From positions 1 to 40,612 of the IMG/VR virus record IMGVR_UViG_3300023181_000047: DNA of 40,612 nucleotides; one strand, 5' to 3'. The DNA is from a virus. Position numbers and translations under genes: made by a program. The notes under the pieces were generated by a model. The model ran no database searches and was not told the origin of the DNA. It was given only the letters and a program-made list of their open reading frames with translations. Positions within the stretch are counted from its first letter, which is position 1, and each line of letters starts with the position of its first letter. This document shows, piece by piece, positions 1 through 40,612 of the stretch.

Positions 1-676
1 GGTCACGATCCACCGGAGATTCGCTGTTGGTGTCGTATTTGGCCCAGCGAGCGTCTAGGTCGCCCTTCTCAGGCCTTGAGCCATCGGGCAATTCTTCGAA
101 CATATCCATAGCTGCGGAACATGGCATATCCCGAACGCGCCACTGACGATTGCGATCTGTGAAGTTCTTCTTGCGCGCCGAATGATCCCAATACATTTCG
201 AGCGGATTGACGGCAGACACGATAGGCTGGCCTTCCTCGTCCTCTTCAAAGCTCAGCGTTGTCTCAGTCGCGCCAACACCGCACACCGTACTATCGAGGA
301 ACATATCGCTGTCCTCGTCATCGGCGTTTGCCATGTCGCGATACCACTCAGCCGTATCGGTAAGCAGTTCGTTAGCCTTGCTGTCACCCATTTCGCGGGG
401 ATAATATTTGACCTCCTGGCGATTGGAGATTTCCAAGCCAGAGATGCTGTTGATGATAGGATTTGTGCGGTTGAACACAATCTCAGGCCGCATCTGCTCA
501 CGTAGCTGGCGCTTTTCCTCATCCGACCACTGTTGACCAGCGAGGAACCGGAAGTCCTCTACAGCCTCTTTGCGCCAAGCCTCAGTGTGTTCCTTATCGA
601 CGCGGAACCACGCCTTGTATTTGCGAAGCTGTGCGTCTTCGGTGTCGTCGCTATCGGAGCGCGGATCGTCAGCCAT
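1..676 (-). CDS. Portal protein, N-terminal part (gene crosses the window ends)
   Basis: This is the first 225 codons of the portal protein, which forms the dodecameric ring at the DNA-entry vertex. Translation starts at ATG 676 (MADDPRSD) behind an AAGGA ribosome-binding site and overlaps the upstream gene by 8 bases. Features typical of P22-type portals follow in order: a charged N-terminus, FLAGQQWSDEEKR near residue 45, RPEIVFNRTNPIINSI, and a long region around SNRQEVKYYPRE. The frame runs off the left edge and continues at 40612 to 39196, giving about 654 residues in all, close to the 725 of P22 gp1. At the very edge codon 225 reads Asp, whereas the other copy of the repeat reads Glu. 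Confidence 0.9.
   Translation of the reverse strand, partial: MADDPRSDSDDTEDAQLRKYKAWFRVDKEHTEAWRKEAVEDFRFLAGQQWSDEEKRQLREQMRPEIVFNRTNPIINSISGLEISNRQEVKYYPREMGDSKANELLTDTAEWYRDMANADDEDSDMFLDSTVCGVGATETTLSFEEDEEGQPIVSAVNPLEMYWDHSARKKNFTDRNRQWRVRDMPCSAAMDMFEELPDGSRPEKGDLDARWAKYDTNSESPVDRD
3..128. repeat. Terminal direct repeat, left copy
   Basis: These 126 bases are identical to the last 126 bases of the window (40487-40612). The base just outside the match differs (G at 2, C at 40486). The repeat lies inside the portal gene and keeps its frame, so it is best read as the overlap of a circular assembly, or terminal redundancy of a permuted headful genome, rather than a biological duplication. 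The implied unit length is 40,484 bp. Confidence 0.95.
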
Positions 677-887
677 TTAGTTCGTCCTTGCGCATAGAAA
701 AACCGGAACGGGCTCCGAATGATTCGGGAATGGTATGCTTCATCTTGCCGTAGATATCTTCTAGGATTGGCTTGATCTCAACACATCCGAATCCCTGAAA
801 TTCATACGTGGCCTTCATGCCGCCGTTCGTCACGGTTACAGAGATGCCATCTGGGGATTCGCCATAGTCATAATCCGCTTCGATCAT
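669..887 (-). CDS. Small conserved protein between terminase and portal
   Basis: 72 residues, starting MIEADYDYGE. I chose ATG 887 because it overlaps the terminase stop as ATGA; an ATG three codons upstream (896) is possible. The end overlaps the portal start by 8 bases. The protein looks soluble, with no membrane segment and no recognised domain. Its position in the packaging block suggests a head-assembly or packaging accessory role (inference only). Confidence 0.75.
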   Translation of the reverse strand: MIEADYDYGESPDGISVTVTNGGMKATYEFQGFGCVEIKPILEDIYGKMKHTIPESFGARSGFSMRKDELNG

Positions 888-2215
888 ATTGCCCATGCGC
901 TCCCGTAATCCTCGCTATCACGCTTCTGACGGTATCGATCAACGCCCGTCGATCTAATCGGAGTATCACGAAATCCCGCCGCAAAATAGCGGAATGCATC
1001 AGCGCCGTGACTAGTCCAATCATGGAGAGGATTGCCGCGAAACACTTTCAGCCGATCATCCCACTCACGCCGGTACATGCGAAGCGCGTCCAAACCTCTA
1101 GCGCATTTCTGCTCGTCAAACCAGCATCTGTCCATAATCATGCGGGCTGCGTTCACGCCATCGAATACCTTATGGACAGGAACCACCGTTGGATTGATCC
1201 CAAGCGCCCGCAGCGTCGATGCGCGAGACTTACCCGATCCTAGCTCGTGCTGGTCAACGTCATGCGGCAGAAGGTGCTGCTTGTAGTTGTAGCCCTTTTC
1301 CTTCAGCACATCGGCGTAATGGTCCAGCCCTTGCCCGTTAGCCTCGTAATAATCGATGAGGTGGATTTCCTGCCCGATGATCTGGGCGAACCAAATAGCC
1401 GTGCTATCCGTCCATCCCAAGTCCCAAGCGGTAATGACCTGATGGCCCCGCTGCCAAGGCACAGTCGTGATGCGCTTGTCTGTCTCAGCCCGCGTTAGCT
1501 CGGAGCCATAGAACGAACCCATGACGGCGGCATTGAACGAGCAGAGGTACTCCTGTTCGTACTGTGCCTTGCCAAGGTCCGAACCGTAGAGGCTGATATA
1601 TTCCTCCAGACTTTCCTTTAGCTGGGATGGCGATAGAGCGCCTGTATCTTCGGCATTCGATATCTCGGCAAACCAAGTCTCAGGATGCTGGCGGGCGTGG
1701 TCGTACATCGTTCGCGCATGGTTATTGCCACGCGGCGTAGTGATGAACATGGCCCAGCCGTTGTTCTCTTCCACCATAGGGCGATGATATGCCCACGCAG
1801 ATGGGTTAGCCAAAGCCCACTCGGAATAGGTGATGCCAGCAACGCCAGCGCCAACCGTACTGTCATACCGATCAGAGCCGATCATCTGCCACGTTGATCC
1901 ATTCTTGAACCGGATGAACATTTCCTGATCATTCATGCTCTCGATAACGCTTTCGGGGAAGCTCTCGAATACCCGACGCTTTCCGGTATGCGCGTTAACA
2001 GCAGTCCAGATAGCCTTACGGGCTTGTGCGAACTCAGGAAGGCAATGCCAGTATGAGCCAACCCGCTTATGGGCAAGCTCGCATGTGACAGTTAGTGCAA
2101 TCTCGTCTTTACCCCAGCGGCGGTGAGCAATCTCGATAGCGCGTTTAGTCCCGCCGATCATCGCAGAATGTAGAGGCTGCTGATAAGGGCGAATGCGCTT
2201 CTCAATCACCGGCAT
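884..2215 (-). CDS. terL: Terminase large subunit
   Basis: The ATP-driven motor and nuclease that cuts concatemers and pumps DNA through the portal. An N-terminal ATPase domain carries an atypical Walker A (AHRRWGKDE, about residues 31-39 from the chosen start). The C-terminal RNase H-like nuclease shows AWDLGWTDSTAIW, PHDVDQHE and HDWTSHGADAFRY, which supply the acidic metal ligands. Length is 443 residues from ATG 2215 (MPVIEKRIRPYQQPL), a start that leaves only 14 bases of overlap with the small subunit; ATG 2260 would add 15 residues. It follows terS and precedes portal, the usual packaging order. Confidence 0.93.
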   Translation of the reverse strand: MPVIEKRIRPYQQPLHSAMIGGTKRAIEIAHRRWGKDEIALTVTCELAHKRVGSYWHCLPEFAQARKAIWTAVNAHTGKRRVFESFPESVIESMNDQEMFIRFKNGSTWQMIGSDRYDSTVGAGVAGITYSEWALANPSAWAYHRPMVEENNGWAMFITTPRGNNHARTMYDHARQHPETWFAEISNAEDTGALSPSQLKESLEEYISLYGSDLGKAQYEQEYLCSFNAAVMGSFYGSELTRAETDKRITTVPWQRGHQVITAWDLGWTDSTAIWFAQIIGQEIHLIDYYEANGQGLDHYADVLKEKGYNYKQHLLPHDVDQHELGSGKSRASTLRALGINPTVVPVHKVFDGVNAARMIMDRCWFDEQKCARGLDALRMYRREWDDRLKVFRGNPLHDWTSHGADAFRYFAAGFRDTPIRSTGVDRYRQKRDSEDYGSAWAI

Positions 2216-2468
2216 TCTTGACCGCTTCGTAAATGGTCTGGAATACGATTGGTTCGCCATCAGCGCCGCTGATTTCGGTCTGCTGCATTACCTTACCTTC
2301 GAGACGATCTGCCACTTCCTTGATCGCCGGAACGTCGCCTGACAGGGCCTTGGTAACGAGAGCATCAGCAACGGCGCGGAGCTTTGTCCCGCCTTCTGCA
2401 TGGGCCTCACTAATGGCAACTCGGAGCATGTTGGAGAAGGTTTTTTCGCTTGGCGGTCTGCCTGCCAT
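2202..2468 (-). CDS. terS: Probable terminase small subunit
   Basis: 88 residues (MAGRPPSEKTF...) directly upstream of, and overlapping, the large subunit. The basic GRPPSEK start, the helical middle (VADALVTKALSGDVPAIKEVADRLEGK) and the C-terminal linker resemble short small-terminase or DUF5681-type DNA-recognition proteins. It would recognise the packaging site and stimulate TerL. The assignment rests mainly on position and on this fold-like pattern. The ribosome-binding site is weak, and a conserved dyad lies 34-48 bases upstream of the start. Confidence 0.7.
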   Translation of the reverse strand: MAGRPPSEKTFSNMLRVAISEAHAEGGTKLRAVADALVTKALSGDVPAIKEVADRLEGKVMQQTEISGADGEPIVFQTIYEAVKNAGD

Positions 2469-2501
2469 TTAATTAGCCTAACGCCCTAGTGTAGCTATGA
2501 A

Positions 2502-2516
2502 TGTAATAGCATTACA
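2502..2516. promoter_or_regulatory. Late-region dyad site 1 (TGTAAT-N3-ATTACA)
   Basis: A perfect 6+6 inverted repeat with a 3-base spacer in the 81-base gap between the HNH gene and terS. Near-identical dyads occur at 37710-37724 and 38953-38967, each in front of another late gene. The consensus is YGTAAT-N3-RTTACR. Probably a binding site for a regulator of late transcription. Confidence 0.55.
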
Positions 2517-2549
2517 CCGCTTATGTTTCAGCCGCAAGGCAAACGAAAC

Positions 2550-3116
2550 CTAATGGGGCAAAAGACGCCCGTCAGCATCTCTTGGTGCTTCAGGCTGAAC
2601 CCCTCTTTTTCTGCCCGTAACTAATGGCCCGCCTGCTTCTGGCCGTGAACTCCCGCGCACCAACTGCTGTATTGTCCCCTGATGCACGCCATGCCTTACA
2701 GCTAACTGCTTTGTCGTCTCTCTTGGGTAGCTATATCGAATGTCTCTGACTTGTTCATCCGTAAGGCGAAGCGATGGGCGAGTGTAAACATTCCTCCCCT
2801 TACTAACCATGTCGTCAGCGTTGTCCTTGTGTGTGCCAAGGAATAGGTGTTCTGGATTTACGCACCATCGGTTGTCGCACCTATGCAAGACGCAAAGCCC
2901 ATCGGGAATGCTGGTCTTCTTATGCAGGATATAAGATGCCCTGTGAGCCGTACCAACTTTCCCTGCGACGAATGTCTGGCCATATCCGCTTTTGGCTAGG
3001 CTCTTCTCCCAAATCCAACAGCCGGTATTGGGTTCGGGAATGCATTTGGTCAGAAACTGCTCCAGAGCAGCGGCAGGGTCTACAATGTCGTTGAAGCCAT
3101 ATGCCGCTGCCTGCAT
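2550..3116 (-). CDS. HNH endonuclease, free-standing homing type
   Basis: 188 residues. An N-terminal zinc/HNH module shows CWIWEKSLAKSGYGQ, AHRASYILH, then CVLHRCDNRWCVNPEHLFLGT (about residues 77-97), the HNH_3 pattern with N and H in NPEH. A C-terminal helix-turn-helix (LTDEQVRDIRYSY... TKQLAVRHGVHQGTIQQLV) is typical of DNA-targeting domains of homing nucleases. It starts at ATG 3116, one base after the preceding stop, with AGAAGG upstream. An HNH gene beside a terminase can be needed for packaging, but this architecture looks more like a selfish intergenic nuclease. Confidence 0.85.
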   Translation of the reverse strand: MQAAAYGFNDIVDPAAALEQFLTKCIPEPNTGCWIWEKSLAKSGYGQTFVAGKVGTAHRASYILHKKTSIPDGLCVLHRCDNRWCVNPEHLFLGTHKDNADDMVSKGRNVYTRPSLRLTDEQVRDIRYSYPRETTKQLAVRHGVHQGTIQQLVRGSSRPEAGGPLVTGRKRGVQPEAPRDADGRLLPH

Positions 3117-3117
3117 T

Positions 3118-3732
3118 TTAGTACTTACCTTCTAAATTGGGCAATCCACCAATACGCTTAGGATCAGGATTAGATTCGGTGTTTGTGATCACAAGGCGGA
3201 TATGGGTATCTGTCTTGGTGAGCGTATAGCCGAGAGGGCGAAGGGAACCAGACATGGGGCTTAGGAACTCGATAGCGCCTTTGACAAGGGCGGCTTCGCC
3301 TTCACTCACGCGCTTGTCGTAATCCTTGTCTGTTTCCTTGATAACCTTGCCGTCTTCATCAGTCTCGCTATTGCGGGGGCTGATTTCTACGGCGTTGGAC
3401 CAAAGCTCATCACCATCGCCTTCTGGCAGGCCTAGAGCGTCCACAGGGCTATCCTTGCGCGAGGCTTCTACCTTGGCGCGGAATTCCTCTTCTAGCTTAT
3501 CCTGGTACTGTTGGCGTTCGACGGCTGGGTTCTCTTCCTTCTTTGGTGCTTCCGCTTTCTTAGCGCCCCCAATCTTACCGTCGCCATCATGATCTCCTTT
3601 GCCGCCGAAGGATTCCGACTTATCAGTTTCCTTTTTGTCCTGAGGGACATTGCCCTTAGGCTCTGGAGCTAGGTTGTGCTGGAATGTCTCTTTGTCTGTG
3701 GGCTTGGTATCGTTCGTATTGGACGTAGCCAT
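3118..3732 (-). CDS. Acidic, probably disordered protein with an EF-hand-like loop
   Basis: 204 residues from ATG 3732, which has a strong AGGAG site; an upstream start at 3768 has none. The N-terminal 90 residues are rich in Lys, Asp and Glu and probably disordered. They include DHDGDGKIGG (residues 47-56), matching the D-x-D-x-D-G-x-I calcium-loop pattern. The C-terminal half is more ordered (LRPLGYTLTKTDTHIRLVITN). Located in the late operon. Could be a minor head or internal protein; function unknown. Confidence 0.75.
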   Translation of the reverse strand: MATSNTNDTKPTDKETFQHNLAPEPKGNVPQDKKETDKSESFGGKGDHDGDGKIGGAKKAEAPKKEENPAVERQQYQDKLEEEFRAKVEASRKDSPVDALGLPEGDGDELWSNAVEISPRNSETDEDGKVIKETDKDYDKRVSEGEAALVKGAIEFLSPMSGSLRPLGYTLTKTDTHIRLVITNTESNPDPKRIGGLPNLEGKY

Positions 3733-3796
3733 GATGGGCTCCTGATGTTGGTTATGCGGTAAACGCATTTTTAGGGTTCACGTTGCTAGATGCCAA

Positions 3797-3901
3797 TCAC
3801 AATGCGCGGGCTACAAGCGGAACAAGCACCGCAATAGCTCCCTTAACTGCATAGGCAATGCAGAGGAGGCCAAGAGCGAGCGCTTGCAGCTTGCGGTTCA
3901 T
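3797..3901 (-). CDS. 34-residue single-span membrane protein
   Basis: Starts MNRKLQALALGLLCIAYAVK and consists almost entirely of one hydrophobic helix with a short basic N-terminus. The ATG overlaps the stop of the upstream gene as ATGA, indicating translational coupling. It resembles a signal anchor or holin-like peptide. No homology recognised. Confidence 0.55.
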   Translation of the reverse strand: MNRKLQALALGLLCIAYAVKGAIAVLVPLVARAL

Positions 3902-4353
3902 GACAGCTTGAATACCTTGATTGGGATAGAGTAGTTCTGCCCGATGGCAAGTAGGGGAGCGGTGACGTTTACCTTGAGCGTGTTATTGGCCGAGCAATAG
4001 CAATCGTGGAGCGCATAACCAACAGGAACCGTGCCAGTCGCTACGACCGTGTATGCTTCACCGGGCACAACGCCTGCCATACTGGCTGTAACCTGCCGCA
4101 CACCGGCTGTAATGGCGATGGCGGCTGTCTCAGCTACCGCGCTCGTGCCTACAAGGCTAACGGTATTGGAGCCCCCGATGTTGGTGGCGCTGTTTACGTC
4201 GCTTGTGAGGCCCGTTGGGGCGAGGTACTGCCCCGCCATCTCTCCAAGGTTGGTTACAGCCTCAGTGATGACGCGCACGACCTTGTCGGAGCCGCGATTC
4301 TGGACGCCAAGAACAGGAACCAGAGACGCAGGAAACATTGTGCCGCCGCTCAT
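3898..4353 (-). CDS. Late-operon protein, Thr/Ala/Val-rich, possibly virion
   Basis: 151 residues starting at ATG 4353 (MSGGTMFPASLVPV), in ATGA overlap with the upstream stop. The sequence is beta-rich (NTVSLVGTSAVAETAAIAITAGVRQ) and looks like a decoration or fibre-type virion protein. It forms a coupled pair with the gene before it. No family recognised. Confidence 0.7.
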   Translation of the reverse strand: MSGGTMFPASLVPVLGVQNRGSDKVVRVITEAVTNLGEMAGQYLAPTGLTSDVNSATNIGGSNTVSLVGTSAVAETAAIAITAGVRQVTASMAGVVPGEAYTVVATGTVPVGYALHDCYCSANNTLKVNVTAPLLAIGQNYSIPIKVFKLS

Positions 4354-4784
4354 GGTACTCGGGTCCATTCTGCTGTTACGTTGACTTCCGCCGTGGTCGT
4401 CGTTGTGATCGTAAGTGCAGTGTTTACCGCTGATGTGTACCAAGCTCGGGTCGCGAAGTCCAAAATCTTGAAGCCCGCCCCGGTGAAATTCATCTTCTCC
4501 GCGCCAGTCGCGTCAGTGATTGTAACCACGTTAGCGCCAGCTACATCAAGCCGAAGTCGATAAATTCGGCCTCTGTTACTCGCAGCGGCGGCAACGATTG
4601 TATTTGTGCCTGCCACTACGATAGGAGGCATAATGGTCTTAGTGAGGTCCGCTACGGTTTGTAGATTGCTTGTAGCAGTCTGGAGTGGGGCGGCGGCGGT
4701 CCCGAGTAGGTTGCCCGATCCATCGATAAGTACGACTTCCTGGGTAGGTGCAACCCCGTAGGGCTTGATCTGTCTGGTAGACAT
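4350..4784 (-). CDS. First gene of the late block; possible virion protein
   Basis: 144 residues from ATG 4784 (MSTRQIKPYG), preceded by GGAG at 9 bases; the TTG at 4802 is not needed. The composition is Thr/Ala/Val-rich with alternating hydrophobic residues (TALTITTTTTAEVNV), suggesting a beta-sandwich. It is the first late-type gene after the run of small early genes and is coupled to the following gene. Function unknown; a surface or head-decoration role is an inference. Confidence 0.7.
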   Translation of the reverse strand: MSTRQIKPYGVAPTQEVVLIDGSGNLLGTAAAPLQTATSNLQTVADLTKTIMPPIVVAGTNTIVAAAASNRGRIYRLRLDVAGANVVTITDATGAEKMNFTGAGFKILDFATRAWYTSAVNTALTITTTTTAEVNVTAEWTRVP

Positions 4785-4905
4785 GTTGCTAAACTCCAGC
4801 AAACAGGGAGGTTAGCTAAGTTACCGCTATTCGGTCATTCGTTCAAGGCTGGCGTACTCATCCCTCCTTTGTCTGATTGATCTTGGGTCTGGAGGCCAAG
4901 GATAC

Positions 4906-4922
4906 CTTCAGCTTTGCTGAAG
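4906..4922 (-). other. Short hairpin at the early/late boundary
   Basis: A perfect 7-bp stem with a 3-base loop (CTTCAGC-AAA-GCTGAAG) just after the stop of the last small early gene. No U-run follows on the minus strand, so it is a weak terminator candidate. The rest of 4803-4930 contains only tiny ORFs of 8 and 22 codons that I do not call. Confidence 0.3.
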
Positions 4923-4930
4923 CCATATCT

Positions 4931-5146
4931 CTACTTTGTGACTAGCCACGCTATTGGTACAGATATGATCTGCTCTTGATATGCGCAAACCGCCAAAGTG
5001 CATTCCCCCATCTTATCATAGCCAGCGGCATCTCGGTGTTTTCCATACACGAATTGCAACACTTTCACTTCGCTCTCATAAAATTCCGGGTCCGAAAATC
5101 CAGATGGTCGTCTAATCGTAGCATATACGGGAAACATGTCTGTCAT
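4931..5146 (-). CDS. Small unknown phage protein
   Basis: 71 residues (MTDMFPVYATIRRPSGF...). Its start overlaps the upstream stop as ATGA. It appears soluble, with a Tyr/Phe-rich centre (YESEVKVLQFVYGKHRD). No family recognised. It is the last gene of the small-gene array. Confidence 0.7.
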   Translation of the reverse strand: MTDMFPVYATIRRPSGFSDPEFYESEVKVLQFVYGKHRDAAGYDKMGECTLAVCAYQEQIISVPIAWLVTK

Positions 5147-5349
5147 TCTCGCGTACCTTCTGGTTCATCTTGGGGCAGACGGTTCCAAAACCCCGATGCT
5201 TTCCACGATCTCCATGTTGAGGCTGAAGCCGCTGTGAAACTCCCATCAGAATTGCAGACAACAGAGCCGTCTTTCTTTTGGACCACAAGCCAATCCTCTT
5301 TATTCCATCTCCACATGCCGGTGTCAGTTACCATCTCGCTCATGCTCAT
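5143..5349 (-). CDS. Small unknown Trp/Ser-rich protein
   Basis: 68 residues, five of them Trp (MWRWNKEDWLVVQKKDG... STWRSWKASGFW). Coupled by ATGA to the next gene. No domain recognised. Confidence 0.65.
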   Translation of the reverse strand: MSMSEMVTDTGMWRWNKEDWLVVQKKDGSVVCNSDGSFTAASASTWRSWKASGFWNRLPQDEPEGTRE

Positions 5350-5356
5350 TCTCTCT

Positions 5357-5602
5357 CTATTTGGGTAGTGATGGGGTTAGGGCTAGAAAGAACCACTTAC
5401 CGCCCTCAAAGCGAAACAAGGTGCCATCATTAGTCCCGTCATTCTTGGCCTCCCCATATTCACGCAAACGCTCCAACGCCGCTATCATTGCCTCTTGGGC
5501 CTCTAGTGCGTCTGCGGCCTCATCTATGTCTCCAAGCATGACCTCTGCATTTCCACTAGCCATTAGCTTCAGTCTATCAATTAACTCGCTCACCTTAATC
5601 AC
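5357..5602 (-). CDS. Small unknown protein with an N-terminal helical segment
   Basis: 81 residues from GTG 5602 (MIKVSELIDRL). GTG 5593 fits an AAAGG site better and would remove three residues. The first half looks helical (IDRLKLMASGN... DEAADALEAQEAMIAALERL); the C-terminus reads GTLFRFEGGKWFFL. No function recognised. Confidence 0.65.
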   Translation of the reverse strand: MIKVSELIDRLKLMASGNAEVMLGDIDEAADALEAQEAMIAALERLREYGEAKNDGTNDGTLFRFEGGKWFFLALTPSLPK

Positions 5603-5607
5603 CTTTA

Positions 5608-5925
5608 TCAGCTAGATTTGGAACGAAAGTTGTTTTGGGCTACCTGCTTAGCTTCTCGCTCCGTCGTCTTCCATCCTCCAAACTCAGTCCCGTTTTTCAT
5701 TGTAACCCATACGATATCCGATAGCTTTCCAACTTCGTATAGATCGCCATTCCCACGAGCCTGTCGGCCATCCCAATTCAAATGCCATTCAGCATTAAAG
5801 GTTGGATTATCCGTAGCATATATAACCCTATTGATTAGTTCATCCTTTCCGATCCCATCGGGAGGGAGATAGTCACCAACGGCACTCAGGATTTCAGCTA
5901 CAGCATCTATCAAAACATCTCTCAT
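5608..5925 (-). CDS. Small unknown phage protein
   Basis: 105 residues with an AGAGGAG site before ATG 5925. A helical N-terminus (VLIDAVAEILSAVGDYL) is followed by a region containing NAEWHLNWDGRQARGNGDLYE. No family recognised. Confidence 0.7.
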   Translation of the reverse strand: MRDVLIDAVAEILSAVGDYLPPDGIGKDELINRVIYATDNPTFNAEWHLNWDGRQARGNGDLYEVGKLSDIVWVTMKNGTEFGGWKTTEREAKQVAQNNFRSKSS

Positions 5926-5937
5926 CTCTGCTCTCCT

Positions 5938-6210
5938 CTATTGGTTGGCTTTGGAACGGATGCGGGCGGCAAGGAGATCAAACCACATGGCCTGCTTATT
6001 GGAGGCTGAAGTCTTATTACAACGTTGCCTCTCAGCTTCATCGTTAACCATCTGAGCGCATCTTTCTCTCTCAGTCATGAGAGCACGAGCTGTCGCGTCA
6101 TAACGCCCAAGCCCCGAGTCGTAATCTACTCGATCACAATAAGGGGCAACCACATCGACGCAAGCTAGTGCATCATCCCAAGCCCATTGCGGGATATCAT
6201 CAGGTTTCAT
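5938..6210 (-). CDS. KPDDIPQ-family small protein, copy A
   Basis: 90 residues beginning MKPDDIPQWAWDDALAC, with RALMTERERCAQMV in the middle. It shares the KPDDIPQ-x-W start and the TERERC motif with the protein at 22311-22580 on the opposite arm, so the two are paralogues. Overlaps the upstream gene by 11 bases. Function unknown. Confidence 0.75.
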   Translation of the reverse strand: MKPDDIPQWAWDDALACVDVVAPYCDRVDYDSGLGRYDATARALMTERERCAQMVNDEAERQRCNKTSASNKQAMWFDLLAARIRSKANQ

Positions 6211-6643
6211 TCTTGTTCTCCCCTAGAGTGGCGATAAATTGATTGGCGATATCGGCGCACTGAGTTCCTGAGAACGTCGCTCCATCCTCATAGTTAGCCG
6301 CTATCCTCTCCAGCACCTTCACTGCTTCGGATAGACGGGCTTGGGATGCGGCTTCTGCGTCGAATAGTTCATGGATGCGAGCTTGCGACTTCTCAAAATA
6401 CCGTGCATGTCCCTCGTTATCTTTTACCATGCGCTCATGAAGTGCATGCCACGCCCCATCAAGGCGTCCCGTCTCTTTCTTCTCCCGCTCCAACTCAGCC
6501 TGCAACTCAGCAATACGTGCGGCTTGCTCCTCTATGAGTTTAGCCCCGTCTGTAAGGGCTGCGGCAAAGAAGCCCGATCCATGCTCTTGGGCAAACCAAG
6601 ATGCCTGAATTATCTCAGATGCCGATTGCTGCGCTTTCTTCAT
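6200..6643 (-). CDS. Coiled-coil protein of the small-gene array
   Basis: 147 residues. A long heptad-like region (KLIEEQAARIAELQAELEREKKE, about residues 35-57) is followed by SEAVKVLERIAANYED. The latter motif resembles EEAAKVLEPFARAAG in the protein at 8119-9054, so the two may share a domain. ATGA overlap with the upstream gene. Probably a homo-oligomer; role unknown. Confidence 0.7.
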   Translation of the reverse strand: MKKAQQSASEIIQASWFAQEHGSGFFAAALTDGAKLIEEQAARIAELQAELEREKKETGRLDGAWHALHERMVKDNEGHARYFEKSQARIHELFDAEAASQARLSEAVKVLERIAANYEDGATFSGTQCADIANQFIATLGENKNET

Positions 6644-6837
6644 TCCTCGTTCCTCTCCAACAGGGCCTTGAGGCGCTTAATCTCTCGCCTCAGAAGCGCC
6701 ACTTCATTGCAATGATGCCGATATCTAACCCATTCGCGAGTGTACGCGGTTCTTTTAGACGAATCGCCGCTCCATGGTCCGATTTTAAGTCCGCTATCCC
6801 CAATCATAGACCCCGTAGCCACCCACCTCTCTATCAT
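6640..6837 (-). CDS. Small basic protein with a C-terminal helix
   Basis: 65 residues; the C-terminus (NEVALLRREIKRLKALLERNEE) looks like a short leucine-zipper coil. The start codon directly abuts the stop of the upstream gene. No family recognised. Confidence 0.65.
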   Translation of the reverse strand: MIERWVATGSMIGDSGLKIGPWSGDSSKRTAYTREWVRYRHHCNEVALLRREIKRLKALLERNEE

Positions 6838-7311
6838 CTACTCGTTCCTCTCTTCTGTGGTGGTTTGGATAGAGGGCTTGGGACGACGACGAATGCCCTT
6901 GCGGTGCTCGCGCATATACTCGCGCATCCATGCCTTCTTATCGAATTTGGGTGCCGGAGCTGGGGTCGAACCAGCGTTGATGGCGTCAAAGGCCACTGTC
7001 CTGCCATTAGACGATCCGGCATTAGTATCGACTGGATGAGGCTCGAACTCATCACGGGTCGCCTCTATGCTTCCCACCGGTTTGACCCCTTTCGGGTCGG
7101 CCTGTTTCCCCGTCAACAGCGCCGTCGATTGTGTATGGACCTCTTTTCGAGGCGGCAATGCTGACACATCACTCTTTGGCGTAACCGGCCTGTCAGGGCT
7201 TGGAGTGCCTATCCTAACTTTGGTGAGACGATCAGGCCGCCACCCGACTGGCTTCTTAGGGCAGTCGAGCCAATTATGGGCGGGGCTTTTGCAGTACTCA
7301 CAATTCTTCAT
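6838..7311 (-). CDS. Zinc-knuckle protein whose frame runs through a tRNA gene
   Basis: 157 residues. The N-terminus has a textbook CCHC knuckle (C4-x2-C7-x4-H12-x4-C17), suggesting nucleic-acid binding. The C-terminus (FDKKAWMREYMREHRKGIRRRPKP) resembles the basic tails of phage DNA-binding proteins. Residues roughly 97-121 are the translation of a tRNA-Gln gene lying at 6948-7021 on the same strand (SSNGRTVAFDAINAGSTPAPA is a typical tRNA shadow). Either the tRNA inserted in frame into a real gene, or two shorter genes have been fused by an open tRNA. The start at 7311 has a poor ribosome-binding site. Confidence 0.5.
   Translation of the reverse strand: MKNCEYCKSPAHNWLDCPKKPVGWRPDRLTKVRIGTPSPDRPVTPKSDVSALPPRKEVHTQSTALLTGKQADPKGVKPVGSIEATRDEFEPHPVDTNAGSSNGRTVAFDAINAGSTPAPAPKFDKKAWMREYMREHRKGIRRRPKPSIQTTTEERNE
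6948..7021 (-). tRNA. tRNA-Gln (anticodon UUG)
   Basis: 74 bases including an encoded CCA. The acceptor is TGCCGGA/TCCGGCA, 7 perfect pairs. The D arm is GTC-TAATGGCAG-GAC. The anticodon stem is GTGGC/GCCAT with loop CTTTGAC, giving anticodon TTG. The variable loop is 4 bases. The T stem GCTGG/CCAGC carries loop TTCGACC. The discriminator is C and CCA follows directly. The fold is canonical apart from the discriminator. It overlaps the reading frame at 6838-7311. Confidence 0.88.
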
Positions 7312-7349
7312 GTCCGTAAGAGTACACGAATCTTATGCGTAAGACAAGA

Positions 7350-7391
7350 CCTATAAACAGAAACCCCCGACATGATCAGTGCCGAGGGTTT
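7350..7391 (-). terminator. Intrinsic terminator-like hairpin
   Basis: On the minus strand AAACCCTCGGCA (7391-7380) pairs with TGTCGGGGGTTT (7372-7361): 12 pairs including G-U, with a 7-base loop, followed by CTGTTTATAG. The stem is complete only on the minus strand because the plus-strand version has A-C mismatches. It separates the gene at 7464-7706 from the zinc-knuckle/tRNA unit. Confidence 0.65.
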
Positions 7392-7438
7392 CCGGGGGAG
7401 GAGATGAGCAGAACGCAAGAGGAGGGGCTTGCATCATC

Positions 7439-7467
7439 TTTATGCGTGGTTTGCTGGGTTAGGTCAA
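7439..7467 (-). promoter_or_regulatory. Sigma70-like promoter candidate
   Basis: TTGACC (7467-7462), a 17-base spacer, then CATAAA (7444-7439). It overlaps the stop codon of the upstream gene and lies about 50 bases before the hairpin at 7391-7361, so a transcript from it would start with an attenuator-like leader. Confidence 0.35.
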
Positions 7468-7706
7468 GTGGGCTTTGGAGGAGTATTGGGTTCTTGGTAC
7501 TTACTCAGTGCAAAAGACACCATATCAACCATTCTATGCGCCGCAACGTTCCCATTCTCACGGGTAGCTAGCGCCTTTCGATAAATATCATGAGCCTCGT
7601 CAACGGCGGATTTCAGGCTCATCAGCTCATTCATCCGTTCGAACAGTTCCTCTTGTGAATAAGTGCCATACTCGCATTTCAGATCGTACATGCTTACGTC
7701 GCTCAT
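7464..7706 (-). CDS. Small unknown protein
   Basis: 80 residues from ATG 7706 (MSDVSMYDLKCEYG), which has AAGGAG at 8 bases and overlaps the previous stop. Mostly helical (SQEELFERMNELMSLKSAVDEAHDIYRKA). No family recognised. Confidence 0.75.
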   Translation of the reverse strand: MSDVSMYDLKCEYGTYSQEELFERMNELMSLKSAVDEAHDIYRKALATRENGNVAAHRMVDMVSFALSKYQEPNTPPKPT

Positions 7707-8119
7707 TTCGTCTCTCCTTGAAGGGCGGCGCGGATTGCGGAATGACCCCATGCAATGTCAGGATCGGCGTTTCTTACGTTGCTGCCATAGGCAAGTCCGT
7801 CTTTGAAGGCACGCTCTGCTTCCTCCGTTATCTCAATGGGGGCGGGGCGGGCGTAGACAGGTTGCCAATCACCCCATTGCGGGTTGAACGGTGGCTTGGT
7901 CGGCTCGGTAGTCTGAGCTTCGACCTCTCCCTGATATGGGCCTTCTTTGCATACCGATATCCAAGCCACTGCCTCACTTACCCCCGCTTGGCTGCGAAGG
8001 GATTGGAGAATTGTCTGGGCTTGCAGAAGCGCCGCAGCCTGAAACTCGTCAATCGTGTCGCCTTCGGAAAGGTCAGCAAGGTCCGTCAAAATACGGTCGA
8101 TTTCGGATTCGTTAGCCAT
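7703..8119 (-). CDS. Unknown phage protein, DUF551-like middle
   Basis: 138 residues from ATG 8119, in TGATG overlap with the upstream stop. An N-terminal helical part precedes AVAWISVCKEGP and PPFNPQWGDWQPVYARP, a pattern resembling the W-x(n)-P-x-V-Y segment of small phage DUF551-type proteins. The C-terminus reads AFKDGLAYGSNVRNADPDIAW. Function unknown. Confidence 0.7.
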   Translation of the reverse strand: MANESEIDRILTDLADLSEGDTIDEFQAAALLQAQTILQSLRSQAGVSEAVAWISVCKEGPYQGEVEAQTTEPTKPPFNPQWGDWQPVYARPAPIEITEEAERAFKDGLAYGSNVRNADPDIAWGHSAIRAALQGETK

Positions 8120-9054
8120 CACTCTGCCCCTTTAAGATTTGCGAGCAAGGCGTTGGCGGCGCGGAAATCGCCCCTTCTAAGTGCCGCCTCAACCTCTTCG
8201 CCATTTCGGTTGCGGGTGCTGGAATTCACCACGAACTCTTTATCGTTAAGTCCATCGCGCGCGTAATATCCTGCCGCCCTGGCAAACGGCTCCAGCACCT
8301 TCGCCGCCTCTTCCAGCTTTGCCTTGGTCTCTGCCACGAAAGCGCGCGCGGGCTCCGCGCCGTTCCAGTTGCCGGGCTCGCCAGATGAACCGCTGAGCAC
8401 CTGATAGATTTCGTAAATCGTGGCGTTGGCGGTTCGCGCTTCGCAGGCGTGCCCCTGAGCTTCGAGTTTGAGCCTTTCAGCCAGCGCTACCGCATCCTCA
8501 ATCTCTTTCCTCAGCCTTTCGTTCTCGGCGCGGAGAGACAGGTCGGTATTGGTGAGGGCGGTGCGCTTGCGATAGTCCGCCGCGCAGAAGGACTTTGCTG
8601 ACGAGTATGTGGTGTGCGTTTCGCCGTCCTCGCGAAACCATTTGTCGCCCGTATCCGTGTTGAGGATGACATCAAAGGTGTCTGGGCTGAGGTGCCGTAT
8701 GCGGTAACAAATGTATGGCGATGGAGTTGCCACTATGTCAGCCCCAGGGCCGCCTTCGTTGCCCATCCAATCGAGCACCGGCTTTACACCCACCCCATTC
8801 TTCTCCTCCCCACCGGAGCGGAGTTCGCTTTCGTGTTTGATCGTGATACCGTCGCGCGGCCCATCCCAGCCATTAGGGTGCGAATGGCTGCGGGCGTCCG
8901 CATGTGAGTACCGCCCAGCTTGCTCGGTGTCGTTTGTGTAGCCCTCTGCATTCGGGCGATACCAGCCTCGACCCGCCTTGTGGATCAACCATCCGCAATC
9001 CTTCTCTTCAGTTGTTTTCGACATTGGTAGCCTCATTGGATTGTGCTCGCTCAT
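8119..9054 (-). CDS. Large unknown early protein with coiled coil
   Basis: 311 residues from ATG 9054 (ATGA-coupled). ATG 9024 (MSKTTEEKD) has a better GAGG site and would give 301 residues. The N-terminal half includes CGWLIHKAGRGWYRP, a phage motif seen with field-type proteins, and IRHLSPDTFDVIL. A coiled coil follows near residues 175-215 (LRAENERLRKEIEDAVALAERL), and the C-terminal part has EEAAKVLEPFARAAG, like the protein at 6200-6643. Probably an early accessory factor; function unknown. Confidence 0.7.
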   Translation of the reverse strand: MSEHNPMRLPMSKTTEEKDCGWLIHKAGRGWYRPNAEGYTNDTEQAGRYSHADARSHSHPNGWDGPRDGITIKHESELRSGGEEKNGVGVKPVLDWMGNEGGPGADIVATPSPYICYRIRHLSPDTFDVILNTDTGDKWFREDGETHTTYSSAKSFCAADYRKRTALTNTDLSLRAENERLRKEIEDAVALAERLKLEAQGHACEARTANATIYEIYQVLSGSSGEPGNWNGAEPARAFVAETKAKLEEAAKVLEPFARAAGYYARDGLNDKEFVVNSSTRNRNGEEVEAALRRGDFRAANALLANLKGAE

Positions 9055-9314
9055 AGGTAATACCAATCCACCGTGTTTCCGTTTTCATCGCAGCGGTTTA
9101 TTCTGTAGGTTACTATGCATACGGGCTTTGTGGGTTCTCTATACACATCGGGTTCGACATGAATAGTTTTCGGCGTTTCCTTAACAGGTTGCATTAGAAT
9201 TGACTGCCTGTGCTCGTAGGCTTCTCGGGATGCCGCGCCGGGATTGATCAGGTCTTGAATATTGCAGCCCGCTAGGAATGGGGAGAGGCTTAGGATGAGG
9301 ATTGTACGGATCAT
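9051..9314 (-). CDS. Small lipoprotein
   Basis: 87 residues from ATG 9314 (MIRTILILSLSPFLAGC). The hydrophobic signal ends in a perfect lipobox, LAGC, so Cys17 should be lipidated. The mature 71 residues are hydrophilic. It is ATGA-coupled to both neighbours. Far from the lysis cassette, so it is more likely an envelope-acting early protein (for example superinfection exclusion) than an outer-membrane spanin, but this is inference. Confidence 0.75.
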   Translation of the reverse strand: MIRTILILSLSPFLAGCNIQDLINPGAASREAYEHRQSILMQPVKETPKTIHVEPDVYREPTKPVCIVTYRINRCDENGNTVDWYYL

Positions 9315-9484
9315 TGAAGCACCGGGCGCTTCCACAGAACTTTGCCCTTGATGTCCTCGATACGGATCGTTCCGGGGTTCCTGTCTGCCTCCACCTGCCA
9401 GTTCGAATAATTGGCCGGATATTCTGTTGGATAGAACGTGCCTTCTCGAAAGAATAGGATTGTTCGCATCTTCTTGTCTGTCAT
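9311..9484 (-). CDS. Small unknown protein
   Basis: 57 residues from ATG 9484 (MTDKKMRTILFFREG), with GGAGG just upstream. The C-terminus reads PGTIRIEDIKGKVLWKRPVL. No family recognised. Confidence 0.65.
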   Translation of the reverse strand: MTDKKMRTILFFREGTFYPTEYPANYSNWQVEADRNPGTIRIEDIKGKVLWKRPVLQ

Positions 9485-9527
9485 CTGATCCTCCAAGATC
9501 GCTTTGTTTTAGGTTAGGTGGTTGGCG

Positions 9528-9698
9528 TTACTCAGGAAGTGCTTCGATTGTATTGATGATACTTGCAATTGACGCGACAGCATGAGGCTCATGCTTCTCA
9601 AGATAGGACTGTAGCTTTTCAAGGGCTATGCGAACGCCCTCCCAATCATGCGAGGCTTCAAGGTCGATTAAGGCCACCAGACTTTTATCTTTGCTCAT
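9528..9698 (-). CDS. Small helical unknown protein
   Basis: 56 residues from ATG 9698 (MSKDKSLVALIDLEA), amphipathic-helical throughout (WEGVRIALEKLQSYLEKHE). A purine-rich stretch precedes the start. No family recognised. Confidence 0.6.
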   Translation of the reverse strand: MSKDKSLVALIDLEASHDWEGVRIALEKLQSYLEKHEPHAVASIASIINTIEALPE

Positions 9699-9720
9699 TA
9701 GCTCTACTCTCTCGTTGTGT

Positions 9721-9867
9721 TTAGTTGGGCTTGGGAATGGATTGATTGTCGATAGCCTTCTGCAAGACCTCAACTACCTGCCCGTTCATGCTGCGGTTGT
9801 TCGCTTGGGAGAGGAGGCGCAATTTCTCGCGCATCTCCTCGTTAATCCGGATTGTGAGCTTGAACAC
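9721..9867 (-). CDS. Arc-like ribbon-helix-helix DNA-binding protein
   Basis: 48 residues from GTG 9867, behind GGTGGGG. The strand FKLTIRINEEMREKL is followed by helices RLLSQANNRSMNGQVVEVL and QKAID, the Arc/MetJ pattern: a beta-strand with alternating contact residues, then NRS-x-N at the start of helix B. It would bind DNA as a dimer and act as a repressor. The two copies of TGACGGCA upstream at 10071-10089 are a possible operator. Confidence 0.8.
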   Translation of the reverse strand: MFKLTIRINEEMREKLRLLSQANNRSMNGQVVEVLQKAIDNQSIPKPN

Positions 9868-9869
9868 TG

Positions 9870-10037
9870 TTACCCCACCGTCTTTCCGTCATTACGGGCA
9901 TACGCTTCCAGTTCACAATCCGCCTTGGTTCCAAACTTAACCGCCTTCCGCGCCTTGTTGTCCACGGTCATATGTGTGAACCCTGGCTCCTGTTTGTATT
10001 CAGGGCGGGGCTTAACCTCGTAACGCAGCTTAGACAT
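9870..10037 (-). CDS. Small unknown protein preceding the RHH gene
   Basis: 55 residues from ATG 10037, with GGAGAGAG upstream. Sequence MSKLRYEVKPRPEYKQE... with a basic middle (NKARKAVKFGTKADCELEAYARN). Its stop lies 2 bases before the GTG start of the ribbon-helix-helix gene, so they are likely co-expressed. Confidence 0.65.
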   Translation of the reverse strand: MSKLRYEVKPRPEYKQEPGFTHMTVDNKARKAVKFGTKADCELEAYARNDGKTVG

Positions 10038-10063
10038 TGCTCTCTCCTTGTTCGCATCATGAC

Positions 10064-10090
10064 TCTATAATGCCGTCACTTTGCCGTCAA
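10064..10090 (-). promoter_or_regulatory. Promoter candidate with direct repeats
   Basis: On the minus strand TTGACG (10090-10085) is followed 15 bases later by TATAGA (10069-10064). TGACGGCA occurs twice, at 10089-10082 and 10078-10071, with an 11-base period, so the repeats sit on one helix face between the boxes. The longer string TGTTGACGGCA is also found in the divergent control region (17085-17095). Likely drives the genes from 10037 downward. Confidence 0.45.
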
Positions 10091-10100
10091 CACCTTTCTA

Positions 10101-10694
10101 CTAGAACGATCCGCCATTATTGGATTGCGGATGAGGCAGGCCATTCGCCCTTGCATATTCGATGCAAACGTTATTCGTATGCGGGACAGATAGGCCGAAC
10201 GCCTCTCCAACCTCTTTGTAAGTCGCTCCTCCCCGACACATCATATACATTTCTTTGTCCCTTCCTTCGTGAACGACTATGTGAGCGCGGATGACTGGAG
10301 GAAGCCCATGACGCGATGCAAATTTATCTACGGCATGAAGCACTGATGTGTGGTTATCATAACCTAGCTTCCGTGCCGCTGCGGGGTAGGACATTTTGAA
10401 TTCCGTAATTAGCCGGTAGCAAATCTCATGGCGCGCCATTGTTGTTTTTCGGGATCGAGACTTTGATTTTATGGTTTCGAGAGGTATGCCGTGTTTGTTC
10501 GAAACTTCTCTCATAACCCCCTTCCACTTCTCAGCATCGATAGAATCGCTCAATGATTCTGCAATCGGGACATAAACTGGCTCCGGTTGATCGATCTTTA
10601 ATTCACGCCTTTTGATAGCTACCGGCTTGGCTTGGAAAACTCCTAGCCGTTCTCTGCGCGCTAGATACTCATGGGTTTCTACCGTGGAGAGCAT
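10101..10694 (-). CDS. DnaA domain IV-like initiator or regulator, no ATPase domain
   Basis: 197 residues from ATG 10694, in TGATG overlap with ssb. Residues roughly 80-125 match the DnaA C-terminal DNA-binding domain: KSRSRKTTMARHEICY, then YPAAARKLGYDNHTSVLHAV, the DnaA signature (D-x-H-T-S/T-V-L-H-A). The AAA+ domain is absent. A second helix-turn-helix (GATYKEVGEAFGLSVPHTNNV) ends the protein. It may recognise DnaA-box-like sites at the phage origin or compete with host DnaA. Its place beside SSB and the replication genes supports a replication role. Confidence 0.75.
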   Translation of the reverse strand: MLSTVETHEYLARRERLGVFQAKPVAIKRRELKIDQPEPVYVPIAESLSDSIDAEKWKGVMREVSNKHGIPLETIKSKSRSRKTTMARHEICYRLITEFKMSYPAAARKLGYDNHTSVLHAVDKFASRHGLPPVIRAHIVVHEGRDKEMYMMCRGGATYKEVGEAFGLSVPHTNNVCIEYARANGLPHPQSNNGGSF

Positions 10695-11155
10695 CAGCGC
10701 CACTCCATTAGAAACGGTATTCCGTCATCGTCAGCGGACCAATTAGGGGCCTGAGCACTTGCGGACCTCGCTGGCTGGCGGTCCTGCTGTCGTGGCTGGC
10801 TATCCCCACTTGGGCCGTCGAGCATCGTCAGCGAACCTCCGTAGGGGCTTATGACCAGTTCAATGACCGTGTGCTTCTGCCCTTCCTTCTCGTATTCGCG
10901 GGATTGGAGCTTCCCGGCGATACTGACACGGCTCCCCTTCTTGAGGTATTGTTCCGCTACCTTTGCAATGCCCTGGTTTTGGATGGACACGTTTAACCAT
11001 AGGGTGCGCTCTTGCTTCTGCCCGGTTTCCTTCGCCTTCCATTGTTCGCCAATTGCCAGATTGAAGTTGGCAACCTTGTTTCCGTCTTGGAATGTTTTGA
11101 CATTCACATCGCCACCTAGACGGCCTGTGCATACAAATACGTTTGTGTCGCTCAT
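10694..11155 (-). CDS. ssb: Single-stranded DNA-binding protein
   Basis: 153 residues: an OB fold (residues 1-110; FVCTGRLGGDVNVKTF, NFNLAIGEQWK, RTLWLNVSI, KGSRVSIAGKLQ) and a Gln/Arg-rich linker. The acidic tail reads DDDGIPFLMEWR, so the usual terminal DDDIPF-type tip is present but extended by five residues. That could weaken or retune contacts with host SSB-interacting proteins. Protects ssDNA during replication and during ERF-type annealing. ATGA-coupled to the upstream small gene. Confidence 0.93.
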   Translation of the reverse strand: MSDTNVFVCTGRLGGDVNVKTFQDGNKVANFNLAIGEQWKAKETGQKQERTLWLNVSIQNQGIAKVAEQYLKKGSRVSIAGKLQSREYEKEGQKHTVIELVISPYGGSLTMLDGPSGDSQPRQQDRQPARSASAQAPNWSADDDGIPFLMEWR

Positions 11156-11331
11156 TTCTTATTCCCTTTGATGATTGCAATGATGGATTTAGGCATAGGA
11201 GTTAGAGGCGTCGTTCTGTTGAGATGATTTGTGTTATCCGTTGTGCCAATGCCGTGGGTTTGGACTGCGGTAGCGCGATCATCGGGGTTAAGTCTTAGTT
11301 CCTCACGGCGCTCTAGGATGAAGGAGATCAT
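11152..11331 (-). CDS. Small unknown protein preceding ssb
   Basis: 59 residues (MISFILERREELRLNPDDRA...). Overlaps its neighbours by ATGA at both ends, which supports its reality. The C-terminus reads PMPKSIIAIIKGNKK. No family recognised. Confidence 0.65.
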   Translation of the reverse strand: MISFILERREELRLNPDDRATAVQTHGIGTTDNTNHLNRTTPLTPMPKSIIAIIKGNKK

Positions 11332-11618
11332 TTTAGTGCGGCGTCGATCATGCGTTCATATGCAGAGATGGGGTTCCATTCGTCAGGATGATCTGGAAGC
11401 TGTTCCCATCCGGCGCTCTCCATGTCGTCGGTTGGCCCGCGCATCGCATCGATAGCTGCTCTAGCTTCATCAAAAGCCATCTTGTAATGCTTCTTGGAAT
11501 TGGCGTAGCCGTCCATCGACTGCATTTGAACAAGCGCATCCCAAGTCGTTTCGGACCCCTCAGCTTCCGCCCATGTCTCGAAAATGGCTTTGGCTACTCG
11601 CTCAATCATTTCGCTCAT
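11328..11618 (-). CDS. Small conserved phage protein
   Basis: 96 residues (MSEMIERVAKAIFETWAEAEG), helical and acidic, with ARAAIDAMRGP and a C-terminal YERMIDAAL. This layout (IERVAKAI... ARAAIEAMR... IDAAL) is common in small phage proteins of unknown function. The start abuts the preceding stop. Confidence 0.75.
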   Translation of the reverse strand: MSEMIERVAKAIFETWAEAEGSETTWDALVQMQSMDGYANSKKHYKMAFDEARAAIDAMRGPTDDMESAGWEQLPDHPDEWNPISAYERMIDAALK

Positions 11619-11825
11619 TTACATCTTCTCTTGTTTGGATGGAGTGGGTTGGGCTTGGGAGATGATGAGGCGACGATACCAACGATGCGATGTGTAAGCT
11701 GGATCGGGGGCCTTCTGTCCTGCCGTATGCTTAACTGGCTCCCACTTATCGTCCGTCATGCACTGATCCGTCTGCAAGATAATCTCGCCTTCCTGAAGCT
11801 GCCGGTATCTGTGATCCCAAGCCAT
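11619..11825 (-). CDS. Small unknown protein
   Basis: 68 residues (MAWDHRYRQLQEGEIIL...). It resembles phage proteins of the form YR-x-L-x-x-GE-x-I-x-x-D-x-C. Shares one base with the upstream stop (TAATG). Function unknown. Confidence 0.7.
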   Translation of the reverse strand: MAWDHRYRQLQEGEIILQTDQCMTDDKWEPVKHTAGQKAPDPAYTSHRWYRRLIISQAQPTPSKQEKM

Positions 11826-12328
11826 TATCGATCCTCTCCAATATCCATGCCGTCAGTGTCGGCGCTGTTAAACGTCTCGTATCCTAGCTTATCGATCAGG
11901 TATGAACTTACCTTTATGCCGGAACTTATTTCGTATATACGTCCACTCCTCAGATCGTCGGTATGACAACAATAGTCGCACCTATCTCTTTCTGACTTCT
12001 TGATCTTCTTTGCGCGCACACCTTGATACCTTCCGCATGCACAGCGGCATACCCAAAGCGCACCCTTTGCCTTCTTCGTCTTTGATGGCGGGTCGTCGGC
12101 ATACATTCCAACAACAACCATTCGGCCAATTGACATGCCAGTTAGGTCAATAAATTGTGGCTGCACTGCCATCGTTTCTCTAATATCCAGAAGCTCAGGC
12201 CGCTCATCCCAAAACGTAGCCTTTGAGTTTACGTTTGGCTCATAACTTTCGCCTTTTGACGTCACAGTTGCCGCAAGCCTATTCACCGGCCTAGCTGCTA
12301 GAATTGCGTCCCAATGGTTCTTTGCCAT
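11825..12328 (-). CDS. Zinc-ribbon DNA-binding phage protein
   Basis: 167 residues from ATG 12328 (TGATG overlap). The centre, FIDLTGMSIGRMVVVG then WVCRCACGRYQGVRAKKIKK and RCDYCCH, is the zinc-ribbon module often attached to phage HNH/AP2 proteins (W-x-C-x-C-x-CG ... C-x-x-C). No HNH catalytic part is present. The C-terminus, SGIKVSSYLIDKLGYE, repeats a motif found at the end of the neighbouring protein (12328-12888). Confidence 0.7.
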   Translation of the reverse strand: MAKNHWDAILAARPVNRLAATVTSKGESYEPNVNSKATFWDERPELLDIRETMAVQPQFIDLTGMSIGRMVVVGMYADDPPSKTKKAKGALWVCRCACGRYQGVRAKKIKKSERDRCDYCCHTDDLRSGRIYEISSGIKVSSYLIDKLGYETFNSADTDGMDIGEDR

Positions 12329-12888
12329 CAACCCTCTCCGTTTACTTGCTCTAGCTTGTTAATGAGATATGAACTGACGCGGACGCCGGGAATACGTTCC
12401 TCAAACTCATTGGCATAGAAGGCGTCGTGGCGCTTGGCGTCCTCTTTTGCCCTAGCGATTTCCTCTGGCGTTTTCTGCTTTGGATCGACGGATTCAACAA
12501 ACCCCTCCATCATGCTCCTTACCCTCGCCATTGCCTCAGGGGTGCGGGATTGCTCTACCTCTGCATCCTTGTCGCGGAGGGCGATTTGCTTTACCGCCGC
12601 ATTGTGCAAACTCTTGGGCCCGTTAAGATGGCTTTGGACGGAACTCAGGTGTGACGCGAACAGTGGGACATTAGGAGCCCAAGCTCTGTTGATGCCATCG
12701 ACGCGCCCGAAGGTGAAATCCTCGCACGTATCGACTATCGCCCCCGTAGTGTAGCCCTCGCAAGCCTCCAGATACATGGCAGAGAGCTTCGCGGGCTCCT
12801 GTGGATCATCTGGGTTCGTCAAAGGCAAACGGCAGACGCGGAACATCCTGTCGAACGCTGTCGCTACTTTGTATGCGTCGTACCCCAT
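12328..12888 (-). CDS. Possible helicase loader (G39P-like)
   Basis: 186 residues from ATG 12888, behind GGAG at 8 bases. The helical N-terminus (LSAMYLEACEGYTTGAIVDTCEDFTFGRV then APNVPLFASHL) resembles the A-x-x-x-Y...W-x-P-S-x-x-E-L layout of phage helicase loaders such as G39P. The C-terminus ends PGVRVSSYLINKLEQ, sharing the SSYLI-x-KL motif with the next gene. It overlaps the upstream replication gene by 83 bases in another frame. The loader role is inferred from context and pattern. Confidence 0.5.
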   Translation of the reverse strand: MGYDAYKVATAFDRMFRVCRLPLTNPDDPQEPAKLSAMYLEACEGYTTGAIVDTCEDFTFGRVDGINRAWAPNVPLFASHLSSVQSHLNGPKSLHNAAVKQIALRDKDAEVEQSRTPEAMARVRSMMEGFVESVDPKQKTPEEIARAKEDAKRHDAFYANEFEERIPGVRVSSYLINKLEQVNGEG

Positions 12889-13180
12889 CGTTATTCTCCA
12901 TCTGCGCTACTAAGCTGCTGAACACCGAACCAACCGACCTTGACTGATTTCCTATCGCTCTCTGCTGTGTGTTTTGGACCCAGCTTGGCTCTATGGATTG
13001 CCAGCCTTTTTCTATCATCATCTCAGCGGCGGCGTTAGGATCGGGACATGCTGCCAGCTTCTTAGCCAAGAGCTTTGCTGCGAAGTCTGTCATGGGCTTT
13101 CGAAGGCGTTGGCGGTGTTTGATTAGCTCCTCTGCTAAATCCGCCTCTACGGTTGTCTCTAGCCATTGGCGAGGGGTCAT
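12806..13180 (-). CDS. Replication protein, C-terminal DnaT/replisome-organiser-like
   Basis: 124 residues from ATG 13180 (ATGA-coupled). The segment LIKHRQRLRKPMTDFAAKLLAKKL, then DPNAAAEMMIEKGWQSI, matches the conserved tail of phage replication initiators (W-x-x-H-R-x-x-x-x-K-x-x-T ... D-x-x-x-x-I-x-x-S-I-x-x-G-W-x-G). The N-terminal winged helix usual for such proteins is missing, so it may act with the adjacent proteins. With SSB, the DnaA-like protein and the possible loader it forms a replication module that would recruit the host helicase. Confidence 0.65.
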   Translation of the reverse strand: MTPRQWLETTVEADLAEELIKHRQRLRKPMTDFAAKLLAKKLAACPDPNAAAEMMIEKGWQSIEPSWVQNTQQRAIGNQSRSVGSVFSSLVAQMENNDGVRRIQSSDSVRQDVPRLPFAFDEPR

Positions 13181-13686
13181 ATTGCCCTCTCGCTCTCGTG
13201 GTGCGCAGTGCCGCCGAAGTTCGTCAGGTTGTAGTAGTTTTTCAACCATGCCTCGTCCTCGGATTTGGCGATGTAGCACGGGAAACTAACCATCATTGAC
13301 CAACGGCGCTCGTCAGGCTTCTCTAGTTCTGAGAACCGGCATCCAAATACCGAAAACTCATCCTCTACGTAGTCCTGAATTGCGCTCATTCGCTGCTGCC
13401 CATCGATAAGCAAATGATCGTTCTTAGAGCCCAATTCAGTCTGGTTATACGAGTAAGTTCCGATTGGGATTCCAAGCCATGCGCTTTCGATGAACGAAAC
13501 CTTCTGACCTTTCGTCCAGACAAGCCCGCGCTGCCAATCTGGCAAGACAAATCCCATCACTGTTCGCCGCCCGTGCGTTTCCACCTCTCCATCCTTCCAA
13601 TACCTATACTGCCCCATCGCGTGCGCCATTGTGGTGCTTGTGCTTTGCCCCAGATCGAGCTGCCTCGGCATCCTTTTCTCGCTCAT
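13177..13686 (-). CDS. DUF262 (ParB-like) domain protein
   Basis: 169 residues forming a single N-terminal DUF262 domain. LPDWQRGLVW (residues 48-57) precedes SFIESAWLGIPIG and the signature LLIDGQQRMSAIQDY, followed by NLTNFGGTAHHE. DGQQR is the conserved motif of GmrS/ParB-like NTP-using nucleases. The C-terminal DUF1524/HNH half found in GmrSD-type enzymes is absent. ATGA-coupled to both neighbours. Whether it is a nuclease, a DNA-site regulator or an anti-defence factor cannot be told from sequence. Confidence 0.85.
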   Translation of the reverse strand: MSEKRMPRQLDLGQSTSTTMAHAMGQYRYWKDGEVETHGRRTVMGFVLPDWQRGLVWTKGQKVSFIESAWLGIPIGTYSYNQTELGSKNDHLLIDGQQRMSAIQDYVEDEFSVFGCRFSELEKPDERRWSMMVSFPCYIAKSEDEAWLKNYYNLTNFGGTAHHESERAI

Positions 13687-14060
13687 TCCACCAATCTCCT
13701 TACTGCAATCATCGCCTCTTCGGCCCCGAACCCGCTTACCGGCCCTTCAAATGCTGGCTTTATGAACTTGGTCCGGTGTTTCTTGTGCTTCGATGCCCAA
13801 AGCACAATCGTGAACTCTCCACTAACCAGCTTCGCAATCTGATAAGGGAACGGCGATGGGCAAAAATCAATATCTCCCTGATCGCACCAGATCACAACGT
13901 CATTCAATGGTGCGAGCCAGCCCTTGGGAACGTCCAGGTACAGGTCTTTCAATGCTAGGCGACCCATATGCGCAGATAGGTGCATTTTGGGCTTCACGGG
14001 ACGCGCTTCGGGGTTTCCCTTCGTGGCGTCGTAACCTTTGTAATTCGGATGGCTTGTCAT
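13683..14060 (-). CDS. Unknown protein coupled to the DUF262 gene
   Basis: 125 residues (MTSHPNYKGYDATKGNPEARPVK...). Middle segment DVPKGWLAPLNDVVIWCDQGDIDFCPSPFPYQIAKLV, ending AEEAMIAVRRLVE. It overlaps the DUF262 gene as ATGA and is the first gene after the 862-base gene-free segment. A possible 9-codon leader peptide (14093-14064) precedes it with its own AAAAGG site. No family recognised; likely works with the DUF262 protein. Confidence 0.7.
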   Translation of the reverse strand: MTSHPNYKGYDATKGNPEARPVKPKMHLSAHMGRLALKDLYLDVPKGWLAPLNDVVIWCDQGDIDFCPSPFPYQIAKLVSGEFTIVLWASKHKKHRTKFIKPAFEGPVSGFGAEEAMIAVRRLVE

Positions 14061-14626
14061 CCTTTAATCCTCGGTTGTTATTCGTTCAGACATAGCTTCG
14101 CCTTTTCCCCCGTGATATTGCACCACGCCCCAGACTAAGGGGAGCCCGAAGGCAGGGTAGTCATAGTCCCCGATAGCGCTTTTAGGCCCGCTATCTCAGA
14201 TCGTGGAGTCCAGCCCACAACCCAACGTGATAAGCCTACACGGTTACCCGCGTCACGGTCACGGGTCGCAAAGAGAAGCGTTGCCCGCAGATTCGTTTCT
14301 AGTCTCCGCATTGTCGAGGCCAACGGGTAAGCCCTTCGTCCCAAGCCGATTAAGTGTGGCGCATGGCCAAAGGTACACCGCTTCGCAGCTTGGCGACCTA
14401 ATGGCTTCAACAATATCTGGGTAAGGGCTTGAACCAAAGTGCTAGACTTGGTATTTAAACCTTACCGAATGTGTCGAAACCACTTCGGTCATCGTCGGGG
14501 AACTTGCAATTCGTCCGACGCCTTCATTTCTAGACGCATCCCTCCCCAGCGTCAAGAGGCTCGCTCCGTTCATTCGTGGCGGGCCTCATTGCTTCAGAGG
14601 ATAGGATGGGGTAGTATTTGACTAAT
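14061..14626. other. Gene-free, strongly structured segment; candidate large ncRNA
   Basis: No coding gene is supported here. Inverted repeats are dense: 14172-14178 with 14189-14195 (7 bp), 14420-14426 with 14460-14466 (7 bp) enclosing 14433-14437 with 14448-14452, 14465-14473 with 14481-14488 (8 bp with a bulge), 14493-14498 with 14515-14520 (6 bp), and a GCC-TTCG-GGC tetraloop (minus strand) near 14150. ORFs in both directions lack ribosome-binding sites and coding character. Together with the adjacent tRNA-like element it recalls large phage RNAs such as GOLLD and ROOL, but I cannot confirm membership or strand. Confidence 0.5.
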
Positions 14627-14716
14627 GCGGAGAGATGGCAGTTGGCTTCTGCTCTCCGGTACGTGGACTAGCTAGACACGGCCATGTGAGTTCGGTTCGA
14701 TCCCGGCTTCTCCGCT
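14627..14716 (+). tRNA. tRNA-like element, non-canonical
   Basis: 90 bases with a perfect 7-bp acceptor (GCGGAGA/TCTCCGC) and a consensus T-loop (GGTTCGATC; loop 14696-14702) on a stem with one mismatch. A D-like arm (GGCA...TGCT with GG in the loop) is visible. The centre folds poorly. The best anticodon-like arm (CGTG/CACG plus tandem G-A pairs, loop CTAGCTA at 14668-14674) is separated from the D arm by about 8 extra bases, and an alternative helix ATGGC/GCCAT competes. No CCA is encoded. It may be a decayed tRNA or a tRNA-like domain of the neighbouring RNA. Confidence 0.4.
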
Positions 14717-14735
14717 CCTCACCCATCCAAAGCCA

Positions 14736-14764
14736 TTGCACTAATACAGTAATAGAGCTATTGT
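14736..14764 (+). promoter_or_regulatory. Sigma70-like promoter for a small RNA
   Basis: TTGCAC (14736-14741), a 17-base spacer, TATTGT (14759-14764). A short inverted repeat (AATAG-AG-CTATT) lies across the spacer and -10 box. The predicted start, near 14771, leads straight into a hairpin-rich segment that ends at a terminator. Confidence 0.5.
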
Positions 14765-14770
14765 TTTATG

Positions 14771-14920
14771 GATAGCAGCACGGAAGGACGTGCGTGGCCG
14801 GATGAAGTCGGAGGGTCGAGAGCCAGTTAGCCGACAGGTCGCTCTCAAAGCAGGTACTCAAGCCCTGCCTATCGATACAACGGCCCGGATAGCTTATAAC
14901 AGCCTCCGGGCCTATTTGTT
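14771..14920 (+). ncRNA. Candidate small structured RNA (about 150 nt)
   Basis: Between the promoter at 14736-14764 and the terminator at 14882-14920 there is no ORF with a ribosome-binding site. The segment folds into consecutive hairpins: GCACG-GAAGGA-CGTGC, GAGAGC...GCTCTC enclosing 17 bases, and GCAGG-TACTCAAGC-CCTGC. It is transcribed opposite to the flanking genes. The arrangement is what a free-standing phage sRNA would show. No known family recognised. Confidence 0.5.
14882..14920 (+). terminator. Intrinsic terminator, plus strand
   Basis: GGCCCGG (14882-14888) pairs with CCGGGCC (14906-14912), loop 17 bases, followed by TATTTGTT. On the minus strand no T-run follows, so the direction is plus. 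It ends two bases before the 3' end of the convergent gene at 14923. Confidence 0.65.
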
Positions 14921-14922
14921 GG

Positions 14923-15126
14923 TTAGGACATAGATGGCGGGAGCGGATAGAGATTGTTATTGGTACTTTCGATGGCAGAGGCGAAGGCCTCAAGCGCCAT
15001 TGGCCCATCAGTCCCATTTGGAAGCGTCTTGGCAAACTCCCGTGCCCTTGTGGCGAGGCTGGCGGTAAACTGCTCGACAACCATCTTTGTCAGTGCCCGC
15101 ATAACTTCATCGTTCGATACGTCCAT
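14923..15126 (-). CDS. Small unknown helical protein
   Basis: 67 residues (MDVSNDEVMRALTKMVVEQF...), helical, ending SAIESTNNNLYPLPP. Last gene of the minus-strand group before the structured segment. No family recognised. Confidence 0.7.
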   Translation of the reverse strand: MDVSNDEVMRALTKMVVEQFTASLATRAREFAKTLPNGTDGPMALEAFASAIESTNNNLYPLPPSMS

Positions 15127-15153
15127 TCTATTCTTCCTTCTCTGGATTGTGTG

Positions 15154-15390
15154 TTAAGACCAATTGTCGCCGTAGTCTGCCATGTCATATGTTGACCAAT
15201 CCCTAAGCGGCAGGGAATTATATCGAGATTGGCAGTCCTTACTCTGATCCGGCGTTAGCTTTGGAAACCACGCATATTCCTTACTCGCATAAAGGGCATA
15301 GTTTGGGTCATCACGAATTACCTCCCAGACCATTTTGCCCTTATGCTTGCCGTGTAGAATTTCCGTTTGCTCCTGAATGTGTTCTTCCAT
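15154..15390 (-). CDS. Small unknown protein, weak DUF3820-like pattern
   Basis: 78 residues (MEEHIQEQTEILHGKHKGK...). The segment HGKHKGKMVWEVIRDDPNYALYASKE resembles the G-K-x-x-G-x-x-x-x-x-V...D-P-x-Y-x-x-W repeat of DUF3820/exodeoxyribonuclease-associated small domains. It sits beside rusA, so a recombination accessory role is possible. Confidence 0.65.
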   Translation of the reverse strand: MEEHIQEQTEILHGKHKGKMVWEVIRDDPNYALYASKEYAWFPKLTPDQSKDCQSRYNSLPLRDWSTYDMADYGDNWS

Positions 15391-15413
15391 TCTCGTCTCC
15401 TTTCAGCGGCTTG

Positions 15414-15764
15414 TCATAGAGGGGATATAGTCACAACGACCTTCCCGCCCTTCACTGGTTCTCCGAATATCAATGACGCCTGGAATGTTCTGTCATTGAT
15501 GCCCAGAGCGTCTGCTATTCCATCTCTGCTTGGTTTGAGCATAGAGATGGCATTATCGTCATCCATTGCGTTCGCGGTCTTCGGGTGAACCGTCCACACA
15601 ATCGCCGCGCCTTCATGAGCCCACCGATTGCGCCCAAGAGCAGCTAGGACAGCCACCCACGCCCATTTGCGGGCCTTCTTGGCCTCCCTGGCCTTTTCCA
15701 TCCTATGCGCCCTGCCATTGGGGCTAAGGGCTTTGCTTGGGAAGGGCAGTTCGAAGGTAATCAT
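15414..15764 (-). CDS. rusA: RusA-family Holliday-junction resolvase
   Basis: 116 residues, close to the usual 120. Conserved features: FPSKALSPNGRAH near the N-terminus, the basic stretch AKKARKWAW, the acidic cluster NAMDDDNAISMLKPSRDGIADALGINDR (residues about 66-93, supplying the metal-binding Asp residues and the conserved Lys), and a C-terminal VVVTI strand. It cuts four-way junctions as a dimer during recombination and before packaging, consistent with the ERF and NinB genes on the other arm. Start by ATGA overlap. Confidence 0.9.
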   Translation of the reverse strand: MITFELPFPSKALSPNGRAHRMEKAREAKKARKWAWVAVLAALGRNRWAHEGAAIVWTVHPKTANAMDDDNAISMLKPSRDGIADALGINDRTFQASLIFGEPVKGGKVVVTISPL

Positions 15765-15892
15765 GGCCTTGGCTTCCGCATCATCTCAGCGATGAGCGCC
15801 GCATTAGTGCGAGCGAAAACGTTGGGGAGTCGCGTAGCAAGAGAGCCGCGCCGGATGGTCGTAAGGTGGATCATGGATTGATGGCCGATCAT
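15761..15892 (-). CDS. 43-residue basic protein
   Basis: Starts MIGHQSMIHLTTIRRG and ends AEMMRKPRP. ATGA overlaps at both ends, linking a small membrane protein gene and rusA, support its expression. Strongly basic. No family recognised. Confidence 0.5.
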   Translation of the reverse strand: MIGHQSMIHLTTIRRGSLATRLPNVFARTNAALIAEMMRKPRP

Positions 15893-16074
15893 TTGCCTAG
15901 CCGCCTCTCTAGGTCATCAATGCGACCGCTATCCCGAAACGAGTAATAGGCCAGTATGATTACAACGCCAGCCAGAACGGCTTCTAGTTTCGATACTAGG
16001 CCGAAATGGAACATGGCCCAAAAAACCAGAACGCCTAACGCTGTGGTGATGAACGCTGCAACGGAATTTATCAT
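15889..16074 (-). CDS. Small two-span membrane protein
   Basis: 61 residues with two hydrophobic segments (AAFITTALGVLVFWAMF and LEAVLAGVVIILAYYSF) and a charged C-tail (RDSGRIDDLERRL). ATGA-coupled on both sides. Possibly acts on the cell envelope early in infection; function unknown. Confidence 0.7.
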   Translation of the reverse strand: MINSVAAFITTALGVLVFWAMFHFGLVSKLEAVLAGVVIILAYYSFRDSGRIDDLERRLGK

Positions 16075-16328
16075 TCATCTTCTCCCTCAATAGCTGACAG
16101 GTACAAGTGGGCTTCTTCTTCAAACAAGTCGTACTGCTCCCGCTCATCGCCCGTCATTCGGTGGCGCTTGATCGCGGCGTTTAGTGCTTTGACGTTGAAG
16201 CCACGAGACTTGCATTCGGCACGTATCTCGCGAATGTCGTCCACCAGCGTTTGGCGTTCATCATCGAGACGGATAATTCTCTCGGCGTATGAACGGATTT
16301 CGGCGCGGCCTACGTTGTCAGTGCTCAT
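16071..16328 (-). CDS. GapR-like (DUF2312) DNA-binding protein
   Basis: 85 residues matching the GapR family over its whole length: RSYAERIIRLDDERQTLVDDIREIRAECKSRGFNVKALNAAIKRHR, then an acidic helical C-terminus. In alphaproteobacteria GapR is a chromosome-binding protein that encircles overtwisted DNA ahead of replication and transcription. A phage copy may help its own replication or interfere with the host protein. Its presence supports an alphaproteobacterial host. ATGA-coupled to neighbours. Confidence 0.85.
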   Translation of the reverse strand: MSTDNVGRAEIRSYAERIIRLDDERQTLVDDIREIRAECKSRGFNVKALNAAIKRHRMTGDEREQYDLFEEEAHLYLSAIEGEDE

Positions 16329-16522
16329 TGAATTTCCCTCGGTTTGTGGTATGGTTCAAGTCGTGCATTGCATCGGCCATCTGGCTTCTCTTCGATGTAC
16401 CAGACCTGAAACTTAGAGCCGTAGGCCGTGATGATCTGGCCCATTCGAGGCTTGGTTTTTCGGTCCAAAATATACGCAGTTCGCTCGTTTCTTTCGCAGA
16501 CGTACGTATGCACTCCACTCAT
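16325..16522 (-). CDS. Small unknown protein
   Basis: 65 residues from ATG 16522 (MSGVHTYVCERNER), placed by an ATGA overlap with the small membrane gene upstream; a longer version of the frame would run through that gene. Sequence AYILDRKTKPRMGQIITAYGSKFQVWYI suggests a small beta fold. No family recognised. Confidence 0.65.
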   Translation of the reverse strand: MSGVHTYVCERNERTAYILDRKTKPRMGQIITAYGSKFQVWYIEEKPDGRCNARLEPYHKPREIQ

Positions 16523-16614
16523 TCCCAAGCCCCTTCCTTCATATTCCAAATAAACGGTATAAGTACCAACACTAGGATAAAACACAGACAGAGGCCGAAC
16601 GTGGGGAGGGTCAT
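16519..16614 (-). CDS. 31-residue single-span membrane protein
   Basis: MTLPTFGLCLCFILVLVLIP followed by FIWNMKEGAWE. Start overlaps the upstream stop (TAATG) and the end overlaps the next start (ATGA). One hydrophobic helix. Similar in style to other tiny membrane proteins of this genome. Confidence 0.55.
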   Translation of the reverse strand: MTLPTFGLCLCFILVLVLIPFIWNMKEGAWE

Positions 16615-16823
16615 TATTCCTTCCACTCCTCGACAAGGCGCGGAACGTTGTGTTCGCTGGTACCGTCATCGCGCCAGATATCGCCATTCTCGTCAAAGTC
16701 TGAGCTTCCGTATTTTTGCTGCCATGGATGCTCAACTTCCCAACTGATCCATCTCTCCATTGGGCCAACCTTCTCGCCTGTTTCAGCCTTGTAGAATTTC
16801 CCTTCTTCGATCTTGATTGTCAT
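16614..16823 (-). CDS. Small acidic unknown protein
   Basis: 69 residues (MTIKIEEGKFYKAETGEKVGP...), rich in Trp and acidic residues (ENGDIWRDDGTSEHN). Proteins beginning I-x-x-G-K-F-Y-x-x-x-x-G-x-K-V-G-P are common in phages and unassigned. ATGA-coupled to the regulator upstream. Confidence 0.75.
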   Translation of the reverse strand: MTIKIEEGKFYKAETGEKVGPMERWISWEVEHPWQQKYGSSDFDENGDIWRDDGTSEHNVPRLVEEWKE

Positions 16824-17020
16824 TCTGCCTTCTCCTTCTTGCGCTTGACGATGTGACGTTCCATCCCAAACTTGGCTAGGAACCCATCAGATGGAGCACG
16901 AGCGCCGCTTGCCACCATCTGTAATAGCGTCGGTGAAACGCCGTATAGCTTTGCCAGGGATGCTAGGCTTCCGCCCTTCGCTGTGCGCTTTAGCCATTCC
17001 CTGAATTGATCAGTTGTCAT
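16820..17020 (-). CDS. Cro/CI-like helix-turn-helix regulator
   Basis: 66 residues from ATG 17020 (MTTDQFREWLKRT), with GAGG at 6 bases. SLASLAKLYGVSPTLLQMVASGARAPSDGFLAKFGM (about residues 17-52) is a lambda-repressor-type helix-turn-helix with the usual G-x-x-x-P-S following it. It is the first gene of the minus-strand early operon and faces the plus-strand operon, so it probably controls the divergent promoters between them. No partner repressor or integrase is seen. Confidence 0.75.
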   Translation of the reverse strand: MTTDQFREWLKRTAKGGSLASLAKLYGVSPTLLQMVASGARAPSDGFLAKFGMERHIVKRKKEKAE

Positions 17021-17165
17021 GCAAACCTCGCTTGCTGATATATCCAACCATAAAACAGATTTGTTTGCATCGCAACAACAATCATGTTGACGGCACATAT
17101 TTGTTCTGTCACTCTGACCCTACGAACAGAGCAGCGGCTATTGGTGGAGAGTTAAGGAGATAGAG
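17021..17165. promoter_or_regulatory. Divergent early control region
   Basis: 145 bases between the Cro-like gene and the plus-strand early genes. A dyad TTGTT-N8-AACAA lies at 17061-17078; GCAAAC (17021-17026) and GTTTGC (17064-17069) form a second, wider pair. TTGACG at 17087-17092 is a plausible plus-strand -35, within the string TGTTGACGGCA also found at the promoter near 10090; its -10 is weak. On the minus strand TTGTTG, 18 bases, TTTATG could drive the regulator. AAGGAG precedes the plus-strand start. Confidence 0.5.
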
Positions 17166-17375
17166 ATGAGTGAGGACCAACTGCGCAGGCTATGCGAAGA
17201 TCACAAACTGACCACCATGTCAGTCATGGTGCAGCATTCTAGGAACTACGTATCGGTGTACTTGCACTGGCATGACGAGGGAGACGATGACGATAAGTGC
17301 GTTTCTGGTGGCGGTAAAACCTTCAATGCCGCGCTTGAAGTGGCACTTCACGACATGGGGATTGACCGAAAATGA
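17166..17375 (+). CDS. First plus-strand early gene, unknown
   Basis: 69 residues (MSEDQLRRLCEDHKLTTMS...), with AAGGAG upstream. A beta-type middle (YVSVYLHWHDEG) precedes an acidic patch and KTFNAALEVALHDMG. Small phage proteins with this layout are common and unassigned. Next gene overlaps as ATGA. Confidence 0.75.
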   Translation: MSEDQLRRLCEDHKLTTMSVMVQHSRNYVSVYLHWHDEGDDDDKCVSGGGKTFNAALEVALHDMGIDRK

Positions 17376-17614
17376 ACGTCCGCATCAGTACCATCGTCGG
17401 CAGCGGAGACTTCGAACCGCGCCTGATTATCGATATCCCGGAGGTTCGATTGGTTCATGACCTAACCCTCGAAAGCGCAAGGGACGCCGTATTCATCCTC
17501 AATGAGGAATATTGGTACTCCTACATGGAAGCATGCAAGGCCATTAAGGCATCTATCCGAGACAGTAAGTACACTATCCCTGCTGATACTCTAGAATGGG
17601 CGAATGAGAAATGA
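17372..17614 (+). CDS. Small unknown early protein
   Basis: 80 residues (MNVRISTIVGSGDFEPRL...). Second part RDAVFILNEEYWYSYMEACKAIK is helical. ATGA overlap at both ends. No family recognised. Confidence 0.7.
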   Translation: MNVRISTIVGSGDFEPRLIIDIPEVRLVHDLTLESARDAVFILNEEYWYSYMEACKAIKASIRDSKYTIPADTLEWANEK

Positions 17615-17943
17615 GCATCAAACACACAGACGGGCCTTGGACTGTCTTCATCGATGACAGCGGAGACGAATGGACTGGCTGGCCGCTTTCGATCAATGCG
17701 CCGTCAGTGCATGAAGATTGCATGGTTGTCCGCACGGGAGGGCAATGGCCTTACAAGTGGGATTACGCCGTGTCGCAAGCTGAGGCTGTTGCAAACGCCC
17801 GCCTTATCGCCGCCGCGCCAGAGCTTTTAGAGATGGCTAAGTGGTCCGAAAGTGCCATTGCTCCGTTTTCAAAGGATCCCGCTGAAAAGTCTGGAATTAC
17901 ACGTTTGCGTGCAGCCATAGCTAAAGCTGAGGGCAGAAAATGA
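17611..17943 (+). CDS. Conserved phage protein of the HTDGPW type
   Basis: 110 residues. It begins with the KHTDGPW motif and contains ANARLIAAAPELLEM, the two hallmarks of a very widespread family of small phage proteins of unknown function, here with RLRAAIAKAEG at the end. ATGA-coupled on both sides. Confidence 0.8.
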   Translation: MSIKHTDGPWTVFIDDSGDEWTGWPLSINAPSVHEDCMVVRTGGQWPYKWDYAVSQAEAVANARLIAAAPELLEMAKWSESAIAPFSKDPAEKSGITRLRAAIAKAEGRK

Positions 17944-18116
17944 CCTATCCACCCCGTCCATACCGCTCAGATCGTGCAGCCCGCATCTCGTATGCACTCC
18001 ATCACCGTACACTAGAGATAGCCATAGGAGTGTTGGTTCTGACTGTAGCTCTAGGATTGTGGTTGGGCGGCGAATATAGCCCGATTGAAATGTTGAAGGC
18101 AAAGGGAGGCTTATGA
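17940..18116 (+). CDS. 58-residue single-span membrane protein
   Basis: A basic N-terminus (PPRPYRSDRAARIS) is followed by one membrane helix (IAIGVLVLTVALGLWLG). ATGA overlaps on both sides. Together with the next gene it forms a small membrane pair. Confidence 0.65.
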   Translation: MTYPPRPYRSDRAARISYALHHRTLEIAIGVLVLTVALGLWLGGEYSPIEMLKAKGGL

Positions 18117-18487
18117 TGCGGATTGTGACTGACTCTTTACCGTGGAGGTTCATTGTTCCGAGGCCGCGATTTTTCCGAAACATTTACGTTGCCCATAAAA
18201 TCCCAGAGGTAAAGAGGCAGATCAACAGGCAGGCATTTTTGAAGTTTGCGGAATATGTAACTTTCGCCGTTCTGTCTCCCGCCCTGCTAATAATTGGCAT
18301 CTTGTATGCGATCCTATGGGCACTGGACAGCTTTCTTAAACCGGGTCGCTTCCCAATCATCCCTCCATTTGATGAGTGGCAACGTGAAGCTGTTGAAGAA
18401 GCAAGAGCCATCGTCCCATTTGACGATATGAAAGAGCGTCTAGGAGAGAACCAGCCACGCATCCTTAGCAAGAAAGATGCTGTGTAA
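18113..18487 (+). CDS. Membrane protein, unknown
   Basis: 124 residues (start at 18113, or 18116 one codon later). One strong membrane segment at about 51-72 (FAVLSPALLIIGILYAILWAL) between basic and acidic flanks. Coupled to the gene before it. No family recognised. Confidence 0.65.
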   Translation: MMRIVTDSLPWRFIVPRPRFFRNIYVAHKIPEVKRQINRQAFLKFAEYVTFAVLSPALLIIGILYAILWALDSFLKPGRFPIIPPFDEWQREAVEEARAIVPFDDMKERLGENQPRILSKKDAV

Positions 18488-18522
18488 GTTTGGTTCTGAG
18501 AAACTACAGAGAGGACTGAGGA

Positions 18523-18720
18523 ATGACACCCATCGATACAAACAGACTACGTGATATGGCGCTGCGTCAGAAGCTGGAGGGGATTGCCCAAGCAATTCTG
18601 CACCATAATACGCAATACCAAGCTATCCCCGGATATCCAAACTGCGAGATGCAGAAGGAAATGTATCTTCAATTCTTGCTTGAGGATTGCCAGAAGATGC
18701 AGGAGGCCTTGAATGGCTGA
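18523..18720 (+). CDS. Small unknown protein upstream of Gp157
   Basis: 65 residues (MTPIDTNRLRDMALRQKL...), preceded by GAGGA. Helical, with PNCEMQKEMYLQFLLEDCQKMQEAL at the end. Overlaps the Gp157 gene by 8 bases. Confidence 0.7.
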   Translation: MTPIDTNRLRDMALRQKLEGIAQAILHHNTQYQAIPGYPNCEMQKEMYLQFLLEDCQKMQEALNG

Positions 18721-19219
18721 TTACCTTAAAATGGACATCAGCGCGCTAGAGCGTGAGATTGAAGCCCTGATCGTCGCCTATCCAGAATTGGCCGAAGACG
18801 ACGCGTTAAAGGCCGATATGATTTCTGGGGAATTCGACGTTGAGAGCGTCATGTCCCGCGTATTGAGCCATCTGTTCGAAGCTCAGGAAATGCTAGATGG
18901 CATGAAGCCGCGCTTTGAGGACTTGTCAGAACGCAAGGCACGATGGACGCGGCGGCAAGAGGCTATGAAGGGCTTAGCGCAGCGCGTGCTTACCATGTCG
19001 GGGCGTAAGTCTATCGCCCTGCCAGAGGCTACCGTAAGCGCCACAAAGGGCCGTGATAGCATTGAGGTTCTGGACGTTAACAGCTTGCCTCAAGGATATT
19101 TCGCGTCCGAGCGCAAGGCAGACAAGGCAGCGATTAAGGCGGCGATTGAAGCGGGTACGGATATTCCTGGCGCACAGATCAAGACCGGAGAGCCGGGGAT
19201 TATGGTGAAAACCACATGA
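18713..19219 (+). CDS. Siphovirus Gp157-family protein
   Basis: 168 residues. The helical N-terminal half with L-x-R-E-I-E-x-L and LSERKARWTRRQEAMKGLAQRVL, then the beta segment KSIALPEATVSATKG and the C-terminal LPQGYFASERKADKAAIKAAIEAG ... GAQIKTGEPGIMVK, fit the Gp157 family over its full length. Members usually sit beside single-strand annealing proteins, as here with ERF. The precise role is unknown; likely a recombination or ssDNA accessory. Confidence 0.85.
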   Translation: MADYLKMDISALEREIEALIVAYPELAEDDALKADMISGEFDVESVMSRVLSHLFEAQEMLDGMKPRFEDLSERKARWTRRQEAMKGLAQRVLTMSGRKSIALPEATVSATKGRDSIEVLDVNSLPQGYFASERKADKAAIKAAIEAGTDIPGAQIKTGEPGIMVKTT

Positions 19220-19425
19220 CCACTTTTAACGCTTCAGTTAAAGCGGGCGCGCTGCTTCGCGGAGCGGTCCGAAGGTATCTTGATAAGTGCCAGTTCAACG
19301 GTAAATTGGCAGAATACAAGGAACTGAAAGGCTGGCTGCGAAGCGAATTCCTGATCAAAGGAATGGCTCAGTCAGAGATGGCAGTTCTCCAGAAATGGGT
19401 AGAGGAATTGGATAATGACAAATGA
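19216..19425 (+). CDS. Small protein between Gp157 and ERF
   Basis: 69 residues (MTTFNASVKAGALLRGAVRRYL...), basic and helical. ATGA overlaps both neighbours, so probably co-translated with the recombination genes. No family recognised. Confidence 0.7.
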   Translation: MTTFNASVKAGALLRGAVRRYLDKCQFNGKLAEYKELKGWLRSEFLIKGMAQSEMAVLQKWVEELDNDK

Positions 19426-20117
19426 TCACCCATAGCGAGAGCATCAAATCAATCGCCGCCGCCCTATTCACATTCCAAGGGGCTGTGGATGGCGTCGAGA
19501 AGAACAAGGTCAATCCCGGTTTCAAGTCCCGTTATGCTAACCTAGAGGCCGTGCGAGATACAGCCGTTCCAGAGCTGCAGAAGGTCGGCCTGCTCTACAC
19601 TCAATCTCCCGGCGCGATTGTTGACGGCGTAATGGCTGTCACAACTATGCTCATTCACGCCGAAAGTGGCGAGTGGATGAAGTTTGAGGGAGACATTGCA
19701 TTGGGCAAGCGCGATCCTCAGGGCGTCGGCTCTGCGATCACGTATATGCAACGATACTCGCTTATGGCGGCTCTTGGGCTTCCTCCGGTTGATGATGACG
19801 GGGAAGGGGCAATGGAGCGAACCCCGCCAAAGCGCCCACCCAGCCAGCCTGTGAAGGACGTAGGGGCAGAAAGCAACAATCAGGCACCAGACTCGCAAAA
19901 CCTTTATGCAAGGCTATCCATCGCTAATGCTGCTTGCGCGAATAAGGCTACATTCAACAATCTATGGGGCGCGCCTGCAACGATCAAAGCGCAGTCCATT
20001 TTGTCTCCTGATCTTTATGCAAAGATTGAGACTGAGAAGGCTACCAAGTTTGCGCAGTTGGAAAAGAGCGAGCCATCTGAATACAAGGCTCCAGATTTCG
20101 ACAACCTAGAGCCATGA
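19422..20117 (+). CDS. erf: ERF-family single-strand annealing protein
   Basis: 231 residues. The N-terminal 130 residues match the ERF domain: SIAAALFTFQGAV, NPGFKSRYANLEAVRDTAVPELQKVGL, TTMLIHAESGEWM and DPQGVGSAITYMQRYSLMAALGL. The C-terminal part is a Pro/Gln-rich linker plus a tail. It anneals complementary single strands and, in P22, circularises the infecting permuted genome, which fits the terminal redundancy here. Partners in the region are Gp157, NinB, RusA and SSB. Confidence 0.9.
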   Translation: MITHSESIKSIAAALFTFQGAVDGVEKNKVNPGFKSRYANLEAVRDTAVPELQKVGLLYTQSPGAIVDGVMAVTTMLIHAESGEWMKFEGDIALGKRDPQGVGSAITYMQRYSLMAALGLPPVDDDGEGAMERTPPKRPPSQPVKDVGAESNNQAPDSQNLYARLSIANAACANKATFNNLWGAPATIKAQSILSPDLYAKIETEKATKFAQLEKSEPSEYKAPDFDNLEP

Positions 20118-20497
20118 CCTCGTTTACTTTGATCAGCCCACGAGTACGTGAGAACGCCTTGGCTGAGGTTCGGAATGCGCCGGATGGCTATATCGTGACG
20201 GTAAAGGCCGCAAAGAGGAGTGATGCCCAGAACCGGCTTTTATGGCAGGCCTTAACGGACGTTGCGGAACAAGTTGAGTGGTACGGACAATATCTGCCCA
20301 ACACCGATTGGAAGGATATTTTCACTGCCTCTCTGCGCAAGTCTAAAGTTGTGCCAGGGATCGATAGCGGAACTTTTGTCGTGACGGGGCTACATACGTC
20401 CGCGATGACCAAAGGTGAACTATCAACGCTGATGGATTTGATCTTCGCCTTCGGAGCAGAGAGGGGCGTCGTGTTTACGGATGAGGTGAGAGAATGA
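20114..20497 (+). CDS. ninB: NinB-like recombination protein
   Basis: 127 residues; NinB pattern AEVRNAPDGYIVTVKAAKRSDAQNRLLWQALTDVAEQVEWYGQ, with TDWKDIFTASLRK and the C-terminal MTKGELSTLMDLIFAFGAERGV. In lambda the homologue (Orf) binds SSB and ssDNA and aids strand exchange. ATGA-coupled to ERF. Confidence 0.9.
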   Translation: MTSFTLISPRVRENALAEVRNAPDGYIVTVKAAKRSDAQNRLLWQALTDVAEQVEWYGQYLPNTDWKDIFTASLRKSKVVPGIDSGTFVVTGLHTSAMTKGELSTLMDLIFAFGAERGVVFTDEVRE

Positions 20498-20841
20498 GAG
20501 TGCTAGTTTGTGGGGGCAGGGACTATAGCGACCACGCAAGATTGCGAGCGGTCCTGAACACACTGAATGATGAAGCGGGCATAGATCGCCTAATGGAGGG
20601 CGGCGCTAACGGTGCTGATCGCCTAGCCCGCCAGTGGGCGTACGCTCAGGATATCCCTTACGATACCTATGAGGCCGATTGGGAGGCGTTCGGTTCTTTT
20701 GCCGGTCCAAAGCGAAACCAGTTAATGTTGGATGAAGGCAAGCCAGATTTAGTCATTGCCTTTCCGGGCGGGCGTGGAACTGCTGATATGTGCCGGAAGG
20801 CACGTAGGGCGGGCGTTGAGGTGGTAGAGATTGCGCCGTGA
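20494..20841 (+). CDS. DUF2493 SLOG-family nucleotide-binding protein
   Basis: 115 residues. MRVLVCGGRDY (first strand and glycine loop), MEGGANGADRLARQWA, AGPKRNQLMLDEGKPDLVIAFPGGRGTADM and a C-terminal GVEVVEI strand are the hallmarks of the YspA/DUF2493 branch of the SLOG superfamily (Rossmann-like; binds nucleotide-derived ligands). Common in phages; the ligand is unknown. A signalling or anti-defence role is possible. Confidence 0.9.
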   Translation: MRVLVCGGRDYSDHARLRAVLNTLNDEAGIDRLMEGGANGADRLARQWAYAQDIPYDTYEADWEAFGSFAGPKRNQLMLDEGKPDLVIAFPGGRGTADMCRKARRAGVEVVEIAP

Positions 20842-21179
20842 GTTATGCCAGTAAACGGCCATCTATCAGCAAGGCCAAGAGAGCCCGCATATTCCTAGCT
20901 CATGAGGGCATATGCTGGCTGTGCAAGCTCAAGATCGCGGCTGATGCGCCTTATGACATAGATCACCAAGTAAGCCGGGAGCTAGGCGGCTCTGATGAGG
21001 ATGACAACCTAGCCCCGGCGCATAAGGACTGCCATAAGGCCAAGACAAAGGCAGACGTTAAGGCCATCGCGAAAAGCAATCGCATCATTCGCCAAGCCAA
21101 TCCAGAGACGCGGAAGAAAACCAAGCACCCGATCCAGAGCAGGAAGACGGCTTGGGCTAAGCGTAAATTTGGAAGTTGA
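20838..21179 (+). CDS. HNH endonuclease, small
   Basis: 113 residues from GTG 20838 (GTGA overlap). The HNH core shows a CxxC pair (GICWLCKLKI), YDIDHQVSRELGGSDEDDNL with the catalytic His, NLAPAHKDCHKAKT with the second His, then a long basic tail. Unlike the nuclease at 2550-3116 it is embedded in the recombination operon and looks like a resident phage gene. Possible role in recombination or host DNA breakdown. Confidence 0.87.
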   Translation: MSYASKRPSISKAKRARIFLAHEGICWLCKLKIAADAPYDIDHQVSRELGGSDEDDNLAPAHKDCHKAKTKADVKAIAKSNRIIRQANPETRKKTKHPIQSRKTAWAKRKFGS

Positions 21180-21231
21180 CTAGCCCGGCAATGTCTGGCA
21201 CTCATTAGCCACCAACCGGAGGGACTAACCA

Positions 21232-21387
21232 ATGATTTCGAAGAGTGACGCTAGGCTGGATATTCGCCTCCCCAGCGAGCTACGGCGTGATCTAGAGCTT
21301 GAGGCCGAGAGAGTTAGCAGAACCAAGGCTAATATCGTCATAATCGCCCTCAGAGCATACTTTAACAAGAAGGAGCAGGCAGAATGA
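21232..21387 (+). CDS. CopG-like ribbon-helix-helix protein
   Basis: 51 residues from ATG 21232, preceded by GGAGGG. Strand RLDIRLPSELRRDLELEAERV followed by SRTKANIVIIALRAYFN: the RHH pattern, with the helix B start SRTKANIV. It would bind DNA as a dimer. ATGA overlap with the next gene. Confidence 0.8.
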   Translation: MISKSDARLDIRLPSELRRDLELEAERVSRTKANIVIIALRAYFNKKEQAE

Positions 21388-21758
21388 CCGCACGTAAACC
21401 CAATCTCAAACTGATCAACGAAGCCATGTCCACAAGCGAACTTCCCGCAACGCGCCCTCTCTATCAGGAGAGCAATCTACAGCGCGTGACGTGGCTGCGA
21501 CAGATTCAGGATGCCAATGATGAGAAGGGCCTGATTGAGGAACAGAAGGAATCTCTCCTTCGGAAGTACGATTTCATGAGGGACGAAGCGCAGCGCATCT
21601 ATGACGCCCGCATTTCAATCGCACGGGAAGCTCAGGACCGCGAAGTTTCGGACGCCGACAAGATCATGAAGGCTGGCATTCAGGCCCTAGACCAGCGCCA
21701 TGCTGATCTGGACAAGGTGGTTTCCGGGCTGACTGCTGCTGTAGGGGCGAGCGAATGA
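21384..21758 (+). CDS. Coiled-coil protein, unknown
   Basis: 124 residues. Disordered N-terminus, then continuous helix (ESNLQRVTWLRQIQDAND, AQRIYDARISIAREAQ, GIQALDQRHADLDKVVSGL). Coupled to the RHH gene and to the next small gene. No family recognised. Confidence 0.7.
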   Translation: MTARKPNLKLINEAMSTSELPATRPLYQESNLQRVTWLRQIQDANDEKGLIEEQKESLLRKYDFMRDEAQRIYDARISIAREAQDREVSDADKIMKAGIQALDQRHADLDKVVSGLTAAVGASE

Positions 21759-21913
21759 TAATCTGGGCATTCATCATTTACATGGGAGGAATATTCGGGG
21801 TTTCGGATAACACCTCATTCTTTAGAGTGATCTTCTGGCCTTACTATCTCGGCAAGAGACTTGGAGCGGAAGCCGAAAAGGCTATGCCGACTAAACGGGG
21901 AAATGCGCGATGA
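21755..21913 (+). CDS. Small membrane-associated protein
   Basis: 52 residues (MIIWAFIIYMGGIFGVSDN...). A short hydrophobic N-terminal segment and an aromatic stretch (FFRVIFWPYYLG) precede a basic tail (KAMPTKRGNAR). ATGA overlaps at both ends. Confidence 0.6.
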   Translation: MIIWAFIIYMGGIFGVSDNTSFFRVIFWPYYLGKRLGAEAEKAMPTKRGNAR

Positions 21914-21966
21914 TTGTGGGCAAGGATGAACTGTCTGAGGGTATTAGATTGGTGGTGGGGAAATGA
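21910..21966 (+). CDS. 18-codon linking ORF
   Basis: MIVGKDELSEGIRLVVGK, joined by ATGA to both neighbours. Too short to judge; it may exist only to keep ribosomes on the message between the flanking genes. Confidence 0.3.
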   Translation: MIVGKDELSEGIRLVVGK

Positions 21967-22196
21967 GCCACAAAACGCCTCCTCATATAATCGAGGAGAT
22001 TAGGCGAGCAACAGCCGCTGGCGAGATGCGGAAGTACATTGCGAAAAGGCTTGGCGTTAGCGCACTGACAGTCACCACATACGCGAAGGGAGTCCCTAAG
22101 CCGTTCGATTACAGAGGTATAAAGGGACGGGTTGGGTATAGGCAGAGATACCTTGCAACAGGATTGACCCATAGAGAAGATTTGGAGGACCTATAA
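21963..22196 (+). CDS. Small helix-turn-helix protein
   Basis: 77 residues. PHIIEEIRRATAAGEMRKYIAKRLGVSALTVTTYAKG is a resolvase/homeodomain-like helix-turn-helix of the kind seen in small phage DNA binders. Basic C-terminus. Possibly a regulator of the plus-strand operon. Confidence 0.75.
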   Translation: MSHKTPPHIIEEIRRATAAGEMRKYIAKRLGVSALTVTTYAKGVPKPFDYRGIKGRVGYRQRYLATGLTHREDLEDL

Positions 22197-22197
22197 A

Positions 22198-22314
22198 ATG
22201 AGCAGTTGGAACTATTGGACATTCCGCAACACCACACCCTATCAAAAGCCAATCAAGCGCGTGATAGAGGTGAAGAACAGATCGTATGATAGGCAGATGG
22301 GATGGGTGAAATGA
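22198..22314 (+). CDS. 38-residue basic protein
   Basis: MSSWNYWTFRNTTPYQKPIK followed by RVIEVKNRSYDRQMGWVK. Begins just after the HTH gene and ends in ATGA overlap with the next. No family recognised. Confidence 0.55.
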   Translation: MSSWNYWTFRNTTPYQKPIKRVIEVKNRSYDRQMGWVK

Positions 22315-22580
22315 GCAAGCCAGATGATATCCCTCAGGACATTTGGGAAATTGCGAACGATACGTTGATGGGAGGTCCATTGACGCACATACCGACCGGC
22401 CTCTGGCTTCAACAGCAAGCGGTTATAGCGCGGGCCATCTTCACTGAACGTGAGCGCTGTGTGAAAATCATGTATGCTGAACGAGAGTGGGGAGGAGAAC
22501 TAGTAGAAGCCTGCTCGCGTATCGAATCTGGCGAGCCCCCACGAGTTATCCCAGGATGGAATGCCCCATCGGAGGATTAA
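22311..22580 (+). CDS. KPDDIPQ-family small protein, copy B
   Basis: 89 residues from ATG 22311 (MSKPDDIPQDIWEIAN); the in-frame ATG at 22302 is less likely because of the ATGA overlap. Shares KPDDIPQ-x-W, ARA-x-x-TERERC and general length with the protein at 5938-6210. Function unknown. Confidence 0.75.
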   Translation: MSKPDDIPQDIWEIANDTLMGGPLTHIPTGLWLQQQAVIARAIFTERERCVKIMYAEREWGGELVEACSRIESGEPPRVIPGWNAPSED

Positions 22581-22582
22581 TC

Positions 22583-22741
22583 ATGACCCCATCCACCACC
22601 CTCGCTCTCCTAGCCGCTTTATACCATTACAAGGAGACAAACGCCGATGACGACAAAGGAAGTGAAGCTGAGGAAGCTATCGAGATGGAAGGCGAAGAAG
22701 CCATACAGCGACCAGCTGACGATGATGTACTAACGCTATAG
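22583..22741 (+). CDS. Small acidic protein
   Basis: 52 residues from ATG 22583, preceded by GGAGG. A hydrophobic N-terminal stretch (TTLALLAALYHY) is followed by a very acidic tail (DDDKGSEAEEAIEMEGEEA). A second frame inside it (22647-22733) has its own strong ribosome-binding site, so the acidic tail could be incidental. Confidence 0.45.
   Translation: MTPSTTLALLAALYHYKETNADDDKGSEAEEAIEMEGEEAIQRPADDDVLTL
22647..22733 (+). CDS. 28-residue basic peptide nested in another frame
   Basis: MTTKEVKLRKLSRWKAKKPY then SDQLTMMY. AAGGAG lies 10 bases before its ATG. The peptide is as basic as the overlapping protein is acidic, as expected from a shifted frame; only one of the two may be translated. 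Confidence 0.4.
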   Translation: MTTKEVKLRKLSRWKAKKPYSDQLTMMY

Positions 22742-22786
22742 CCATCAGGTTTACGGCAATGTCAATTCTATCGGGCCTTGGTAGCC

Positions 22787-22867
22787 ATGAACCGGAACGA
22801 TTGGGCGAAGATATGGGGCACGGCGCTCATAATGGTAGTGGCGCTGGTTATGATTGCAGCGTTCTAG
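22787..22867 (+). CDS. 26-residue single-span membrane peptide
   Basis: MNRNDWAKIWGTALIMVVAL followed by VMIAAF. One hydrophobic helix ending at the C-terminus. It is the last plus-strand ORF; its TAG shares the palindrome CTAG with the stop of the convergent gene at 22864-23379. A toxin-like or holin-like peptide is possible. Confidence 0.45.
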   Translation: MNRNDWAKIWGTALIMVVALVMIAAF

Positions 22868-23379
22868 AAGAACCTGCTGATGATCTTCCCGACCCACACG
22901 AGGACAGGTTCGAGCGCTTTTGAGCTTGCAACCAGAATGCCGATAACTACACCCGCGATCAACTGCCCAATGCCGCGCCCCTTGGAAGGAACATAGGGCG
23001 CGGCTGATGCTCGTGTGAAGAACATCAGGCCCAATGCCTGGAGGTATAGCGCAACTGGAAAGATATGCGTCGAATCCAGCCATTCTCTAGCGCCCAAGAC
23101 GTTCCTAGATGCAACTCCATACGGGCGCATAACCACAACGCTGACGAGGAGCAGGAAGATACCAAACAGCCCCAGCGCACCCCGGCCCTGGTCCCCAGAG
23201 ACAAATGCTCTCCATGTTTCCATGAACAGGATGCACAGACCCCAGCCCCCAAACACCAGCATCGGGACAGAGATAATGTCCAACATGGTCTGGGGCTCAA
23301 TGAACAGAGCGGGGATCGCATAGGTAGCGATAAGAACAAGGGCGACTGCAAGATTGCGGGAAGGTCGTTTGTCAGTCAC
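22864..23379 (-). CDS. Multi-span membrane protein at the end of the late operon
   Basis: 171 residues from GTG 23379. Four likely membrane segments: LAVALVLIATYAIPALF, SVPMLVFGGWGLCILF, LGLFGIFLLLVSVVVM and IGQLIAGVVIGILVA. It lies immediately after the lysis genes and is the last gene of the late strand. Possibly a holin, antiholin or superinfection-exclusion protein; no family recognised. Confidence 0.7.
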   Translation of the reverse strand: MTDKRPSRNLAVALVLIATYAIPALFIEPQTMLDIISVPMLVFGGWGLCILFMETWRAFVSGDQGRGALGLFGIFLLLVSVVVMRPYGVASRNVLGAREWLDSTHIFPVALYLQALGLMFFTRASAAPYVPSKGRGIGQLIAGVVIGILVASSKALEPVLVWVGKIISRFF

Positions 23380-23578
23380 GGCTCTTAGCCTCGTCTAGCT
23401 GGCGAAAGATATCTCCGAGCATTCCTCGTACCCCCTCATCCTCGATAGATTTCGTTGCATCATCGAGCTTTACGAGATTACGATATAGCTCATTGCGCTT
23501 GGTTGAAACAGCACTTTGAAGCCGATCAATCTCAGCGTTGCGCGAAGGCTTCTTTGGTTCTCTACGGAAAGGCCACAT
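23372..23578 (-). CDS. Small charged protein of the lysis region
   Basis: 68 residues from ATG 23578 (MWPFRREPKKPSRNAEIDRL). A basic N-terminus and coiled-coil-like remainder (LQSAVSTKRNELYRNLVKL, GMLGDIFRQLDEA). Lies between membrane-protein genes and may be a lysis accessory. Confidence 0.7.
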   Translation of the reverse strand: MWPFRREPKKPSRNAEIDRLQSAVSTKRNELYRNLVKLDDATKSIEDEGVRGMLGDIFRQLDEAKSRD

Positions 23579-23580
23579 GG

Positions 23581-23841
23581 CTATTGGCCCTTCTTTCCGG
23601 TTTCTATGGCAACGATGAACTTCTCTGCCATTGCCGAAACCTTGTCGCTCTGCACTTGAGTATCGGCCCGCCAACTATTCAGAGTCGCAATATGCGCGTC
23701 GTCCTTAGCTTTGATTTCGGCGTCGTATTCCTTGCGCTCTTCCCGGCGCTCTTTACGCTCGTTAAGCCAAGCCCATATAATAAGAGCGGTGATTCCGTAT
23801 GGGCCACCGCTCAGAAGGGTTTGTATTGCAGAAGCGTCCAC
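23581..23841 (-). CDS. Inner-membrane spanin-like or accessory lysis protein
   Basis: 86 residues from GTG 23841. One N-terminal membrane helix (GGPYGITALIIWAWL) followed by a long charged helix (NERKERREERKEYDAEIKAK). This topology matches i-spanin-type proteins, although no clear outer-membrane spanin partner is seen beside it. Follows the holin-like genes. Confidence 0.55.
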   Translation of the reverse strand: MDASAIQTLLSGGPYGITALIIWAWLNERKERREERKEYDAEIKAKDDAHIATLNSWRADTQVQSDKVSAMAEKFIVAIETGKKGQ

Positions 23842-23844
23842 GGC

Positions 23845-24027
23845 CTAGATCAGTTCAAGCAGCTTTATAACCACAACCACGATGGCAATGGCGACGATAG
23901 CCCAGACCCCGATGCTCTTGAATGGTTCACCGATAAATGGGGCGCTCTGCAACAGATACGCGAGCAGGCCGCAGACAACGACCACAACGACGATGAAGAT
24001 GAGTGCGCTGATTGCTACTTCGGCCAT
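23845..24027 (-). CDS. Small two-span holin-like protein
   Basis: 60 residues: ALIFIVVVVVVCGLLAYLL, a short loop (QSAPFIGEPFKSIG), then VWAIVAIAIVVVVIKLL. Typical of small class II-type holin-like proteins in alphaproteobacterial phages. ATG lies next to the preceding stop. Confidence 0.7.
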   Translation of the reverse strand: MAEVAISALIFIVVVVVVCGLLAYLLQSAPFIGEPFKSIGVWAIVAIAIVVVVIKLLELI

Positions 24028-24028
24028 T

Positions 24029-24415
24029 CTAGTTCTCCGTCAGCGACTTCGGCGCGGAAGTGGGCAGCTTGGCCGTGATGAGCTTTTCCATCGTTGGCTG
24101 ACTGATTTCAAACTTACGCACTGCATCAGGAACGGATGCAGTGACATACTGTTGCGCGGCTGCGATAACAGATACCTTGGCGCTTTCAGGAACCGTGCCA
24201 TCCTTGCTGAGCTTGCCGTTGAGGATTTGCTGCACCGCCCAATTGACGCCATTCGTAAGCGCCATCTGAAGCGCCTCACGGTGTTTGGCTTCCATCTCCT
24301 TGCCCGTAATCCTAGCATAGAGAATTGCAGCCCAGCCGAGGAGCGCGGTAACGATGATGGGGATCAGAACAGCGAGAACCTGACCGATGATTTGGTCTTG
24401 GAAGAATTCAAACAT
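24029..24415 (-). CDS. Phage holin, LLH-like family
   Basis: 128 residues. One N-terminal membrane segment (IIGQVLAVLIPIIVTALLGWAAILY) is followed by a soluble helical domain (EMEAKHREALQMALTNGVNWAVQQI ... AAQQYVTASVPDAVRKF ... LITAKL), the LLH holin layout. It is directly downstream of the endolysin and should permit its release or activation. Confidence 0.75.
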   Translation of the reverse strand: MFEFFQDQIIGQVLAVLIPIIVTALLGWAAILYARITGKEMEAKHREALQMALTNGVNWAVQQILNGKLSKDGTVPESAKVSVIAAAQQYVTASVPDAVRKFEISQPTMEKLITAKLPTSAPKSLTEN

Positions 24416-25084
24416 TTACCGTCCTTTCGGGAGCAGCGAGAGAAGGAAATCAGCGAACGCAGCGACGATCTTCTGCCACCATGATTGCTTGGTAATTAGC
24501 GGCTCATCATGATCGTCTGGCAGATCAATCGGTATAGGCTTTGGAGCGGCCCTCTCCATATCCCGCAACCTCTTCAATATCGCAGCAGCCCCAAGCTGAG
24601 TGTCAACGTGCTCAGGATCATACTTGTGGTCTGCGACGAACTTGCCTTTGACATACTGGTCGGTCCCAGCCCAGAGATACGGAGAGGGCAGGCCCTTATT
24701 CCGATACCCGAGCCCGTTATACTTCTCTAGAATGTCGAGAGTGCCGCAGATGGACCAATCCTTGTTCTTCGCAGCATAGGGCGGGCAGACGACCAGCGCA
24801 TCAATAGCGGCCTCTTCCCATGTGGAGAATGGACCGCGCCCCTTGGGGACTAGGGTCGTCTTCTTATTCGTACCGATGATCTTCTGGCCGTTGTGGAGGA
24901 CGCCTTTGAAGTCACCAGAGGATTCGCGGTAGTGGATAACGCCGATAACGTCCCACGGAACGCCTGTGGCCTTGGAAACAGCCTCGTAGCGCTCGCGATG
25001 GGCTTCGATCTTGGCGGCTTGCGCGTTAATAGCCGTGGAGCGGGTAAAGCGGGCCTTGGACCAGCGGGCTGCGTTATCTGTCAT
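24416..25084 (-). CDS. Endolysin (lysozyme-like muralytic enzyme)
   Basis: 222 residues from ATG 25084. The catalytic region shows YEAVSKATGVPWDVIGVIHYRESSGDF (Glu of HYRES a likely acid), LHNGQKI, PKGRGPFSTWEEAAIDAL, ILEKYNGLGYRNKGLPSPYLW and QYVKGKFVADHKYDP: the lysozyme-type family common in alphaproteobacterial phages. A C-terminal extension ends in an amphipathic or hydrophobic helix (SWWQKIVAAFADFLLSLLP) that could bind membrane. No signal peptide, so export depends on the holins. Confidence 0.85.
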   Translation of the reverse strand: MTDNAARWSKARFTRSTAINAQAAKIEAHRERYEAVSKATGVPWDVIGVIHYRESSGDFKGVLHNGQKIIGTNKKTTLVPKGRGPFSTWEEAAIDALVVCPPYAAKNKDWSICGTLDILEKYNGLGYRNKGLPSPYLWAGTDQYVKGKFVADHKYDPEHVDTQLGAAAILKRLRDMERAAPKPIPIDLPDDHDEPLITKQSWWQKIVAAFADFLLSLLPKGR

Positions 25085-25085
25085 T

Positions 25086-26174
25086 TCAAAACCCTTCATA
25101 CGGCACAACGCCGGGAGCGTTGTTGAGCGCAGGTGAATATCCGAAATGCACGGCTTCTAGCGGCGATGGTCCGGTCTTTTTCATCCACGTGAACGGCGCG
25201 CTGTCATAGGCCACGTTATCAACGTTCAATAGAATATCGAGGAAGTTAAAATTACGGATCAGGCCCGTAGCGTTGCGCAACAGGAATCCATACCGCGCTG
25301 CGGTTTCCCCGAAGCGTCGAACTTGTCGAATGCTCATGACATTGAAGCCCGTCACCGTATCCACGTCAAAGTGTGTGCCCCCGCCATTACCGTATTCACC
25401 GCCCTTAATGACAACCTGATCGGGGATCACATGGGATGACCGGAGTTTTACAAGCGGGCGGTTCACGTTATTAAAGGCCCCGACATAGCAATTCGCCATC
25501 TCAAAATGCAAAGCGCCGTCATTGTCGATCTGACCCTCGCCAAAGCTATGCGCATTATTCATAGAATAAAACTGTTTGAGAGCGTGGTTCGTTACGCCGC
25601 CATAAGACCCCGCGCTTGACCATGCAGGCCCAGCACAATCGGTTACACGGCTTTGCAGGATATCGACATGCGCAGAGGCGTTATTGTCGCCAACTTCTGA
25701 GCCGACCCCATACTGCGGATTTCGGGCGAAATACCCGCGACCTGACAAGCCGCGCATGTGAATCTCTTCAAAGGTCGTGTGCCATGTCGATTGATAGTCA
25801 AGGCCGTCGCAGTTAGTGCAGTCCTCCTGTTCTATGCCAAGACCTTCAATGCGGGTTGCGCCGAAATAGGTCGGGTGCGCAGTCACTGATGGATTGCGCC
25901 CATCGATCTTTATAACTGGCTTGTTGGACATCCCCTTGCCGATCAAATAGGACGACAGAGGGCCCGGCGCATGGATGCGGGGGCCCTGGCTAAACTGCTT
26001 GGTCCCGATATTGTCGAAGAGAATTGTATCGCTAACTACCGACCTACCGACAGGGCAGACAATCTCTCGGCCTGTCGCCTTCCAATCAGCAACAGCAGAC
26101 TTCCACGCAACGGTATCGTCTGTAAAACCATCGAATAACGCTCCATGATCAGCCTTAATGTCGATACAAACCAT
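25086..26174 (-). CDS. Tailspike with pectate-lyase-type beta-helix (probable depolymerase)
   Basis: 362 residues from ATG 26174, with GAGG at 8 bases. The N-terminus (CIDIKADHGALFDGFTDDTVAWKSAV) is the pectate-lyase superfamily entry motif (D-x-G-x-x-x-D-G-x-x-D-D-T-x-A). Repeated short beta strands follow (RIEGLGIEQ, ITDCAG-like turns, HFEMANCYVGAFNN). It would bind and cut host surface polysaccharide. It lacks a head-binding domain and may attach through the fibre protein upstream. Confidence 0.85.
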   Translation of the reverse strand: MVCIDIKADHGALFDGFTDDTVAWKSAVADWKATGREIVCPVGRSVVSDTILFDNIGTKQFSQGPRIHAPGPLSSYLIGKGMSNKPVIKIDGRNPSVTAHPTYFGATRIEGLGIEQEDCTNCDGLDYQSTWHTTFEEIHMRGLSGRGYFARNPQYGVGSEVGDNNASAHVDILQSRVTDCAGPAWSSAGSYGGVTNHALKQFYSMNNAHSFGEGQIDNDGALHFEMANCYVGAFNNVNRPLVKLRSSHVIPDQVVIKGGEYGNGGGTHFDVDTVTGFNVMSIRQVRRFGETAARYGFLLRNATGLIRNFNFLDILLNVDNVAYDSAPFTWMKKTGPSPLEAVHFGYSPALNNAPGVVPYEGF

Positions 26175-26175
26175 T

Positions 26176-27600
26176 CTAAAGCCTCGCGTTGAGTGCCAAA
26201 ACACGATTGGATACGGTCATGCCGGAACCGCCTGCTATCCCTTGCAGTCCGAACTCGAACGCATCCGCACTCAGAACGTTTTGAGGATATGACGAAACAT
26301 TGCTGGCCGAACCTGCGCTGATTGTTGTCAGCGTGAAGTTTTTGCACATCCGAGGCACGTAGAAGGTGCTGGTGATGGTCCGTCCAGCCACGTCCGGGTA
26401 GAGTTGCAAGGAAATGGCCTTGCTTTGCCAATACCTGTCACTCCGATAAACCGCATCCACCTCCCCCACCTCATACTGCCCATAGACGCCGGTAACGTCA
26501 GGATCGAGCTTTAGCCCAACGTCTGCAAGGCGAGCGACGTTCGATGTGCTGGAGAGGATATTGAACTGCGTGGAAGCAGCGTAATACGTAGTCCCGCCCC
26601 ATGTTGAAGCCGTGCCGCCCGTCACTGTAGCGCCAGCAGCAAGCACCAGATCAGCAACAATGCCAATCACACCTTCAGCGGTTAGCCACGTGCCAGACGT
26701 ATCAGGCGGAACGACAATTTCTTTCACGACCGCCGTATTAGCCTCACCGCCCGCAATCGTAAATGGCACGGAACAATGGCGGTTTCCAGCAGAGTTCGCG
26801 AAGTGCCAATGATAGAGGCCAGCCGGGAGTTGCACCTGAAAGCGCATGATAAGCCGTTGTGCAGACGCTGTGCCGAATCCCGCCTGCTGGAACCATGCGC
26901 CCTCTATAGGTTGACTGATCAGGACGTTATCGCTTGCGCCCAATGACGCCTTGGCGGTCGTGCATTTGTATTCAAGCTGATTGACCGCATTGGCGAGCGT
27001 TCGAACCTGAATGCGCTGGATTGACATAGCCGCAGTAGCAGCCGTGAAATACATGGCCCACTGATCAGCGGGGAAGTACCCATTGGTCGTGCCGAGCGTG
27101 TTGCCGTTCTCTTGGCTAACGGTCATTGAGCCGTTGACGATATACGATACCCCCGTTGCCGGGGTAGCTATCGCCTCTCCACTTGCCTTGTTATAGAACA
27201 AGCATCGCCAGTTTCCCGAACCCTCAGAAACAAACACAGCCGTATCGCCAGCCGCAGTTGTAATGCTCGCAGCTCCGGGGAGAATGAGGCTTGTGGCGTT
27301 ATAGGTAAGGGTTAGAATGCCTGAGAACTGCAAGAACCGGATCGTGCCTGCCCGAACCGTACCGAAACTGGTAATCGTCGTCGTGCCTGATACCGTTAGG
27401 TAGGCTTCGGCCTGAGCGCCAATATCAGTAGTGCCAGCCGATGCGATCGTATCTGAGCTAGTCCAGCGCCCGAACATGCCCAAGATGGCCTGAAGCGTAT
27501 TATCCATGCGCCCCATATTCGCAATGGAGCCATCAAGGCTTTCACCCGTAACGCTGGTATTGCTGGAATCTGTGGGCGAAAGATCGGTGATTTCGGTCAT
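26176..27600 (-). CDS. Tail fibre / receptor-binding protein
   Basis: 474 residues. The N-terminus (TEITDLSPTDSSNTSVTGESLDGSIANMGRMDNTLQAILG) is a conserved attachment segment of alphaproteobacterial phage tail proteins. The centre is beta-rich, and from about residue 150 a module beginning SYIVNGSMTVSQENG resembles phage fibre C-terminal domains (NGSM-x-V-SQ). Precedes the tailspike and probably carries it. Confidence 0.8.
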   Translation of the reverse strand: MTEITDLSPTDSSNTSVTGESLDGSIANMGRMDNTLQAILGMFGRWTSSDTIASAGTTDIGAQAEAYLTVSGTTTITSFGTVRAGTIRFLQFSGILTLTYNATSLILPGAASITTAAGDTAVFVSEGSGNWRCLFYNKASGEAIATPATGVSYIVNGSMTVSQENGNTLGTTNGYFPADQWAMYFTAATAAMSIQRIQVRTLANAVNQLEYKCTTAKASLGASDNVLISQPIEGAWFQQAGFGTASAQRLIMRFQVQLPAGLYHWHFANSAGNRHCSVPFTIAGGEANTAVVKEIVVPPDTSGTWLTAEGVIGIVADLVLAAGATVTGGTASTWGGTTYYAASTQFNILSSTSNVARLADVGLKLDPDVTGVYGQYEVGEVDAVYRSDRYWQSKAISLQLYPDVAGRTITSTFYVPRMCKNFTLTTISAGSASNVSSYPQNVLSADAFEFGLQGIAGGSGMTVSNRVLALNARL

Positions 27601-27612
27601 TGCATGTTCTTT

Positions 27613-29067
27613 CTAGCGCAGATGGCGTTCATAATAAACTCCCCCTGTCTCCGTACTCGTCAGCTTTCCATTGCCATCGTTGACGTAGCCTTGGATTTGC
27701 CTAGGAGCCGACTGGCCTTGGCCCTGTGATGGAGCGCCATACGAGTTAGCGCCATTAACCACAACGCGCAACGGAGAGGCAGCTTGCACCATTCTAGCCA
27801 TAGGCTGCGGTGCAATCCTCTGAGGAACACTCGCCCGCTGTGGAACAGGCATCTGAGGCCGTGCGCGAGGAAATGGAACATTGGCCGTGGCAATTGCAGG
27901 CCGCATAGATGGAAATGGCAGGGCGGCGAATTGTGGTCGCGTTAGCCCAGCCGGTCCGTTTATGCCAACATCGTAATTCTGCGCTGCAACTCCAGGCATG
28001 AGCCGCGCCGGAACCGATGGAGGCCGCAAGCCCAACTGTTCGGCGCGCTGATCGATGATATTGTTTGGCGCACTTCCTATAGGTCGCGTTGGATATGTCG
28101 CGATTACCTGCCCCGGAGCGCGGTCAATCTCTGCCTGTGTCGGAACCCCTCGCATAGGAACAGACGGCACAGAGCGGGTGATTGGCGGCTGGCCTAGATT
28201 GCTAGGGGGGATTTCCGGCAAGCGAGCAGGTGGGTATTGCGTAGCCTGAGGGCGCGGAGCCGATGGCGTGAGCGAACCCAGACCACCCGTAATTGTCGTC
28301 GGGGTGATGTTGGGGATATGGTATGAATAGATATTGTCGCCAGCATCCGTTAGGCGAGGCGTGTATGGGGTTGGCGCTGCGGCAAGCATGTCGCCCGCAC
28401 GTGTGGCATTGACGTTAGGCCTTTGCGCATTGAGCGACGCCATGGAGGGCGTGACGATATCGGGGGCGGATGGGCGAGGACGAGGTAGGGGCGTATTCGC
28501 AGACGGCGTTACCTGCGCATTCATCGCGGCGCTGCTCATCTGAGGATTGCGCATAAGCGAGAGGTCAGGGCTCATCGCTACGGGATTGGGAGGAACGCGA
28601 GGCGCAACCGTATCAGTCAGGCTTGCGACCTGATTGGGGATTTCGCCGGGAGGAACAGGCCGCGTTGGATAATAGAGATGGCCGTTACGCTCTATAGTCC
28701 CATATTTGTTCTGGCTATCGTGGAACGGCGAGTTTACGGCAGGCGTCTTGTAAAAGACCGCGCCGCCCGTGTAATCTGGACGAGTGCCCGATGTGACAAG
28801 CTCCAGCGCCCGTTCCGCTCTCTTGTAGATGTCGGAATCTTTGCTGAATTGCTGCGGGTTATTTCCTCCAGCGCCCGTATTCCATGTCGAATACTGCTTG
28901 TTCTCAAGAGCGGCTGCGGCAGGATCGGATGGGAAGCGCGGATCATTGGCGCGGTTGAAGATGGTCTGGATAACATCGGCCATACCCTCAACGCCTTCGC
29001 CCCTAGCTTCACCAAGGGCAGTGCGAATGAGAATGTCCTTTTGGTAGTCAGTTAGTTCGGTTGCCAT
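27613..29067 (-). CDS. SleB-type cell-wall hydrolase with long Pro-rich tail (virion-associated)
   Basis: 484 residues. The N-terminal 125 residues form a hydrolase_2/SleB domain: IRTALGEARGEGVEGMADVIQTIFNRA (Glu of GEA likely catalytic), KQYSTWN, TGGAVFYKTP and HLYYP. The remaining 350 residues are Pro/Arg-rich low complexity (RPRPSAPDI, PFPRARPQMP). Location among ejection-protein genes suggests it digests peptidoglycan as DNA enters the cell. GGAGG precedes the start. Confidence 0.82.
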   Translation of the reverse strand: MATELTDYQKDILIRTALGEARGEGVEGMADVIQTIFNRANDPRFPSDPAAAALENKQYSTWNTGAGGNNPQQFSKDSDIYKRAERALELVTSGTRPDYTGGAVFYKTPAVNSPFHDSQNKYGTIERNGHLYYPTRPVPPGEIPNQVASLTDTVAPRVPPNPVAMSPDLSLMRNPQMSSAAMNAQVTPSANTPLPRPRPSAPDIVTPSMASLNAQRPNVNATRAGDMLAAAPTPYTPRLTDAGDNIYSYHIPNITPTTITGGLGSLTPSAPRPQATQYPPARLPEIPPSNLGQPPITRSVPSVPMRGVPTQAEIDRAPGQVIATYPTRPIGSAPNNIIDQRAEQLGLRPPSVPARLMPGVAAQNYDVGINGPAGLTRPQFAALPFPSMRPAIATANVPFPRARPQMPVPQRASVPQRIAPQPMARMVQAASPLRVVVNGANSYGAPSQGQGQSAPRQIQGYVNDGNGKLTSTETGGVYYERHLR

Positions 29068-29113
29068 TGACCGCCTCCGGGCTTACACGCATATTAGAGG
29101 AAAGGAGATTGAG

Positions 29114-29236
29114 ATGACTACTAAGACCAAAGAACCCGTATTCCAGAGCGGCGGCGTTACGCGCCTGATCATAGCCGTGATCTGCTTTACCGTTGCATAT
29201 CACGGATTCTTCTGGCTCTCGTCTCAACTTCATTGA
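29114..29236 (+). CDS. Small membrane protein on the opposite strand within the late operon
   Basis: 40 residues: MTTKTKEPVFQSGGVTRLII then AVICFTVAYHGFFWLSSQLH. One membrane helix and a strong AAAGGAG site 7 bases before ATG. It fills the gap between two minus-strand virion genes and its stop overlaps the end of the upstream one. The antisense frame (29048-29233) starts in ATGA overlap but has an unlikely sequence and runs into the next gene. Confidence 0.5.
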   Translation: MTTKTKEPVFQSGGVTRLIIAVICFTVAYHGFFWLSSQLH

Positions 29237-31104
29237 GAAGCACTCACACTAGCGGGACTTCCCGTTCTGCCTAGGAGCGCTAGAGCGTTCTGAATAGAGG
29301 CTGGGAGGGCCATCTGACGAGCTACAGGGATATTCTCAGCGCCAATGACTTGGGCGGCTTTATTCGCTAGGCCTGTAGTTGCCCGCTCGCTTGCCACCTT
29401 ACCAATAGCGCCGAGAATAGGTGCGGCAACCATCCCTACTGGACCGCCTGCCATGCCACCCAAGGCCATGCCCGAAGCGCCGCCGATCCCGTTCGTAGCG
29501 GTATTGCCGCCAAAGCCAAACGTGCCGATAAGCTTGAGAAGGTTAGTGCGGCCAGTTCCGTTAACAACATCGCTAATTGCCTTCTTTTCAGCGGCGGTAA
29601 ATGTCGGCCACTCATCGCTCTTCATGATTGCACGGAAGGCGTTTCGAATGCCCTTTTCGGGGCCAGATGCTGCAATGGAGCCATTGGCGATGGCGTTTTC
29701 GATAGTATCGAGCTTGCTGGCTTTGTGCCAAGCCGAGATTCCCTTGAAGAGGTCATTGACCGCCTGAGATGGATCGCCACCTCCGAGGATATCATCGGGC
29801 TTTAGGCCACGAATCATGTCGTCTAGCTGGCGCACAACTGTTTTACCCAAGAGAGCATCCCGCCCCTTGGGGCTACCACTCACCTTTTGAGCAAGTTGGC
29901 GTAGGAGATGCAAATCCTTGATATCAACCGCAACGCCGCCCTGCGCAACTTCATTCGACACGCGAGACAATGTGTTGAGCAAGCCGATGGCCTGCTGGTC
30001 ATTGTCAGGGTTGATGCGGAGCTTGTTCGTGAAGGTCTTTACGTTGTCAAAGAACCGATTGAAAGCCGTATTGCTAACCGCAAGTGGGGTGCCGCCCGTA
30101 GCTGCCTCTAGAAGCTGGCTACCAGTAGAGAAAATCTCTGAAGCCTGAGGTGCGCCCTTAATGGCTGTATTCGTTAGGCGGTTCTGAAGGAAGCCCGTAA
30201 GGCCTTGGGCGACCCGATTGCCCGCGCTAGTGAGGGCCTGTCCAACCACAGGTACACCGAGGCCAATAGCAGACCCGGCAGCACCGCCCGCCAATCCGCC
30301 TTGATTGCGCTCATCCAAGCCGCCATTGGCTGTTCCGAAGCCCTGCGCATATCCAGTAATACCGCCTGTGGCCGTGGAAGCCGCTGCGGTTTTCAGGAAT
30401 TGTGGCAGCGTGGCCTTCTGAACATTCTGCGCTACCGTTGACAGAAGAGGGCCAGCCTTCGACATAGCATCAAACAGAAGCTTTCGACCGGGTCCGAAAG
30501 CGCCAAGGCTCCCGACCGTTTCGACCACGCCACCGGCCATGCCGTTTTGCTCTTGGCCTAGCCGGTAACGAGCCTCTTCAAGCTGCTGAACATCGTTAAA
30601 TGTCTGTTGTGCGCCGGGTCCACCGCCTCCCATAACCTGACGTAGACCGGAGCCGATACCAGCTACACCACCGGCAATCTCATCACTGAAACCCAGAACA
30701 CTTCCCGCCATGCCCTGTTGTGTGGGGTTGACAGGAGCCAGAACCGAACCGCTATACTCGGCCCATTGCTCATCATTCATATCAGGGAACTGCCCCTGCC
30801 TGACGCGCTCCAAAGCAGTGTCATAATTCATCTGTGCCGAATTAGGATCGGCTGATACCTGCGGAAGGTTCGGACGCTGGCCCGCAGCTACCTGTTCTCT
30901 TGCTCGCTGCGCTGCCCATTGTGCATACTGTGGCGAACCGGGAACCGAACCCGCTGGAGGCTGAGAATTATCTACGGCTGGAGCGGGGGAAGCGCCGATA
31001 GAGGCCGCTATTTCATCAACAGTGGAATTCTGCTGTTCTGGCGTCATGCTCAGAAAGCTATCGTCAACCGTTACCTTTTGGCCGTTGATCGTAAGCCTTG
31101 CCAT
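29230..31104 (-). CDS. Large internal (ejection) virion protein
   Basis: 624 residues; Ala/Gly-rich with several hydrophobic, potentially membrane-inserting segments (GMAGSVLGFSDEIAGGVAGI, AAGSAIGLGVPVVGQAL, GGASGMALGGMAGGPVGMVAAPI). N-terminus LTINGQKVTVDDSFLSMTPEQQNSTVDEIA is typical of phage proteins injected with the DNA. Third in a row of such genes, corresponding in position to P22 gp7/gp20/gp16. TAATG overlap with the gene before. Confidence 0.72.
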   Translation of the reverse strand: MARLTINGQKVTVDDSFLSMTPEQQNSTVDEIAASIGASPAPAVDNSQPPAGSVPGSPQYAQWAAQRAREQVAAGQRPNLPQVSADPNSAQMNYDTALERVRQGQFPDMNDEQWAEYSGSVLAPVNPTQQGMAGSVLGFSDEIAGGVAGIGSGLRQVMGGGGPGAQQTFNDVQQLEEARYRLGQEQNGMAGGVVETVGSLGAFGPGRKLLFDAMSKAGPLLSTVAQNVQKATLPQFLKTAAASTATGGITGYAQGFGTANGGLDERNQGGLAGGAAGSAIGLGVPVVGQALTSAGNRVAQGLTGFLQNRLTNTAIKGAPQASEIFSTGSQLLEAATGGTPLAVSNTAFNRFFDNVKTFTNKLRINPDNDQQAIGLLNTLSRVSNEVAQGGVAVDIKDLHLLRQLAQKVSGSPKGRDALLGKTVVRQLDDMIRGLKPDDILGGGDPSQAVNDLFKGISAWHKASKLDTIENAIANGSIAASGPEKGIRNAFRAIMKSDEWPTFTAAEKKAISDVVNGTGRTNLLKLIGTFGFGGNTATNGIGGASGMALGGMAGGPVGMVAAPILGAIGKVASERATTGLANKAAQVIGAENIPVARQMALPASIQNALALLGRTGSPASVSASQ

Positions 31105-32234
31105 TATTGATCCACCGTGAAGGAAACGCCAGATGAGGTAGTGCGAGGCCCATTAGGCTGTTGATTAGCCCCGCCTGTGAACTGAGTTCCGCCAGCAATA
31201 CGCCGCGCATTCTCAAGGCCACGAGCATAAATATCACGAGCCTCTTTTACCGCCTTGATAAAATCGGCTTCTGTTGTGGCGGTGGAAGCCCGATAAATAG
31301 CCTGAGTGCCCTTCGCGCCCTCTACTTCCGAGATTGCCCCGCTGCCCTTCATGGTATCGAGGGCCTGCAAGAATGCTTGCCCCTGCGTCTGGTCAAGCCG
31401 GGTCTGGAAGTTTGCCTTCTCGGTTCCTCTGATAGCCGGGAGATATTGGCCGGTAGGAATACCGAACGTATTGCCGAACTGCTCCTTCATCCCAGCGTTA
31501 GCTACCGGCTGACCGTCTGGCCCTGTCACAACGTTGCTGTTCTCATCCGTTTGGTAAATCAGCCCATCAAGATTACGGAGTGCAAATTCAGCGTTCGCTT
31601 CGATGGAAGGCAAGTCAAGAGCGCCCTGCCCCACGCCAGCACCGTACTTAGCCCCAGCGGATCGCTCGGCGTTAAGAGCGCCGGGATCGAATGTCATGCC
31701 TTCTGGGAGCGCCGAAGGGACAAAACCATTCTGACCAACCTGAGCCGGGACGATGTTACCCTGCGGATCGCGAAGCGTATAGACCGTATTGCCTAGCTGA
31801 CCGCTTCCGCCACCAGCGCCCCCAAACACCTGAGCAATGGCTGTATCTCGGTCAACGCCTTGACCCACAAGATAGTCAACGTCCTGCATATTTGAGGTAG
31901 GGTCCATGCCTTCGGCGGGCTGCATGCGCCTGAAGGCCTCTGTCATCGCCGCGCCGCCCTGCCCTGCCTCCACGAGCGGAACAAGATCGGTATAGCCCTG
32001 CGAATTAAGCCAATCAGCCGTGGACTTTAGTTCGGCGGCTTTAGCGGCTTTCTCAGCGCCCTGTTCTGCACGATAGTCATCAATGCCAGCGCCAGTGGCA
32101 AGGCCCTGCGCAGCACCGCCCCAGCCACCCGATGCAAGGCCTGCACCAAAGTTGGTAATAGCATTGCGGTTAGAGCTAAGGGTTCTGTAGAGCGGATTAT
32201 CGCTAAATCCGAGTGATTCACCAATGCGGGCCAT
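31104..32234 (-). CDS. Internal (ejection) virion protein
   Basis: 376 residues from ATG 32234, in TAATG overlap. The N-terminus (LYRTLSSNRNAITNFGAGLASGGWGGAAQGLATG) is glycine-rich and membrane-active in look. Segments DVDYLVGQGVDRDTAIAQVFGG and TVYTLRDPQGNIVPAQVG follow, and the C-terminal half is helical (EADFIKAVKEARDIYARGLENA). Role inferred from composition and place. Confidence 0.7.
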   Translation of the reverse strand: MARIGESLGFSDNPLYRTLSSNRNAITNFGAGLASGGWGGAAQGLATGAGIDDYRAEQGAEKAAKAAELKSTADWLNSQGYTDLVPLVEAGQGGAAMTEAFRRMQPAEGMDPTSNMQDVDYLVGQGVDRDTAIAQVFGGAGGGSGQLGNTVYTLRDPQGNIVPAQVGQNGFVPSALPEGMTFDPGALNAERSAGAKYGAGVGQGALDLPSIEANAEFALRNLDGLIYQTDENSNVVTGPDGQPVANAGMKEQFGNTFGIPTGQYLPAIRGTEKANFQTRLDQTQGQAFLQALDTMKGSGAISEVEGAKGTQAIYRASTATTEADFIKAVKEARDIYARGLENARRIAGGTQFTGGANQQPNGPRTTSSGVSFTVDQ

Positions 32235-32962
32235 TAGAAGAATGCTCCTGCTGCTGCCGTTCCGACGCCAAGTGCTGTTTCCCACCATGGGCGCTGTGGC
32301 GTCGTCATGGTGCCCGTCTGCGTGGTGCCTGAGGCTGGGGCTGTCCCGCTGAAAATACTTGCGCCACGTTGCAAATTATTCCATCCAGCGTTGTTCGTAA
32401 CGTCGAAGATACGCGCCTTATCCTGAGCCTGAGCCGAATTGTAAGCGTCTTGGATTTGACCGGCCTGAAGGAACGCAGAACCTGGCATTTGAGACGCGGA
32501 GTAGAGGCCTGGGAGGTTCTGAATAGCCTGCTGCTGCCTGCCATAATCGAGGCTTCCAAGCGCGTTCGTGGCGCTCTCTGCTACGTTCTGAGAGTGAGTA
32601 TCGCCCCCAAATCGTCCATTAGTTGCAAACACTGAGTTAGAGGCCGTAATCGCATCATCCAGCACTCTACGGCGCGTAGGGTCATCAACCACATTGCCAT
32701 TTGCAATATTAGCCTGTTGTCCAATCGCCGTGCTAATTCCGTTCGAGAACAACGAATTGTTGGGATTGTTGGCGATAGAATCGATGCCGGATTGTGTCTG
32801 GCTAGACATTCCCGGAACCATGCTCTCGGTGTATGGCTTTACACCCGCATTAAGCTGCGTATTGAGTTGGTTGCCGATTGTCGTTGCAGCCGCCTGCATC
32901 GCCGGATTGGTCGGCGCGCTGCTCTGTACTGTGGTTTGGGTGTCTGTACCGCCGCCGCCCAT
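32234..32962 (-). CDS. Ejection protein, P22 gp7-like by position
   Basis: 242 residues. It starts MGGGGTDTQTTVQSSAPTNP; Gln/Asn/Ser-rich throughout (NNPNNSLFSNGISTAIGQQANIAN, RQQQAIQNLPGLYSA) and ends with a hydrophobic GVGTAAAGAFF tail. Proteins with this opening precede the other ejection proteins in P22-like modules. TAATG coupling at both ends. Confidence 0.68.
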   Translation of the reverse strand: MGGGGTDTQTTVQSSAPTNPAMQAAATTIGNQLNTQLNAGVKPYTESMVPGMSSQTQSGIDSIANNPNNSLFSNGISTAIGQQANIANGNVVDDPTRRRVLDDAITASNSVFATNGRFGGDTHSQNVAESATNALGSLDYGRQQQAIQNLPGLYSASQMPGSAFLQAGQIQDAYNSAQAQDKARIFDVTNNAGWNNLQRGASIFSGTAPASGTTQTGTMTTPQRPWWETALGVGTAAAGAFF

Positions 32963-33384
32963 TATGCTACCAACTTTCTTTCGATGCCGTTCTTCGCGCC
33001 ACTAAACGGCGTGTATTCCGGCAAAATCCTATTCCAGTCACGACCACAAATCCGATGGGCCTTGCACCCTGCCAACTTGGCGACGTTCTCAATTGCTCCG
33101 ACAGCTTCGCGAATAAGGGACAGGCGCGCCTTGGGCCCACCCTCAATCTTGCCAGCAATTGCAGTCGTCCAAGCCACTAAACCGTCATCCTCATCAAGCG
33201 TTACGACCCAAAGACCTTGAGCGCCGTCTTCGACCTCAAACAGCAATGCCGAACCTTGGGTTAGCCTATCATAAAGGCTTTGGACGTTATAGGTCGGGTC
33301 TTGGCGAATAGCGGGCCATAGAGCCTGCACAACCACCGGCCATAGACGCTCAATCCTGCCTCTTTCCATCATGGAAACTTGCAT
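32962..33384 (-). CDS. Conserved phage protein, GNAT-like pattern
   Basis: 140 residues from ATG 33384 (TGATG). Layout RLWPVVVQALWPAIRQ, LFEVEDGAQGLWVVTLD, LIREAVGAIENVAKLAGC, HRICGRDWNRILPEYTPFS resembles the acetyltransferase-like proteins that accompany head/tail genes of podoviruses. No catalytic residues can be assigned. Function in particle assembly or host modification unknown. Confidence 0.65.
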   Translation of the reverse strand: MQVSMMERGRIERLWPVVVQALWPAIRQDPTYNVQSLYDRLTQGSALLFEVEDGAQGLWVVTLDEDDGLVAWTTAIAGKIEGGPKARLSLIREAVGAIENVAKLAGCKAHRICGRDWNRILPEYTPFSGAKNGIERKLVA

Positions 33385-33731
33385 CACATCGCCGTCCTGT
33401 CGCCAGGGATATACGTCACCAGAACGTCTATCTGATTTGCCGCAGATGCCGTAGCCCTAAGCTGCTGATTGGCCTTGAGCACAAGGATAACATCGCGCGT
33501 GTATTCCTGCTTAGCAGTCATGGGCGCTGCAAACCGCAGATAGTATGAAATCCCGCTTTCGGTATCGTACTTTTCAAGCGTCAGGGCTGGCGTTGCGCCC
33601 GCAATCTCAGTCGCATAGATGCCGATAACGGTTGCGCCAGCCTGCTTGCCGTCCACAATCACCGTTGGGGTTGTGGTGGTCAGCTTCTTCTCTGCCGGGA
33701 GTAGAGCGCCGCCTTGGATCGTAAAGCTCAT
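33384..33731 (-). CDS. Small structural protein downstream of gp10-like
   Basis: 115 residues (MSFTIQGGALLPAEKKLTTT...). Beta-rich, with TPTVIVDGKQAGATVIGIYATE and YTRDVILVLKANQQLRATA. Similar small proteins follow stabilisation proteins in podovirus modules. ATGA overlap with the upstream gene. Confidence 0.7.
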   Translation of the reverse strand: MSFTIQGGALLPAEKKLTTTTPTVIVDGKQAGATVIGIYATEIAGATPALTLEKYDTESGISYYLRFAAPMTAKQEYTRDVILVLKANQQLRATASAANQIDVLVTYIPGDRTAM

Positions 33732-35179
33732 CGCGGGCCTCCGCTCGATGCGGTAATTCCATCGACGCCCTTAACGTAGGTCCATGCATCATTGGCAGGA
33801 ACCTCCCATTCGAAGGCGATATTCTTGCCGCGCCCGCGCTGTGGAGTGCGCCCGCTATACTGCTTAGCCACAGCACCCTTCCACGTGATTGGAGCGGATA
33901 GGCTATCCGTCACACCGATTCGAAGAGTGGAGTTGGGCGCATCATCAATCGGTGTTGCCCAATTAATCATTGCGGTTGTGGGGCTGTTTTGAGCCGTTCC
34001 GGTAATCGTCGCGGCCATTGCATCGCCTGAGAAGATCGCAAAGATACCATCGGATCCGAGAGCCGCTAGGAACTGCTCACCGCCCTGCCAAAACCGATCA
34101 TTGAACGGAATGGCTGGCATACTGTCCCATGTAGGCCAGATAGCCCCCGCTGCATCCCACGTGTAACCGGATGTAGCAAGACGGCTTAGGAACGTAATAT
34201 CGGTGTCCCATGTAAACCAACGTCGCGTGATGTTCGGACCCCAGCTATAGCCGAGAACCATGCCGGTAGAGGGCACAAGCCAAAGAACGATCTTCCGAGC
34301 CGGATCAATCGCAGCTTGAACGTCCTTCAATTGCGTCGTCGGCACCATTCGCAGGAACCATTTATCAACAAACCCATCCCCAATGGCCTCTAGGCCTGCT
34401 TGGGAGAAGCGCCAGAAGCCGTTTGTGGATAGGAAGTACACAACACCATCGAAACCGATGATCGACCGCTTGCCGACGCTGCCACGCCCATCCGCAATTT
34501 CCTGAAGCGACCATAGAGCGCCGCCCCCAGCATTGCCGAATTGGATAAGACGCATGGCATTGCGCTGAAAGATAACAGCCGCGCCGCTCTTGAGGGTTAC
34601 GCCGCCAATCAGTTCGCCACCTGTTTCCACTGGCTGCTTGGTCGCAGCGCCATCCTTCCAATCATTCTGTTGATTGAAGTCAGAGTTGCGAATGAGCCGG
34701 TTATTGCGGTTTCCTGCCCCGTCCTTTGCGTCTAGGCCGAAAACCATGTTGGCGTTGATGAAGATTTCGCGAGGATCGCCAGCATCCGCGATATACGTTG
34801 GCGGCGTGTTCAACTCGATATTGTAGGACCAGAGCCCATCAGTGGTGTTAGTATAGAGCAACAGGTCGCCAAACTGCTCCGCAGACCAATCATCGCCCGG
34901 TGTGCAGCTATAGCCGTTATCGACCAGAGAATAGGCGTAGGAGGCGTCAACGCGGTAGAAGGCGTCTGATGTGAAGAAGAACACCTGTGCCGTTCCATCG
35001 CGCTTAATGCAGGTTATGCCGCCTCTTGGAGCGCCGGGGAGAGCATCAGTTCCGGGTTTAACAAGACTAGGTGCGGGACCATAACCATCAGGCGTAGGCA
35101 AAACACCCTCTGCCTGAGTGCAGACACCCACGGTATTAGCTTCAGCATCAGGAGCGAATGGGCCAAATACGTACTGCAT
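33728..35179 (-). CDS. Packaged-DNA stabilisation protein, P22 gp10-like tail hub
   Basis: 483 residues, close to P22 gp10 (472). Beta-propeller-like layout: GVCTQAEGVLPTPDGYGPAPSL, repeated blades with Trp/Tyr (DGLWSYNIE, FWRFSQAG, RRWFTWDTD), the central segment SGAAVIFQRNAMRLIQFG, and DGRGSVGKRSIIGFDGVVYFLSTNGFW, which is highly characteristic of the family. It plugs the tail after packaging and forms the hub to which the tailspike attaches. Confidence 0.88.
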   Translation of the reverse strand: MQYVFGPFAPDAEANTVGVCTQAEGVLPTPDGYGPAPSLVKPGTDALPGAPRGGITCIKRDGTAQVFFFTSDAFYRVDASYAYSLVDNGYSCTPGDDWSAEQFGDLLLYTNTTDGLWSYNIELNTPPTYIADAGDPREIFINANMVFGLDAKDGAGNRNNRLIRNSDFNQQNDWKDGAATKQPVETGGELIGGVTLKSGAAVIFQRNAMRLIQFGNAGGGALWSLQEIADGRGSVGKRSIIGFDGVVYFLSTNGFWRFSQAGLEAIGDGFVDKWFLRMVPTTQLKDVQAAIDPARKIVLWLVPSTGMVLGYSWGPNITRRWFTWDTDITFLSRLATSGYTWDAAGAIWPTWDSMPAIPFNDRFWQGGEQFLAALGSDGIFAIFSGDAMAATITGTAQNSPTTAMINWATPIDDAPNSTLRIGVTDSLSAPITWKGAVAKQYSGRTPQRGRGKNIAFEWEVPANDAWTYVKGVDGITASSGGPR

Positions 35180-35832
35180 TACCAGCTTGTCGGGATGATA
35201 TTCCCGCTCCCAATCTTCGCATGCGTTTCAGAGCGGAGGGTTGACAGTGCGCGCTGTTCGGCTAGCGCCATACGAGCGGCCAAGGCCTCGTCCTCAACGA
35301 TGTTGATGGCAAAGGAGAGCTTTGCCCCGGCACGGACTAGCTGAAATGCCTCATTCATCCACGGGTTGTCATTCACCAGATCGTCGGCTGGTTCCGGCAC
35401 TTTCATGTGACCAAGAATGCGGATTTCGTATGCCTTGTTCGGCATTGGATAGATGCGAATGCCGCGATTGATGTATGCGTAATTATACGGCATGCCGGTG
35501 GATTGATTGTCGTCGGCAAGCCCTTCAAGCCAATCATATTCGACGCGCTGGAGGGTCATGGTGTTCTTGCCGCCCTCACGAATCAGCGTTTCATCAACGC
35601 GATAGAACTCAGCGCCAATCGTGCCGGTCAATGTGGGGGTGTTATAGGTGTAGAGATCGGTTCCCGCGACTGTGTTAAACGTCAGCGTCCGAAACTCATT
35701 AAAATAGAAGCGCTTGGGCTGATATGTTCGGATGGCGTCTGAAATAGAGGCGTCGATATCAGCGCCCCATTGTGCCTCATCTCGCTCAAGATCGCGGAGA
35801 ACGCGGAGTCTAAGGTCAGCACGGGTAGCCAT
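35179..35832 (-). CDS. Head-to-tail adaptor/connector (gp4-like)
   Basis: 217 residues (MATRADLRLRVLRDLERDEA...). N-terminal helices include SDAIRTYQPKRFYFNEF; the centre has DLYTYNTPTLTGTIGAEFYRV and the segment NRGIRIYPMPNKAYEIRILGHMKVPE, the usual connector layout in which a helical bundle is interrupted by a beta region. TAATG-coupled to the gp10-like gene. It would bind under the portal ring. Confidence 0.8.
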   Translation of the reverse strand: MATRADLRLRVLRDLERDEAQWGADIDASISDAIRTYQPKRFYFNEFRTLTFNTVAGTDLYTYNTPTLTGTIGAEFYRVDETLIREGGKNTMTLQRVEYDWLEGLADDNQSTGMPYNYAYINRGIRIYPMPNKAYEIRILGHMKVPEPADDLVNDNPWMNEAFQLVRAGAKLSFAINIVEDEALAARMALAEQRALSTLRSETHAKIGSGNIIPTSW

Positions 35833-35834
35833 CT

Positions 35835-35987
35835 TTACCCCTTACAGGATTTCTCGTGCCGCCATAGTCCGGTGCCAATGTGGCGCTTACAGACTCTGCA
35901 GTGACCCTTGGGAGTTAGCGGCTCTACCTTGGGCGGGGATAGGCGCGGCGAGAATAAACCCGCCGCAACCTTGGTCATGATCCGCAT
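35835..35987 (-). CDS. 50-residue zinc-finger-like protein
   Basis: MRIMTKVAAGLFSPRLSPPK ... GHCRVCKRHIGTGLWRHEKSCKG. The C-terminus has C-x2-C-x11-H-x4-C, a C2HC finger pattern. Starts in TAATG overlap with the gene before. Its place between head and connector genes gives no clear role. Confidence 0.6.
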   Translation of the reverse strand: MRIMTKVAAGLFSPRLSPPKVEPLTPKGHCRVCKRHIGTGLWRHEKSCKG

Positions 35988-36409
35988 TAGCGGTCTTTGT
36001 CATTCACGAACGTAACGACCACGTAAGCTTCGCCGGTCGTCGCGGCGGTGCCTGTCTGTGTGTATTTCACAAACATCTGGCTATCAGCGGCCAGTGGGCC
36101 AGCAGCCGTACCAGTTGGGGTAAGGTTGAGCTTATAGCCTGGAGTTGCCGGGATAGACTGAGCATTGGTCACGATATTATCGTAAGCCGTGGAGTTGGTG
36201 CCGACCGTCAGAACGTTGGTCGTGGCCGCATTGAACGCGGTTGTGACGTAAACGTAGCTCTCAAGGATGATAGAGCCCTTGCGGAGCCATTCAACGGGGA
36301 TGCCGCCAGCCGCGCCAGCATCCGCAAAGGTGATCTTCTTGCGAATGTAGCAGACGGTATTCGGTACGTTCTCACGACCCTTAGGCGTTGCAGTGTCATT
36401 GGTTGCCAT
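35987..36409 (-). CDS. Probable capsid decoration or minor head protein
   Basis: 140 residues (MATNDTATPKGRENVPNTVC...), preceded by AAGGAG. Beta-rich with AESYVYVTTAF-like strands, TTNVLTVGTNST and GEAYVVVTFVN. It directly follows the major capsid gene, where decoration or head-stabilising proteins usually lie. Confidence 0.7.
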   Translation of the reverse strand: MATNDTATPKGRENVPNTVCYIRKKITFADAGAAGGIPVEWLRKGSIILESYVYVTTAFNAATTNVLTVGTNSTAYDNIVTNAQSIPATPGYKLNLTPTGTAAGPLAADSQMFVKYTQTGTAATTGEAYVVVTFVNDKDR

Positions 36410-36421
36410 CAGGCTTACTCC

Positions 36422-37537
36422 TTAGGTGTGGGCCACAGCATAGGTGGAAACGGTGATGACGCCGAAGTCGGTGCCGTTGAACTGCGTCTTCTTCATGCCG
36501 TAGAGCGACTGTGCCGAAATGCCGAGTTCGCGCTTGTAATCGAACTCTTCTTCGACCCACTTGTACGGCGTGGTCTTGTCGTAGCGGTTGGAGAAGCCGA
36601 TAACGCCAGCCTGAGCACCCATTAGGATGGCACGGCGAACGTTGACTTCCTCAGTGTTGAGCGTCGAATGAACGCCGGTCGGAACGTCTTCGTTCTCACG
36701 GAGGACAACGCCCATGTATTCGCCAACAGCGCCGGTATAGATCGGGTTATTGGAGATTTCACCACCACGGAGGGCAGCAAGCTGAATGTCAGCCCACGAG
36801 ATAGAACCAGTCGCCTGCGCCTCAAGCTGAAGGTCAACAACCTGCGTCGGGTGGAGGTACATGACGTACTTGTCAGCACCATTGACGCGAACAGGACGAA
36901 TGCGAGGATTGGCGAGGCGGGCGCGTTCCTTGGCCTTCAGGACCAGATCAAGCGTCATCTTGGCAGTCGTATCAGCGCCGACTGCCTGATCAGTTGCCAG
37001 CGAATTGCCATAGAGGCGCTTCGTTGCAGATGGTGCGAGAGTAGCGTTGAGGCCGGTGCGAACCAGAGAGGTTGCGACAACCTGCTCACGATAGGTAATC
37101 GTTGGAGCGGTATAGCCGCCCATCTGGAGGAAGAAGGCCAGCGACATGCGCTCAGAATACCAATCAGCCAGAGCCGATTTGCCTTCGTCGCGAACGTTGA
37201 ACAGAACGCGCTGCTGATCAATGCCGTCCTCACCCTTGACGCGTACAGCGTGAGCAAGTTCGTTGATGAACAGGGTGTCCGAGAAGGTGCTAAGGCCTTC
37301 TTCGTTGCCTTCGAGAATCTGGTTTTCGGTTACACCGTCACCAGTCAGGCGACCACGCAGACCAAAGGTGATACGGTCGCCCTTGTCCTTGAACTCGGTC
37401 TTCTGCTGGATGATGGAATTTGGCCCCGTACCGATGAGGGGGGCAATCTCAAGGCCCTTGGTCACTTCATAGGAGAGCGCCTTAGCCTGAAGTCGGTTCG
37501 ACAGGGCGTCATTAACGCCATAAGTCGTAACTGCCAT
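36422..37537 (-). CDS. Major capsid protein, N4-gp56 family
   Basis: 371 residues; AGGAG at 9 bases before ATG. The N4-gp56 HK97-fold pattern is visible throughout: TKGLEIAPLIGTGPNSIIQ, DKGDRITFGLRGRLTGDGVTEN, LEGNEEGLSTFSDTLFINELAHAVRV, DWYSERMSLAFFLQMGG, the P-domain region VMYLHPTQVVDL, ISNNPIYTGAVGEYMGVVLREN and RAILMGAQAGVIGF. It forms the icosahedral shell around the scaffold. It has its own control region upstream, with a terminator and a late dyad. Confidence 0.92.
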   Translation of the reverse strand: MAVTTYGVNDALSNRLQAKALSYEVTKGLEIAPLIGTGPNSIIQQKTEFKDKGDRITFGLRGRLTGDGVTENQILEGNEEGLSTFSDTLFINELAHAVRVKGEDGIDQQRVLFNVRDEGKSALADWYSERMSLAFFLQMGGYTAPTITYREQVVATSLVRTGLNATLAPSATKRLYGNSLATDQAVGADTTAKMTLDLVLKAKERARLANPRIRPVRVNGADKYVMYLHPTQVVDLQLEAQATGSISWADIQLAALRGGEISNNPIYTGAVGEYMGVVLRENEDVPTGVHSTLNTEEVNVRRAILMGAQAGVIGFSNRYDKTTPYKWVEEEFDYKRELGISAQSLYGMKKTQFNGTDFGVITVSTYAVAHT

Positions 37538-37709
37538 TTTGAATGGCTCCTGATGGTTGCTGTTGAGGGTACACGCGATTATCGTCCGCGTAAGGACTAA
37601 AGCCGACAGGCTGGCTTTACCGCCTCAGTCCGTATCGTGGACAAACCGGACAGCAACACGCGCTGGAGCGAGTGACTTACGGTCACAAATCGAAATCAGC
37701 CAGAGCCGA

Positions 37710-37724
37710 TGTAATAGAATTACG
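37710..37724. promoter_or_regulatory. Late-region dyad site 2 (TGTAAT-AGA-ATTACG)
   Basis: Same pattern as sites at 2502-2516 and 38953-38967. It lies 26 bases downstream (minus strand) of a terminator and 173 bases before the capsid start codon. Both this site and site 1 have TAAGC-x-G a few bases further upstream on the minus strand. Confidence 0.55.
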
Positions 37725-37749
37725 CGAAAGCGGCTTAGGATGCAATAGC

Positions 37750-37783
37750 AAGAGAAAACCCGCCACCATGAGGCAGCGGGTTT
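37750..37783 (-). terminator. Intrinsic terminator after the scaffold gene
   Basis: AAACCCGC and GCGGGTTT (37756-37763 and 37776-37783) form 8 pairs around a 12-base loop. On the minus strand the stem is followed by TTCTCTT; on the plus strand by CTTTG. Because both neighbours are minus-strand genes, it most likely ends the portal-scaffold message. Confidence 0.7.
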
Positions 37784-37919
37784 CTTTGTGGCTCGGATCG
37801 TGTTCGCGTTAATGTGGGTGAAATCCCACCCCGGAGCGCCGCGCTTCACACCTATCCTATGATTTTATACCGGCTACTGCCACTTCACCTTTCAGGACGC
37901 GCTCCCCATGATGCGATGA

Positions 37920-38915
37920 CTATACGTTATATGCCTTGCGGAGTGAACCCCCGTTAGCATCCATATAAGACTTGAACTCGCCATCATCCATGCTCAGAAC
38001 CTGCTCAAGCGTGAGCCCGCCCATATTAGCAACTGCACCGCCCGAATTGCCGAGGGACGTTCCTGCCTGCTTGGCCTTCTCCCGGTTCTGAGCGGCGGCG
38101 AATGCGTCACGGGCAACGTCAGGCTGTGCGGCGGGCGCTGGTGCAGGAGCCGCAGGCTGCATGTTGATATTGCGAGCCTTGGCGATACCCTTGAGGTACT
38201 GCACAATGGGAATACCACGCTGTTTGGCATAGAGCATATGCTGACGCTCAAGCGCCTGCGCTTCTTGAACTAGACTCTGCTCTGGAATACCAGCGGCGCG
38301 AAGCTCGTTAATGTAGCTGTTCCAAACCCCATCGTACATCGTTGAAAGATCAGGTTCGGCAGCGGCGGTAGCCTGGAATTCAGCCACGCTTTCATCGAAC
38401 ACGGTCTGGACGTACTGCTGTTCTTCGGTCTGCTGCTTGGTTTGGGCTTCGGTTTCACGTGCCGCTTTCGCCGCATCAATCTTCTGCTGACGATCCCACT
38501 GGAGATATTCCATGGGCTGCGTGAGCGGATCGGGGATTTGATCTTCAAGGCTTGGCTGTTGTGTCGGAGCGGGCTGTTGAGCCTGAAGGATGATATTCAA
38601 CCGCTCTTCAAGCCGTGCACGGGCCTCGCGTTCGGTCTTTAGATCAGCTTCAGCCGCCTTGCGCTTCTCATTGGCAAAGTGGAATGTCTTATGAGGGACA
38701 AACTCAGACTTGCCTTTGCCCTTCTCCTCATCATCAGGTTTTGGAGGATCAATCTCAGCTTCCTGATTCTCAGGCACATCGGAAATTGCGGGTGTTGGCT
38801 CTTCCGGCTGCGTTGATACTTCCTCGCCAGCCGCCATCTTGCCGAGAGCTTCGTTTACAGCTGCCTCATCCATGTTGTCGGTATCATGCTCTGGCGCTGC
38901 GTTCTCGTTGATCAT
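37920..38915 (-). CDS. Scaffolding protein
   Basis: 331 residues, acidic and highly helical: a disordered acidic N-terminus (to about 75), a coiled coil (FANEKRKAAEADLKTEREARARLEERL), a Gln/Ala-rich middle (AARETEAQTKQQTEEQQY), a Pro/Ala linker and a short C-terminal helical end (GGLTLEQVLSMDDGEFKSYM), where coat binding is expected. Directly upstream of the capsid gene. It guides shell assembly and then leaves. AGGAG precedes ATG 38915. Confidence 0.85.
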   Translation of the reverse strand: MINENAAPEHDTDNMDEAAVNEALGKMAAGEEVSTQPEEPTPAISDVPENQEAEIDPPKPDDEEKGKGKSEFVPHKTFHFANEKRKAAEADLKTEREARARLEERLNIILQAQQPAPTQQPSLEDQIPDPLTQPMEYLQWDRQQKIDAAKAARETEAQTKQQTEEQQYVQTVFDESVAEFQATAAAEPDLSTMYDGVWNSYINELRAAGIPEQSLVQEAQALERQHMLYAKQRGIPIVQYLKGIAKARNINMQPAAPAPAPAAQPDVARDAFAAAQNREKAKQAGTSLGNSGGAVANMGGLTLEQVLSMDDGEFKSYMDANGGSLRKAYNV

Positions 38916-38952
38916 GCGTATGCACTCCTAAGCTATAAGGTCGCTACCCAAG

Positions 38953-38967
38953 CGTAATAAGGTTACG
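38953..38967. promoter_or_regulatory. Late-region dyad site 3 (CGTAAT-AAG-GTTACG)
   Basis: Third copy of the YGTAAT-N3-RTTACR dyad, extended to GCGTAA...TTACGC. It overlaps the stop codon of the gene at 38963-39199 and lies 38-52 bases before the scaffold start, nearly the same distance as site 1 from terS. Confidence 0.55.
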
Positions 38968-39199
38968 CGCCTATTTCATCAGCGGCGTCCAAAAGCAGCT
39001 TTTTACACCGCTCTAGAAGCCACAATACCGTCGCGCCATCTGCTATTGACGACGCAAAGAACTCATCGCCATCTTCCGTATAGCCAAGAACGACGACGCC
39101 AGACATTTCCGCCTCTGATGCACTCTTTAGAACGCGCTCTGGAGGCAGATCAACCTTACTCAGCCAATGCGGATAAATCACGTTACCTTCGCGTTTCAT
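38963..39199 (-). CDS. Small protein downstream of portal
   Basis: 78 residues from ATG 39199 (MKREGNVIYPHWLSK), in ATGA overlap with the portal stop. Segment AEMSGVVVLGYTEDGDEFFASSIADGATVLWLLERCKKLLL has the look of small phage proteins of unknown function (S-x-x-DG-x-x-x-WLLE). Translationally coupled to portal. Confidence 0.7.
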   Translation of the reverse strand: MKREGNVIYPHWLSKVDLPPERVLKSASEAEMSGVVVLGYTEDGDEFFASSIADGATVLWLLERCKKLLLDAADEIGA

Positions 39200-40612
39200 C
39201 CCCAAGCAACCTCATTGGCCTTGATGGTGTTCTGTTGCGCCATCGCCTGCTGTTCTGCGAAGGCCTTATAAACTAGCTGGATCGGCTCAAGCTGCGTTTC
39301 TTGCGCAATCTGCTTGGCCTGTTCCTGTTTAAGCACCGCGTCAGCCTCAGTCTTGGCGTTATCCGCTGCCTTGCCAGCCAGTTCAAGCTGCAAGCCTGCC
39401 TGTTGAGCCTGCTGCGCCTGCGGATCGGGCTGCATAGCCTGCTGGGCCGCTGCCCTGATCTTCTCCACCACGCTTGGCGGGAATGGCGAGTATTCCAGAA
39501 GCTCCAGAAGCACCTTGGGCGGCATGCCTTGGATGAACGGAACCATCATCTGCCAGACCTGCATCTTCTGATCGGCGGTGTTGATCTGATCGTCAACGAT
39601 AATGTCGTACTTCACATCAGCCTTGAGCATGAGCGGCACAACCTGGGCTGCACCCTCGCCATTGATGCGAACCAGACGACCATCATTGAGATAGTTCTGA
39701 ATGATGTACAGCATCACCTTACCCTGATCACGACGATACCGGCGAAGGTTGTCGAAGATCGGTGCGAGATTGTTCAAGCCAGCCTGTTTGCGCTGTGCCT
39801 CAAGGCTTGCGGCCTGTGTGGCCTGACGTAGCCCCATAAGCTCATCAGAAACGCCCGTACTGTCCTTCACCGACTGAATTGCGAACATCATCATGTTATT
39901 GAACGATGCATCCATGGTCGGCTGGTGCTTGGGCTGAATCTTGCCGTTCTGCAAGGCTCCGGGGAGAACCTTCGTCACCTTCTCAGGGCGCGAGAATGTT
40001 CGTTCGAACTCACGAATATCCTCAACCGCGTCATCCTCAAGATAAACGCCGCCCTTGGCATTGGTATTGAGAATGTGTAGCGCTTGGCTCATCCACTTGT
40101 TGGCCCAGCGCTGTGGGTCTTTCATCAAGCGCATAAAGCCGTATGGGAGGCCGGTTGTGCGGTCCAGATAGCACGTGACGAACTGGAATGAGAACTGGTC
40201 AGGAACCAGCGCTTCAGTCTCTCTGAGGATTTTAGCCCCCATAAAGACGTTCATGATCTTTGTGACCTTCTTCTTGGTCGCGTAGATCGGCAGGCCAACC
40301 ATATCGGCGCGTTGTTTGAGAACTAGGTATTCATCCTCTGGCACTTCAGCCTTTTGTCCGGTATTGCCGTCAATGACCTCATAGACCGTGACGCGCTTCT
40401 TGTACTGAAGCTGCGCAATTGTCACCATAGCCTCATCGCGGCCATCGCCCTTGGGCTGTCCATCGCCTTCGTAGAGGCGGGATTGCTCACGATCCACCGG
40501 AGATTCGCTGTTGGTGTCGTATTTGGCCCAGCGAGCGTCTAGGTCGCCCTTCTCAGGCCTTGAGCCATCGGGCAATTCTTCGAACATATCCATAGCTGCG
40601 GAACATGGCATA
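39196..40612 (-). CDS. Portal protein, C-terminal part (continues at 128 of the left end)
   Basis: Continuation of the portal gene whose start is at 676. It includes KKRVTVYEVIDGNTGQ, FVTCYLDRTTGLPYGFMRLMKDPQRWANKWMSQALHILNTNAKGG (wing and stem region of P22-type portals), DASFNNMMMFAIQSVKDSTGVSDELMGLR, the crown KLKADVKYDIIVDDQINTADQ-like segment and a Gln/Ala-rich C-terminal barrel-like helix (AAQQAMQPDPQAQQAQQAG). The apparent start near 40611 is only the window edge. Confidence 0.9.
   Translation of the reverse strand, partial: MPCSAAMDMFEELPDGSRPEKGDLDARWAKYDTNSESPVDREQSRLYEGDGQPKGDGRDEAMVTIAQLQYKKRVTVYEVIDGNTGQKAEVPEDEYLVLKQRADMVGLPIYATKKKVTKIMNVFMGAKILRETEALVPDQFSFQFVTCYLDRTTGLPYGFMRLMKDPQRWANKWMSQALHILNTNAKGGVYLEDDAVEDIREFERTFSRPEKVTKVLPGALQNGKIQPKHQPTMDASFNNMMMFAIQSVKDSTGVSDELMGLRQATQAASLEAQRKQAGLNNLAPIFDNLRRYRRDQGKVMLYIIQNYLNDGRLVRINGEGAAQVVPLMLKADVKYDIIVDDQINTADQKMQVWQMMVPFIQGMPPKVLLELLEYSPFPPSVVEKIRAAAQQAMQPDPQAQQAQQAGLQLELAGKAADNAKTEADAVLKQEQAKQIAQETQLEPIQLVYKAFAEQQAMAQQNTIKANEVAWG
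40487..40612. repeat. Terminal direct repeat, right copy
   Basis: Exact copy of bases 3-128. Joining the two copies restores one uninterrupted portal reading frame on the minus strand. Confidence 0.95.

Follow-up and report, generated by a model that had tools for sequence, protein, structure and literature searches.

The 862-nt gene-free segment of an uncultured phage probably gives rise, from its minus strand, to an orphan structured noncoding RNA that acts as a free molecule. A large structured phage RNA, centred on 14301-14635 of the minus strand and possibly reaching to 14085, was the best-supported reading, and it was supported in part. Structured RNA was the best explanation because the excess in stability and in fold definition was strand-specific, the stretch was noncoding, and the favoured strand was that of the operon genes. 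A preliminary description of this DNA, made from the letters alone, had proposed a large phage ncRNA at this place. The structured RNA itself was supported by the strand-specific fold excess in a noncoding stretch, whereas the tRNA-like element, the plus-strand promoter and terminator, and the link to GOLLD and ROOL were not. Counted against a structured RNA were the failure to find a homolog by sequence or covariance model, the failure to find a promoter or terminator by scan, and the choice of domain edges after folding.

Genomic setting of the gene-free segment

The window (the whole stretch analysed, a 40,612-b IMG/VR virus record) carries markers of a tailed phage, namely a major head protein (phrog_334), portal, terminase, SSB, and RusA. 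By capsid, the nearest named relative is Rhizobium phage RHph_Y1_10 (54%), and the viral contig that comes closest shares 67% identity. Prophage relatives were found mostly in Bartonella, Bradyrhizobium, and Methylobacterium, and the closest kin of the phage infect Rhizobium-type bacteria. The segment lies in a leftward (minus-strand) operon in the order RusA (15414-15764), ORF 15154-15390, ORF 14923-15126, segment, ORF 13683-14060, and a GmrSD_N-like ORF (13177-13686). RusA is conserved in the closest full-length relative, and in RHph_Y1_10 other genes directly follow the homolog of ORF 14923-15126.

The absence of genes was confirmed, the segment running from the stop of one minus-strand ORF to the start of the next with no supported ORF between them. 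Its internal ORFs (longest 100 aa) matched no PHROG or Pfam family, and no period-3 coding signal was present across it, the normalised power being 0.5-1.1 (random level) versus a median of 3.1 over the genome. Neither iterons nor tandem repeats were found in the segment, and no sigma-70 promoter-like or terminator-like sites were detected by scan within 13950-15000. In alphaproteobacterial phages, scans for a sigma-70 consensus give poor guidance. The promoter and terminator placed at the right end by the preliminary description were not recovered. A strong hairpin does exist there (14882-14912); its T-tail is weak on the plus strand (TATTTGTT) and absent on the minus strand, and the terminator scan did not call it. 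It is a possible terminator or boundary. The features of the segment and its flanks are listed in Table 1.

Table 1. Positions in the window of the segment, its flanking genes, and its predicted structural elements (p, pair probability).
Feature	Positions	Strand	Description
Gene-free segment	14061-14922	-	862 nt between two minus-strand genes; proposed leftward transcription with both
Upstream flanking gene	14923-15126	-	67 aa; homolog in Rhizobium phage RHph_Y1_10, 36.7% over 90% of length
Downstream flanking ORF	13683-14060	-	125 aa; GAGGA ahead of its start; matches no known family
Domain 1, core of the structured RNA	14301-14635	-	335 nt; predicted to hold four main arms inside a long-range closing helix
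Domain 1 closing helix, 5' arm	14620-14633	-	13 bp, p 0.95; includes a perfect 10-nt inverted repeat
Domain 1 closing helix, 3' arm	14303-14315	-	pairs with 14633-14620
Arm a	14537-14608	-	12 bp and nested 11-bp hairpin; p 0.93-0.97
Arm b	14493-14520	-	CGTCGG/CCGACG hairpin, inner 5 bp; p 0.88-0.92
Arm c	14395-14490	-	long arm with helices of 4, 13, 10, and 7 bp; p 0.78-0.99
Arm d	14341-14393	-	8 bp and inner 6-bp hairpin; p 0.80-0.95
Domain 2	14085-14289	-	closed by 14287-14259/14115-14087; GTAA tetraloop hairpin, 12-bp hairpin, 7-bp hairpin; weaker support
12-bp hairpin	14882-14912		8-bp perfect GC-rich base; p 0.98; 10 nt beyond the stop of ORF 14923-15126

Fold strength, strand, and predicted architecture

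The whole 862 nt folded more stably than shuffles, by 30 kcal/mol on the minus strand and by 15 kcal/mol on the plus strand, the minus-strand gap being the largest among 52 sampled segment/strands of the phage (z -3.95). Over 551 nt, the minus strand gave z -4.40 versus -1.60 for the plus strand. The segment had been described as hairpin-dense; the density was indeed above chance, but it was not evenly spread, the structure residing mainly in 14301-14635 on the minus strand. This domain 1 (14635 to 14301) had an MFE of -132.1 and z -4.9, a value flattered by edges that were picked after folding. On a 335-nt grid phased to those same edges, its minus strand reached z -5.7, the lowest of 427 phage windows, with the next value elsewhere at -3.7. 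Compared with 60 shuffles, z was -5.8 and the ensemble diversity was 0.109 per nt versus 0.232 +- 0.063, a level that none of the 60 shuffles reached. The plus strand of the same DNA gave z -3.4, and its ensemble was no better defined than those of shuffles (27/60). Both the fold excess and the fold definition therefore favoured the minus strand over the plus strand, and the minus strand is also that of the flanking genes.

Part of the domain (14335-14525) folded by itself at z -3.9, and 160-nt windows alone gave only modest values. The same helices returned when domain 1 was folded alone, within 551 nt, or within about 900 nt, and its pair probabilities were mostly above 0.8. Domain 2 (14289 to 14085, minus strand) scored z of about -2.4 to -2.6 with an ensemble diversity that was not unusual, and the 5' third (14636-14922) was near background. 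The UUCG-type tetraloop noted previously is present as cUUCGg at about 14144-14137 on the minus strand, where in domain 2 it could form only as an alternative pairing seen by eye.

A regression scan of the phage and its kin ranked the minus strand of domain 1 fifth of 6538 windows, and the other top windows, where inspected, were inverted repeats or hairpin clusters. Some other phage windows scored similarly by way of terminator-like palindromes, strong structure was confined to domain 1, and nothing searched held a relative, all of which would suit a sequence that is non-functional or acts at the DNA level. It could be the remnant of a gene, cargo that was acquired, or a DNA site working in cis (for origin or packaging), and its fold excess would be owed partly to post hoc edges and inverted repeats. 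We regard this account as unlikely, since a strand-specific fold definition is not expected from DNA palindromes and the segment showed neither iterons or tandem repeats nor a trace of a protein family.

A structured RNA, as we propose it, would be transcribed leftward with the early genes as part of the operon. Its core would be a 335-nt multi-branched domain held by a long-range 13-bp closing helix, and a second, less certain domain would follow. It would most likely act in its own right, either cut from the operon transcript or staying within it, and by analogy with what has been proposed for GOLLD and ROOL it could, for example, serve as a scaffold or bind ribosomes or proteins. Alternatively, the same fold might belong to a long 5' UTR, a structured leader that influences in cis how ORFs 13683-14060 and 13177-13686 are expressed and is not a free RNA. 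Gene and structure share a strand, the structured part ends about 25 nt ahead of a start codon that has its own Shine-Dalgarno-like GAGGA, and the scan found no terminator between the two. However, a leader of about 550 nt that includes a second closed domain would be long, and none of the riboswitch and leader families of Rfam matched the segment, leaving the leader quite improbable in our judgement.

Comparison with known RNA families and search for relatives

An Rfam search, which the preliminary description had suggested, returned nothing in the segment at gathering thresholds and only chance-level matches when these were relaxed. The proposed tRNA-like element (14627-14718, plus strand) scored 88.5 in ARAGORN, which is sub-threshold and lower than the scores of five further places in the 40-kb window that are themselves sub-threshold, and the Rfam tRNA model did not match it. 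No cloverleaf above threshold and no match to the tmRNA model were found in the segment. The sole tRNA of the window, a tRNA-Gln at 6948-7021, lies about 7 kb away.

GOLLD is a phage-encoded, multi-branched RNA of >800 nt in many members whose function is unknown, and ROOL is a large phage- or prophage-encoded RNA with a complex predicted fold (PMC12286853). The segment is likewise phage-encoded, is of a size (about 850 nt) similar to that of GOLLD and multi-branched by prediction, and shares with ROOL its large size and complex predicted fold. It differs from GOLLD in lacking a match to the family model, a recognised conserved 3' region, and an adjacent tRNA, and from ROOL in lacking a model match and lying away from a tRNA island. 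Neither the GOLLD model (RF02032), which covers the conserved 3' region, nor the ROOL model (RF03087) matched the segment in the Rfam-wide search or as separate models, although the separate ROOL search, whose control rang nowhere, was weak by itself. The size, phage setting, and predicted branching would be compatible with a divergent member of either family, but without a match at gathering or relaxed thresholds and without a neighbouring tRNA island such a relationship is very improbable. The earlier likening to GOLLD and ROOL holds as a comparison of kind only, and membership is not supported. Domain 1 (about 335 nt) is also of the size of a group I intron (RF00028). The segment, however, did not match the catalytic core, for which controls rang in 8 genomes, and no gene is interrupted: the upstream gene is approximately full length compared with its homolog, and the ORF downstream begins at a start of its own with a Shine-Dalgarno-like site.

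No homolog of the segment was found in phage and plasmid records searched by blastn, in 14 and a further 46 related records or genomes, or in about 780 alphaproteobacterial genome draws (397 from the order and 385 from the class). Viral contigs scanned for exact patterns gave no match, flank-protein scans gave no close kin, and the full relative nearest to the phage, at 67% capsid identity, did not match the segment. Two single-sequence covariance models (R1 and R2), run on loci, related records, and the order, returned only the window itself and chance-level scores. Such models have little reach and the collections searched may omit near relatives, so the missing homologs are weak evidence against function; they also put covariation of the helices beyond reach.

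Several short matches were rejected. In the closest full-length relative (G002), a 20-nt blastn match was at chance level and inside a predicted gene, and a 921-nt predicted gap was largely filled by a 300-aa ORF. A 23-nt match in another genome (G008) lay inside a predicted gene, a related phage had a 17-nt T-arm match inside an integrase-like ORF, and a 31-nt match (94%) in a host genome lay inside a 562-aa peptidase-like ORF and was judged to be chance.

We tentatively suggest that the segment may represent a large structured phage RNA of a new class, one without relation to GOLLD or ROOL that is expressed from the strand of the genes in a leftward operon of a tailed phage of Hyphomicrobiales-like hosts. 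As a candidate for such a new RNA, the 335-base block is credible but unproven. Phages are known to carry very few RNAs that are both large and structured, and among these GOLLD and ROOL build RNA-only cages. If true, an unrelated class in alphaproteobacterial phages would mean that phages have evolved such RNAs repeatedly. A single orphan sequence is a lead, with its strand, its core (14301-14635, minus strand), and its helices now defined and directly testable.

Other features of the window and of related records

The kin scan drew attention to two places in related phage records. Its top-scoring structured window (L159, 12400-12735) is a cluster of strong hairpins at gene junctions, and another window that outranks domain 1 (L169, 11730-11840) holds a long, near-perfect terminator-like palindrome between convergently ending ORFs. 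In the window itself, minus-strand ORF 13177-13686 (169 aa) matches only the N-terminal part of GmrSD_N / phrog_1583 (417 positions) and is possibly a truncated or stand-alone DUF262-type domain, and ORF 15154-15390 (minus strand, 78 aa) has a sub-cutoff ExoX-like_C match (E 1.7e-5). The tRNA-Gln(ttg) on the minus strand is genuine (ARAGORN 110, Rfam 56.5 bits). Since it sits within a 157-aa ORF on the same strand (6838-7311), this ORF is either spurious or reads through the tRNA.
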